Shown piece by piece: positions 1-64,000 of a stretch of 64,000 bases of DNA; positions within the stretch are counted from its first letter, which is position 1, and every line of letters starts with the position of its first letter. Made by a program: the position numbers and the translations under genes. The DNA is from Lineus longissimus (Eukaryota > Nemertea > Pilidiophora > Heteronemertea > Lineidae). The stretch is from positions 17,865,292 through 17,929,291 of the forward strand of contig NC_088312.1 of assembly GCF_910592395.1 (NCBI RefSeq), written 5' to 3'. The notes under the pieces were generated by a model. That model was not told the DNA's origin. It did not search any database and worked only from the letters and a program-made list of their open reading frames with translations.

Positions 1-1530
1 ATGGCATAGCAGGTGAATACAACACCATAGCGTTTATGATTGCTTCTCCCTATCTTGATGAGGAATGGGCCAAAATAGTCCATGCCAGTGCGTGAGAAGG
101 CTGGTTCACCCCCAATAAAACGGTCTACGTGCAGATCAGCCATCTTCGGCTGCATAGCCTTGACTTGATATCTCCGACAAACGACACATCTAGCTACTAT
201 CTGCTTGATGAGGTTGATCGCTCCTGGTATCCAGTACTTGGCCCTCAGACGTGACAGAACTACATTTCTGCCCAAGTGTCCTACCTGTCTATGAAGATCC
301 TCTAAGATTCTAGCCGCCACGGGTAACTTCTTCAGTATCTATATCTGGTGCTTTTGCTCCTCCGATAAAGCGGGTGTTTTACCAAATCTTCCACCTACAC
401 GCAGGAGTCCATCCTCCATGTATAGGTCAAGCTTTCGGATCGAACTAGCTCCTCCAACTCCCCCTGATTCTAACACCTTTATTTCACTTTCATAGAATCT
501 TTCCTGTTTATGCTTGATGATGCGTTCCTCTGCAAGTTCTAGGTCCTCAACAGTAAGTGTTCTCCCCTGCGCTTGCCCGATTCTCCATTTCAAGATTCTC
601 GCAATGGTTCCTCTAATGGTTTTCCACCTTGAAACTCTGTCAAACAGTCCTTCTAGCCCGGTAGTTCGATCCTCCAGATCCACTGCTGCATTTACAACAC
701 CTTCATTTCCCTTTCGTACCTCGGGGTCATCCTTGCCAACTACAAAAACTCCACTCGCTCGAACTCATAGTCCAACTCCCTCAAGACCACTGCTGCACTC
801 TTAACAGCAATGGTTGCAGCTGTAAGTTCCACTCTCGGTACAGTCACTTTCTTCAAAGGAGCTACTCCTGCTTTCCAAAAGAGAAGACTAGTATGAAGCT
901 AAGAGCTATCTCTTTCCTTTATCCGTACATAAGCTTCCACACCATAGACCTTCCCGCTGGCGTCAGCAAACACGTCTTGCATTGAGCCATTGGTTCCATT
1001 GACACAAATCCACCTCGTCTATGGTATCATCCCATCCGATACCTTGCTTAGTTAGACTCTGAAGCAACATCTTGGCTGGTAGGACATTTGGTGCGGCTGA
1101 GCCTATCGGGTAGTAGACAGTGCTAACCAGCGATAAAATGCCTCTTCTTGTCGGCGGTTTCTCGTTGAGCGAGATATGAAAACCCAGGGTGTCTTGTGCT
1201 GGATTCAACACCTAATGCCCTCTCTTCTGGGATAGGGTCACTGTTGTTCTCAAAGCTCTGTTGTCGCTCCGTGGAGCGGTCAGCTATTGGTATCGATTCA
1301 AAGACCTCTTTGGCGTTACTAAACCAACCTATAAGGTTAAAACCTCCCTTTGCCACAATCTCCTTGGTGTCTTTAGCCTTCTCCACTCCAACAGATGTCG
1401 TTGTAACAGCATTGAGGTAGTCGTCCACATATAAACAGTGTAGCAGGTGGTCAGCATTGCCATGTTCATGGTTGCACGTGTACCCAAGTACAGTACTTGT
1501 AGTACAAACACACACTCTCGGCCAAAACAT
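1..1530 (-). mobile_element. BEL/Pao retrotransposon fragment, decayed pol
   Basis: Read on the minus strand from 1530 down to 1, pol pieces appear in the usual BEL order. A reverse transcriptase core with YVDDYL lies near 1420. Connection-domain sequence follows near 1100, then an RNase H start (FADASGKVYG) near 950, a pre-integrase linker (339-683), and an integrase zinc-binding region with a CxxC pair and DYFGPF near 1-330. Frames shift several times, and a TAG at 339-341 breaks the integrase leader, so the copy is dead. It continues beyond the left edge of the window. The active-site wording (YVDD against YMDD) differs from the BEL copy at 5400-10497, so the two are probably different families. 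No LTR for this copy is visible here. Confidence 0.85.
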
Positions 1531-1540
1531 TATTGCTTTA

Positions 1541-2122
1541 ATGAAAGTCGTTTCAATGAAAACATTTCGTTTTAAAACTTAACAATTTGTTTTAATTCAG
1601 TTCGATCGTGGCAGTGGATTTTAGCAATGTCTAAATCAAGTTCACTGAATTTCAACTTTCAAATATTAGAAATTCAGTGAGGTATAAATACAATTTTAAA
1701 AACTATCAAACACTTGAATTTAATTTAATCTAAAAATTGACCATCCTTAAAAACATGAATATAAAGGTTATAAACAAAATATAATTTCAAAGGCCAAATA
1801 TAAGCTTTTGAATTTAAATTTGACTCCATCTTTTTGTAGAATAATTAAGCAAAATTATGCCGTTCATAACAAGCTCCAGACTTGTACTGACTTGATAGTT
1901 GGTTCAGCTTGACTAATGCAGATCAACAGTCTACTTAGAATGTATCCTATGATGAATCACAATGCGATTTTGACACTTTGAACAATGCCAATTTTTGTCT
2001 GTCCGTCCATCTGAATGGAACATTTCTCAACTTGCACAATTACTCACAGATAACGAAACGGTTGAAACTCTGAATGCTGTCACATGCAAAAAAACTGCAA
2101 AGGTTGGTTAAATGATTTTAAG
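1541..2122. other. AT-rich stretch, no gene seen
   Basis: This is intronic, AT-rich sequence between two retroelements. I see no open frame with family resemblance and no repeat structure. Confidence 0.5.
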
Positions 2123-2126
2123 AAGG

Positions 2127-2337
2127 TGTTACTGGTGTCATTCTGGTACTTAGTTTCATCGAACAACACCGCAATAAAAATATATAAACGTTTTCTTTTA
2201 ACAAAACTTCTTATTTTCTTCTACAAAATCGGATGCTTTCGCTAGTCTGTACCTCCAGGAGTCCCGGAGTTGACCTCCAAAAAGCATATAAAAGACACAC
2301 AAGGAATTTCGGAAGTGACATGTCACAAACTGTGAAA
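2127..2337 (-). repeat. 3' LTR of the non-autonomous element
   Basis: This is the downstream LTR on the minus strand. Its 5' edge has lost the expected TGTCA start (it reads as TTTCA), while the copy at 4295-4505 keeps it. Confidence 0.85.
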
Positions 2338-2349
2338 CTCTGCCCGCCT
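2338..2349 (-). promoter_or_regulatory. polypurine tract
   Basis: The minus strand reads AGGCGGGCAGAG directly upstream of the 3' LTR. This is the expected place and composition for plus-strand priming, with one interrupting C in each half. Confidence 0.6.
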
Positions 2350-3665
2350 AAGAAAGATGTGTCCCCACAGCTCGAGACAACTGAAAGACATACAGTACTA
2401 AGTAAACATTATACACTAATATCTATAGGAAAACCTACTGCCTAAACTTGTGTCATAATTAAGATCAGTCCTTGAAACTCAAATCTCCTGCACAGAATAT
2501 GACCTAAAGTCTCCACTACTGTAAGCTCTTCCAAAACTTGCAAATTAACTCTCAAGATCAGATGATAATACTTAGTCTTTGTAATAAAACTGTTCTAGTA
2601 TGCAATATTGTCCATATTGTCCAAATAATAAAATTCCAAAAATAAGAATGCTTCAAAATTTAACTACCAACAATGACAGAGAGTAATATTCACCAACTCA
2701 AAGATTTTGTCAAGTGTACTGGGTAACCATAATTGCACATGGTTATTCAAGAGATAGGTTGCTAGCACTTCATTGAAAAATCACTTCTCAGTAGTAATTT
2801 CCCAGCATTTCCCACAAAAATCCAAACCCATAGCCAATTTACACCCAAATGTCATTGTCTGTAGAGCGCAACATCACTACGTATCATACAATACTGTAAA
2901 CTCATGAAATATTGTCTACACCTTACCAAATATTTCACTTTTAGCCTCAAAAAACACTAATGACATGAACTTTTAACACTAAAATTAAAGAACATTAACT
3001 GAACAGCGCTTCAATAAACAATTATGACATGATAAAACAAAAAATATCTCATCACTGAGTGTAAACACCACCAAGCTTTCTATTCACCAAATAAAGGGAA
3101 CAAGGTAATCAATCTTGTCCCAAAGTCCACAGACTATAATGGCTCCAAGTTTCTGCTTGCAAGAGTCAGTTATTTTAAAGGTACACGTAAACTTCACCTG
3201 TGAACTTCAGATTAGCATATACCTGCACTCTATACTTGTATTGTATGACAAACACTATACTGGAAATCATTCTAGACTTCAGAATTATTCCCAATTTCAC
3301 CAATTTCAGCAACCGTACAGTATTCATGCAAGATTGTCCCAGGAATAAATCATTCCCAAATAAAGACTTGCTGACCAAATAAACATTATCTGAAGTCCTT
3401 CAAGACAAAACTCAAACCAGCATCTAAAATGTCATCTAAACGTCACCAGAAACACTTTAGAAATAAACCACAATGGGGAGAGGTTACCAGTACTTCACCC
3501 ATATGCATATTTCACTATTTTTCTCGATGCACGTCCAAAATTTCGAAAATCACCTCTTGTGGTGCGGTTTCATCGTCGCAGGGTTTCATTGAATATCGTC
3601 ACAAACATTCATTAAATAACATCACAAATATTCACCAAATATCCTGACTGGATTTCGTGTATGAA

Positions 3666-4070
3666 TCAGCCTCGAACTGGATACACCCATTGTCCTAGGG
3701 ACGGATTCCATAACGGCTCTGGGGATCTGAACATTTGCCACCAAAGGACAGGCTGTTGTACTGGAACTCCTTGAAGATTCATGAGAACTTGATTCTGATG
3801 TGAAACTCCATGCCCAGTGACTGAACCTGCCACACTAACTGGTACTGTAGAGACAGAAAATGACTGATTGATATCCTCAGTAACTAGCTGATTTTCCTGT
3901 AAATGTTCAAATGTACCGTTCTGCGAACCATTTTCAGAGTCAATTTCAATTTCTCTACTGACAGGCACCTTATTTCTACCCCTCCCTGCTTTCAAAAGGT
4001 AGGGTGCAGCCAAATCACATAGTTCATCAAATTCATCATCACTCTGGATTTCATGCACTGCACAGGCATT
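3666..4070 (-). pseudogene. unrecognised ORF inside the LTR element (gag remnant?)
   Basis: About 130 open codons begin without an in-frame ATG near the start, and an upstream TGA precedes them. The N-terminal part is acidic (DDEFDELCDL), followed by a short basic patch and a Gln/Val/Ser-rich tail. It sits in the gag position, just after the leader. I do not recognise a family. It could be a gag remnant or captured host sequence. Confidence 0.4.
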
Positions 4071-4274
4071 GTACACACTTCATGTACATCGATACTGAAC
4101 TTCAGCATACAGGGACAGAATTTCCCTGCTACACCGTAGCAACACAGTTCAATGTATGGCGAAATGCACTACAGCCCAAGAGGCTCGCAAATCGTGTCTT
4201 CATTTCGTCGCGAGAACGACGCAATCTTTTCACCTTTAAAGTCTACTTTTTACAGTCTATTCATTATCTTCTTA

Positions 4275-4292
4275 ATCTCGGTAGAACCTCCA
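4275..4292 (-). promoter_or_regulatory. primer-binding site, tRNA-Gln type
   Basis: The minus strand reads TGGAGGTTCTACCGAGAT two bases after the LTR. This complements a tRNA 3' end whose T-stem (CCGAG/CTCGG) and acceptor strand fit metazoan tRNA-Gln plus CCA. The tRNA assignment is from memory of that tRNA's sequence. Confidence 0.75.
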
Positions 4293-4294
4293 AT

Positions 4295-4505
4295 TGTTAC
4301 TGGTGTCATTCTGGTACTTAGTTTCACCGAATAACACCGCAATTAAAATATATAAACGTTTTCTTTTAATAAATCTTCTTATTTTCTTCTACAAAATCGG
4401 ATGCTTTCGCTAGTCTGTACCTCCAGGCGTCCCGGAGTTGACCTCCAAAAAGCATATAAAAGACACACAAGGAATTTCGAAAGTGACATGTCACAACCTG
4501 TGACA
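4295..4505 (-). repeat. 5' LTR of the non-autonomous element
   Basis: This is the upstream LTR on the minus strand, starting TGTCACAGG and ending CCAGTAACA. It contains a TATA-like stretch (TTTTATATG) and AATAAG, as expected for an LTR promoter and polyadenylation region. Confidence 0.85.
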
Positions 4506-4837
4506 AAGGCAAATAACCCCAAGCACTTTTGCTCAAAAAATAATTATCGACCCATTTGTTTCGTCTACCTCTAAGCAAATTGACTGCTGGCATTCAGAAT
4601 TTCTGTTGTTTCATTTAGTTACTAATGTATGAATAGTGATTGATAAGCACTCTTGAAATATCTCAAAAAGTATCCAAGTGTCCATTTCACGAAAGGATAT
4701 CCACGAGTCTCTTAAATGTCACTGTCCTTGGGTAAGGCACTTCTCGATGGTGTCTAGCATGGCTTGGGCACCATACACGTAACACCGCGGCCAACATGGC
4801 TTGGGCACAATGAACAAACATCTGCGACAACCATATG
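4506..4837. other. no gene seen
   Basis: This stretch lies between the LTR element and the minisatellite. The expected 3' LTR of the BEL copy at 5400-10497 was looked for here and not found. Confidence 0.4.
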
Positions 4838-5393
4838 ACTGGGTTCCATACACCAATAAACAGCTAGCATGGACTGGACACCATGCACCAATGAACCGCA
4901 AGCATGGACTGGACACCATGCACCAATGAACAGCAAGCATGGACTGGACACCATGCACCAATGAACCGCAAGCATGGACTGGACACCATGCACGAATGAA
5001 CAGCAAGCATGGACTGGACACCATGCACCAATGAACAGTAAGCATGGACTGGACACCATGCACCAATGAACCGCAAGCATGGACTGGACACCATGCACCA
5101 ATTAACCGCAAGCATGACCTGGACACCATGCACCAATGAACAGCAAGCATGGACTGGACACCATGCACCAATGAACCGCTAGCATGGACTGGACACCATG
5201 CACCAATGAACAGCAAGCATGGACTGGACACCACGCACCAATGAACCGCGAGCATGGACTGGGCACCATGCACCAATGAACAGCAAGCATGGACTGGACA
5301 CCATGCACCAATGAACCGCGAGCATGGACTGGGCACCATGCACCAATGAACAGCAAGCATGGACTGGACACCACGCACCAATTAACCGCTACC
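4838..5393. repeat. 35-bp minisatellite, about 16 units
   Basis: Near-identical 35-bp units carry the core ATGGACTGGACACCATGCAC. Units differ mainly at the end (AACAGC, AACCGC, AACCGCG). The array starts with a diverged unit and stops within a few bases of the BEL integrase stop codon. Because 35 is not a multiple of three, all minus frames stay open with rotating peptides. Those long ORFs are artefacts of the repeat. Confidence 0.95.
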
Positions 5394-5399
5394 AGCATT

Positions 5400-6222
5400 T
5401 CAGCACTGCAGTGGGCACAACCTCACGATTGGCCTTATCAAAGTCTTCTCGCCAACTTGGACTTTGACCACACGACGATGACCGTCTCTGCCAGCGAAAA
5501 CTTCTGTTACTCGTCCCACTGGCCAATCTCCTCTCACTGATCCAGGGTCTGCCACCAGTACAATGGCTCCTACTTCTAGATCTTTCTTGACATCTCTCCA
5601 CTTGTGACGCTGACGCAATAGAGGGAGCCACTCCTTTAACCACCGGGACCAAAATTCCTTAAGCAGCTCCTGAACTCTTCTCCATCGTCGTCTTTGGGTG
5701 GATTAGACCTCCACTTTATCCCTCGAGTCGCTCCATCTTTTGTCATCTTCACTTGGTCCAGCTGGGTGACCAATTCCATCAATTCTCGGTTAGCCCCAAC
5801 GAAATTTGTACCATTGTCCGAAGTTACTTCTACTGGGACGCCTCTACGGTGAGTGAATCTGTTGAAGGCATTGAGAAATGAGTTGGTGTCTAAAGCATAT
5901 GCCATCTCCAAGTGTACTGCTCTCGAGGCATGGCAGGTAAATAGATACAAGTATCTCTTAGTTTGTACTCTCCCTCTTCTTTGCTTGGTGAGAAACGGTC
6001 CAGCATAGTCGACGGAAGTAACTGAGAAGGCTCTCATAGGTGGGCTCACTCTTGTCCTCGGCAGGGGGGGGGCATCAATTGTGATGCTACTCTTGTCTTC
6101 TTACGTTCACAGGCTGCGCACTTTGCCTCCCAATCCCGGATCTCCTCTCGGCCTCTAATAATTCAATACTTGGCTGACATATCTGACAGGATCTTGTTTG
6201 TTCCAGCCACGTGATTTTCTCT
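5400..6222 (-). pseudogene. BEL integrase with internal deletion
   Basis: The zinc-binding region (about 6222-6080) has a stop after LLVRFNH and a second stop in the KYW motif. The catalytic core (6049-5640) shows the first Asp in VDYAGPF and the second in TSDNGTNF. It then reaches IKWRSNPP and jumps into the C-terminal block (RWRRVQELLKEFW, then RQRHKWRDV). The segment with the third catalytic residue (normally GGxWE) is absent. The C-terminal SH3-like part (GAIVLVADP, WPVGRVTEVF) runs to a stop at about 5400. The enzyme would be inactive. Confidence 0.88.
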
Positions 6223-8067
6223 TTAATGGTTGAATCTCACCAATAACTGGGTCACTTGGTGTTTTCTCGGTTGTATGATCGGGAACTTGGCTTCATAAAA
6301 CAAATTTTCAGCAAAGGTGAGACGACCGTTGCTACGAAGAATGAAATCAGCATCTAACTTTGGCGTCAGGCCCGCTATCTGACTGGACTTTTGCAGCTCC
6401 CTTCCATGGCATAACGCGCTGTACTCCTCTGCAAAGGCTTCTTTCTGGCACTGTCTAATCAAGAGTAACTCAGCTGCCTTCACTTCCTCAACTTCCAGTT
6501 CTCCTTTCTTCCTCTCAGTGGGGGTTGCCTGACAATTTCCGATAAACCGCTGCACCCATGCATGAAGACGTGTCAATCTCTGCCAGCTGGAGAATCGGGA
6601 AGGGTCTAGTCTTATATCTGCAAGCTTCATAACTTGTTTCAGGCTGCTCTTTTCTTTCAGACTCAGGTAGCTGCTCTCATTCTTCATTTCATCCTGGACT
6701 TCATCTCCCTGTTCCACAACTCTCTCGGGCCACTCTGATGGATCCCTCTGAAGAAACTCCGGGCCGTCCCACCATAGGCTCAACTCCACTAAGTCCTTTG
6801 CTCTTACTCCTCTTGAAGGCAGGTCTGCAGGGTTTTCTTTGGTTGGCACATATCTCCACTGTTGCGGGTTTGTATGTTGTTGTATCAGGCCTACTCGGTT
6901 GGCAACGAAAGGTTTCAGTTTTCTGCTTGGTCTCTTTATCCACCAGAGGACGTTCTGGCTATCACTCCAAAAATTCACCTCGTTGACATTGCTATCCAAT
7001 GCTGCTACAATGCTCAGACTGAGTTGAAGTCGTAACACAGCCGCCATCATGTCAAGTCTTGGGATGCTCACAGAGGTTAACGGTGCTACTTTGGTCTTGG
7101 ATGCTACAATCCGTGTGGCCACCATTCCACTCGCATAGGTGCTTCTTGCATACACCACAGCCCCGTATGCATCCTTCGAGGCATCGCCAAAGGTGTGAAG
7201 TTGGAAACCTGTCATCTCCTCAGCTAGCTGTAAGCATCTAGGAATCCTGGCCTGAGCTAACTCTGTCATTTCAACTATCCAATCCCAAGCTTTCTTTTCA
7301 ATTTCTTCCGGCAGTTCTTCATCCCACTCAACGCCACACATCCACACACCTTGCATGATGATTTGTCCTTGGATATCATATGGCGACATCAGCCCAAGGG
7401 GATCAAAAATGGTTGCTATTCTTCGCAGTAGGCTCCTCTTTGTAAGCTTGAGATCAGCAGCAGGGGGCGTCAGCTGATAAGCGAAAGCGTCTTCTTCAGC
7501 CTTCCACAGCACTCCAAGGACCTTTTCTGATGGCAAGTATCCCTCCTCCAAATTGATCTCTGAAGCTCTATCTTCATCTGGTATGATGGCTAAAACTTCG
7601 GGTGAGTTGAACAACCACTTTCTGGCATGCATCCCAGCTCCTTTCCACAATGCTGATAAATCTCTGTACAGCTTTTTACCCTCTTCATCATCGTTCACAG
7701 AACCTAGACTGTCATCCATATAGGTTGACTTCAAGATCGTCTCTGCTGCTCTTGGGTACTGCTTCCGATGGGCTCTTGCATGCTCTTGGGAAACCAACTG
7801 TGCCAGGAACGATGAGCTGTTGATTCCAAAAACCAGTCTCTGGAACTCGAATGTCTCTGGACCTCTGGTCCTGTCTAGGTCCCGCCATAGAAATCTGTGA
7901 TATCTTTTATCTTCTTCTTCCAAGGTAATCTGGAGGTACATCTCTGCTATCTCACATACTATGGCGACAGGGTATCTTCTGAATCGCAATAAAAAAAGTT
8001 CATTTTGAATCTTCGGTCCCATGTTTATCTTGTCATTAAGGCTGTCCCCGGCAACTCTATCTTCCAA
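6223..8067 (-). pseudogene. BEL reverse transcriptase / RNase H, N-terminus deleted
   Basis: An open stretch of about 614 codons starts in the middle of the palm/fingers at SLNDKINMGPK. Motifs seen are VCEIAEMYLQI, KRYHRFLWR, the catalytic YMDDSL, IFDPLGLMSP and FLAQLV. RNase H follows with FGDASKDAYG, IPRLDMMAAV, FWSDSQNVL and NPADLPSRG. The usual RNase H glutamate (RLEL) is Asp here. The block before SLND (YLPHHPV and the KVRxVFD region) is missing, and gag-linker sequence NDNLRAFWK abuts it directly. That implies a deletion of very roughly 300-400 bp. Confidence 0.9.
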
Positions 8068-8074
8068 AACGCTC

Positions 8075-9159
8075 TTAGGTTATCATTGATTTCCTGCAGC
8101 AATGGTGGATCTTTAGTAAAGAAGCTGTAGACCATGTTGGTTGCCTCCCTCTTTTGGCCAAAGGGAGCCCTACCGGACCAATGCATGTCCATCCCAATCT
8201 TGTCTGTCTTGCTGTCGGTTCACCAGGTCGACCATTGACGTCTCTAATGCTTTGGTGTAGCTCACTGTAGTCTGCGCCAATCAGGAGATCCACTGAATTC
8301 CTCTTACCAATCTTTGGGAACTGGATATCTTTCAAATGGCTATATTGACTATGTTGCAAAGACCAGTCTGTAGCTCTCAAATCTCCCATTACTTTATCAA
8401 CTGTCTTGGCCCAAATCTTCAAATCCACCTGTCGGTTCAGACTTTCTATTCCCACCTCAACTGGCATGGTGGTGAATGTCTTCAGCTGTCCGTTGAGGAC
8501 GTTAACTGGTTTGTTCAATTTCTCCCTGAACTCCGAGTTCTGCAGCTAAGTTTATATCCATATATGTTGAGGTACTTGCATCATCTAACAAGGCGTTAGT
8601 CTTTATTCTTTTCCCTCCATGCTTCACTATGACTGGAACAATTCTCAGCGCAATTTCACTTGAGTTCTTTGATGCCAATGTCACTGTCGCCATCGTGCTC
8701 TCATCCGTGTCGCGGTTGTTATCACTCCTTTCCATGGGTTGACGACTCTCATCTCCGTTTGCTTTTCCATGCAGCAACCGGTGATTTGTGTTTGCAGCCA
8801 TCTATCTTGCATTGCCGTGTCCTGGGGCACTTCTCTGCCCTGTGACCATTACCACTAAGACATCGGTAGCAAAGTTTCTTTTCCTTGGCTGTTTTCCACC
8901 GCAGGTCCACTGACATTGCCTTGAAACTGTCACATTCTCATGCTCCATGCTCCGAACCGCACACGTTGCATGATCTGGTGTATTTTCCCATGGCTCCGGA
9001 CTGAGACTGTGATTGACGGTTTGTGCTACGGTGTGACGTGACAAAGCTCCTATCTTTTCTTTGGTCTTTCTTGGCAAAATCCCTGACACCGTTGATGGTT
9101 TCCATGGCGTTGACTTGAAACTCGGTTTCTTCATTGTCAAATTCTCGAAGCGACATCAC
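8075..9159 (-). pseudogene. BEL zinc knuckle and aspartic protease region
   Basis: The zinc knuckle reads CYRC, then LSGNGH, then RAEKC (CX2CX5HX4C), after a TGA at about 8938. The protease follows at about 8801-8502 with the active-site motif LLDDAST. After a frameshift near 8520 comes the post-protease block with LLIGADYSELHQ and GWTCIGPV, typical of BEL polyproteins. Further frameshifts lie near 8795 and 8140. The retropepsin would process the polyprotein. This copy cannot make it intact. Confidence 0.85.
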
Positions 9160-9186
9160 AGTTTTCTCTTTTGCTTTGTCATAGGC

Positions 9187-10497
9187 CTATCTGTGGTAGC
9201 GTGCAAGGAGAACCTCACTCAGTTTCCGCTGTATGGACAAAAACAAACTACCACTGCCCAATTCAGATTCCTGGCGCGCATCCTTCAAATTGACTATGAT
9301 GATGTCCAATAACTCTGCCAATTTTTTTAAATCCTTTGCATTCCCATCACGGACTTGCTTAAACTTCTCCAGTTCGTACAGTCTCAAGATGAGCTGCCTT
9401 CTCTGGCCTCCATATTTTCTCTCCAAGCGATCCTTGGCAACTTCATAAGCAGAAGCTGAATACCCCAATCCATCAACAACTTTCAGTGTTTCACCAGTAA
9501 GGAATTCTCGAAGTCTCAACAATTTATATTCTGCGGTGATAGAAGTTTCATCGACGCAACTTGTAAAGGCAGCCTTCCAGGCTAATTAGTTTCTCTTATC
9601 CCCACTAAACATTGGGATGGTAACACGGGTTAGATGTCTTGTGGGATCAAACTCAACGGACTGGGAACTGGAACTATTTGTCGAGATTCTACGGGAACTG
9701 CTGGTCGTGACTGCTGCAACTGCTCCTGAACTTTGGCTGGTACTATCTCTGCTGATAGTAGTTCTACTGCTGGAACTGATGTCATGGGTATCACTGGTGG
9801 TTGTAGTATGGGTTGATCTACTAGGAGTATTGGTGACTGGCCTTTTCTCAACCTTTTTCTTCGTTGAGGCATATAACTCCTCAAGTTTCTTACTCATCGT
9901 GTCATATTCTTGCGCAATCTTTTCCATCTCTTCAGAGATTTTGTCAAACTCCTCGAGTTTTCCAGTGTCCAAATATGCATAGGTCAACTTCGTCATTGTT
10001 CTCATTGCCCTCTCTTGAGCATCGCCAACTTTCTTGGCAGCTGCTTTTACTTTATTCCGGGTATTTTCATTCAAAGATGCATCCCTATCAACGTCCTGGT
10101 CCTGGTCGAATTCTTCCAACACATCGTCCAACAACGACGCCAGTTTTCTTCTTGCCTTTGTAAACCCTGCTTTATCTATGGCTTTCTGTGCTCTCCATTC
10201 TCTCACCTCATTATCAGAGCTTTTCTCTCGTGCATCATCAACATCATCATCGTCGAACAATCCGAGGTTGGGTAGGCCTAATACTGCATCGTCTTCTGTA
10301 TGCGTGCCTGCGCTATGTACATCGTCACGAGCATCTCTACGTACATCGTCACGTGCATCTCTACGTACATCGTCACGTGTATCTCTACGTGCATCTCTAC
10401 GTGCATCTCTACGTGCATCTCTACGTGCATCTCGTTCTGGTTCTGGCGCGTCCTTCGAGCAGCCAGGGCGCGGGAATCTGCCTGTTTTTTACTCATC
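9187..10497 (-). pseudogene. BEL gag region with DUF1759-like domain
   Basis: The N-terminus is a short Lys/Gln/Ala-rich stretch expanded by a 12-bp repeat, in a frame offset from the next part. An acidic start (FDDDDVDDA), a long charged probable coiled coil (about 10200-9850) and a Ser/Thr-rich linker follow. Then comes the DUF1759-type segment with IPMFSGDKRN, KLLRLREFL and YGGQRRQLI. A TAA at about 9586 interrupts this segment, and a TAG at about 9187 ends it. The frame is the same before and after both stops, so they are single-base nonsense changes. In BEL elements this part packages RNA in the cytoplasm. Confidence 0.85.
10319..10432. repeat. 12/24-bp tandem repeat at the gag N-terminus
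   Basis: Three 24-bp units (with ACATCGTCACGT) pass into five 12-bp units (GCATCTCTACGT). Both periods are multiples of three, so the minus reading frame survives as a repeated EMHV peptide. Confidence 0.9.
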
Positions 10498-10499
10498 TT

Positions 10500-10980
10500 T
10501 TACCGAATTCTACACAGTTGAAAGTCTCTATTCTATACTTATAACTACGCTCCTTCTACCACTTGGTTACTATAGATTATACTCGTTGTTTAACATAACA
10601 ATTCTTCCGTTTATTTCTTGATTTCTTCCGTACAAAATTCGGTTTTCGCCTTGCTCTTTCTGCACGCCACTGAACCCAGCGCGCGGACCAATTCCGCGTC
10701 AGTCGTATGTGACATTGAAGACAGTCACACCCTACTGGGATAACAATTTGCTCCTATCCACTCAGGCCATTTTATTACAGTTCACCTGCGAGCCCCTTGT
10801 TAACTGGATCGTTACGGGTTGCAAGGGTGGCATCGCCACCGCAGCAGCACAGGAACCAGAAGACCAAATGTGTGGATGATAACGAGTCGCAGACTCTGCC
10901 TCAAGTAGCCAGCCCCCAGTGATGAATAATTTTCTAATTGCTCGTTTGGGGGAAGCAATACCGGTTGTACGTCAAAGCCC
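10500..10980. other. 5' flank of the BEL element, no gene seen
   Basis: The BEL 5' LTR and leader should lie here. I could not find an LTR copy or a convincing tRNA primer site. Confidence 0.4.
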
Positions 10981-11175
10981 TTCCTAAAGCTGCCCGTGTT
11001 TGATGATACCAGCATCGATATTGAGGCCTATCTTGCGAACTTTGATGATGTCACTGTTGGATGGGACCCTGTGGACAAGTTGGTCCTCCTTACGAAAAGT
11101 TGATTGGGAAAGCTGTCAAAGTCTTGGCTCAATTGGACCTTCAGGACTGCCATGTAACAGTCGATTTGGCGGTAC
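10981..11175 (+). pseudogene. Ty3/gypsy-like gag fragment
   Basis: The plus frame reads KLPVFDDTSIDIEAYLANF, then GWDPVDKLVLL, a TGA, then GKAVKVLAQLDLQD. The pattern (LPxFDG-like start, YLxxF, W and K.xLL, then G.A) resembles the capsid start of invertebrate Ty3/gypsy gag. It is short, with one stop and no flanking pol. Confidence 0.55.
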
Positions 11176-11219
11176 GCTTCACATTATGCTTTGTGTGTCA
11201 TGTTTGCGGAGTGATGAGT

Positions 11220-13510
11220 GAATAGAACCATATTGGTCAATTTACGTGTAGGCCTACTTTGGTAAGAACCTTTCAATACATCTACCAATATCATACCTGT
11301 ATTTTCTTCTCATATATTTTGACAATTTGTATTTTTCAGCTGTGTTTTTATTTGTATTGCTGCCTGTTGCGCAACTTGCTTCGTTAAACAATAATGACGT
11401 GTGTTCACTGTCAGGATAACCATCTGATGGTACTGGTGTCTATTGTTGCACTTCATTTCTACGACTCCAAATGTCTGGATCGTTACTGGACACCAACTGT
11501 ACTTCAGAAGCCGACTAATAGCTAGTACTTGGCTACCTATTAAGCTGCAACATGGACTCTGCAGACACATGTGATGTATCCCTGCTCAGAGAACCTACCA
11601 TAAAAATATAATCGAAAACAAGTCACTAAGAAGCGAGGTATTGCACTTCTTTTACCTTTTTTAGACGGAGACGTTAAATCTTAACGTGAAAATTGTTATG
11701 GGTTAAACTAAAAGATATAACTTCCTTAAGGATACTTAACGTAACCGTTAGGGATAACGTGAGTTTTGTGCTTTTGAACAACCGGGCGCTGGTGGCCAAG
11801 TCGATAATCAGATCGGACCGAAATTCAGTGCCAGAGGTTATCTGACCTGGAAGGTAGTGTGTACAAAGTTTCAAGTTCATACTCATATCGGTTAAGAAAT
11901 GTGCCACTGTTTTTGAAACAGGATACCGACGACGGACGACGACAGACGATGGACGACGGACACTGCGGTATTAGGCTCCACTAATGTGAGCCAAAAAATG
12001 AAATATCCTGGATGTTGTTGACTTTAGATATTTTCAGTTTAGTTCATAAGGGAATGGGCGGCTTTTTATTTCAATAGGTTTATTATTTTCCTGTTGAATG
12101 AGCTTCTGAATGTTTCTAGCGATTTTCAAATTTCGTTTTTACTCTTAGGTAACGGAAAAACGCGATTTTCGCTAATCTTCGCCCTCAAAGGGTCAATAAA
12201 TTCTTTCCCGCTCCCTGAAGCCGGCGGAATTAAATTTGAGTTCACCTCTTCAACAGGGTCACTGAGAGTAATAGTATACTGTATTGAGCCCCCTCAGATA
12301 CACAGGCATTTGCCCTGGAAACACCCCTTTTTCAGCCCAAACACTCCGCTTTACGGCCATTTTAGCCCCTTTCCAACGCCCACCCTGCCCCTCCGCAGTC
12401 AGGTCAATACATTATACTATTACTACAAATCATAAGAAATTAAAAGGGTGATAAGTGAGAGTATTTCTCAATCTTGAAACATTATAATTATGATTACGTT
12501 CACCATTATTTTCCGAACGCAAACTATTTGATAAAATCGGCCTGTAAAATTTTTTATATGCACATGATAGATTGTTATCATCGGCATTATAGATTTTTAT
12601 CATGACCATGATAGATTTTCATTATGACCATGATAGATTTTGGAGAGCAACTTTACGGCTCCGATATCAACAAGTGTGGTATCGTTGGAAAGATCTCATC
12701 GAGTACTATCACTTATCACTCTTAAAGGTATTGTAGGGGGCGTCACTGTCGAAATAACTGGCATTAACGTGTTACACCTTGACCCCTCGTAACTCTCTTA
12801 TTTATTGCTGCAATGCTGCATTGCTGCCTGCTCTCAACTAACTAAATATAATTGTAAAGGAATATCACTTATTAACCATTTTATAGGGAGAGCCACTGTC
12901 AAAATAAAATTGGTAAAGCAGAAATTAGTTGAAAAACAAAAGGAAACTTACAAAACCGCCAGTCACTGCAAACAATATAAATTTGATGTTTTCATGCGTC
13001 GTATATTCAGTGGTATCGGAATTAGCAAAACCATCAGTAAAACCATCGGTAAAACCATCAGTGAAACCATCAGTGTATTTTTAGTCCCAATTTTATGCCT
13101 TCATCTCTTACAGGGGTCTTTAGGTTTACAGGTACTTCGAGGTGTCACTCACTATTTTTTATCTGTGGAGTTCATGATTTCCACTTTGTAAGTCTTTACT
13201 GTGGACCTTTCCATTAATGGTGGTGCTGTAGTCTTCTTGCCATTAATTTTTTTTCTGGCACTGATTCCTGCAGGTGCTATTACAATATTGTTATTGTAAT
13301 TTAGGATGTCGCCGATTTTAAGTACCATATTTAACCCAATTATGTATAATCCAATCTTGTGTGAGTGTCTGAAATGGCTTTTTGGTACCTTTGAATCGAG
13401 GTTGGGCTATCAGCATGTTTGTTAACCGCGTCTCTTGTAGCTTGGTAAACATTTTTGTCCGTCTAACTCAGTCCCGGGTTGTCCCGTAATCGGGGTTCTG
13501 GTGTGTACCT
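11220..13510. other. no gene seen; short simple repeats only
   Basis: The stretch contains a GACGACGGAC-rich patch near 11937-11965, three copies of an 18-bp motif (ATGACCATGATAGATTTT) at about 12545-12640, and four 12-bp units (AAAACCATCAGT-like) at about 13025-13075. Nothing coding was recognised. Confidence 0.5.
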
Positions 13511-13516
13511 GTGCCC

Positions 13517-14166
13517 CTAGTATACAATACACATGTTATTATATGTTCTGATGGAATCATTCAATCTCTCTACACAAGGATTAGAAGACCCTGAAGACTT
13601 CAGGATCATGAACTGTTGATACGTTTGACAGGGGTTCTGCTTAATCACATCAAAAACATTTTTATGCTGATGAACATGGTATTTGATGAAGGCCTTCGGG
13701 TATTTGAATGACATCCCTGCATCCCAGTCTGCATTTAAAATTGCCGGCATTTTATTCTCATGAACTTGCATCAGGAAGAAATTGTCTTTCGAATCATTTA
13801 TGTAATATCCAGATCAGTTATTTTTGGATTACTTGGGCCACTCCAGGACGTCCACCCACCATTATTTTGAAACACTGAGAATCATATTCATGCTTTAGGC
13901 GAAACTCACTTAGCAACTCGCTTAGTTTTCCCTGTTAATATTATCAATCGTTTCGTTGAAATCCCTTCCCCTGGGCCTGGTATTTGTAAGTTTTTCATAC
14001 TTTTACAGACCTGATAATAGGTGTGAAATCTATAAAACTTACTAATCATTGGAGTGCTGTTAATCAATTTTTCGATGACTGAAGTGCCACAACCAGCAGT
14101 CGCCAACCAGACCGCCATATTAAATTGAATCTGGGAAAATGCCAGTGGGTTATTTTCAAGTCTCAT
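13517..14166 (-). pseudogene. decayed ORF of a large mobile or virus-like element
   Basis: Two minus-strand open pieces (14166-13906 and 13771-13517) are separated by several stops. The first carries VWLATAGCGTS and FYRFHTYYQV. The second carries ILNADWDAG, YHVHQHKNVFDV and CVERLNDSIRTY. The composition is protein-like, and the two pieces read as parts of one protein. I have the impression of similar ORFs recurring in cnidarian and deuterostome genomes within large transposon or virus-like insertions, but I cannot name the family. No function is assigned. Confidence 0.45.
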
Positions 14167-14345
14167 TCAGTCCGCTCGATTTTTCAAATTAAAAATACCC
14201 CGGGTTATATTAGCCTCTTTTACCTTGAACATACTATTATCACTTATGTACAAATCAAAATTTTAAAAGTCATATTTAATGGCCTTTCTGTGATTTGTTG
14301 GAAGTGGGTAGTACATCATTTATTTTGTAAGAACTCATTTCCTTC

Positions 14346-14490
14346 CCATTGACCATTAATCTACAGAGAATAGATTTACAGAGAATCCATCTACAGCCAG
14401 AGGCAGGCCTCTCCAGAAAATCAATTTACAGAGAATCCATCTACAGAGAATCCATCTATACAGAGAATCCATCTATAGAGAAAAGGGAGG
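14346..14490. repeat. 15-bp tandem repeat
   Basis: Variants of ATCTACAGAGAATCC occur about seven times, interrupted once by an unrelated 25 bp. Confidence 0.8.
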
Positions 14491-14559
14491 GGCTGATGGA
14501 GTTGCCACCGGATAATCATGGTTTTAAAAGTAATTTACGGTGACTTTAGTTCTGCGATC

Positions 14560-16140
14560 ATTTCTGTTTGAGCTTTTCCTTCCTCTAAAAAGTCTTCTTG
14601 AGGGATTCAACATCAACATTTGAATTTGCAGACTCTCTTTTTTTCTAATGGCAATTTTTATAGAAATATATTTCTCCTTCTCTTTGGTAATAAAAGTGAA
14701 TATCTCGTTTGTTATGTGAGAATCATTTATAGCTTTACTAACTAAATCATTGATAGTTTTGAACTGGCCAGCATTATAATTTTTTCGTATTTTTCAATTT
14801 CCTTGAGTATAATCTTTTTCTCAAAACTTAGAGCTGACGAAACAATAGCACTCGCAATTGTCACTCCACCCAACGCTAAACCTATCGGTGCAGTGATGAC
14901 TCCGACTATTGCAGACATGCAAACAGAGCCGGTCGCCACACTGGCGAAATTAAGAATGTGGACATTAATTACATTGAAGTCTAAATTCTTGCGGGTTAGT
15001 CGCATCAATGTATGGTGGTGCCTGTTCCACCAGGGATTCTCTGCTGGCAAATCCGGGTAAATTTTATTTCCGGTATTATCGTTAGTAAACATGATTTTAG
15101 TGTAACCATTTAAATGTAATGTAGCCATTTCAAATATGAGAAATACTGGAATCAGGCGAACTTGGTTTAGGCAAAGCTGGTTTTGGTGAAGCTGGTTTCG
15201 ACGAAGCTGGGCTAATCGAGGTCATTCTAATAGAAGCTGAACTAGCTGGTTCAGGCTTGATGGGATTTCTAGGGCTTGGTTTAGGCTGCGACGGAGATGA
15301 TTGTGATTGAGATGGCTGCTCTGGAGATGGATGCACTGGGCTCCTATCATCAGAATTTCTGGCTGATTATCTGACTGAATATCTTCTAGCATTTTTTCGA
15401 ATGTTTTGGTCGTTTCGAATAACCCCAGATTCTACTCATTTATTAGGAATAGAAGTTCGAGTTGAACATCGCCCCTATTAAAACCCACAGCCAGCTTATG
15501 TTTGTCCGTGATATGGATTCAAAAAGTGCTAAATGATTTAGAGCATGGTCTATCTCTCAAACCTGTCCAATAGTGTTTAAGCATATCACCGAAATCACAC
15601 TCTTTCAATGGAACCCTAGCAAGCAGATCATATTTGTTTGAATTATATATTACACCATCCTGGTCAATCATATCGCAGTGAATGTGGAAATACTCAAAAG
15701 GTCTGAATTACTTGTTTGTGGCCCACTGCAACTTGGGCCAAACAAGTTTTCTCCCTCAGAAAAATTAAAACCTAAAAGATATTTTGTATGTGGAGTTATG
15801 ATGAAAATATAATTCGTTTTCACTCCTTTTAAGTGGTGATAACAATTTTATCAGTGATCTCCTGTAGCGCACAATGAAATGCGCGCTTCTTGATCCCATG
15901 TGGGTCAGCCTGTTTATCGAATTCTTCAATGAAATATTTTACTAAGTATAAACCGCCCGTAGGTGGAAAGTAGTACATGTACATAACGCCGTCCATTTTA
16001 AATACAATCGTACTCCTCCCCAGTTTCTCAGAAATGTTGTAAAATGTGCAGGGCGGCAGCCCCACATAAATAGCTCTAACACCTGAAATATTCAAAAGTG
16101 GCTCATCAAACTGAATTGCTAAATCATTAGAATTGTGACC
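14560..16140 (-). pseudogene. decayed structural-type ORF with membrane hairpin
   Basis: Read from 16140 down, an N-terminal block (16095-15829) holds FYNISEKLGRSTIVF and PPTGGLYLV. A broken stretch and a Pro/Ser/Lys-rich linker (15336-15130) follow. Next is a segment (15128-14742) with a hydrophobic hairpin around GVITAPIGLALGG and a charged helix (KEIEKYEKII). After a frameshift comes INDLVSKAINDSHIT. This looks like one protein of a few hundred residues, with a beta-rich head, a linker and a membrane-inserting tail. It lies just upstream of the other decayed ORF on the same strand, so both may come from one Polinton-like or virus-like insertion. The family name is uncertain. Confidence 0.45.
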
Positions 16141-16855
16141 CTTTTAACCACTTAGACCCAATCATATCTCTATTTTCTCCGCAATAATAGTTTTTATTTT
16201 TTTATTTTCTTTGTATTTTCATTATTTTATTTTTAAGTGTAAAAACATGCCAGATTTTATTATAGCAGTCACTAGCATGCAGCATGCAGCATGCAGCATG
16301 CAACAAGTAACTAAACTTTTATTGAGTGAACAATATTTCGTGGTGTTTATTTTTAATTTTACCATTGTTCTTCAAGAGAACATTGGGGTTTCAACTAGTA
16401 TTTTGATTTGCTCTTCCTTCATTTTATTGTAGCTCTCTGGTAAGTTAACTGTGATTTCTTTGATGCTACCAGAGTCTTTCAAAAAAAGAGTCAGGCAACT
16501 CGGGAACGTATGGCTTCAACATCAAAGCCGCTGCCCGTTTCGGAATTACTGGATCCGCGCACTTTAGATAAAACGCCAGCGCCATATTGAAAATGCTAGC
16601 CTCTATTTCCTTGGCGTGGCCATGGTCAGTGGCTAACAATGGATAAATCTATACCACGCTAAATCCCAAATCAAGGGGCCTGTTGATTGGTCAAGTCACA
16701 TGGCGTGGTCAGGAGGCGTAGTTTTGTGCTACGGCAGGGTCAACTTCCTCCTCCATTTTTAACGATGAGTGTACATTTTGGATAGGCCTAAGCACTCTTG
16801 TCTAGGCTCTCTTTTCTAGGCGACGGGTCATGTGCACCCATGTTGTACATGTAAT

Positions 16856-17070
16856 GGGTGACTTCAAAGTTGGTGTTAGTGTTAACTTTGGGAAAGTGTT
16901 TTTCAGCAGTCCTGGATGCATCATTTCCACAAACAAGGCTGTATATCCTTAGCTTTACACCTTAAGTTTGTGTTGATCGCAGCGTCATTCAGAAATGTTG
17001 TCTTGTTGCTGCATAAAAGCCCTAACACTTTTACAAAATTAACACTAACACCAACTGTGAAGTCACCCCC
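16856..17070. repeat. internal inverted repeat (hairpin)
   Basis: About 48 bp starting TGACTTCAAAGTTGGTG at 16858 recur inverted at about 17022-17069, with a loop of about 115 bp. The hairpin lies inside the MITE at 16549-18701. Confidence 0.8.
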
Positions 17071-17246
17071 AATGCCTTGTCTGTTGTCACCAGGCCTCAT
17101 TATCAAAGTATTTAGGCTTACGTATAAATGAAAAGTACCCATCAATGATGGCAAATCGATTACGGAGCGTAATGTCCAGGCTTATAGACAGCTCTCCGCC
17201 CCATTAGTCTAAAGGTGGGAGGTACAAAACAATTCAATATGGCGCT

Positions 17247-18664
17247 GGTTCATGCCCATTTCGCCTTGTCTTTTTTCGCCTTTTCCCATTTTGCCTTTAA
17301 AAAATATACATTTCGCCTTCTCCTATTTCGCCTTTTCCAATTTTGCCTCTTCCCAATCCGCCTTATTCTATCTCGCCTTTGTCTTTTTTCGCCTTTTCAT
17401 TTTTCGCCTTATGCTATTTTGCCTCAGTTTTATCTTGCCTTATCACAAGTTGCCTTATCCATTCTTGCCTTCGTCTCAGTTTGCCATTGTCTTAATCTGC
17501 CTTCTCCTATTTCACCTTGTCCTAATTTACCTTTGTCCGAATTTGCCTTCATCCTATCTCGCCTTTACCCACCCCGCCTTTGAATTATTTCGCCTTCTTC
17601 CCATTTCGCCTTCTTCCTACTTTGCAACAAACTTGGTGTCTTTACCCAGGTTTGTTGAGTCAATCTTTCATATGAAAGTGTCTTCAACAGTGTTGAAGGG
17701 CTTCTAAGGTCCATTCGGGGGTACCCCCAACCAAAACCCGGTGGACATTGCCAAAATTACAAGTGTAGATAACTTCTCAGCCATTATAGTCATATTACAT
17801 TACATACCATATTACAAAAGACTTTTGTCTCTTTTACCCATGTTTGTGGGGCCAATCTTTCATATAAGAGTGTTTCCACGAATTATGTTTTGGTACCCTA
17901 CCCAAAGGCTGTTGTTTAATTACCAATGTTTTCAAATCTTCATAACTTCTGAACCATCTACATGTAAGCTTACATGTATCTCCAAAACCAACTTAGTATC
18001 TTTACCCATGTTTGTCAAATCTTAGAGTTTTCCAAGTCTTTCATGGAAATATTTTGGCATAGTGTTTTGGCATTCTTTGATAAGTAAGACTTGTGACCTG
18101 GTACTATATAGGAGGGATGGGGGTGCTAAGTATTTTATTGATCATTCAAAGTGTGAGTGCTTCTGAAGTTCTTTATTATGAACTATAGTCAATAGGCCTA
18201 CTCAAATCCAGCAATCTGGAAGATGTATTCCTTTGATCATTGGGGAATTATGAGGCCTTCTCACAGAACGAGTTAGCTCTCAAGACAACAAGGCAAAATA
18301 GAACAAAGGCAAGATAAGCAAAGGCGGATTGATAAAAGGCGAGGTGAGATATGGCGAAACGGGAGAAGGCAAAATGGGAAGAAGGCGAATTGACACAAAG
18401 GTCAATCAAGAAAAGGCAAGATGAGATAAGGCAGGATGAAACCAAGGCAGAATAGGACAAAGGCGAAATAAGAAAAGGCAAACTAGGATGAGGCAAGATG
18501 AGAGGAAGGCGAGTTAGGAAGAAGGCCAATTGGAACAAAGGCGAGATAAGACGATGGCGAAATCGTAGAAGGCGAATTGAGAAAAGGCAAGTTAGGAGAA
18601 GGCTAAATGGGAGAAGGCAAAATTGGATAAGGGGAATAAGGTTGAGGCGGAATGGGCAGACACC
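17247..18664. mobile_element. foldback DNA transposon with inverted repeat arrays
   Basis: The left half (about 17257-17625) is an array of roughly 18-bp units containing TTTCGCCTT. The right half (about 18275-18655) is the same array inverted, with about 650 bp of unrelated sequence between. Both ends begin GGT followed by a CCCATTTCGCC-like motif, and the 8-bp sequence ATGGCGCT flanks the element (17239-17246 and 18665-18672). Inverted tandem arrays are the hallmark of foldback elements. There is no coding capacity, so it is mobilised in trans. The long open frames across the arrays are artefacts of the repeat. Confidence 0.88.
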
Positions 18665-18703
18665 ATGGCGCTGGCGTTTTCTCTAAAGTGCGCGGATCCA
18701 GTA

Positions 18704-19230
18704 ATTTTGGCAAAGCATGGGCTGGGGTAGTTGTTGTATGACAATGCCGTGACAAAATAGTTGAGTATTCGTCTCAACATCCACTTTTATCATTCCAATT
18801 AATTTTGCGTCAATAAGTAAATTAACAGCAATCGGTCAACAGCAAGGCAAGATCGTGTTCCTTAAATAGGCGTGACACTCACAGCATATTGACAGCCATA
18901 CACAGAGAAGACAGCAGGACGGACGAGCACTAAGTTTGCCTTACGTTCAAAATTAGTGGCGATGCCTGGGTGAAGCTATTTCTAACCAATCAAATCAAAG
19001 TTAATAAACCTTTAGTCCCCGGACGGTTGGAATCAATCTACCTACTCGGACTCTTGGGCTCACGCACGGACGCACGGAAAAAGGCAAACGAGTATCCCTG
19101 CGTTGGTGCATATACGCTTTTATATAAAGTTGATATGATATTTTAGAATTGGACGACCTGTTGTTGATAATTTCATTGAACACAGTTTCGCACAACTCGG
19201 CCCAGAAAAAAGAAGTTGGAAAAAACTCAC
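18704..19230. other. intronic sequence, no feature seen
   Basis: This is sequence downstream (minus strand) of the glutamate receptor exon. No further exon was recognised. Confidence 0.5.
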
Positions 19231-19406
19231 TGTTTTTAAAAGTAAATGAGTATCATCAACAGGCAGGTCTGCAAGAATCGAATGCATTCGATGCTTCTCT
19301 GCTTCGCGAAGTACGTTACGCATATTTTTCCTATTCACCTGTCGCACTATAATCTCGATCTCTTGGTTAAAAGGCGTCCGTATAAAGTGCTGAAGTTTTA
19401 ATAACC
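19231..19406 (-). CDS. kainate-type ionotropic glutamate receptor, NTD exon (downstream)
   Basis: This 176-bp internal exon encodes LLKLQHFIRTPFNQEIEII followed by VLREAEKHRMHSILADLPV. It aligns by eye with the second lobe of the amino-terminal domain of GRIK-type receptors (GLIRLQELI, then LLKEMK and VIFDC). The acceptor is TTTCAG just above 19406 and the donor GTGAGT lies at 19225-19230. It starts with two bases that complete the Gly codon opened by the exon ending at 59084, so the phases match. The protein would be a ligand-gated cation channel subunit at the plasma membrane. This region contributes to the extracellular assembly domain. Channel and ligand-binding exons are not in the window. 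Kainate subtype is inferred from wording. A delta-type receptor is less likely. Confidence 0.85.
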
Positions 19407-19409
19407 CTG

Positions 19410-22400
19410 AAATTGGAGAAAAAAAAACTTTAATGGTCCCGTCATAATATTTGGAACATATCCAGCGGATGAGGGTATGGGACCGAACATCCCAGGAAAA
19501 CGAGGCAAGTTCAGTCAAAGCGGGGCATTTAATGTCGTCTGCTCTCGGAAACAAAATAAATGGAAGTTATATCCCCTTCGAACAGCAAAGAGCTCCAGGA
19601 ATGGGACCGCACATCCTGGAATGGGACAATACATCAAAGCAATGGCGGACGAAAAACATTTTGAGAAGGTTTTTTTGCTTGCATCTGTCCTTGATACTCG
19701 TCTTAGGGAACGTTATTCGCCGAAATGACTCCATCAAGCAAAGCACTTCTTATTGAGCTACATGATGATGCCAATTATGTTATGTATCCGTATCTAAAAA
19801 CGGGAATTTCAATAGTATTGTTGGGATCCGAAATTCGAATCGAGGGTATTCAAGTGTGACGAACAGCAAACCGACTTTATTTCTATTGGTCAAAATTAAA
19901 TTTTGAATTTTTCAGAGACACTTTTCTGACCAAGGTACCCTCGGGGTATTTGTAGCCCTATTCATAGCTCAATATATCCTGTCATAAATCATGAAGATGC
20001 TAGGTTTCTTCATTCTTTAAAATGTATCTGAATGATATCATTTGATCATAAATCTATCTGATTTAGATTCAATGTTAACCCTTTATGTACCAACAATGAT
20101 ACATTTGAGGGGTTTTACTAGTTTTACTAACATTATCTAAAAATAAAATATTTTCGAAGTCATGGTGTCTCTAGTTAAAGTCACACCATAGACTAACTAT
20201 ATATAGCAGCATTCTGTGTATGTTTCGATACCAGCAAAACATCGTCGTCAACCAAGATTGGAATAATATTGAAAGTTTTATTACCAAAAAAGACCATAAA
20301 CCTGTGAATTTTTTTTTTCATACTAAAAGAATAAACAATTTGTTACTTTAATCAGGGGCTACAAGTCTTGTATTGTCTCTCAAAGGCATTTTTTAGATTT
20401 AGTGCCCTGAAATACAGGCTGTAATATTGGAAGAGGTGCCACTACAAGATGCAGGCCGGTTTAAGTGAATTTGCCAGGAAATCTCGTGTACAACCAAAGT
20501 TACAGGTGAAAAGGGGCTACAATTACCCCATTTAACCTAATAAGACGAATGTGTACTAAACTCATACATTATCATACTGGTGTTTGCTAAATAAGATTAC
20601 ACATCATAGGCCGTAAGATTGAATGTTGTTGGGTCGACACTCTCTTTTGGTCTGCCAGAATAGCTCAACTTCCACTCGATATTATTCATAAACGGTGAAA
20701 TTGACGAGCATATTTCTATTACAGCACATTGCGTGTAAAGCATCTATTACAGTGAATGTCCTTATCCTGGGTTAACCAAGAGGCCAAAAAAGCACGATCT
20801 AATTTTTTTGAACCTGTTACAACCAATTAAAGCGAATTCTGATGGTCGACAGCTACAGTGTGTTTAGACATTTCTTTCCTGCCAGAAAATTAAATCCTCT
20901 GTTCTTATTAGGAAAGTATATCTTTCTCGTTGAGCGGGTACCTGTCTCACTGTCATTATTTCATGCCCTTTGAGCATAACGTTGAAATGAGTGAACAAAT
21001 GTTAAAAGTCTTTTGAAAGGGAACAAAAGTTTGACTTTCTAAATAATGTTGTTATTTTTCAACATATTACTACATCGGTTGGTATTGAATCGTGCGAACT
21101 GTGTAAGGAATTTCCTTATATTCCTACATGTTACAACATCGATTGGTATAAAGCTCAACATTGAGACTTGTTGGAATCTGTTGGAACGTAATAAAGGGCC
21201 AACTTTTTCTACATCGACACTGATAGTCCCCTTTTCTAAAACGGACGGAAGACGATAAAATGTGTCAGGATCTTTAAATTGCAAGCAAACATGTTCAACA
21301 TCATCGAAAAAGTCCCATCCAGTACTTCATGTTTCATGCGACACTGTTGTTATGTCTGTCATGCAGCCTAATTCGTGTGGCTGATGTCCTGATATCCGTG
21401 CTACTATATCATATACTCTCAGCGCAGGTTAAAAAGCTTTTAGATAACTTTTTCGTCCGAATATGATATATAAGCTGATCACTGGACTTTCTATTGAGGG
21501 TCTACAGCCTCATGTCGTTTCAATACCAGTGTAGTGTTAAAGCTGACGTGTCGAATACGCATTTCTGAGTGAGACCGAAGAGGGGTTCTCGGGAAAGTTC
21601 GTGATGTGCATTTGGATCTTCTACTGAATAAATCCATTACCCCAGAGCACGAATCGAAAGCGATGCATTCTCAGCAGACTCCGTGGGTGGGGTGCACTTG
21701 GAGTTTGAGCGTCCGTATATAAATATGCGGACGGAAAGGTATGAACACGTTTCAACCACTGGCCTCCACACTGTATTGGTAGGGCTTTCATTTTAACCAT
21801 ATGAATACAATGATAAATTTACCAAACTGTCTAGTGTGTCTTTAAAACTAATCAACGCCAACACATCACTGTAATTTCTTTGGTTTATCAAATACATGTA
21901 TTTCGAGATCTAACATATTTGGTTTGTCAATTTAGATGCTGTAATCCCGTACGATTTTTTCCAGGCATCGAGGTCAACGTACACGATTTATCCGGTGCGT
22001 GGAAATGGTATATCACCTTCTGAATAAATCTAGTGTACGCTAGGATTTCGATATCGCTCAAGTTTATGTACATTTCTCGTTCTTTTTGCATCGTTTGATT
22101 ATATTTTCTTGCCTTTATTGGGGAGTACATATCAGTGAACACACTCCGTAAGACCATTTTCACGTATGCGACAGGCATCGACCATGCCCGGTCTATGCGT
22201 TCATTTGCGATCATTTTAGTATCCACTCACGGACTTTCTCTAGATTGGTAGATGAATACGAGGAATTGGCAGAAAGGTGTCATCGAAGCATAGAAGATGA
22301 GAAAATACGACGCAGAATTCGGCAGCATAGCCATGATGAACATTGTATCTCATTCGTTCGTCAGGAATTGACGGAAAACGTGGAGTAAAAGATCATGGTG

Positions 22401-22520
22401 AGCTGTTTCAGTCAGTGGCATTTTCGATATTTTTGTTTGAATAATTCCGACCCAGGTACCTGTAGTTAATCCTTAAGAACGCAACGGAGAAAAAGCAACG
22501 TCACTTTGCTTTTGACAGCC
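19410..22520. other. long intronic stretch, no gene seen
   Basis: The stretch is AT-rich with only short random open frames. A short imperfect duplication (ACATCGRTTGGTAT) lies near 21072 and 21137. No transposon termini were recognised. Confidence 0.45.
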
Positions 22521-22701
22521 GAAGCGATCGGTAGGTGATAAAGCTTGGAAACAGTGAAACCTTGGAACCAGTGATAAACCTTGGAATAGTCAGTACTAAA
22601 CCGTGGAATCAATGTGCAAGTACCGCGTGAAATCGGGTGCGTTCCTTCCACGATTTATACCCTCCCAACTGCCAATCTCGTCCCAGCTGACTTTATTGAT
22701 G

Positions 22702-23423
22702 GGTGGCACTACACAGTGCGGAGGACGGTGTCGAGGGCAGCGTCAAATTGGCCTCGGGCAACCGACCCGAAGTAGTCTTTCAGTTCCTGTTGAGGCCTAA
22801 TCATACATCACAGGCACCATAATCTATACATTTCTGGGTTTGTATGAATCCAGAGAAGAAGTCTACAGCATTTTCACTGCATCTGATTCACAAGTGCACC
22901 GATAGGTGGCGCCACCTTTGACATCACTGGATCCTGAAAATGGTAAATAATTGAACAAGAAATGGCAGGATGTGTGCGATCTCCAAACGGGTATGAATCG
23001 GTTCAAAATAAATGATTTGGGAATTACATTATCACCAACAGATGGCCAAATGCATCTAGTTTCTTTATTTGATGTGAAAACATGGAGTCATCTCGGCTAT
23101 TTTTTCGCTATATGGCCTAGAATTTAGACGAGCATAATTGATACACGCAAAACTACGCCCAACCTCGCGTTGGAGATGGAAGGAATGTTACATATTGAGG
23201 CTAAACTGGGGATTGAGACCCACTTCAAATTGCACAAATGCTAGGGTCATAAAATCGCCAAAGATCCCTCTGCACATAGAAACTAAGACCAGGGCGTCAA
23301 ATAAATAGTATTTGGAACACGATGGACCCATTCATGAACATGAAACGGCCTGCGTCTTAAGAACTACTTTTCTCGGGGGGGGGGGGGACAAAACGGACCC
23401 CGTCCCCACTGTGTAGTGCCACC
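22702..23423. mobile_element. Harbinger-like MITE, family 1, complete copy
   Basis: The terminal inverted repeat GGTGGCACTACACAGTG occurs at both ends, over 722 bp. The flanks are ATG and ATA, an imperfect 3-bp duplication. Other copies are split at 59441-60293/62312-62633 and truncated at 62979-63147. It is non-coding. Confidence 0.85.
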
Positions 23424-23426
23424 ATA

Positions 23427-24127
23427 GGTCTCACTAGCCGGTGCGGAGGCCATGGCCTACCTGCCTCCAAAAATGACGCTACGTCTTTTCATGCATACCC
23501 CTGTTCCAGCGGCTGTAGACTTGGCAGTTCCTTGCTCTCACACAAACCTATACATTTCTAAATAGCTTGTCTCTTGTAGAATACATCTGGCCAAGTTTCA
23601 ACGTCGTCTAGATATACAGTCATGCAAAGACCGATGCAGCACAATGCATGAGACACCCTGTACGTTCACGCAAATTTGAAAAATTTCACCTCTATGCATT
23701 ATAACTTCAAGATTAACAAGGATGGTGAAAAGAAAATTCATGCACATCTACTCATCACCCTGAGAAAGCCAACTGACGACTGTTTCAATCTTTTATATAA
23801 AAATAGGCTGTCGTTGCGGCTTTTGTTTGAGTATTTTGCCCTCGAAATTTTACCTTGAGGACATGTGCAATCTCACAGGAACCAGTCGATGTCAACATCC
23901 TCTTGAGCTAAAAATAGAATGCGGGGCCTGCTCACCGCGTAAGTGCACAGAAGAAGCTGGTATTTTCTTCAAATTATCGTCAGCGCTACCCCTTCACAAA
24001 AAACATCGGACACTGACATTTGAATAAGTAGCAATTGGGATAGAGTAGGCCAATATGTATTCATGGTAATCACTCGAGATTGAAGAACTAGTTTTTTGGG
24101 ACCTGATCACCACTGGCTAGTGAGACC
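23427..24127. mobile_element. Harbinger-like MITE, family 2, copy 1
   Basis: The terminal repeats are GGTCTCACTAGCCGGTG at the left and its inverse with one change at the right, with ATA on both sides. It begins three bases after family 1 ends. It is non-coding and homologous along its length to 25065-25782. Confidence 0.87.
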
Positions 24128-24130
24128 ATA

Positions 24131-25064
24131 GCAATTTGCCAGTAGATTCTGAATCAACCTTTTTGTGGAGGACGACGTCATCATGGAATGCATTTGAAAT
24201 GCATTGTTATCGTTAAAAAATAAACTTATATTCATGACGGGCCGCAACTGCAAACATCTAATTATTTCTCTTCCATCAAAGCAAAAGTAAGTTTTTTTAA
24301 TAGTTTTGTATTCCCTATACTAAAATAAAACGTTTTTTATTAGAAGAATAATTTTGTATATATAATGCTCTGATAGAGCTCGGTAGATAGGACAAACATG
24401 CACACGGGAATCACTAAACGTTGTGTCCGCTTAGAACTGGTGACACGAAAAGATCTCTACATCACTCAATGTGTATGAAGATGTACGAAATCGCTCACCG
24501 TGAAGGAATTTGTTCACATATTTCATCTCCAAACCCGGCTAAAACTTTCGGTTATCAAACTTCTTCTACGTTTCTTGTCATGTTTAAGATGATGTACAGA
24601 TAAGTGCCAGCCGGTACTGCATGATGTAGTCAATCTTCTCTGTATCACCCTGTTTGATCACACCGCTCCGTAGTTCAAATTGGCCCCGTGTGGTAGCGTA
24701 GTAAGCGGAGCACTGATTGGTCCATATTACGGGTGTGTGGTGGGCGTGTCGTCACGTGCATGCCCATATTTGGGAGGTCAGTACTTTACACTCGAGGCGA
24801 GGTACGACTGGGTTGTTCTAAAATATAGATTGTTGAATCGGATATACGACTGATTTCTAAACTACCGTCAAATTCCGATCTGATTATTTAAAAATAAGCT
24901 CCAAATATTGATTCGTAACCACCTTAGGTTCCAATGGCACTATTTCATGTTTTTATGCATTTTTAAGACTGATTCCAAGGTTTATCACTGGTTCCAAGGT
25001 TTCGCTGTTTCCCAGCTTTATCACCTACAAAAGCGATCACGTCATACCAGGACAAGAGGCGTAA
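24131..25064. other. no gene seen
   Basis: This is the remainder of the element at 22530-25030 plus its right flank. Only short random frames occur. Confidence 0.4.
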
Positions 25065-25782
25065 GGTCTCACTAGCCGGTGAGGAGGCCATGGCCAGGCC
25101 TACCTGCTTCCAAAAATGACGCGACGTCAATTCATGCATACCCCTATTCCAGCGGCTGTAGACTTGGCAGTATCTTACTCTCACACAAACCTTTACATTT
25201 ATGAATAGCTTGTCACTTGTAGAATACATCTGGCCAAGTTTCAACGTCATCTAAACATACAGTCATGCATAGACTGATACAGCACAATGCATGAGATACC
25301 CTGTTTGTTGAGGCAAATTTGAAAAATTTCACCTTTATGCATTATAACTTCAAGATTAACAAGGATATGGAAAAAAATTATCATACACATCTACTCATCA
25401 CCTTGAGAAAGCCAACTGACGACTATTTTAATCTTTTATATAAAAATAGGCTGTCGTTGCGGCTTTTGTTTGAGTTTTTGCCCTCGAAATTTTACCTTGA
25501 GAACATGTGCAATCTCACAGGAACCAGTCGATGTCAACGTCCTGTTGAGCTATAAAGGTCATGAGGGGCCTGCTCATCGCGTAAGTGCACAGAAGAAACT
25601 GGTCCTTTTTCTCAAATAATCGTCAGAGCACCCCATCACAAAAAATCGGACATTTACATTTGAACAAGAAGCAATGGGGATAGAGTAGGCCCATCTGTAT
25701 CCATAATAATCACTCGAGATTATTATAACTAGTTTTTTAGGAGGGTACAATCCCGACCTGATCACCACTGGCAAGTGAGACC
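25065..25782. mobile_element. Harbinger-like MITE, family 2, copy 2
   Basis: It has the same termini as copy 1 and is flanked by TAA on both sides (25062-25064 and 25783-25785), the 3-bp TWA target typical of PIF/Harbinger. Same orientation as copy 1. Confidence 0.88.
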
Positions 25783-25943
25783 TAAGCAAGCAAACACGCG
25801 AACCTTTTGTTTTGTGTCTGACGCACAAAACAGTGAACTATTCACTGACTCCATTTTCCACTTACACAGTAGACAGTTCACAGTTGGCCAGATGCTTTCG
25901 CCGTCTATTATCCGCTTCTTGAATTAACAATGAGTGGGCCCAT

Positions 25944-26985
25944 ACGTGAGACAAAAAGTTACCAGATTGTGACTCGTGGCTGTGAATGATAGGACCCCGA
26001 CCCCTGATCACTGCCAAACTTTATATGTGAGACAAAAAAAATCCTGATTGTGACTTACGGCTTGGAATGATGGGACCCCGACCCATGACCACTGCCAAAC
26101 TTTATACGTGAGACAAAAAGTTACCAGATTGTGACTCGTGGCTGTGAATGATAGGACCCCGACCCATGATCACTACCAAACTTCATACGTGAGACAAAAA
26201 GTTACCAGATTGTGACTCGTGGCTGGGAATGATAGGACCCCGACTCCTGATCACTGCCAAACTTTATATGTGAGACAAAAAGTTACCTGATTGTGACTTA
26301 CGGCTGGGAATGATGGGACCCCGACCCATGATCACTGCCAAACTTCATACGTGAGACAAAAAGTTACCAGATTGTGACTCGTGGCTGGAAATGATAGGAC
26401 CCCGACCCCTGATCACTGCCAAACTTTATATGTGAGACAAAAAGTTACCTGATTGTGACTTACGGCTGGGAATGATGGGACCCCGACTCATGACCACTGC
26501 CAAACTTCATACGTGAGACAAAAAGTTACCAGATTGTGACTCGCGGCTGGGAATGATAGGACCCCGACCCATGATCACTGCCAAACTTCATACGTGAGAC
26601 AAAAAGTTACCAGATTGTGACTCGTGGCTGGGAATGATAGGAGCCCGACCCTGATCACTGCCAAACTTCATACGTGAGACAAAAAGTTACCAGATTGTGA
26701 CTCGCGGCTGTGAATGATAGGACCCCGACCCATGATCACTGCCAAACTTTATATGTGAGACAAAAAGTTCCCAGATTGTGTCTCGTGGCTGTGAATGATA
26801 GGACCCCGACCTATGATCACTGCCAAACTTCATACGTGAGACAAAAAGTTACCAGATTGTGACTCGTGGCTGGGAATGATAGGACCCCGACCCATGATCA
26901 TTGCCAAAATTCATACTTGAGACAAAAATTTACCAGACTGTGACTGGCAGCTGGGAATGAGAGGACCTAACCACCCCAACCCCTC
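25944..26985. repeat. 81-bp satellite, about 13 units
   Basis: Units contain GTGAGACAAAAAGTTACC and CTGATCACTGCCAAACTT. Two subtypes (ACTCGTGGCTG and ACTTACGGCTG) alternate in places, suggesting a higher-order unit. The last unit is diverged and breaks down near 26985. Confidence 0.95.
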
Positions 26986-26989
26986 TTAC

Positions 26990-28549
26990 TCCTGGCACAT
27001 AGGGGAAAAAGGTCTCTTATTGTGACATGTTGTTGGAAATGATACCGCCTGTAGCCGCCCATCCTCACTGCTAAAATGAAATAAAAGAGTCAAAATTTCA
27101 AATTCAAATTGATTTATTGATTTATCATCTATTCGGCTACAGTCAAAAACTATATATATAGTACAAATTAAAAACACGTGGTCATTCAACAATATTCCAG
27201 ATTATCATACCTCATTAGTATGTGAGCCAATCACGTCGCGTCATTCACGACCACGTGCCATGCGATAATTTTGACTATTCCACGGCATTATTCCACGGCT
27301 GACGTCATCGATGACGCGATATTGCAAATGGCGGCCATTAAGATTTCGACGAAATCGGCGATAAAAAACAGCATATTTACGGCGTTTTAAGCCAGGAAGT
27401 TGCACAGTGATACTGTCAGGGTCTTGAATTACACCCACAAAGTAGGTAGGTTGCATTGGGTGGGACTGTTACATCCACGAACAGAAAGTACAAGGCATTC
27501 AAGTTGGGCCTGGACTTGCTTCAAACAAACATCGTCTGCTAATGTAAACACACACTGTCTACAGTACATAATGTACACGTCTTGGCTCCATACATGATTT
27601 GCGTATCCGCCGATTAAAAATCACTTTGACAGTGGTTTGGGTCGCTGTGCAAAACCTGCTGGGCCGATTTCTTCAAGGTTTGGTTTAAAGCCTCGTGAAA
27701 TAATTTTTGACCTGACAAATAATTTTGACTATTCTATGGCTTGACATGCAATATTTATATAATATTCAATGGTATTCTTCGTTGCGCAGAGAATGTGCGC
27801 AAAAGCAAACACACAGTAGAATGTTCACTGATTAATGCGATATCGACAACAGTGAAATGCTCTACTGTGGTATAGTAGAGAGTACGTTGGAATACGGCTG
27901 CACCAAAACGAAGAAACGAGATACCACAAAACGTCTCAGCGGAATTACTCTGTGTGCACCTCGCTTAAGAGAACCACTTATTCTGATGCGATTTAATAAT
28001 CAATCACCAAAAACAAAGTTTCAATTTCTTTCTGTCCTTTTAACCAACTTCCCCCTCATCGTAGTTCAATATCAGGCCCACTGTCTCGTCAAGAGATCCC
28101 ACGAGCGAATAGACAGGACTCCCTCCTCCCTTCTCCAGGAAGACAGTAGTCCGTATGATCCGTCTCGATTGGAAAAGATTTGGCGAATTGGTGATCGACA
28201 GTAGATGGTGGCTGAGCGGGCTTCTTCCTGACGGAAACGAGGGCGCGGTGATCCCGCCTCCATAAAATGACGAACGGATAGAGGATGATGATGACAATGA
28301 GTTGATGTTTGAATCGGATGTAGATGATGATGATGATGACTGATTCAGCAATAAACCTTTTCTAGTAACGTTCATTAGTTTAATCCATTCATTTGTTCAA
28401 ATCCTGTCCATTACCCCACTATCAGGCCAATTTCACAGTTTATCATTTGGCCTGACAATTCGATTTGATAACCCTGTATTATTTTCACTGGAGAGCATGC
28501 GGGAGCTGTTGTCACGCGTTTGCCCGGTTACATACCGATTACCTCATAA
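26990..28549. other. no recognised gene; one Ser-rich minus ORF
   Basis: A minus-strand frame at 28040-28375 (111 codons) begins MNVTRKGLL, then carries a Ser run encoded by TCA repeats and PSGRSPLSHHLL. I do not recognise it. The Ser run comes from a trinucleotide repeat and weakens the coding case. Confidence 0.35.
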
Positions 28550-29499
28550 GGTGGAATTCACCAAGGTGTTTTATCTGCCGTTTAAGTGTTGTACGCGTAC
28601 AAAATATGTGGTAAAACGCACGATCATCGCGCGCGCTCTGAAAGTTAAACAGAAAATCACAACAAGTGATTATACTGCGTGCGGACAAGAAGCGTGTTTT
28701 CGAACAAAAGAGAACTTAATCGCCCGTGAGGTCATGTTTATATCTGCGACAAGGCCAACTGTCGTGTTGCTGGTTGATGCGATTGCATCATCGCCATCGT
28801 CTTAAGGTACAGATGCTTGAGTGGTCGCTTGAGGAGCATCATCATCATATGCGTTGTGATCTTGCTCAAGATCTCCAATGATGATGGCTAAGATAGCTCA
28901 TATTTCATCATCCACGTCGTTGACATCTGGTAATCCACCGCCGGTTTTCGCCATATCAATTTTTTTGTCTCGTGCTATCGCCTTGGCCTTGGTTTTCATC
29001 CGTCACCACGATTCTCTGAGATCTTTTGGGTCATTCTTCGGTCTCTCGGGGAAATTTGCAGCCATTTCGTTGGAAATGTCAACCCATGCCAGCTGTTTAT
29101 TCTTGGTCATGGTTGCATTTGCCCGCTTACTTTCAATAACCATCTCCCGCAATCGTATCGCTTCAATGAGGCCGATCTTTTGCTCCTCATTAAATTTTTA
29201 GACCTCTTTGTTTTAACCATGCTGGCAGCGTGTGAGTACTTGACTGTAGGCCTACTTTTATATGCTGCTAGTTACGTATTTCTATTGCGCGGTTGAACGA
29301 ACAATGGTTCGACATTCATTTATTGAACGATTAAACTAGCCTTGTCCGCGTGCAAATAAAAAACATCGATGATCGTGTCTTCAGAATAGCTGTTTAGACG
29401 ATCGTTTATCCGTCCGTGGACAACACTGTTTTATCCTCCGTGTATCAGATAATCGGTCTTTAATTGCACGCACGTTAAAATGCCTTGGTGAATTCCACC
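28550..29499 (-). mobile_element. PIF/Harbinger-like element with Myb-type gene only
   Basis: GGTGGAATTCACCAAGG at 28550 recurs inverted, ending at 29499, with 22 of the first 24 bases matching. The left flank is TAA and the right flank CAA, consistent with a decayed TWA duplication. The 950-bp interior holds a dead Myb/SANT-like gene on the minus strand and no transposase. Confidence 0.75.
28802..29220 (-). pseudogene. Myb/SANT-like DNA-binding protein, Harbinger type
   Basis: The start codon is ATG at 29220. After MVKTKRSKN a 1-base shift leads into FNEEQKIGLIEAI, TKNKQLAWVDISNEM, FPERPKNDPKDLRESW, a TGA, RMKTKAKAIARDKK and KTGGGLPDV. The spaced Trp residues and basic third helix fit the MSANTD/Myb-like protein that Harbinger elements encode beside their transposase to bind DNA and import it to the nucleus. 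Two TGA codons and one frameshift make it a pseudogene. It ends in an acidic tail at 28802. Confidence 0.75.
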
Positions 29500-30192
29500 C
29501 AATATCTATAGGTTAAGAGTTATGTCAAAGTGATTGGCTGGAATTAAGGCCCGATTGCCAAAAGAAATAAACATAAAAGTCTCACTAAGAACTACGTAAT
29601 TGGGGAGTTTTCTTCAGATAATTGTAAAGCAATCAGTCATATGTTATCGGATCTTCGCTATTTTTGTCTTAGATTGAAGATATTGATTTTCTCTAACGAA
29701 CAGCGTTGGTTTCAATTCAATCCGTCATGTGCTTCTTAAGAAATCCGCCATTAAAGTTAGAGAGGACCAGAAAAAACGTCACGAAGCCACACGGGCGTTG
29801 GTCTTATCAGTCTTATGAATAAAGAGTCTGGTCGCGGCAAGTTTCCTTTGATCCCACAGCTCTCTTGGGCAATTTACTGGAAACCGTGATGAACAAACTG
29901 ACAACTACAAACTGAGCGGCGGTGCGAAACAATGATAGAATGACTAATAATTCTTAATTTTTTGGGTGATTTTAACGGATTTCTGCAATGACCGTACATG
30001 TTTAGCGAACCCTCGAGCACCGAGTAACAAAGGCAATAACTTGTCCGTCGAAATTCAGCTTCCGACGAATAACTACAGCAGACCATGGCACGGTACCGGC
30101 ATGGTGATTCCAGTTCTTTTCGTCTACATGAACATTCCATCCATAATCGTCAAGAAGATTCTATTCTATATCAAACAGGATAGTCCAGTTGC
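29500..30192. other. no gene seen
   Basis: This is intronic sequence between two DNA transposons. The minus ORF at 29874-30140 has no family resemblance. Confidence 0.4.
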
Positions 30193-30661
30193 TTTTTTTG
30201 CAGTTTCCATATCTATGACGTGTACTGGTCCAGAATCCGTCGGGTGCCCTGGGCAATTTTAGATATATTCGTTTCCATGGCAACCACTTACAAAAAACGT
30301 GTATTTTTGTCAATCGCATTTTCTCCCGACATAGAAGTCCCATTTATACAATTAAAACAACTAATCATATTCAAATCAAAACTGGCTACCGTTTTAATGC
30401 AATAAAAAGATGGTTAAAGGTCAAGGTCACTGGGAAAAGTCAAGGTCATTGCGCAAAATGCACTTTTTTAACTTTTTTTTGTTTCATAACAACAATTTTC
30501 ATTTGCTAATTACTGGCATGTTTTATTATAATAATGGGTTTATTTTCCTAAATGTTTTATCCATAGATAATGACCTTTAAAATGACGTATCATACATAAC
30601 TGGCAAATGAACACTTCTCGAGAAATACGAAATGGCGTAAAGATGATAGAGGTTGACGTCA
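30193..30661. repeat. left terminal inverted repeat
   Basis: This pairs with 35405-35878. It includes two TCAAGGTCA motifs (about 30419-30452) of the kind bound by ERR/FTZ-F1-class nuclear receptors. Regulatory use is inference. Confidence 0.8.
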
Positions 30662-30669
30662 TGCGTAAT

Positions 30670-31691
30670 GGTAGTATGTAAACACTGAAACGTTTCAAAA
30701 GAAACAGGTCAAACGAAACGAGTCAAAAATAAAAATATGGCATAAAAATGAATACTTCTGAATGATTATACTCATGAACTGTTATAATGATTACAATAAT
30801 TCTGTTTGCGCACTTTGATAGTCTGGATCGATTTTTAGGCGATTAATTTGGTAAATTGTTTGCAACACGGCGACCCGCCTTGGCATTCCACATTTTCAGC
30901 GCAATAAGTAAATCGGCCTCGTCCCCGTGCCAATCTCCAAAAGCAGAGTTAATATTCAAAATATTATCTCTGCCCGAATTGGCTTCCATGTTGGCGAATC
31001 ACTGTACATTATGCATTCGATCGTGCAGTGTAATTGAACTGAAAATGGCCGCGGCCACAGATTCGTACTCACTTTGGGCACGAAATAACAAAAGGTTATG
31101 GCGTTTTAAATTAAACAATTACAATCGAAATGTTTGAATGAACCATCCTTATCATGTCTTAAAGTTTCGCATCAATATATGCTTTGAACATCTTGTAATA
31201 ATGAAATGAGTGGATCCAGCACATTCGGCAATAATGGCGGCCAATTAGGGCAGGGAAATGCCCGATGAAATGCGGAATAACATGAATAATGCTATGACCT
31301 CTGATCTGCTGATGCTCCGTGTCTGAGTGCTACGTTCGAAAGAGTTCAAGGCAAAATTGGACATGTTCAATTCAAGGTGTTCCAATAAATCATCGTTATT
31401 GTCGTTAAAGTATAAGATAGCGCTAAATATTGGGGCAGGGTACGAGGTTACGTGGGGAAATACCGGTTTATCTAAATTGTGAAAGAGCTGAACGGACTGT
31501 GGTAAATTTATTTATAATTAATCGCTTTCTGTTTGAATTTCTGTGGCTTTTATGCGGTAAAAATACAAAACAAAGCTATTGAAAAACGACATATCCACAT
31601 AGTGCATTTTCAATTTCACGTTTTGACCATTTATTTGACTCGTTTCGTTTGACCTGTTTCTTTTGAAACGTTTCAGTGTTTGCATACTACC
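30670..31691. mobile_element. MITE with 9-bp duplication, Mutator-like
   Basis: Terminal repeats start GGTAGTATG, then AAACACTGAAACG, and continue for about 55 bp. ATGCGTAAT flanks both sides (30661-30669 and 31692-31700). A 9-bp duplication is typical of Mutator-like elements. The 1.02-kb interior has a 48-codon minus ORF (near 30850-31000, MEANSGRDNILNIN) without a known family. Confidence 0.82.
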
Positions 31692-32281
31692 ATGCGTAAT
31701 TCAACGTTTTTCGTATAATTTGACGTCATAACTCGTTAAAAATCTCCTGTATTCCGTGTTACAAGCTGTCCGATTTTTTATCGGCGATTTTTTTCTCAAG
31801 AATCTATGTATGCATGATCAGCATCACTAGGGGATGAACTGTACTACCTCCACCGTGACGGACTACCATCGATAAGTATTTTGTCTTTTTGTGAAGAAAA
31901 TGCCACTGGCGGTCGTTTCGGGATGGATGGGTGGATTTATATCTGCTAATTTTATCAGGTTGACCTAGAGAAAAGACAAGAACTCCTAGTTTCAATGAAC
32001 TGCTATAATTATTATATATTTTATATGTATAAATATAACACAATCACATTATATACGACTTGGCACTGGCTATTATAAAAACAATTTACATCTCATTACA
32101 TGTACATCTCATTCAATCAAATCTATTCGAACTCGCACCATTTGTCAATGTGCATCGCTGATCTTGTTTAGTGACTAACAACACGTGCGTTTCTTACTTG
32201 ATGACGTCAGACGAAGTTACTGAGCTCTGATTGGCTGTCAATGTACACAATGTTACGAACCTACCTGTAAAAAAAACCTCG

Positions 32282-32980
32282 CTAATCGTCATCATTTTGA
32301 TTGTTTGCTGCACGATTTCTGATGGCGTATTCATTGCAGCAGTCGGCATCACCTTGACACCCGCAGAACAGTGTACACGGCAGGTGTGCTTGATAGCACT
32401 GACACTGAGCTGTGGCACAGGGCCTGTCTTTGCTACAGCCACACCTAATCAACTTTAGTACTTCGGGGGGAGCTAGCTGAACTCTTGTAGGAATTGTCAC
32501 CGGAACGAGTACTTTAGAATCAGCGTCACGCAAATATCCAAAATGACAAGGGTCCATGCTAGGGGGTTCTGGATAGATAGCTGCATTCCATATGGCCGTC
32601 TGTATGTGAGCCCGTCTCACATTTTCCTCAGATAATTCTGTAGTCGGTGGGAGGGACTTGAGTTCTGGTGCCTTTGTGACCTTCAGTTTCCCCATTTTTC
32701 TCGACCACACATCTATTCTGACTTCGGACATCGACACCTTTGTCTTTAGACTCCCAAAACAGCCGGCCATGAATGAAGTACATTCCTTTATGATGTCGTC
32801 CATGTCGAATGTGTTGTCACCGAGCTTCGTTAACGTATGTCCACTTTCCAAAGTTTTGATCATGGTCGCTTTGCCAATTCCATAGGGATGTGCCACAGTG
32901 TCACACCCTGACAGCGCATGTGCTGCGAGTAACTGGGGAGTTAGGTGGGCATGTTTGCGAGCAGTGGCACCAATTTTTCA
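32282..32980 (-). pseudogene. transposon-borne protein with HALSGCDT motif and Cys-rich tail
   Basis: The minus frame stays open for about 230 codons with no good ATG. It starts KIGATARKHAHLTPQLL and continues AAHALSGCDTVAHPYGIGK. Two Trp motifs follow (VDVWSRK-type and TAIWNAAIYPEP). The C-terminus is Cys-rich: CGCSKDRPC, CQCYQAHLPC, CGCQGDADCC. The HAxxGCDT signature followed by a CxC-rich tail recurs, as far as I remember, in uncharacterised invertebrate transposon proteins. The Cys pattern suggests zinc or DNA binding. A TGA lies upstream, so the N-terminal two thirds are missing or sit in undetected exons. It is probably the remains of this element's transposase or partner. Confidence 0.55.
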
Positions 32981-33594
32981 CAACAAACCCGGCATCATCT
33001 TCGAATCCCTTCTCGATACGTTCGTGTAAATCATCCAACCTATCCTTACTAGCAACAATGATTGTACATATTCGTTGAGGTCCTGCTACACTGGTCGCCG
33101 TGCGCTTTCCATCCTAACCACAGAAAACACACAAGTCCATATTCATCCAGTGCAGTTCTACCTGAAAACCTAAGTAGACATGTAGTGTAACTGATAGAAT
33201 TAACGTCATCCATGTTCATCGATCCTAACAACTCAACCTTGACTAAACTACGTTAACTCAGGATCTGGAATTCACCTCTCCCACTGTCTTTACTTCAACT
33301 GCAGAATGTTTTAATTTAGTCAAGTTCCCTTTATGTGATAACAGGGTGGACACACTATTAAAGGCCATATATCAAGGTTTGAAAACATGCTTGATACTCA
33401 TGAAATATGTTGAGGGTTAAAAAACAAGATCACAGACATTAAAAAATTCTAATAATAAAGTCATTATTTAGTTATTTCAATTTTCAATTTTAAACTATTT
33501 GAATTTCCCACCACACACAACTTTAGATTAGTTCCACATGTGGCCGCTAGGGATTTTTTGATGACGTAGATCAGGCCAGTCAGAACAAAGCAAG

Positions 33595-33951
33595 ATGGCT
33601 TCCGCATACAGTTCAGAGAGTGAGAGCAGTGAAATTGAGGATGTTTTGGTCGATACAGAAGGATATTTAAACGTTGAGCCGTACATGTTCGAGCCATTAA
33701 TATCACTAGATCATAATGAGAGTGATCATTCGGACGAAAGTGATTAGAATTTGTGGTTAATCAATTTGCATGGCAGACCTGCCGATATAGCAAAGAAGAC
33801 ATTGATAGATGATTGCAGATGCAGAACATGTATGATTTTTGAACAGACTAATGTTGCACAATATTGTTTCGCCTCGTCTGTGTTGTATCGCCAGTTATGT
33901 CATGACGCTGAACTACTATTGAAAAGTGACGTTGCTAGCCTGATTAGGTAA
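33595..33951 (+). pseudogene. small acidic ORF with YMFEP motif (P2X7-tail-like?)
   Basis: The ATG at 33595 opens an acidic 50-residue frame with EPYMFEPL, ending in a TAG at 33745. The same frame then continues 66 codons with a CRCRTC cluster. YMFEP followed by a CxCxxC cluster is how many transposon-associated proteins resembling the P2X7 C-terminal domain begin. That resemblance is from memory and weak. It lies inside the long-repeat element, opposite in strand to the other gene. Confidence 0.35.
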
Positions 33952-33959
33952 TCAAGTTG

Positions 33960-35404
33960 TCAAACACATAATTGGCTATATCTTCAAAATGGATGGAGCT
34001 AATTGCATTTGGTTTTCTGTATTGTATAAAGTGTTAGGTACACTTTTGAAATCGTCTTACAGCAGAAAATGGCAAAAAACCTAGATATATGGCCTTTAAT
34101 ATAGAGATGCTGTTTTAAATGTGTGCAAGTTTAGTCTTAAAAGACCTGTCAGATTTTCAGTATTAGTGCTACAAATAAAGAGTAATGTAATAATAGTAAT
34201 TACCTAATATGAATTTATACTAGTATTCTTGTCATGGACCTTATCGCAGCATACAATGTTTTCTTAAACTTCGTTTGTCTTTAGGAACGCTGAAAAGAAA
34301 TAATACAATGGTCACTTAAAAATATCATTTATTTAGTAGACCCGAAATATATATTACAGTTATTCCTATTTTTACCATTAGAACTCCACAAAGAAATATT
34401 TTGACCATTGTTTAGCTATTGCAAATAATACGTACCCTGTCAGCCCTTCCATCATCAACGAGAAACGCGCGTAAGGTTGGTTTAGCGACCACTACTCCTT
34501 GATCGATGCCCAAGAGAACCTGAAAAAATAAGTGGTGTATTAAAGTCCCAGCCTGAAATCACGCCTGTCTGCAACGTATCAATCAGTCGTGATACTACTA
34601 ATTAATCTGCTGATAAACTAACTTCATGTATTACGGCTATCAATAACTTCAGCGATTTCTAATGAACAAATCAATATAGTGAACAAGTGTCCACTACTTA
34701 TTTCTCAACATCAATATTAAGGCGGGCACATAAACATTATGTCATGGCCCTCTATTTTGTTCCATATGACCATGAACCTCTAGATATGAAGTCCAGACAT
34801 TCCCAACTGGAGTTTCGGGCGAACGTTCGCCAGTGCTTTTTTTTCAATTAACGATATTGCCAACTGATTTTGCACAGATATGATCTTTCTTTCATTTAAC
34901 ACAAACGCTGGCCGCATGCAGTGTCATAAAACATATTAAGAGACAAATTTTTATGAGCCAAAATAGTGATCGGCTAGAAAATTGAAAAGTAGCCCCGGCT
35001 GTACATGGCCTACTTCGGGGCAAAGAGAGGGGAAAAGTCTTTAAAATCAATGCTTACCTATATGACAAACATGCATGGAATCCACAAGACATCAGATAAA
35101 AATGTGCTTCACTAATTGGCAACTAATAAACATAACGCAGATGATAAAAAACGTCAATTCCTTGGTAAATTGCACGAAAAAAACTGCGCTTCCACTGCTT
35201 TGGCAGCCATTCCTCCAAAGAAACAGCTTTCAAGCGCATCTTCATTGTTGGAAATATGACGATATGACGTTGGACATCCGAATTTTAAAATCCGGAAAGC
35301 CAAACAACTTTTCGATACTCTGATACTTAATGACAAACTACAAAGACAAGAGAAAGTTTGCTTATATGAGATCATGACCTTGACCTTTCCTTTTTAAATA
35401 AGGC
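33960..35404. other. no gene seen
   Basis: This is the interior of the long-repeat element up to its right arm. Short open frames only. Confidence 0.4.
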
Positions 35405-35878
35405 TAGATGTCAACCTCATACCATCTTCACGCCATTTCGTATTGCGCGAGAAGTGTTCATTTGCCAGTTATGTATGATACGTCATTTTAAAGGTCATTA
35501 TCTACGGATAAAACATATAGGAAAATAAACCCATATTATAATAAAACATGCCAGTAATTAGCAAGAGAAAATTGTTATGAAAAAAAAGGTTAAAAAATGC
35601 ATTTTGCGCAATGACCTTGACTTTTCCCAGTGACCTTGACCTTTAACCATCTTTTTATTGCACTAAAACGGTAGCCAGTTTTGATTTAAATATGATTAGT
35701 TGTTTTAATTGTGTAAATGGGACTTCTATGACGGGAGAAAATGCGATTGACACAAAGACACGTTTTTGTAAGTGGTTGTCATGGAAACGAAGATATCTTA
35801 AATTGCCCAAGGGTGCCAGCCCGGCACCCGACGGATTCTGGACAAGTACACGTCATAGATATAGAAACTGCAAAAAAA
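35405..35878. repeat. right terminal inverted repeat
   Basis: This is the inverse of 30193-30661. It has an extra 13-bp duplication (around GGGTGCCAGCCC) relative to the left arm, near 35812-35830. Confidence 0.8.
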
Positions 35879-35882
35879 TTGC

Positions 35883-37489
35883 GTTCAGACCTCCGAGCAA
35901 TGGTTCGTGATAAGCGATAACCACTGGTGTGCGTTCAGTGCGGAGAGACGCGTGTGTCAAAATGGACGCTCAATCAGCACAAGGCACTTAAACATAGCAC
36001 CGGCGAGAACCTTTGCGGTGTACAAATTCAAGGCAATTCCCTCGCCATGAAGGCATCAACGATCGACTATTGGTAGTAAGGTTTCTTTTTAGATTGGGAA
36101 ATATGACTGTCGGGGCCAAATTTTGAGTGAGTGAGATGAGAGAAATAATTTTTGATCATTGAACCATACAACCCGTACACTTTCAGTGCGTTACATTGCT
36201 AATCCAGTAAACATCGTACATCTTAATGAAGTCAAGATATTTTGCGCTGTATGTCAGCAATACGAAATGTATATTTTTTGCTACTTCGTCAGTCTTTACT
36301 CTTGGCAGTGTAGTACACGACAGCCTTTCAGGAATGGCGTCAATTTCAGAGGCTTCGCCATAAAAGGATGTCTTTGAAGATTATCAAATTTTCACCTTCC
36401 AACGTGAATTTTTGCTCCGTTTCTCTAAGTTACGTCCGCATGGGCAGACTGGTGTTAACTATAACGACCGATGATGCATGCATAATAAGCAGAACCGGAT
36501 TAAACCAAAGGAACTTACCGAAAATTGTAAAAATATTTGCTACCTGGAAAATCATGGCAAAACGGAAGTTCGTTGAACCGTAGGCCTTCATATTGCTGGC
36601 TAAACCGATTCGGCTATCCAACGTGGGTATACGCTTAATATATCGGGTATTTTTGTTAAATATAGCCATCTGTACATTCCAGATCCTAACAATCGCTTTT
36701 TTATATTCTGGCGAAAATAGGCAACATTAAGAAAATTGTAAACCGATGCCATTTAGGACATTAATTTGTCTATTCAAATTAAATGGAATGCTTGTTTAGG
36801 GAAAATTGATCGTTAGAAGCTGCACGCACCATGCCTCGATGTGAGAGTCCAAATCTGAAACGGATATGTCGAATCGTAAAGTCTGCAGGACTGTTCAAAC
36901 TCAAATCATGACCTCTAATTAAAACCCAATTAACTCTATTCTAATTGGTCAAATATTTTTATGCAGAATTGGAAGATAAAGGTTGGATCTAAAACATACA
37001 ATTGAATAAATACGTACCATTTTGCGATCAATAATATGTTATAAATATTTTTGTTTGAAGCCCACAATAGATGTGTCATAACTGAACCCCAGCCTTAACG
37101 CTAGATTCGGCAGCGAAGATAATGAAAAGGGGGCCACTTCGAATGGCACACCCCTAGTAGCAAGAATGAATAAAGATTAAGACTTTGGAACCAATACTAC
37201 ATCATCTTATCTAGCACTATGTTCCAAATTTTGTCAATTTTGCAAGATAATTCGTCTTCTATTCAATCATGGCTAGCACTACTATTGGCTGGTTGTTGCT
37301 TGATTTTTGTCACACAATACATGACTCAAATAGTGTAACTCATTTAGTAGCGATTATAAGGCTAATAAGGAAATGGTATTTTAACAAGGTTCTAAAACCC
37401 TTCTAAGACGAAGAATGCCCACCATTACGCCATAGCACGGGAAATTGGATAATCAATTTTGTCTCTTAAGACAGAATGCGCTGTATCTC
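35883..37489. other. no gene seen
   Basis: This is AT-rich intronic sequence with only short frames on both strands and no repeat structure. Confidence 0.45.
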
Positions 37490-39340
37490 CTTTACCTTTA
37501 GGAGTTCAGAGCTGAAATAGGTATCATTGAAGCTCCCATGTCATTCGGACTCAAAAGAACTCGCAAATAAATTTGCTGAATTCTTTGAGGACAAAGTGGG
37601 GAAGATCAGATCTGACATGTCAGTTCAAGATCCGAGTGGAGGCGAGTCTGCAACCGGTGTGGGCCGGTGTAGCTCATTGACAGCCTTCGAGCCTGCCTCC
37701 GGTGAAGACATTGCACACATTATCGGCAAATCTCCATGTTAATCCTGTCAGCTTGATCCGCTTCCAACGTGGCTGGTCAAAGGAGCAACCCATGAACTAC
37801 TCCCCATCCTAACAGACATCATCAATGCTTCGCTTAGAGATGGGACAGTTCCAGAGACACTGAAAGTTGCACTTGTAACCCCACTACTAAAGAAGCCCTC
37901 GCTCGATCCTGAGGTTCTGCAGAATTATCGTCCTGTTAGCAACCTACCCTTCATCTCTAAGGTCCTTGAGCGAGTGGTTGCGAGTCAGCTCATCAAATAC
38001 ATGGACGAAAACAGCCTCCATGACACATTTCAATCGGCATACAAGGCATTCCACAGCACTGAAACAGCGTTGCTGCGGGTCCAAAATGACATTCGGCTCA
38101 TGGTAGACAAGCATGGTGCAGCGTTCCTGATACTCCTTGATTTGAGTGCCACCTTCGACACTGTCGACCACGATATTCTCCTGATGAGGATGAGGACTAG
38201 GCTGGGCATCGACGGAACTGCGCTAAACTGGTTCAGGTCATACCTCTCACTTGGATACATATCGTGATCAATGGAAGCAGATCTGCTCCTCGTACGCTGC
38301 GCTATGGTGTCCCACAGGGCCCAGTACTTGGGCCTATTCTTTTCCTTATCTATATCCTACCACTTGGCGACCTGATTGACAGTTTCTCTACCCCACGTCA
38401 TGGCTTCACTTCGCTGACGACACTCAAGTCTATGTTGCATTGCCAATAGGGCAAGCACAGCAGAAAATTGTTCAGTTAGAGGATTGCCTGCTCAAGATTC
38501 AGGACTGGTTAGCCAAGAACATGCTCAAGGGGAACCCAACGAAAACTGAACTCAAGTTGTTTGGCTCTCAACAAGCTTTGAACCGTCTCAATATAGAGTC
38601 CCTCTCAGTAGCGGGGATTGACGTCCAAGTGACAACAGGACCAGTGAGAAACCTGGGAGTTCTTTTCGATCAAACAATGTCAAATGGAAAATCAAGTGAA
38701 TACTGTTGTAAAATCTGCAACGTACCATCTTCGGAACATTGGCCGGATACGCAATTGTCTTACCGAAAGTGCAGCTAAACTCCTGATCCAATCCCTTGTG
38801 TTAACAAGACTGGATTATTGCAACAGCCTCCTTGCCGGCATTACCAAGAACCTAATGCACAAACTCCAGCTTACACAAAATCATGCAGCCAGGATAATAA
38901 CTCGAACTCGTGGTGACCAGCACATTACACGCGTGCTTAGGAGGCTACACTGGCTTCCTATTCCTCAAAGAATTGACTTCAAGGTGTCACTCCTTTTGTT
39001 TAAGTGCAAAGCTGACCTTGCCCCATGCTATCTATCAGATATTGTGCCACTGTATGAACCCAGCCGATCCCTGAGGTCCCAGAACCTAGGTTTGCTCCAA
39101 GTACCCAGGTACCGCCTGGCATCATATGGTGGCAGAAGTTTTGTGGTGTATGCTACACAACTCTGGAACAGACTAGACATGAATGTGCGAAATGCTCCAA
39201 CTGTGAGCACATTCAAAAAGGTGCTGAAGTCGAGATTATGGTGACTTTGTTTTCAAAGCGCAGCCGAGCAATCATACGTTATTGGATAATTGCGCTATAT
39301 AAGTCTTATTTGAATTGAATTGAATTGAATTCGTCTTGTT
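37490..39340 (+). mobile_element. L2/CR1-type LINE, 5'-truncated, decayed
   Basis: Reverse transcriptase pieces appear in order: NYRPVSNLPFISKVLERVV, FQSAYKAFHSTETALL, DLSATFDTVDH, YGVPQGPVLGPILF, FADDTQVY (about 38412, in a shifted frame), NPTKTELKLFG, then the C-terminal LHWLPIPQRI, LASYGGRSF and WNRLDM blocks ending at 39244. Several frameshifts and one stop (after GKSPC) break it. The endonuclease domain is absent. The 3' end is GCGCTATATAAG followed by TTGAA repeats to about 39340, which is typical of L2-like elements. It is inserted in the sense opposite to the host receptor gene. Confidence 0.9.
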
Positions 39341-39728
39341 AAAATCTTTACAATGAGTCCATAACATTTAGCATGTGAGTTCAGGAAACTTTACCCACCC
39401 TTTTGAAAAAAACATTTCCAAATTCTTAGTCTTATGAACTCTTGTTTGTAGGGATTATTAAGCAGTTACGGGATAATCGTGAAATCTTAACGGAGAACGT
39501 GGGCATTTTCTTTGTCGAGTCATTAGGGAACGTTTACCAGTATACGCACAGCAGGACATCCTAGATCTTTGGGAGAACTGGATAATGAAGCGTTAACAAC
39601 GATTCACAAGAAACTTTGTAACGGTATCTCCGTTTTGTTCCCAGAATTCAAGGACAAACGAAGTGTAAATAGGCAAGCAAAACAAAAGCTGGTGTCGGTC
39701 ATCATTCATATTATTGGGTACTGTGCTG
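39341..39728. other. no recognised gene
   Basis: A plus open frame starts near 39569 and runs across the left end of the next transposon, so it is unlikely to be a real gene as it stands. Confidence 0.4.
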
Positions 39729-40551
39729 TTAAGTGTCAGTCCATGATACCACCATGCAGGATCATGCAAATGGTGGCAAGGTGGGGGGTCAACAGATCTA
39801 GTTGTAATTTCTACCACAGACCTGTCCTTGGGTACTATGAAGGCTGGTGGATTGGTTTCGAAAATAACCCCACAGTTTTGGGGTACGGCTGTTAACCATT
39901 TCCTACTCATTTTCCTTTTAAAAAAACATGCATTATCCCTCAAAATAGGCTAAGTCTTTTGTCAATTTTCGTGCATCAAACAGAATTATCACTAAACACC
40001 GCCTATTGAAATTGAAAGTACATGATCTGAGCTACCTTTTCATGCCTTTTGTTTTGCCCCAGGTACATTTTAATGACAGGTACAGTACGTCCCAAAAACA
40101 ATGCAATCTCAAATTTCAGTAAAAAGGCAATTTTAACTCTCCTTTAGCTCCAACACTGCAGTTTTTTAGGTGATGCCACTTCCAGGTAAGGAAGTCAGAA
40201 TGCTGTTTTTTAATTTGCAAAAGAAAAAAATCCGGCCGCCCTTACGGTTTTCCGGTGAGAGGGGGTCGAGTCGCGCCCTTCTCACTGGTGCCCATTTTTT
40301 GCCCATTCCCTCAGAAAACTGACGAAATACACATGCTTTCCAAATAAAATTACATTTTTAGATGTTAGGGAACCCCCCTCTCCCTTGCCCCTCCCACACA
40401 CTCCCTCAAACAACCTAGAGGCCTTTATATCCCCTGTGGAGGCTTAGCGGTCTTGGCGGAAACGATCACCAGCAACGACAACAACCACAACAGTTACAGT
40501 TACAATGCATTGTGTACATGCACGTGTACATTGTGTGATAGTCAATTGAAA

Positions 40552-40761
40552 ATGGAACCTGAAAAATCACAGTTGAAATGTGGATTTGCTGTCATATCCA
40601 AGGATATCGAGTGTGGTACTGACGCTTCATACCCCAATGACAAGAGTGTGATCCCCTTGAAACAATGTAAGAAGGACGTGCACTCCCATTTGATGCGTTG
40701 GATGTCCTCCAGGAAAGCCAGTCAAGTCAAAAGTGAATGGGAGCTCATAGCACTTTGTGAT
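40552..40761 (+). CDS. unnamed zinc-site protein, exon 1 part a (interrupted)
   Basis: The ATG at 40552 opens MEPEKSQLKCG, continuing through KQCKKDVHSHLMRWM to WELIALCD, where the foldback element at 40762-41324 is inserted. The frame is open further upstream without an ATG, so an earlier exon cannot be excluded. This gene lies inside the TTAA element. The insertion puts stop codons in the exon, so this copy is now broken, while the exon sequence on both sides is otherwise open. Confidence 0.6.
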
Positions 40762-41324
40762 GGTAACCGGAAAAACGCCGACCGACCGACCGACCGACTG
40801 ACCGACTGATCTGCGAACCAACCGTCATATGCAGTATCCCTTTCGCTTTCTATAGCACTGTATCTGTGTAGTGCCCAGCGCAATGGACGTGATGGAGTCC
40901 GACGTGTCTGACAGCAGCATCTCCAGTCAATTATACCGGGAAACCGAGCCCACGCGGTAAGGAACTGATAACGATACTCTAAAGATATGCTTTGTCTACA
41001 TGGTCGGTGGATATAAAAACATGATTTGGGCCTATTCTATGCACTGTAGTTTTTCTACTCGAGTGTCTCGACCGATGCAATGCATGAACTGCAACGCGCA
41101 ATATGCATTTGTTGTCATTTGAACAGCGCACGTGCGCTTGTTTACAATTTCATTTCACATGACCTGCTGCTGTCCGACACGTCGGACTCCATCATGTCCA
41201 TTGCGCTGGGCACTACACAGATACATGTGCTATAGAGAAGCGAAAGGGATACTGCATATGACGGTAGGTTGGCAGGTCAGTCGGTCGGTCGGTCGGTCGG
41301 TCGGTCGGCGTTTTTCCGGTTACC
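40762..41324. mobile_element. foldback/MULE-type MITE inserted in an exon
   Basis: Arms of about 160 bp start GGTAACCGGAAAAACGCC, continue with a CCGA tetranucleotide array, and recur inverted. The loop is about 230 bp. CTTTGTGAT flanks both ends (40753-40761 and 41325-41333). The 9-bp duplication fits Mutator-like transposition. It is non-coding. Confidence 0.9.
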
Positions 41325-41333
41325 CTTTGTGAT

Positions 41334-41553
41334 GGCGTGTTTGATATGAGTTCTCCAGTTCTGGACACCACAATATGCCCGAACCACCGATACAAGTTGA
41401 GTTTATCATGGAATCAGCAAAGGAGATGCCAGCACCCACTTCATCAACCCTCTAAAACAAGTCGGAAGCCCAGAAAAGATGGTGGTTCAGTTCATCGAGT
41501 GATGTCTCGGGAAATATACATCAAGTGGGGAGTTTTTGTCCCAGTTGGCTCAG
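41334..41553 (+). CDS. unnamed zinc-site protein, exon 1 part b
   Basis: Continuing in frame after the insertion, the exon encodes GVFDMSSPVLDTTICPNHR, then LSLSW, RRCQHPLH, a basic stretch and KWGVFVPVGS. It ends at a GTAAGG donor with one base of the next codon. The CPNH, CxHPxH and later CKGC pattern suggests a zinc-binding domain. I have seen similar CPxHR...W...VPVGS proteins as uncharacterised invertebrate sequences but know no name or function. Confidence 0.6.
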
Positions 41554-41896
41554 GTAAGGGATCAGTCTCAAAATCACTGAAGTAGAAAAGAAGCAGTAGG
41601 CCTGTAATGATACCCACTCTGACTAAACCTAACTTTGGTGCAAAACCAACTGAGTGATAACGATTTACCACTTCACTTGTGTTCTTCCTAGAAAGTTGAT
41701 TGGAGCCTTGGCTTGGTGATCAGGAAGTCCCAGTTATGATTCCCTGCCAGTGCCACTGGAGGTGATGCTTCACTGCCGTACAAAATCAGCATGGCCGGTC
41801 GCATTATCAAAACAAGTCTATCATCATCATCATGTCCTCACACTATTATATTGCACATCATATTATCATTACCCCCATAATCTGGTGCCTTTTCAG

Positions 41897-41982
41897 CTCT
41901 GTGTAAAGGATGTGAGGCTAAACATCGAGTATCTGTGGCAAATGTAGAACGAGAAGTAGAACCAGCACCCATGGATACAGAG
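41897..41982 (+). CDS. unnamed zinc-site protein, exon 2
   Basis: The acceptor TTTCAG precedes 41897 and the donor GTGAGT follows 41982. Its first two bases complete the Ala codon split by the previous intron, giving VPVGSALCKGCEAKHRV. The CxxC lies at the position expected from the preceding domain. The matching phase supports the model. Confidence 0.62.
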
Positions 41983-42194
41983 GTGAGTTGAATGAAAAAA
42001 AAGGGGAGAAGATTCGGGGCAAGCCAAAGTGAATATTGGTTAATTCTGCCTGCAGCGACTGACTTGCATGTAAGAAGGTCACTGATGAGAGAGGAGGGAC
42101 TAAGCTGAAAACCTTGATGCCATTCTGGCTCCCATCTCCTTGGCAATGAGGGATTCTAAGCCAAACCTGATTCTCCATCAATATCTTTTTTCAG

Positions 42195-42272
42195 TCCGCT
42201 GTTGCCTCTTCCTCTGTTCAACCAGCCGACGCCTTAGAAAACCCAGCAGACGGGACAGAAGGGCAAATTTGA
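42195..42272 (+). CDS. unnamed zinc-site protein, last exon
   Basis: The acceptor TTTTTTCAG precedes 42195. The exon encodes SAVASSSVQPADALENPAD and ends at a TGA at 42270-42272. This makes a protein of about 197 residues once the foldback insertion is excluded. The tail is low-complexity. Confidence 0.55.
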   Translation, partial: SAVASSSVQPADALENPADGTEGQI

Positions 42273-44522
42273 TGGGTAATGTTGTTGCAACAGTATCATA
42301 AGGACTGCTGGTCAAGCACTCTTGAGCTGGGAGAGAGAAATGATAAGAGGGTGGAGACAGATTTTCTGAAATGTTGGTCTTTGAGTCATGACTGGGCAGA
42401 ATTAGCCCAGTGAAAGTTGTCAGCTACACATCAAGAATTCTTGATTTAGAATGAAAGGGTACGACTTTATTGGATGTACATTCATCAGGCTTGACCTGAG
42501 ATTTTCCACGCCATTGATTGCAAATGCATTGTTCGCATTCTGCAATACATCTCTCTTTTTCTAAAAAAAATACATGGTGAATTTCCTAAAACTGTTACAT
42601 GCTGTGTTTTTGTCTCCCTTGACTTACATAACCTGCAATATGAAGGACATCCAGATTTGATGTTCTAGTATATCTATCGGATGGTTCATCAGGTAAAATG
42701 CGGGGCTTGGTTAAAAAATGATTTTATAGTGATATCTTGGGATAAATTTGAACTTTGGCTTTCAGTAAACAATTGTAAATGCCAAGATAGATTTTTAATG
42801 TCAGTATACTTAGTAGCGCTAATGTCAGTTTTGAACAACCAAGCCTGCTACTGGAAAGTGGGACTCTCTCCTGATACTATCCTGCACTTGGGCCTGACAT
42901 GTAGTACCGTAAATGAGGTGTTACTAGTATTGGTCCCTCCCTAGTAGTGGTTAGTAGTGGTTTGGCTATTGTCTGCAAAATAGCCTTTTTTCTATGTATC
43001 ATTATATTAGCTTGTAAATAAATCACCCATTTGTAAAAAAAAAAGTGTCCCTTCTTAAGTGGCAGCACTGTCCTCTGCAGACAGGTACAAGTGTAGCATG
43101 TGGAAAGTTGTGATCTCTCCTAAGGGACTGGACAGTACCGTAACTCAGTTCATGAAAAACTTCTCCATTCCAGTACATGTATATGTACAATTTAGCCAAT
43201 GCTAGAGCAACTCCAGGAGAACATTTCAGCGCCAACCAAGGAGCTAAAAACTTCCAATAGCAGTACTCTTACGGTGCAGCCAACTGCAGGGTTGTCCTCA
43301 TCAAATAGTAATTACAGTAGGAACTGCACCTTTGGTCAATTGGCTCCTTAGCAATGGAAGGTGTTACTAGTATGTGAAATGAGCACTTCTGCAAGGTTCT
43401 TAGGAACAGGATGATCCCTGCATGGGTTGATAAAGATGTATTAGTAGGTCATACCACATGCCCTTCAGGTGCCTTAGCCATGGGGGGGGGGGGTCCAACC
43501 CTTACAACATGCTCTGGCAGCATGACACAGGCTAATGAATGGGTCAACATTAGCATCCTCACCAACAGGGGGGTTTCTTAAGGTTTTCGGACTGTAAGAA
43601 GGCCTACATGTAGCTTATTCAATTACGTTGCCATCAGGTAGGCCAAGGCCGAAATGTTATTTGAAATTCAAATCAGCATTTCAGGACCTATGGGGCCCAA
43701 TTCCCCAAAGGGCTTTCATCAAGGGCAAATTTGTAGTGATGAGCTTGTTCTTTTTTTGGGGGAAAAATGCAAGTGGAGTTATTTACCGGTAGGCCTACTT
43801 AAATAAGTTAAAATAGGTTAGTAGTCCTAGGCATGGGGGGGGGGGTGATCATGGTGGTTGACAGTAACTACTAATCCTCATGGCCAGCACCAAGCATAAA
43901 TTATGTGTTCATTATGCATTTATTTTATAATTCATCAAGTGTACACAAGGTGGCAGCACTAGCCAATGAGTGTCATTTTGGTGGAAAATAGCACTTTTTC
44001 CTTGGTTTATCCTGGGAAAACAGTAAAAGCGGCCGGAAATTTTATTTCTGATTTTGAAAGTAGGTATCATTACCTTTATCATGTGCAAGCCACAGCATTC
44101 AAAGACCTGCAGTGTTGGAGATATGAGCGTCGATAGAGAGCTCTTCCTAAGCACTGCCCCTAGGTATGCATAATTACTAGGCCTAGCACGACCAAAGTAT
44201 GAAGTGTTACTCAATGACCTGTTGCAGAATGGAAGATCTCATCAAATACTTCCATCATACAAAGGGGGAAAATCCAGCTATTTTTTTTAGTCTCTGCAGG
44301 AGTGCCCAACATTGACCCAAAAATACACAAAAAATAGGGGGAAAAAAGCTAAAACAAGCCCCCTAACTAGGCCTGCCCCTAACTCGGTTGCTAGTGATTT
44401 TTGAGAGTCATCAATTGCTGTGTAATGATGTCTTAGTGGAAGGATCTTGCATACCTAATCTCGTTAAAAACGGTTGACCCCCACCTTGCCACCCTCTGCA
44501 TGGTGGTATCATGGACTGACAC
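42273..44522. other. rest of the TTAA element, no clear gene
   Basis: The plus strand has a possible further exon near 43200-43350 (PMLEQLQENISAP). Several poly-G tracts occur (about 43482 and 43837). The 100-codon minus frame at 43912-44214 has no known family. Confidence 0.4.
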
Positions 44523-44528
44523 TTAATA

Positions 44529-45041
44529 TAACGATAAAAAAGGCACCACGAGGTAAAGACAATGGGAGTGACGCAACGGCACTGTCAAACATATCGAAAG
44601 TGGTCAGCAAGCTAACTAAACGTCTGGACCAGGTCGAGAAGGACTTGTGCATTGTGAAGAAGGGAAACGTGTCACTCAGGGAGGTGGCGAAATCCCTTTG
44701 TGAACAGCCGGTCACCGAGGAGGGCACAGAAGTGCCTAGCGCTACACCTGCCGTCATAAACTCCAGGCAGGAGTATGAAACTGAGGACGTTATTTATCCC
44801 AGCCGATACATCATCTGATAGTGATAATGACTCGGACTCAACTGTTGTCTCCACGGAGGCGGATGTGGATATACCAGCCTCGGAGTTCACCCTACCGCCC
44901 CAACAGACCAAACGGCTCAGGTGCAGGGAAGGCCGGAGCAAGGCAAAATCACTGAGTGAGACAAAGTCAGCTAGCACAAAACGGACCGCTAGCACGCTCA
45001 CACTAAATCCATCCGCACAGAAGGAGTGTGGGCCATGTTGA
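44529..45041 (+). pseudogene. LINE ORF1-like fragment
   Basis: Starting directly beside the TTAA element, a plus frame encodes a probable short coiled coil (VVSKLTKRLDQVEKDLCIV). A frameshifted acidic and Ser-rich stretch and a basic tail follow (KRLRCREGRSKAKS). The layout resembles ORF1 of non-LTR elements, but no family-specific motif is present. Confidence 0.35.
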
Positions 45042-45062
45042 CCCAAATCAGCGCGAAGCGTG

Positions 45063-45127
45063 CCAGGCATGTGATTGACATGTGATTGACATGTGATTGA
45101 CATGTTACATTACATTACATTACATAA
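45063..45127. repeat. 11-bp and 5-bp microsatellites
   Basis: Three CATGTGATTGA units are followed by TTACA repeats. The latter are the 3' tail of the adjacent minus-strand LINE. Confidence 0.8.
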
Positions 45128-47080
45128 CATTATAAAATTTGTGTGGGGCGCCTTTCCACCGAACAAATCTTGCTCAAGGCGCTGCCCCCTCAAAGTGCCT
45201 CGCGTACAGCCAGGTCTTTAACTGACATTTGAATTTAAGGACATCTGAAGCATCCTGAATTTGAGATGGGAGTTGATTCCGAAGAGATGGAGCGCAGGCA
45301 GAGAAAGCCCTGTCGCCAAACGAGGTCCCAGTTCGTTTTGGCAGCAACTTGACAAAGGATACTAACGACCTCGTGTGGTGAGTGGCCTCTGCAAGTGGGA
45401 GATTTAAGTAGCCAGGGGCTAGTCCACGAAGCACCTTGAAACAATGGAGCAGCACCTTGAACACGATCCGGGACTTAATTGGCAGCCAGTGAAGTTCCTT
45501 GAGTACAGGCGTGATATGGTCACGCCTGTACGTCCTCTTTATAAGCCTCGCAGCCCTGTTTTGCACCAGCTGAAGAGGCGCAAGTGTCTTGGCCGGCAGC
45601 CCAAAAAGCAAGGCATTATTGGAATCAAGTCTGGAGGTCACAAAGGCATGGACAAGCCTCCCAGTGCACGACTGGTTTAGGTACCGTCTGACCCGGCCAA
45701 TCTTATACAAGCCATAGTTGGCTGCCGTACAGACTTTCTGCACCTGGGTTTGCATGTCCATACCCTCATCCAACCAGACACCAAGATCTCGCACACTGCC
45801 CGATTTAGGATCCATACTCCATCAACAGTTACTACCTGCACCGATCCGACCCTCCTCCGACTCACAATGTTCATCATATCTGTCTTTGGGGCATTCCAAT
45901 CTCTAACATGTGCTATGCAAGACTCCATCCTGGACACAACCTCGTCACGCTCAACACCCTCGCCGCACTTCATAAAGCCAAGAAGCTGGTTATCATCAGC
46001 ATATAGTTGGAACGGGACTTCCCATTGACGCATGATGTCTCCCAGTGGCAGGGTGTAGACCGTGAAGAGAATGGGCCCAAGAACGGAGCCCTGCGGTACG
46101 CCATATCTAAGAGGAACAGGAACGGAACCTCTGCCTTCAACAGTCACAGACAACCTCCGTCCATGGAGATATGATGAAAACCACTCCAAGACAGTCCCAT
46201 CTAGATAAAGTCTTTCCTGGAGCCTACGAATGAGTATCTGCTGGCCAACCGTATCAAAAGCGGCTGATAGGTCCAATAGAACAAGGACCACCTCCTTACC
46301 ACTATCAAGACCAGTGAGAATGTCATCTGTAACATTGAGCATCACAGTTTCAGTACTGTGACACTGCCGATATGCTGACTGATTAGTGTCAAACAACTCG
46401 TAGGTGGACATATGCTCTTTCAGTTGCGATGCCACAACACGCTCGATCAATTTAGAGATAAACGAAAGATTTGAAACCGGTCGGTAGTTGGCAAGAATGT
46501 TTTTGTCGAGTGATGGCTTCTTACTTGGGCAAATTTAAGTGATGATGGAACATGGCCACTCTCGAGCGACTTGTTAACGATCAGGGTAATGGCTGGGAGG
46601 AGAGATTCCAAACAGCTCTTCAGCAACCATGTTGGAATGGGGTCATGGCTGCCCCCCTTTGCTGGGAGCGACGTGATAAGTTTACGAATGTGATCTACAG
46701 TCACAGGTGTGAATATTTCGAATGCGGGTATAATTACCTGCATCATCATTCGAATTGTCCATGATGGCTTCCTCTGTAGAAGCATCCATGTTCTCACGGA
46801 TCTTGCTAACCTTCCCGATGAAGAAGCTGCTGAACTGCTCAGCCAGATCTTCTAAATCCTGATGCTCTGGAAGAGCATCAGTGGGCGATTTTCCTATCAA
46901 CCGATCCACAACCTTGAATAGGTCCCTGTCACGAGATTCTGCGATCTTTGATCTATGATAGGAAATCTTAGCTTTATCAACTAAACACGTCACCGCATGT
47001 TCTCTGTACAAAACAGTCGTACCGTTCGTTCAAGGTTACCGTCCAAAGTGCTGATACGAAAATCGTCCTTAATTCGGATT
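45107..47080 (-). mobile_element. L2/CR1-type LINE, 5'-truncated, decayed
   Basis: On the minus strand, an endonuclease-to-RT linker (LAEQFSSFFIGKVSKIRENM) leads into HDPIPTWLLKSCL, then QSAYRQCHSTETVML, DLSAAFDTV, YGVPQGSVLGPILF and LYADDNQLL. The C-terminal half (45815-45174) has SFGDRAFSACAPSLRNQLP. A deletion of about ten residues after VRDW and several frameshifts break the frame. The 3' end is a GGCGCC-rich hairpin and TGTAA repeats. It is the same broad clade as the copy at 37490-39340 but a different family, judged by the tail and wording. Confidence 0.9.
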
Positions 47081-47404
47081 TGTGCCTTAAAGGGATAATG
47101 ATTCGGGCTTTTCGTGACTCCTGCCCGTCGCGTCTCCGTGCAGCGCAACCAGGTGGGCAACGCGAGTATTGGCGAGGTGCCAACGACAAGGATATCGGCC
47201 ACAGATCCATAGCAGCCGCATAGGGAACACAGAAAGCAGCATCATAACAAGAAGCAGAGAAACTACCAGTACCGTACGAGACGCCATGACGACGGAGACT
47301 ACCACGACAATACGAGCAAACAGAGTATCGTTGTTCGTTATTTCTAGTACGCGCAAGTCCTGGCGCAAAAGACCTTTCCCGCCACGTGGGTGCACGCCCA
47401 GGGC
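47081..47404. other. no recognised gene
   Basis: Overlapping minus frames exist here, but none has family resemblance. It may be decayed 5' LINE sequence. Confidence 0.35.
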
Positions 47405-47520
47405 AAGCGGAGTGACCACAAGTTATTCAAACAACCTATATTTCTTCAATAAAACTTGGTTTAATGGCTGATAAACTTAGTTTATTTGAACGAAATATTG
47501 TTTTTTTTAAAACAACCTAC
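47405..47520. repeat. left arm of an outer inverted repeat
   Basis: About 115 bp starting GGAGTG and containing TTATTCAAACAACC and TAAAACTTGG recur inverted at 58675-58800. They bracket the Mutator-like element from outside. They are probably the ends of an older transposon of about 1.7 kb into which it inserted. Confidence 0.75.
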
Positions 47521-47794
47521 GGGAAACTCACACTCACCACATCGTTTCGTACAGGCCTAAAATTTTCAAAGTTCACATTTGGTCATTCCTAGAAGTGGGC
47601 GGGTGGTTTTAAAAGAACAGCCATAATGTCGTGGGCTAATATGGGTATTACGTGTAGTGCTACCAGTCTTTTTATGTACGCGCGCATTACCATGTGGGAT
47701 GTGATAATATTATATAGGAAGTGACTATTTGGCAAGCCCGGCTTGCCAAACAGCGACTTTTTTTTGTCCTGAATGGAGAGCCGAACTCATTAAT

Positions 47795-47804
47795 ATTTAT
47801 AAAT
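47795..47804 (+). promoter_or_regulatory. possible TATA box of the MULE gene
   Basis: TTTATAAATG lies about 85 bp before the start codon and inside the element. The assignment is positional only. Confidence 0.3.
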
Positions 47805-47888
47805 GCCCAAGGGCTCATTAATATTCATAAGTTAGTAATGCGCTGGAGAGGCTCAAGTAAGTGAGGCTGGAAAGGGAGAAGGGAAAAA

Positions 47889-48175
47889 ATGGCGGAACCC
47901 TCGCCACCGTTGCCGATTTCGTCAGTAGAAAAGTTGCGCGTGGGGGCTTCGTATGGCTCTTTTGAAGATATGGAGAAAGCTCTTGATAAATATAAAGAGA
48001 CAAGCTTGACTGTTTTCGTGAGAAAAAGCTCGAGGACCACTCAGGCCGCCAACGCTCGCCTCAAAACCGACGAGGACAGATATGACCCGAGGCTGAAATA
48101 TGCGTATGTACGTTGGTGCTGCAAACATGGCGGGAATCACAAAACTTCCAGTACGGGACAAAGGCCACATCAAAC
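47889..48175 (+). CDS. MULE transposase gene, exon 1 (zinc module start)
   Basis: The ATG at 47889 follows an A-rich context. Residues 1-95 end in YAYVRWCCKHGGNHKTSSTG and QRPHQ. Cys77/Cys78 and His80 begin the FLYWCH/FAR1-like zinc module completed by exon 2 (Cys102, His126, His128). The donor GTAAGT at 48176 splits a Thr codon after two bases, and the next exon supplies the third. The wording matches ZSWIM1/ZSWIM3-like proteins. It acts in the nucleus as the DNA-binding end of the transposase, by family. Confidence 0.85.
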
Positions 48176-49442
48176 GTAAGTTGAATCCATGAATGATATC
48201 GTATTAACGTGCAAGTCAGATAGTAATCATCCATCCTTTTTTCCTCTGACCGTGGCCTTGGGCATTGGCCAAACAAAACCATGATTGTGTGCATATGCCT
48301 GCCTACACACAGCTGTCACTGCACAGTACATGAGAAGGCAGCAATGATAGGCCTTGCATGCATGGGGCATACGATTTGTACGTGGGAAAGTGTCACTCAT
48401 GTGGCTGTGATCCTGTGGCCAGGTTGCTGTTCCGTATACTTGGCTCGGCATGCTTTGACAGTACATACAATGATGACAATGCAGTGAGTAGACGACTAAG
48501 GGTACGGCAACTCCCCATCCCCCCCTATGGCGGAAACACTGCAGTCAGTACACACACAGTTGGCTGGGCTGCGCTTGGGGGCCTATCCATCATGTCCATA
48601 TTGCCGGGCATGCTTGCCGGGCGCCGGGGGGGGGGGTTGGCCTAACTATTTTTTCCCCAACTGGGCTCAACCCAACGGTTCATCAATTGCCCGGGAGCAA
48701 TGGCAACGGTTCATCCATTGCATAAGTCAACACTATAGGGAATTTTACCCTCTGATGTAGATGAGATGAGGGGCATATTCAAGGCATGGCCAAGGTCCCC
48801 CACACCCCCCCCCCCATGTTGTAAAGATTTCGTAAATTTGGCATTAAGATTTAGAACTACCTTTGAATAAACTGACCGTAAATTGGCCGCCCCCCCCCCC
48901 CCTGAATTGCCAAAGGGCACATTTCCTTTTGGACTTGTAAAAACTTACTTTAAAAGAGTATACGAAGCGAAGACAATGAAAGAGACTACCAGTGAGTGTT
49001 GCCTTGGGCGAGATTTGAACCGGCAATTAAGCAATGGGCCAGTTGCGGCCACCCCCTTGCTAGATTCTTGTCTCCAGGTAAACATCAGTTTAGTCTAAAG
49101 TACATTCTTTGATATGGAATCCATGTCAAAGTCCTGAATCGGAAATTGACGTTTTTATCAGAAAAAGACATACTTTGGCATGTTTGGGGTTTTGGGCAGT
49201 AATTTTTGGGGAAAAGAGCAGAATTGAACATTTGATGGGGGTCAGATACTTCTAAAAATTCAAAAGAAATATTTCTATGCTAATTTGGGGAAATTTTTTG
49301 GCTAATTTGGGGACATCTTTTTGGCTAATTTGGGGACATGTGGCGCCTCCTACACCATATAACGGTGTAGAAACTACATGTATGCAACTGAAAGGCCTGT
49401 AAGTCATCCTGCTCACCTTCATGACCTTGCATGCGTGCAAAG

Positions 49443-49665
49443 CATGAAAGCATGGGGATAATCTTGATTATCCCCATGCTTTCTTGCAAAAACTATGAAT
49501 AATCCCAATGCTCCTCCCTTTGCAATTGCATGCAGCCAGCAACTCATACACATGCTTCTTTGCTATGACCAATTAATCATCCCCATGCTTCTCCCCTTGC
49601 AGAAATTATTTCCATACTTCCTTGCTACAACTAGAGTCATCCCATTGCTCCTCCCCTTGCACTTG
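49443..49665. repeat. 65-bp imperfect tandem repeat, cluster 1
   Basis: About four units with CATCCCCATGCT and CTCCCCTTGCA recur. Related units lie at 50175-50335 and, inverted, at 55005-55285, all in introns of the MULE gene. Confidence 0.75.
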
Positions 49666-49788
49666 AAGAGTTTCATCGCAAATGTGATAACCCTTTTCGG
49701 CCATTTTGAGAAAAATGGCTTCAAAGTTTGGAATCTAACTGAAAATGTATTATAGAAAATTTTGGATGTTTTCTGTCATAAAAGTTTA

Positions 49789-50032
49789 GGCCGGGTCTAT
49801 TTGGCAAGCCGCTCGCCGAACAGCCATCTTTTTTTGTATTGTTTGGAGAGCCGCTTGCCAAACAGCACTTAAAAGCCACCCTGTTCGGCCAGCCGGGCTT
49901 GCCAAACAGGTAAAAAATCTACCCTGTTTGGCGAGCTGGAGACTTTACTTTAATATCAATGAGTTCGGCTCTCCATTCAGGACAAGAAAAAATCGCTGTT
50001 TGGTAAGCCGGGCTTGCCAAGTAGTCACTTCC
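49789..50032 (-). mobile_element. 244-bp MITE of the same MULE family
   Basis: Its left end (GGCCGGGTCTATTTGGC) equals the right end of the big element, and its right end is the inverse of the big element's left 80 bp. It is therefore an internal-deletion derivative in opposite orientation. AAAAGTTTA flanks both sides (49780-49788 and 50033-50041). It shows that the family transposes and recognises these ends. Confidence 0.9.
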
Positions 50033-50174
50033 AAAAGTTTAACTGTTGGTTGACCCGAATGCTCTAGTCTAAAATTTGGAGGATCAAACATCCTATGGGC
50101 AATGCCGTGGCATGGTTAAGTCCAAAATGTTAAAAAAGGTGCTTGAGCGTTTTGCTATGAAACTCTTTACTTGC

Positions 50175-50335
50175 AGGATCGCCCCAATGCTTCCTGCACT
50201 ACGACTACAGTGCTGAGTCATCCCCATGCTCTTCCCCTTGCATGCAGAAAAATCGCCATGCTTCCTTTCTCTATAACTACACTGTCACTGACTGAGTCAT
50301 CCCCAGCCATGCTCCTTCCTTTGCATGAAGGCTCA
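50175..50335. repeat. 65-bp imperfect tandem repeat, cluster 2
   Basis: Two to three units are present in the same orientation as cluster 1. Confidence 0.65.
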
Positions 50336-50469
50336 TCATCCCGTACTTCTTCGTCTCAGTCTGGGATCCTGACAATTTGATTTGGATAAAAGATTTGCCC
50401 AGTCTGTCTTTGTGTTGCATACACAGCGTTGGCATTTTCTCATCATATTATTCATCTTTCTCTTTTCAG

Positions 50470-53400
50470 GACCTACAAGCTTGGCTGCCCGGCCGCAATC
50501 TTTGCGACTGCGGATCGCAATTCAAGCCGTCTTGTGATAAAAACCTTGAATGATACCCACAACCACGCTGTAAGCAGTGACATTTACATGCACTACCCTG
50601 TAAATCGTGAAGTGGACGATAAGCTGAAAGCTGTTTGTCGTGTCATGTACAACCTAAAAGTGCCTGCAGGGGTTTTCCGAGATAAACTGATTGAGATATC
50701 TGGAAAAGAATTTACAGCTAAGGATATCTTAAATCTCAAGTCAAAGATCCGAATGGACAACTCAGACAGTGGTTCAAAGCTGAACCTACTTGTTACAGAA
50801 CTAGAAGCCATCCTTGAGCAGTTTCCAGATGCATTCATCCGTTTGAAGATAAGTGAGGTGGGCCTAGTTGAAGCGATTTTCATTCAAATGCCTGTGATGA
50901 GGGATTCGTTCATAAAGTTTCCGGAAGTGTGTTTCCTCGATGCTACGTACAGGGTAAATGAACATAAAATGCCACTGTTCACGTTGATGGTCGAGGATGG
51001 ACTTGGTCACAGTATCCCTGCAGCACATTTCCTGGTGTCTGCAGAAGATCAGGAAAATATTGATCATTGTTTTGATTTGTTCAAGCAGTCGTTGCCAGAG
51101 GGAATGCTTGACAAAACAACGTGTGTGGTCATTGACAAGGACTTAAAAGAAGTGAATACGATCAAGAAATTCTTTCCCGGTGCCACAATCCATCTGTGCT
51201 TATTTCATGTGCTGAGATGTTTCCAAAGGGCCACAAAAGACATTCCCGTTGCAACTAAAGAAGGCGTACGGAAAGTATTAGAAAACATGGCTTTTTGTAG
51301 TGAAGAAACTCAGTATGATAAACTTTACGATCAACTGAAGGAACTAGCCCCAGAGACATTCCTTACAAAGTTTGCCAAAAATTGGGACGAATGCAAAGAA
51401 ATGTGGTGTTTTTGCTGGCGAAAGAGGACAATGAACCTTGGTAACAAAACGACTAATCGTCTAGAGTCCTTTCATCAGAAATTGAAGATGAATTTGAATA
51501 GCTCAAAAACTCTGGCAGAATGTATCCATGAATTGGTACAGCTTTCAGAAACCAAAAAAGGCCAGATCAAACATAAGACTAATATTGGGTCTTGCTCCAT
51601 TTCCTATGATGCCACTGAGCTGTCAGCCGAAGGTCATGCTATATACGAGACGTGTTCACCATTTGCAGCAGAGAAAATTGTTGTGGAGCTAAAAGGCATG
51701 AGGAGAATGCATACTACCTTTAAATCTACGCCCTTGAAAGGAAATGGCTATGCTGTGCAGTCTGCAAGTGGAGGAAGTGTCTTCAGTGTTTGTAGCGACA
51801 TGAAAACATGTAGTTGTCACTTTTTCAAGAATCATGGTTTGCCCTGTCGACACATTTTCTTTGTTCGGAAGGTTGAAAGTACTGAACTGTTCATTCCAGA
51901 TCTTGTATCGCGACGATGGAGGAAAGAATATCAGACTGCATCAGTTGCCACTGTCCCGCTTCCTGTTCCTGCAACAATGCACGACAATGTCGTGTTAACC
52001 GTCCAGGCTACCGCCAGCAAAACGAAGAAGACATTAAACAGGTGTCAAAAGTACAGGGAAGCCTTAGGTGTTTGCAAAGAAATAGCTTCAGTAATTTGTG
52101 AACATGGACAAGATGTCTTCAATGGATACATTTCAAACCTCAAAGACTTCAAAGCTTGTGTTTTAGGTGGGAAGGAAGTTGACATTCTCGATGTTAATGC
52201 AGGTCCGTCTTGTGATCCACAGCTCACAAACTCACTCATGTCTGTTGCTGAAGTTCATACTGGTATGTCTTGTGTGCCTGAAATTTCTGAAGAAGACACG
52301 CTTTGCCCTGAGGATTTAACATGTCATCATGATCTCAACAACAACGATGTCGATCCAAGCAAGTCTTCTGTGCAGCCAGATAAGAGCCTGAGAGATACTA
52401 GTATGCCAGATGATCTGTCGTACTACGGAGAATGTTACAGTGATTCACAGTTAGATATTGATACAAATGTACGGAGTCGTGCCCCAAGTGAGAAACAAGG
52501 AAACGCTTGTTTTTCACCGTGTTTAGGATCAGCATCAAGTACCCAGGTTACCAGTAATCTGCCCGTGAATGCCCATTTGGACTCCATGAAGGACATTTTA
52601 GGTGAAAAACTGCTTCCTGATCTGGCTTCTACTCCAAGGCTTGCAGAACAGACATTTTCAACCTCAGTTTCAGTGGCTGAATTTAAGTCCTTGTTAGAGC
52701 AAATACACCTAGTTGAAAAACCAAAGGTTCGTGGGCGGCCTAAAGGGAAAACACAATCAGTAACAGGAATTCCAAAGAAAATCGAGAATAAACGAAAACA
52801 AAGTCAAGCGCGAAGCCAGAATAAGAAAGCCAAGCGAGCTGACAAGATCAAGGACAAGACAGATTCGACCAAGAAGAAGGGAGCCAAGAAGATACATGTA
52901 GATGACAAGATCAAGACCGATGTGCTGATAGACTTGTCAACTCTTGATGATTTGGAAGATGACATCGGACCTGGGGAAGATTTGAGAGAGGTGATCAAGT
53001 ACGCTCTGCAGGGTTATTTGGACGACCTTCCAGATGGAGAACTTGAGCACTGCTTTGAAACATTGAAGGAAGAATATTTTAACATGAAAAGAGCCCGCAA
53101 CAGTATGGACAGATTTGTGCTATGTCTTAATGACCCAGTGCACTCTTTCTTTTTGGAGTCATCACGTATCTTCGAAACAGAAATGGAAGACATCGCAAGT
53201 TATCTTTGCCTATCGAATAAATGGAAGTCGAGATTTGTTTCTTTTAAGCAGGGAAGTGGAGATTACCTCATGCTTGTGTGTAGTGTGTTAGCCAAGGCAT
53301 ATTCGCTGCAAGTGTTGCCGTCAGCTATTATTGCAACACTACATGGTATACCTCACCACCTGAAAGACGGCGAACAGTATGTTAAAAGGGCAGAGGAGGG

Positions 53401-53497
53401 TGTTGATGAAACAGTGAAGCTGGCCATTGGTAACAACACGTTAAGAGACACAGAATTCAAGACTCTGCTTCAACCTGACGGGATGTTAAATGATAAT
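50470..53497 (+). CDS. MULE transposase gene, exon 2 (DDE core, SWIM, AT-hook)
   Basis: This exon of 1009 full codons encodes residues 96-1105 of the predicted 1319-residue product. First comes the rest of the zinc module (YKLGCPAAI, HNH at 126-128). The MULE catalytic core shows FLDATYR (Asp253), VVIDKDLKE (Asp318 or Asp320), the CLFH motif (Cys339, His342) and TTNRLESFH (Glu428), the expected DDE set. The SWIM finger is Cys543, Cys545, Cys555 and His557 (CSCHFFKNHGLPCRH). A long Ser/Asp-rich linker leads to an AT-hook (RGRPKGK, about residue 850) and Lys-rich stretches that could import the protein to the nucleus. By family it cuts and pastes the element. Acceptor TTTTCAG at 50469, donor GTAAGA at 53498. 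No internal stop is present. A domesticated ZSWIM-type host gene is the alternative, but the flanking target duplication argues against it. Confidence 0.9.
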
Positions 53498-53902
53498 GTA
53501 AGACATGTTATAGTATTCTTTTAAAAAATTTGTTCTGAGGTTATACAGCTTCTCTCTAGAGAGAGTTTGGAGAGAAAAACAGGGAACAGACTTTTGTTAC
53601 AGCAGATACAATCAAAAGCAGTACTCAATGGATGACATGAATAACAAAATGATGCCTGCAAAAGTAAAAGTCTCTAAGTAAAATTGTTTTTAAAAAGATA
53701 CTAAAAAACGAAGTGTTAACGAGGGCATACATGTATATCCCAGACTGTGCTGCTCTAGAGTTGAACATTAGATGATGTATGCGAGGCGAGGAGCATGAGA
53801 TCATTTTTGTCCAAAATTGTATTGCACAATAACATGAAAACTTGTTTTTGATTTTATGCTATAAGTGGCTGGTATAATCAAATAGTATTGTTTGAATTTC
53901 AG

Positions 53903-54031
53903 GTTGTGAGTGCTTTCCTTTCTGTGCTGTCGAGACAGGCAAATTCAAAGATCCAAAACACTGCACTCGTCTTGCCATCCTTCCTGGCATCAAAATGGGA
54001 GAAGAATGACAACACGTGGATTTTCAAAAAT
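53903..54031 (+). CDS. MULE gene, exon 3 (start of Ulp1-like domain)
   Basis: 43 codons (VVSAFLSVLSRQ, then LVLPSFLASKWEK) are framed by TTTCAG and GTGAGT. Joined to GMLNDN at the end of exon 2, it reads like the beginning of Ulp1/SENP-type domains (LND, then a helix). Phase 0 on both sides. Confidence 0.82.
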
Positions 54032-54362
54032 GTGAGTATTAATGTACATTTTAATGTACGTGTACGTGTAGTGTGAACCTAGAGCTCTGCATTTCGAACT
54101 TGATCACATCTTGTCTGCTATCTGTCCTCCATCGGTCAACAATGGTTGCACATTTGCTCAGCGTTGAGTCAAGCAGCTTTAAACTTGTTGTGTATGTCTT
54201 CTTATGACAACATGACCTAACATGCAAAAAATTATTGCACTTTGACCAACTATTACTTTCTGCCTTTCAAGCTCTTGGTGGCCATCTTTCAAAAATATTA
54301 TTTTGTCGATATCGAGCAGGTATCAGTTATGTGTCACAGTATTGCACATTGTTCTTTTGCAG

Positions 54363-54517
54363 GTTGATGTGGAAAAGTTCACCTGGGTATTTGTTCCAAT
54401 TTGTACCAATAACCACTGGATCGTGCTAGTGGCTAACCTTCAGCAGTCATCAATTGGAATTTTGAATTCAATTCATTGGCCTGGCAGCCGTGTCGAGATA
54501 TTCTTGTCTGGTTGGAG
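54363..54517 (+). CDS. MULE gene, exon 4 (protease His region)
   Basis: It encodes WVFVPICTNNHWIVLVANL, with His1166-Trp1167 as the catalytic His of the C48 fold, then IGILNSIHW. Where Ulp1/SENP enzymes have the catalytic Asp (LDS), this protein has Asn1183 (LNS). Acceptor TTTGCAG, donor GTAAGC after two bases of an Arg codon. Confidence 0.83.
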
Positions 54518-54852
54518 GTAAGCTTACATGTACAGTCTGTTTGCAGCTGGTGTGGTGTTTTGAATTTCAGTCAGTATCACTACACCATATTTATTAAGAT
54601 GTACGGTAAACAATTGAAGTTGCAGTACAGGTCGCGTGTTGATCTTGATCCTTTAAAACACAACAAAATGTTTGTCATCAAGGCTCGTCTTTTTTAAATT
54701 AGTATCAAAGGTTACATGTATATTAGGATGAGGTGGTTTGCTGGCCAAACCACAATAAACTGATTTGAACTTATGCATTTTAAAAAGGAATGTCTTGAAA
54801 GCACTGATTGAAATAATTGGCGAAGTTTGAGCAGTAATATATTTTGTTTCAG

Positions 54853-54955
54853 AAACTTCATGCATGCCCGGGGTGATACCAGACCATGGAAATCCAAATT
54901 GTATGAATGCAGCGAGCAAGAAGACGGCAGCAGCTGTGGAGTCTTTCTTCTGATG
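54853..54955 (+). CDS. MULE gene, exon 5 (protease Cys region)
   Basis: One base completes the Arg codon. Then NFMHARGDTRPWK and EQEDGSSCGVFLL follow, giving the oxyanion Gln1222 and catalytic Cys1228 of a C48 cysteine protease. Acceptor GTTTCAG, donor GTATGT, phase 0 at the end. Confidence 0.83.
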
Positions 54956-55004
54956 GTATGTTCAAAAACATCGATCATTGGAGCATGTGCATGACACACT
55001 GTAG

Positions 55005-55285
55005 CACAGGAATGATCATGAATGAAAGGGGATAACTCATAGTAGCAAGGAAGCATTGGAGTGATTATGCATGCAAGGGGAGGAGCATGGGGATGACTAA
55101 TTGAAGTTCTAGCAAGGAAGCATGGGAATGAATATGAATGCAAGGGGAGGAACATGGGGATGACGCATTGAAGTTGTAACATTGAGTTGACTTAATTTAG
55201 TTGTACCAAGGAAGCATGGGCATGACTATACATGCAAGGGGAGGAGCATGGGGATGACTCATTATAGTTGTAGCAAGGAATAGTT
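55005..55285. repeat. 65-bp imperfect tandem repeat, cluster 3 (inverted)
   Basis: Four to five units with AGCAAGGAAGCATGG and GCAAGGGGAGGAGCATGG lie in intron 5. They are inverted relative to the clusters in intron 1. Confidence 0.75.
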
Positions 55286-55392
55286 CATGGTAGAATATCT
55301 AAGCACTGGCACTGCTAAAACTGACAGCATTTTGGATATTGTCTTTCCTCTTTCCATCCATCCAACAAAAGAATATTTTTCATTCATTGCAG

Positions 55393-55650
55393 AATGTAGA
55401 GGCTATTTTGCTGGATGTGGTACCATCTGTTATGCGCCAGTTCCATGCCAGGATGTATCGCCAATACATAGTTGGTAGATTGCTCAAGGATGGTGTGGAA
55501 GACGTCAACCAGAAATGCGACCTTCCCTTCTGTAAGATGGAGGACAACAAGGATCTAGTGCAGTGCATTGAATGTGATCGCTGGTGCCACCTATCCTGCT
55601 GTGAAATGGAGCAGAGGCCAGAGATATTCTGTTGTTTGTATTGTATTTAA
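55393..55650 (+). CDS. MULE gene, exon 6 (PHD finger, stop)
   Basis: It encodes the end of the protease domain (AILLDVVPSVMRQFHARMY) and a complete PHD finger: Cys1276, Cys1281, Cys1292, Cys1295, His1300, Cys1303, Cys1315, Cys1318, with Trp1298 two residues before the His. The stop is TAA at 55648. PHD fingers read histone H3 tails, so a chromatin-targeting role is an inference. Acceptor TTGCAG. Confidence 0.88.
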   Translation, partial: NVEAILLDVVPSVMRQFHARMYRQYIVGRLLKDGVEDVNQKCDLPFCKMEDNKDLVQCIECDRWCHLSCCEMEQRPEIFCCLYCI

Positions 55651-57239
55651 ATGATGTTTTAGATACTTTTACTTTAATAGCACCTTTCATAAATTTTCAA
55701 GAACATGTCTTGTGGTCTGGCGTGCGTAACAACTTGAAATTGCAGCTGCTGAAGATGTTCAGCTGAAGATGTATGTACTGCTGTCCACTTGTGTCAGTAA
55801 TTGTTTTAATCTACTGTTGTACTGTTGTTTTCATGTATGACCATCAGACCTAGTTCCAACATAAGTTTTCATCGATGTCTGTAGTCAGGAGTGAGGAGTT
55901 GAAATAGTTGCAGTTCTATGATATTAGACTTACAGTCAACCACATAAAGTTGGTCACATGGAGGGGAGAAGCAATTTTAATTTGATTTATCTGAAGTTCG
56001 ACATGTGATTGCTGTGAGATGATCTTGGAGAGAGGCATCAGTTGTTGACAGGAGTAGTTCACATTCTCTCTCAACAGACACTTAATGATCGTGCCATATT
56101 TTAGTTTTAATACATAAATTATGATTAGAGAGCATGCATAGGTGGTCTGGGGATGTGATTTAAATGCTCATTTGTCTTTCAATATGCCCAACATGTATAA
56201 ATAGAATAAAAGCTATTATGAGACATTTAGATCAGAATTTTTTGCTGGCTCTACTATAAGACATTCAGGTTAGAATACTTTGCTGGTTCTACCATTTAAT
56301 GCACACGCCAGTATAAAGTGATGGTGTTTTTGTGGTAATCTGTGCCTTGCATGCACAAGGTGGGGAGGGTACTGAAAATTGGAAAATTTCTTTGTGCATC
56401 TCTAATGTTGTTCATATTCAGTTCATATATATCACTTTTCATACAATTTTTTGGAATAATATGTTTATCGTAGAAATTTGCTGTTTAGCTTTATAAATAA
56501 AGAGTTTATTCCTTTTATTTGAATCTAATCTTGTCGTTTATGACTCGCCCGACTCTTCACTTCTTCTAAAACTGACCTATTCCCACCATTACAATGGAAA
56601 TGCCTTCCTTCACTCGGAAAATCTCTATCAGACACTTTGCCTTGCTGTGTTGATTGACGGAAAGATGCCTTTTGAAGATGAAGCCCACTTTCAAGTCCAG
56701 TGTCAATGAATGCACCATAAAGTGTGCATGGCTTCTTCATAATGAAATGTGTGCCAACTTTAAACTTCATGATTGAAGTTGACATAGCCTGTCTTCAAAA
56801 AGGATGAACCGATGACTGCAGCAGTGCATAATATGAGACAGGAGATGTGTGCTGTAGTGTAACTTGCCTTCCTTGCTGCTGCCTATAGTACCTTTAAAAT
56901 TTCGAAATTACACTGTAACCTCGTACCCAGTGTAACACATGAGCAGAAATCCCAATGTAAAATGACGCGAGAATCCCTGGGGACGAGGTTGCTGACACCG
57001 GGGCCATTCGGTTATCTGAGACCGGGTGTATCTGTCAGTATTTTCAGATTATGCACAAAAGGGTTTTCAGATTATGCACAAAACTTCAATGATCGAACGT
57101 ACGCACTCGGCAATCGAGTGCCAATGCCGTCATTTCGCTTCAGAGGAATTTGGTTACTCTAAAGGAAAAACCGCATTAACAGACTATTATCAGATCAATA
57201 CGCTATTATGCATATTCATGAGTAGGCGTGGTTTATTCA
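55651..57239 (+). other. 3' region of the MULE element
   Basis: AATAAA signals occur at 56205-56210 and 56496-56501. A minus frame at 56525-56785 (86 codons, GAFIDTGLESG) has no established family and may be chance. Confidence 0.5.
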
Positions 57240-57421
57240 TCGGCTTGCCAAACAGGAAAGAAATTTTTCTCTGTTTGGCAAGCCCGGCTCTCCAAACAGG
57301 ACAAAAAAAGATGCCTGTTCGGCGAGCGGCTCGCCAAATAGACTATTTGGCAAGCCCGGCTCTCCAAACAGGAGAAAAAAAGATGCCTGTTCGGCGAGCG
57401 GCTCGCCAAATAGACCCGGCC
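57240..57421. repeat. right terminal region of the MULE, duplicated module
   Basis: A module of about 70 bp (CTATTTGGCAAGCCCGGC to CGGCTCGCCAAATAG) is present twice in tandem. It contains short palindromes built on GGCGAGCGGCTCGCC. Confidence 0.8.
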
Positions 57422-57430
57422 TATTATATA

Positions 57431-58674
57431 TTGATGTTCATCAATTTACCTGAGTTTACCAAAGACAGGTTTCCGTCAGTTTTGCTTTGCGGAGAGTAGA
57501 CAGCACGGATGAGAATACTAGGTCTGATGCGAGTTTTGGTCTTTTACGAATGGTTGGCCTCGCAAGGAAGCGCATCGAGTCCGAAGCTATACGGATAGCT
57601 TGGCGTGTCAGTCGTTTAGTTGCAGAAAACGTAGAGATTAATGTTAATGACTTGTTAATCGAGAAAGAGGACGATGTATACGGTTTAGGGTTTTTGTAAG
57701 AGCCTGAAGATGATGACGGAATTGACATGCACAATGTAGAAATGCATTACAATCAATCGCGATTCAATCGGTGTTGTTCGTTTTGTAATGTTGATTCTAC
57801 CAAATGCCAAACTAAAAGAAGTGCAATAAAGAAAGTCCTCATATCAATTAAATTGCATCTAATTTTAAGGACTTTCTTTATTGTTCTTTACGAATTTCCC
57901 TTCAGGAAAAACTTAGTGAGTCATAGGGCCAGCAGTCAAGACTACATGATACAACTATTGAAATTCATTGCGTTCCTGAACATGATCTGCGCAATGGACA
58001 TGCCATATAGAAGCGGCCACACCACCGTTCAATAGAAAATTATTGCAAACGACCTAATGAGCATAATAAACGCTCATTAAAATGGTTATGGTCATCCTAC
58101 TTTCAAAGGCACAAAATCGAACCTATGACAATAATAGTGGCAGTACGACTTAGCAAGTTGTGACACATTCGGGATATGCCGGTGTGCAAGGGATAGTAGT
58201 CCTAGGGCTGATAGTCCGTGTAACAATAGCCCGCATTGCTGAATGTTTTGGTTAGGGTTAGCGGTACAATAGATCATGCTGCTTAATTGGTCAAATACAA
58301 TGCTACCGGACTATGACTCCAGGGGGACTATATCCGCTGTCACACCGGTAACATAGCTATTACGTCCTGTTAAATTCATCAGCATTCAAATGACTACACA
58401 TTCCCGCTACAGAAATCGGGAAAAATCGGACTCAGAAAATTTGGCCCATGAAACGATGAGGTAAGTGGGAGTTTTCCGTATATTTTCTCCTAATTAACCA
58501 AGTTTTATTGAATAATGTACATTTCGGTGCGAAAACTAACATTTTAGGTGATGAGATACAGATTTTGTGTTGAAAAACCAGTATTTTTATCACAAAATAT
58601 AGGTTTATGGAAAAAAAACTTACGTTATTAGGAAAGAATATCGTTTTTTTTACAGATAAACTAATATTTTTTCA
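57431..58674. other. older sequence between the MULE and the outer repeat
   Basis: An open plus stretch of 70 codons (57487-57699, LLRMVGLARKRIESEAIRI) continues after a stop to 58035. It was not recognised. It may be the remains of the gene of the outer inverted-repeat element. Confidence 0.35.
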
Positions 58675-58800
58675 AACAACCTGGTTTATAAGGAGAAAAT
58701 ATAGGTTGTTTAACAAAAAAATTTCTTTCAAATAAACTTAGTTTATCAGCCATAAAACCAAGTTTTATTGAAGAATTATAGATTGTTTGAATAACTTGAC
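58675..58800. repeat. right arm of the outer inverted repeat
   Basis: This is the inverse of 47405-47520. A related block (ACCAAGTTTTATTGAA) recurs near 58497, suggesting a longer subterminal repeat region on this side. Confidence 0.75.
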
Positions 58801-59014
58801 ACTCCACTGGCTATATGCATGCACCCTCACTCGCCTCCGCGCCGACGAAAGAAATTAATCAAAAATAAAACCCCTGGGCCGCCTGTGAAAGAGTGGCAGT
58901 TATTTTTCCCTCTGAACAACCCGATGGTGTGCGAAAGAGAATAACTTCAGTAAAATGGTAGACACTACCCAACTATGAGAATAAAGAAAAAATGTGTCAG
59001 CAGGGTAAACAAAT

Positions 59015-59057
59015 ACATGTACATGTACATGTACATGTACATGTACATGTACATGTA
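59015..59057. repeat. TACATG microsatellite
   Basis: Seven TACATG units lie 27 bp from the splice donor of the glutamate receptor exon, on the intron side. Confidence 0.9.
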
Positions 59058-59083
59058 TTGGGCTGAACAGATACGATACTTAC

Positions 59084-59338
59084 CGTAGTCATCTGAATAT
59101 AAAACTAGAATTTTCTTCCAGTCAAAACTTTTGACAACATCTATGTAAGCTTTTGTAAGAAAGTCGACGTCTGGGTAAAGATTCACGGAAAATAATGGAG
59201 GGCTATCAGTTCTTGTTTCTAATCTGGCTTCTAGATGTGGTATATCCATAGCGTTGCACATGGAATTGATATGCCCTGCTAGATGCGATTGTTGAGGTCC
59301 GAATAAAGCTGCTACACCTAAGTTGACTTGTTGGCAGG
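59084..59338 (-). CDS. kainate-type ionotropic glutamate receptor, NTD exon (upstream)
   Basis: This 255-bp exon has acceptor TTTTCAG at 59339 and donor GTAAGT below 59084. It encodes CQQVNLGVAALFGPQQSHL, then MCNAMDIPHLEAR, FSVNLYPDVDF and DWKKILVLYSDDYG. It matches the GRIK pattern ACDQLSLGVAAIFGP, CNALGVPH, LYPD and KWKTVTVVYDDSTG block by block. It ends after one base of a Gly codon, which the exon at 19231-19406 completes. By family the product is a postsynaptic or neuronal glutamate-gated channel subunit, and this part is extracellular. Upstream exons with the signal peptide were not found in the window. Confidence 0.9.
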
Positions 59339-59440
59339 CTGAAAAGAAGAGTTGAAATAACTTTAATTTCTATAAAGAGCGTATAGTAGACAATTTGCAC
59401 ACTCATCCCACTTCCACCCCGACTCACAGTCGAGGCTGAG

Positions 59441-60293
59441 GGTTGCACTACACATGGCGGAGGACAGTGTCAACGGCCGCATCATATAGGCCCCCTGCAA
59501 CCGACACGAGGTAGTCTTTCAGTTCCTGCTGAGAATGGAGACAAGACCACCATTGATTTTCCAAGCCATTTCCAGTTATTTCAAATGCCCGCCATCAAAT
59601 ACCAAATACCGCGTGGGGTTGTGAAACTGAAATTCGGATATGATATACGGGTTAGTCTTTGGAGTAACTGGTGCGATTTAAACTGGTAGTTGACCACGGA
59701 CATTTTTGGACAGTTGACAGTGGACAGTTTTACCCATTTCGGCCATTTTCACTCCAAATTTAAATGACACCCCCTATGGCCAGGTGGTCAAAATTCAAAA
59801 TTCATTTTTTACCAAACAATTTATTTATATCTGTAGACTTGCCACAGCAAATATTTTTTCAAAACCTCTCCAAATATGTACTTGATACATGTAGTTAAAA
59901 ACATGCACTCGTCTAATTGATAGGCCTGGACCCTCCAACCTATGAATATTCATTGGTGGTATTGTCTCTGAGGCCAAATCATACATCACAGACACAATAA
60001 CCTATACATTTCTGGGTTCGTATGAATCCAGAGAAGAAGTCTACGGCCTTTTCATTGCATTTCATTCATAAATGCACCGATAGGTGGCACCACCTTTGAC
60101 ACCACTTGGATCCTGAAAATGGTTAAAAGAATTGAGCAAAAAATTGGCAAGATTTGTGCTATATTCAAACGGGCCTAAATCGGTTCAAAATGAATGATTT
60201 GGGAATGACATTACCAACAGCAGATCGCCAAATGCATCTAGTTTCTTTATTTGATGTGAAAACATTTGGTCATCTCGGCTATTTCTTCGCTAT
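59441..60293. mobile_element. Harbinger-like MITE family 1, left part of a split copy
   Basis: It starts GGTTGCACTACACA and is homologous to 22702-23100. It is interrupted by a small MITE at 59538-59968 and then by a 2-kb insertion at 60294-62311. It resumes at 62312. Confidence 0.82.
59538..59968. mobile_element. small MITE nested in the family 1 copy
   Basis: The sequence is absent from the complete copy at 22702. Ends GAGACAAGACCACCA and its near-inverse match over about 18 bp. TGAG occurs at both junctions, with four extra bases (AATG) on the left, so the exact end is uncertain. Confidence 0.65.
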
Positions 60294-60662
60294 GTAACAA
60301 TATTAGGCTAACGCTATCAGTTAGTATACACAGTATGTTCAGGGTTTAGAAGCTAGGCCATTGTTTTATGCAAACTCACAACAGGTGCGATGTTATCAGA
60401 TTGTAACACAATGAAGTTTCTAAAGTGAGCTAAAGATAGATGGAATTCACGGATGGGTTGGACCTATTTTGGAATATGGGTGTAGCAGTAGCACAATTTT
60501 AGGGAGAATTCTAAGCCCTCTTTGGCTATATGCTTGGATATTTCATCAGGGTTTGGTATTATAATTTAGTCGTATGACATTTGGAACATATTGGTACAAA
60601 TTAATGGTGAGTTATTTAGACTTTGATTTTTTAGATTATGTAAACACTACCTCTGATCCCAC

Positions 60663-61542
60663 GGTTTATCGCCATTTCGCCTACAATCATTTCGCCTACA
60701 GCCATTTCGCCTACCAAAAAATGCCATTTCGCCTACAGCCACTTCGCCTACCGTCATTTCGCCTACAGCCATTTCGCCTACCTGCCATTTCGCCTATTTC
60801 TCATTTCGCCTACTTGCCATTTCGCCTACCTGCCATTTCGCCTACCCGCCATTTCGCCTACTCGCCATTTCGCCTACTGCCATTTCGCCTACATACAGAA
60901 AATGCCATTTCACATAATTCTGAATATATTTGTTTTAAATCCTCCATATTGATACTAGTATCAGTAAAAAATATAAGTTATCAGGCCTTATACCTACTGT
61001 TGCAGAGGATTTGCAAATCCACCACATTTATTTGGTATCTGTCAAAAATATATGTTTGGCCCTATATAGGCCTACTGTAGCAGAGGATTGTATCCCATTT
61101 CCCTTTTAGAGTCCCAATCATCATACACTAATTTGTTGTCGTTGAAGCTCTAATTTGGTTACTGGATTAATTACTGAATTAATTGGATCACTATAAAGTG
61201 TGTCACACAACATAAGCAAACTAACTAATTTTCTGCTAATGTATAGTGACCGTACTCCTATCTGCCAGCTAAAAATTTTGCCTCAAACCACCTCTGTTCA
61301 ATACAAATATCCAGAAAGTCCTACTTTCCTTCCAATTCATAAAAAAACAAAAATAGCAGTAAAAGTAGGCGAAATGGCTAGTAGGCGAAAAGACAAGTAG
61401 GCGAAATGGCTAGTAGGCGAATCGACAAGTAGGCGTAATGGCTAGTAGGCGAAATGGGTAATAGGCGAAATGGTTATAGGCGAAATGGCTGTAGGCGAAA
61501 TGGTTATAGGCGAAATGATTGTAGGCGAAATGGCGATACACC
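60663..61542. mobile_element. foldback DNA transposon, second copy type
   Basis: The left array (about 60672-60893) is made of GCCATTTCGCCTAC units and the right array (about 61367-61537) of the inverse, with about 470 bp between. The ends are GGTTTATCGCCATTTCGCC and the inverse of GGTGTATCGCCATTTCG. GATCCCAC flanks both sides (60655-60662 and 61543-61550). The termini and 8-bp duplication match the element at 17247-18664, so they are one family with different inner units. The 168-codon frame over the left array is a repeat artefact. Confidence 0.9.
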
Positions 61543-61654
61543 GATCCCACTGCTGTAATGTTGCACTTGCATCATCACATGCTAACCTCGCTTAACCAAC
61601 CTTGCTGCCAGGGTATTGGTATAAAATCGGTGGAACCGGCTGGAACAATTAGAA

Positions 61655-61885
61655 TGTTCCCAGCACGACTTGGCATGTGATGCAGCTCAACCCTCAAAGC
61701 AGATCCACTGACTAGAAATTGCCAGCATGACTTTGCATGGGAGGTAGCCCAACCCTCAAATCTCTGGTCAAAGGGACAATTCTAGCAAGGCTAAGCACGG
61801 GAGGTGGCCCAGTCCTCATGGAAAGCCCTTTGAAGAATACATGTACTAGAACACCTTAGCATGAAGGTAGTCCAACCCTTCCCTG
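61655..61885. repeat. degenerate tandem repeat of about 70 bp
   Basis: Three to four units carry GCATGGGAGGTAGCCC-like and CAACCCTCAAA-like blocks with much divergence. Confidence 0.6.
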
Positions 61886-62311
61886 GCAATGAATCAGTGG
61901 CTATCTGTTGGTTGCCCTTGTAACTATTGGCCTCACGAGCGAACCCGTTGGCCTACTGCTTAGCACTTTGTTTTCGATTGTGCTTCAGAAAGGATAAATT
62001 ATGTCGTGACTATGAGGGAGATATCAGTGTGTGTAATCGTTTTGCTAGGAATTATGATGCTGTAGAAATATGCAAGTACTGTAAATACTCATGCGTTCAG
62101 TTTATCTTTAAAATTTACTGGATATGACTCTTAGTCCTCTGTTTCTAAGTTCCTTGGTCCATTAGGACAGAAGATTTGTGACAGATCAGTGGTGACATAG
62201 TACTTGACGAACTCGTTAATGTCGTCGATATTTGGATGCCCAGGGTTGTGACATTGTCTTGTGTTTCTTTAATGGTGAAGCCTTACCGCTCGACCCGGTT
62301 TCACGCTACAA

Positions 62312-62633
62312 CTATATGGCCGAGAATTTGAACGAGCATAATTGACACTCGCACAACTACGCCTAACCTCGCGTGACTGATGGAAGGTAAGTTACATATT
62401 TAGGTCAAACTGGGGATTGAGACCCGCTTCAAATGGCACAGATGTTAGTCTAATTAAATCACCAAAGATCCCTCTGCACATGGAAACTAAGACCAGGGCG
62501 TCAAAGTAAATAGTATTTGGTACAGGATGGACACATTCATGAAAACGGTAACAGCCCGGGTCTTAAGAACTACATTGTACAATATTTCCCTGGGGGGACA
62601 AAACGGACCTCGTCCCCACTGTGAAGTGCCACC
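62312..62633. mobile_element. Harbinger-like MITE family 1, right part of the split copy
   Basis: Homologous to 23100-23423. It ends CACTGTGAAGTGCCACC, the inverse of the family terminus with one change. Confidence 0.82.
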
Positions 62634-62978
62634 TTCAATAATGCCCCTTTAGATGACAGATACAGAAACTAGAGGTGATTACAAACACAATGGAACGTAA
62701 CATCATGGGTTAATGTGAAAAGGCTTGGTTCCAGTGGCCATTTGAAAATTAAAAGCAAAAACGCAAAACGGTGAACTTTTCACCAACATTCGGATAAAGC
62801 GATTTCAAGCCAAAATGCAGATTCGGGCATAGTGCCTTCAAGTTGCCCTGGCGACATGCCGATATTCCCCAATGGTGTTTAAATGGGTACCAGAGAGTGG
62901 TTAGTGGCCTTCCAATGTTTTATGAACCTTTTTTAGGCGTTTCAGAAAAATGCAAAATTTGACGTATGGCCCATTAAG
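62634..62978. other. no gene seen
   Basis: This is intergenic or intronic sequence between two family 1 copies. Confidence 0.4.
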
Positions 62979-63147
62979 GTTACACTACACAGTGCGGAGG
63001 ACGGTGTCAAGGGCAGCGTCGAATAGGCCCCCAGCATCCGACACGAGGTTGTCTTTCAGTTCCTGCTAAGGCCAAATCATGCACCATTCTACACGTTTCT
63101 GTGTTCGTATGAATTCAGAGAAGAAGTCTACGGCATTTTCATTGCAT
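62979..63147. mobile_element. Harbinger-like MITE family 1, truncated copy
   Basis: The first about 165 bp of the family are present. The copy is cut where the LINE fragment begins. Confidence 0.75.
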
Positions 63148-63149
63148 CT

Positions 63150-63668
63150 ATGGGACAGGTTGTCATATCGGAAATGTATTCTTTGGGCAATTTGCATATG
63201 CCGATGATATTATTATACTAGCACCAATTATAACATCTCTAAAGCGTATGCTTGCAGTGGCAACTAAGTTCTCAATTGAATTACATATCAAATTCATTGA
63301 AAGTAAATGTAAACTACTTATATTTGGTATCAGGGACTATGTACAAATCTCACTTAGTTTTGACGGTATCAGAATGACCGCTAGTGCCTCTGAAAACCAC
63401 CTAGAAATACAATTTGGACCGGAAGCATAGAGGTAGCGGTTAATGACCTATATCGTAAAACAAACGTATCGCTTACCAACTTTCGTTATGCTACATGTAG
63501 TTTTGATGTAAAATATTCACTCTTTAAGTCATATTGCATGTCATTATATGGACGTCAGTTATGGGACCTCTCATCCCCTTTTAAAGGCAGGATAGCTGCT
63601 GCATGGAGGAAACGTGTTCGTGGGATTCTTTGAATTTCCCCTAGGACTCACAATGACTTAATATTATC
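63150..63668 (+). mobile_element. LINE reverse transcriptase fragment
   Basis: The plus frame reads GNVFFGQFAYADDIIILAP, then IESKCKLLIFG and a stop. After a shift come LFKSYCMSLYGRQLWDL and AAWRKRVRG. YADD and the C-terminal CMSLYGxQLWD block are typical of non-LTR elements. The surrounding domains are missing. Confidence 0.8.
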
Positions 63669-63699
63669 AGTGCAGTGCCCTAGTAAGCGCGCAGCGCCT

Positions 63700-63993
63700 T
63701 TAGGTGGGGGGGGGGGGGCGGAAACCCCCCAAACCCCCTGGTTGGTAACCTGCTATAGTTCCTACCGCCAATTTTTTGTTTTGATAGACGGTTTTCTCCG
63801 TGTATCTCTTTAGCAGCAACTCAACTCCATCATCATAATAGCCGGCAAAGAAATGGAAAATGTCCCTCCCCTGAAAGGTGTCCGGACTATCGTAGTCTGG
63901 CACTCTGGCAGATTCATAATGTAAAGTGCAAGCTCTAATGAACTCGCGCAATTGTCGATGTGGGGAGCCCCCAACCCCCAGGTTCTGACATGT
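63700..63993 (-). pseudogene. unrecognised ORF at the window edge
   Basis: About 97 open codons run in from beyond the window: REFIRACTLHYESARVPDY, FQGRDIFHFFAGYYDDGV, then YQNKKLAVGTIAGYQPGG and a Pro run encoded by poly-C. The composition looks protein-like up to the Pro run. The family is unknown. It could be an exon or a transposon piece. No start codon or splice site was settled. Confidence 0.35.
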
Positions 63994-64000
63994 TTTAGCC

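Follow-up and report, generated by a model that had tools for sequence, protein, structure and literature searches.

Among Mutator-like elements (MULEs), Ulp1-like domains are cited for plants (Hoen 2006 and van Leeuwen 2007, via PMC2836005) and, in animals, for the Mutator (MuDR) elements of hydra and lancelet (Repbase Reports 2008, 2009, cited by Bao et al., 2010; PMC2836005), which are considered here by description only. In Ginger1 transposons, e.g., Ginger1-9_HM, Ulp1 and PHD domains both lie at the C-terminus of the transposase (Table 1, PMC2836005), and the legend of Figure 1e in the same paper refers to aligned Ulp1 and PHD domains of Ginger1 and Mutator transposases. The element described here, an animal MULE with an Ulp1 (C48) domain and a PHD-like finger, resembles all of these; however, Ginger1 has a Gypsy-type integrase core and a 4-bp CCGG-like target-site duplication (PMC2836005), whereas in this element the core is that of a MULE and the duplication is 9 bp long, and membership in Ginger1 was rejected on both counts. 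Rehavkus shares the 9-bp duplication and a PHD finger in the transposase, but its entry in Table 1 of PMC6446971 lists a minisatellite and no Ulp1, while the same table gives an added OTU domain for the MULE transposase of hydra MuDR-6_HM and an added SET domain for Phytophthora MULEs (14 members) where this element has C48 and PHD. The preliminary description of this locus regarded Ulp1 fusions to MULEs as known mainly from plants and the combination with an AT-hook and a PHD finger as non-standard for an animal element. Since the hydra and lancelet elements and the Ulp1 and PHD alignment were already published by 2010 (PMC2836005), the claim to novelty is not supported and the novelty is modest. 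The value of the locus is rather that a well-bounded, apparently intact animal MULE offers a single protein for asking what SUMO/ubiquitin-protease domains give transposases, a question raised in 2010 (PMC2836005).

The element spans 9705 bp (47717-57421) of the 64-kb stretch of Lineus longissimus DNA analyzed here (the window). Direct reading places the 9-bp sequence TATTATATA on its left (47708-47716) and right (57422-57430) flanks, an exact duplication, as previously claimed, that does not extend in either direction. Two random 9-mers from this window are identical at a frequency of 9.8e-6, and 9-mers match at the element's own spacing in 2 of 54,278 position pairs. Since the ends were picked partly by this repeat, stronger and independent proof of them comes from a second insertion, a 244-bp non-autonomous element on the minus strand of intron 1 (49789-50032; end alignment). 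It carries both ends of the big element in inverted orientation (left end, 93.8% over 81 bp; right end, 89.9% over 79 columns) and is flanked by an exact 9-bp duplication of its own, AAAAGTTTA (49780-49788 and 50033-50041), and its first and last bases correspond to those of the 9705-bp element. The ends of the latter are thus fixed independently, and the duplication together with a second insertion bearing the same ends identifies 47717-57421 as a transposon. At both insertions the duplication is of the size typical of MULEs (8-11 bp, usually 9 bp; Table 1, PMC6446971).

The left terminal repeat (47717-47797, plus strand), which contains internal palindromes, is the 81-bp stretch matched by the 244-bp element; the right terminal repeat (57271-57421, minus strand) includes a 72-bp unit in tandem (57271-57342 and 57343-57414, 97% identical). 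Terminal inverted repeats are present, with the inner parts of the two ends aligning at ~80% over 59 columns. The earlier statement that the ends match applies to these inner parts; of the outermost 8 bases (GGAAGTGA versus GGCCGGGT), four differ, and the same asymmetric pair bounds both the 9705-bp and the 244-bp elements. No Rfam match was found in the window. Evidence of other insertions or copies comprises the 244-bp derivative and, through protein searches, P0001, an L. longissimus protein with 99% identity that departs from the frame beyond residue 777, is without the tail and is possibly an allele. At the DNA level a single full-length copy was seen in the 64-kb window, which we counted against what is the best explanation overall, namely an autonomous, ZSWIM1/3-related animal Mutator-like DNA transposon encoding one transposase of 1319 residues (probability roughly 0.85).

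The predicted gene lies on the plus strand, as do all of the features given below, and its six exons total 3960 nt, or 1319 stop-free codons with a single terminal stop; the five introns are all GT-AG, in accordance with the preliminary description. Exon 1 (47889-48175; Pfam) holds the start codon and the first part of a ZSWIM3_N/FAR1-like zinc domain, and its junction with exon 2 is identical in P0001. Exon 2 (50470-53497; reading frame and Pfam) continues through the remainder of the zinc domain, the RNase H-like core, a helical domain, the SWIM finger, the AT-hook and a linker to the start of C48, and its 1009 open codons would be expected by chance with a probability of ~2e-23 at the stop frequency of the introns. 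C48 continues through exon 3 (53903-54031; gene model and alignment), exon 4 (54363-54517; alignment) and exon 5 (54853-54955; alignment) and ends in exon 6 (55393-55650; gene model and profile search), which also encodes a C4HC3 PHD-like finger (55516-55644) and the stop codon. Junctions 2-5 have no gap within five residues when aligned with two predicted proteins of the sea cucumber Apostichopus japonicus, P0003 and P0004. A motif scan found a TATA-like box, by motif only, 91 bp upstream of the ATG (47798-47804) and two AATAAA motifs 3' of the stop codon (56205 and 56496; 56205-56501). The plus strand of the whole element contains six such motifs, the other four being at 48866 (intron 1), 54754 (intron 4), and 52787 and 53216 (exon 2). 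The idea that polyadenylation motifs are confined to the region after the PHD exon was therefore dropped, and the motif alone leaves the transcript end unfixed.

Judging by its domains, the predicted protein is a ZSWIM1/3-type MULE transposase with a SWIM finger, an AT-hook, a C48 domain and a PHD-like finger. What had been called a FLYWCH/FAR1-like zinc module at its N-terminus is ZSWIM3_N (Pfam, 58 bits, 1e-15); FAR1 falls below its Pfam cut-off (22.7 versus 28.1) and FLYWCH has no Pfam match in the 1319 residues. The MULE DDE core stood up well: the RNase H-like core (50855-51214; Pfam, 104 and 63 bits) matches ZSWIM1-3_RNaseH at 6e-30 and MULE PF10551 at 5e-17 (62.7 bits, cut-off 27.6). 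Its D253 (50939), D318 (51134), C339 (51197) and H342 (51206), which include the C2H motif, are invariant in the three rows of alignment A1, as is the third catalytic residue, E428 (51464-51466), in both A1 and A5. The SWIM finger (C543 to H557; 51809-51853) is recognizable by its CxCx9CxH pattern, whose four ligands do not vary across the five rows of A5 (of which two are nearly identical); in Pfam, the domain has no match in the window protein, is sub-threshold in P0001 and exceeds its cut-off in P0004 (PF04434). The AT-hook, also as described, has the core RGRPKG (motif; residues 850-855, 52730-52747) and is kept in P0004 as KVRGRPKG. The zinc domain and AT-hook may bind the element ends, and the DDE core would do the cutting and pasting.

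The first part of C48 lies in exon 2 (53438-53497; alignment to yeast Ulp1 and SENP1). The assignment is well supported, as Peptidase_C48 (PF02902) scores 43.0 bits (cut-off 20.7, 6e-11) and a profile of the tails of the three proteins, i.e., this one, P0003 and P0004, finds SENP1 at 2.4e-19. We take the active site of this family to be a His-Asp-Cys triad, with Gln forming the oxyanion hole. His1166 (54414, exon 4), Gln1222 (exon 5) and the nucleophile, Cys1228 (54935, exon 5), are kept in all three proteins. However, the catalytic Asp is replaced by Asn in each of the three C48 domains (Asn1183 here; 54465, exon 4), identically in members of two phyla, so that even deSUMOylase activity is uncertain, and we consider the chances that the tail works as a SUMO protease to be about even. 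The substitution poses a sharp enzymatic question. Quite possibly, though we would put it below even chances, C48 has ceased to be a protease and serves as a SUMO-binding or structural module, with Asp-to-Asn marking lost catalysis and the tail only tethering the transposase. The presence of Asn in all three proteins is consistent with this, as is Met1101, which here takes the place of the Trp that precedes the LND motif in SENP1 and both sea-cucumber proteins; the retention of His, Gln and Cys in all three argues against it. Cys-His-Asn is, in addition, a triad of the papain type. Such a site is also described for pS273R (His168-Cys232-Asn187; PMC9866604), a relative within PF02902 (PMC10318531), which again argues against loss of catalysis.

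All eight ligands of the PHD-like finger (C1276, C1281, C1292, C1295, H1300, C1303, C1315 and C1318) are kept in the three proteins, with an unusual C-x4-C spacing of the first pair. The PHD finger reported earlier is supported by these C4HC3 ligands and by the three-protein tail profile, which matches the PHD fingers of PHF13 and KDM5B at 3e-5, although Pfam (PF00628) places it below the cut-off of 24 (11.7 and 14.3 bits). Trp1298 aligns with a Trp of PHF13 that is presumably a cage residue, and several PDB matches of the finger are, we believe, readers of H3K4me3. It is plausible that the transposase reads or edits chromatin through this tail, which would form a chromatin-tethered, SUMO-protease-like module: the PHD finger may dock onto histone H3 tails, probably H3K4me3, while C48, at the donor or target site, would strip SUMO from silencing or repair proteins that bear this mark, or would hold such proteins there. 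We tentatively propose counter-silencing or target choice as its role; if it works against silencing that depends on SUMO, or directs insertion to marked chromatin, losing this one C-terminal module should alter silencing or target choice. For the Ulp1 and OTU domains that transposases carry, Bao et al. (2010; PMC2836005) put forward a role in DNA repair after excision, in which SUMO would be taken off repair factors locally, but this role leaves the PHD finger and AT-hook without a function and seems rather unlikely here.

The tail is common to both sea-cucumber proteins. P0004 resembles the L. longissimus protein in its helical domain, SWIM finger, AT-hook, C48 with Asn and PHD-like finger; its gene model begins inside the transposase, with the full head outside the model. 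P0003 shares the MULE core, C48 with Asn and the PHD-like finger, but differs in having an ALS2CR8 N-terminal domain and, as read from its sequence, no RGRPKG AT-hook. Homologue searches were restricted to proteins 0.55-1.75 times the query length, a range outside which ZSWIM1/3 presumably fall, and gave two, one and two proteins, the last set including the query itself; the family's spread is surely under-sampled. Scans of viral contigs with A2, P0001 and A7 gave 62, 1 and 32 pattern stretches, among which no relative was confirmed. Predicted structures were too poor for use (mean pLDDT 31 for P0004 and two relatives, 53 for exon 6 and two relatives). For the tail, pairwise and tail-only alignments were used, because the end of P0001 and some of the linker are out of place in alignment A1, as is P0003 in A4. 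In these three sequences, of which P0003 and P0004 are gene predictions, the tails of P0003 and P0004 are closer to each other (50%; 998 of 1000 column resamplings) than to the third, and their heads are the most distant pair (16.5% versus 27-28% for the others). This hints that the ~240-residue C48-PHD tail could, with a Cys-His-Asn active site of its own, be a portable cassette for counter-silencing, handed from one transposase head to another, unrelated one (MULEs with ZSWIM3 or ALS2CR8 heads, perhaps Ginger1 too), and would remove SUMO from silencing complexes at sites marked by H3K4me3, a speculation that we regard as improbable on present numbers.

These homologues also bear on whether the tail belongs to the transposase at all. 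MULEs are described as acquiring host gene fragments (PMC6446971), and given the AATAAA motifs that also occur in exon 2 and in introns 1 and 4, the exons for C48 and the PHD finger might make up a distinct host gene that was captured or misjoined 3' of the transposase. However, exon 2 is open without a break from the transposase through the LND motif of C48, and P0003, and P0004 from the helical domain onward, have their domains in the same order; a separate protease transcript is therefore very unlikely. Since exon 2 by itself covers the stretch from the transposase into C48, and the tail is shared with two sea-cucumber proteins, the fusion in one predicted protein, as first described, is real, and the element is very probably a MULE with a fused C48-PHD tail.

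Vertebrate ZSWIM1 and ZSWIM3 share the N-terminal, RNase H-like and helical domains with this protein (Pfam models), whereas the gene described here sits between transposon ends with a duplication and has a C48-PHD tail, which the host genes ZSWIM1/3 are not known to have. Although these host-gene families give the best Pfam matches to the head, a domesticated ZSWIM1/3-like gene lying between unrelated repeats is the least likely reading and was rejected, given the two further proteins with a C48-PHD tail in one sea cucumber, the near-identical, frame-leaving P0001 (though possibly an allele) and, above all, the exact 9-bp duplication flanking the element, whose ends recur at a second, independent insertion with a duplication of its own.

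The preliminary description proposed an intact Mutator-like element (MULE) at 47717-57421, encoding transposase, SWIM, AT-hook, Ulp1 (C48) and PHD domains in one protein and flanked by an exact 9-bp duplication. The duplication, TATTATATA, was found at both flanks and is exactly 9 bp long. Since the choice of ends had itself been made partly from this duplication, a second, independent line of evidence was sought. Intron 1 holds a 244-bp element (49789-50032), one end of which matches the left end of the MULE (93.8% over 81 bp) and the other its right end (89.9% over 79 columns), in both cases from the very first base, and which is flanked by an exact 9-bp duplication of its own, AAAAGTTTA. 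The same pair of ends bordered by differing 9-bp duplications in two insertions is what would be expected of a transposon family. The two ends of the MULE had also been described as matching, and they are ~80% identical over 59 columns, but 4 of their outermost 8 bases differ. Both 8-base ends are identical in the MULE and the 244-bp element; the ends are therefore asymmetric, and the asymmetry is common to both insertions. The right terminal repeat includes (57271-57414) a 72-bp unit present twice in tandem, the copies being 97% alike, with short palindromes.

The proposed six exons, with canonical splice sites and an uninterrupted frame, were reproduced and give a 1319-residue open reading frame. 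Exon 2 alone comprises 1009 codons, a length open by chance with p ~2e-23 at the stop frequency of the introns. Pfam matches above cut-off were obtained for ZSWIM1-3_RNaseH (104 bits), MULE (63), ZSWIM3_N (58), Peptidase_C48 (43), and ZSWIM1-3_helical (32); the PHD match, like that to FAR1, fell below cut-off. A three-protein profile of the C-terminal tail (Ulp1-like C48 domain plus PHD-like finger) matched SENP1 at 2.4e-19 and, at 3e-5, the PHF13 and KDM5B PHD fingers; the match to SENP8, a NEDD8 protease, was far weaker (0.0036). When the window protein is aligned with P0001, a Lineus longissimus protein, and P0003, a predicted protein of the sea cucumber Apostichopus japonicus, the DDE residues D253, D318, and E428 and the C339/H342 motif show no variation. 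The SWIM residues (C543, C545, C555, and H557) are invariant in all five rows compared, i.e., window exon 2, the nearly identical P0001, P0003, a second predicted A. japonicus protein (P0004), and a tea-plant relative. An AT-hook core, RGRPKG, lies at residues 850-855, and its counterpart in P0004 reads KVRGRPKG.

The nearest protein, P0001 (LOC135484821), covers 59% of the query at 99% identity, with 4 differences up to residue 777. As judged from the protein sequence, its final 14 residues correspond exactly to a translation of the window DNA at 52513 in another frame; being out of frame after residue 777, it ends before the tail. P0001, named "uncharacterized protein" in public data, is very probably transposon-derived and may come from a different locus, a second allele, or a sister-species copy. 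The same tail is present in both sea-cucumber proteins. P0004, whose gene model begins inside the transposase, shares 27% identity with the window protein from residues 338 to 1318. P0003 (1324 aa) combines an ALS2CR8 N-terminal domain, a MULE core, and the same C48-PHD tail.

In the tail, P0003 and P0004 are 50% identical to each other and 40-41% identical to the window protein, an ordering that recurred in 998 of the 1000 resamplings of alignment columns. In the helical-SWIM region the corresponding values are 16.5% and 27-28%, and resampling of the head never placed P0003 and P0004 closest (window protein with P0004 in 523, with P0003 in 477). This comparison hints that one tail may have been joined to different transposase heads, but it covers three sequences, of which P0003 and P0004 are gene predictions and the P0004 model is truncated.

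The C48 domain retains His1166, Gln1222, and Cys1228; Asn1183 occupies the position of the catalytic Asp of Ulp1/SENP1. As Asn is also found in P0003 and P0004, and thus in members from two phyla, it does not reflect decay of one copy. The canonical papain-like triad is described as permitting Asn as third residue (PMC10318531), and the active site of pS273R, of the same Pfam family, as His168-Cys232-Asn187 (PMC9866604). Because such Cys-His-Asn sites exist elsewhere, catalysis would be possible despite Asn1183. Met1101, where SENP1 and both sea-cucumber proteins keep Trp before LND, would weigh somewhat against protease activity.

From gene structure, ends, and domains we infer a mechanism in which the N-terminal zinc domain would recognize the element ends, the DDE core would excise the element and insert it at a 9-bp stagger, histone tails would be the docking site of the PHD finger, and nearby SUMO-marked proteins would be the target of the C48 domain. 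The tail could possibly serve in counter-silencing, target choice, or help with repair, the last put forward by Bao et al. (2010; PMC2836005).

The novelty first suggested is not supported, since the same paper reports hydra and lancelet Mutator transposons with Ulp1 domains; it also lists Ginger1-9_HM with Ulp1 and PHD, and its Figure 1e legend names the Ulp1 and PHD domains of Ginger1 and Mutator transposases. The main text of a survey of MULEs by Dupeyron et al. (2019; PMC6446971) contains no occurrence of "ulp", "c48", or "peptidase"; there, PHD is mentioned for Rehavkus only, and a table lists a hydra MULE with OTU and 14 Phytophthora MULEs with SET. PHD, Ulp, C48, and SWIM do not occur in the main text of a 2026 arthropod survey. 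Given the report of Bao et al. (2010) and two surveys without Ulp or C48 in their main text, MULEs with such a tail are a known kind, thinly documented. No description of a nemertean member was found: Nemertea is named in none of the ten entries listed from 220 matching papers, a scope that extends neither to subscription papers nor to Repbase.

One repeat occurs in both intron 1 (49464-50330) and intron 5 (55019-55281), in opposite orientations on either side of exons 2-5, and matches nowhere else in the window (E up to 1e-4). Stretches of 75 and 80 bases from the two copies have a predicted duplex energy of -90.9 kcal/mol, compared with a minimum of -46.1 kcal/mol in 495 random pairs from the window; such pairing could favour back-splicing (circular RNA) or double-stranded RNA. 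Elsewhere in the window, a 231-codon open frame whose end is Cys-rich (32282-32977, minus strand) has sub-threshold Pfam matches only, and a BEL/Pao element (6223-8079, minus strand) has a 618-codon open frame matching a Pao retrotransposon peptidase (158 bits) and, below threshold, a reverse transcriptase. Two reverse transcriptase fragments, at 37743-38267 (plus strand; RVT_1, 47.5 bits) and 45677-46534 (minus strand; RVT_1, 81.4 bits), the latter ending ~1.2 kb left of the MULE, probably derive from non-LTR elements.
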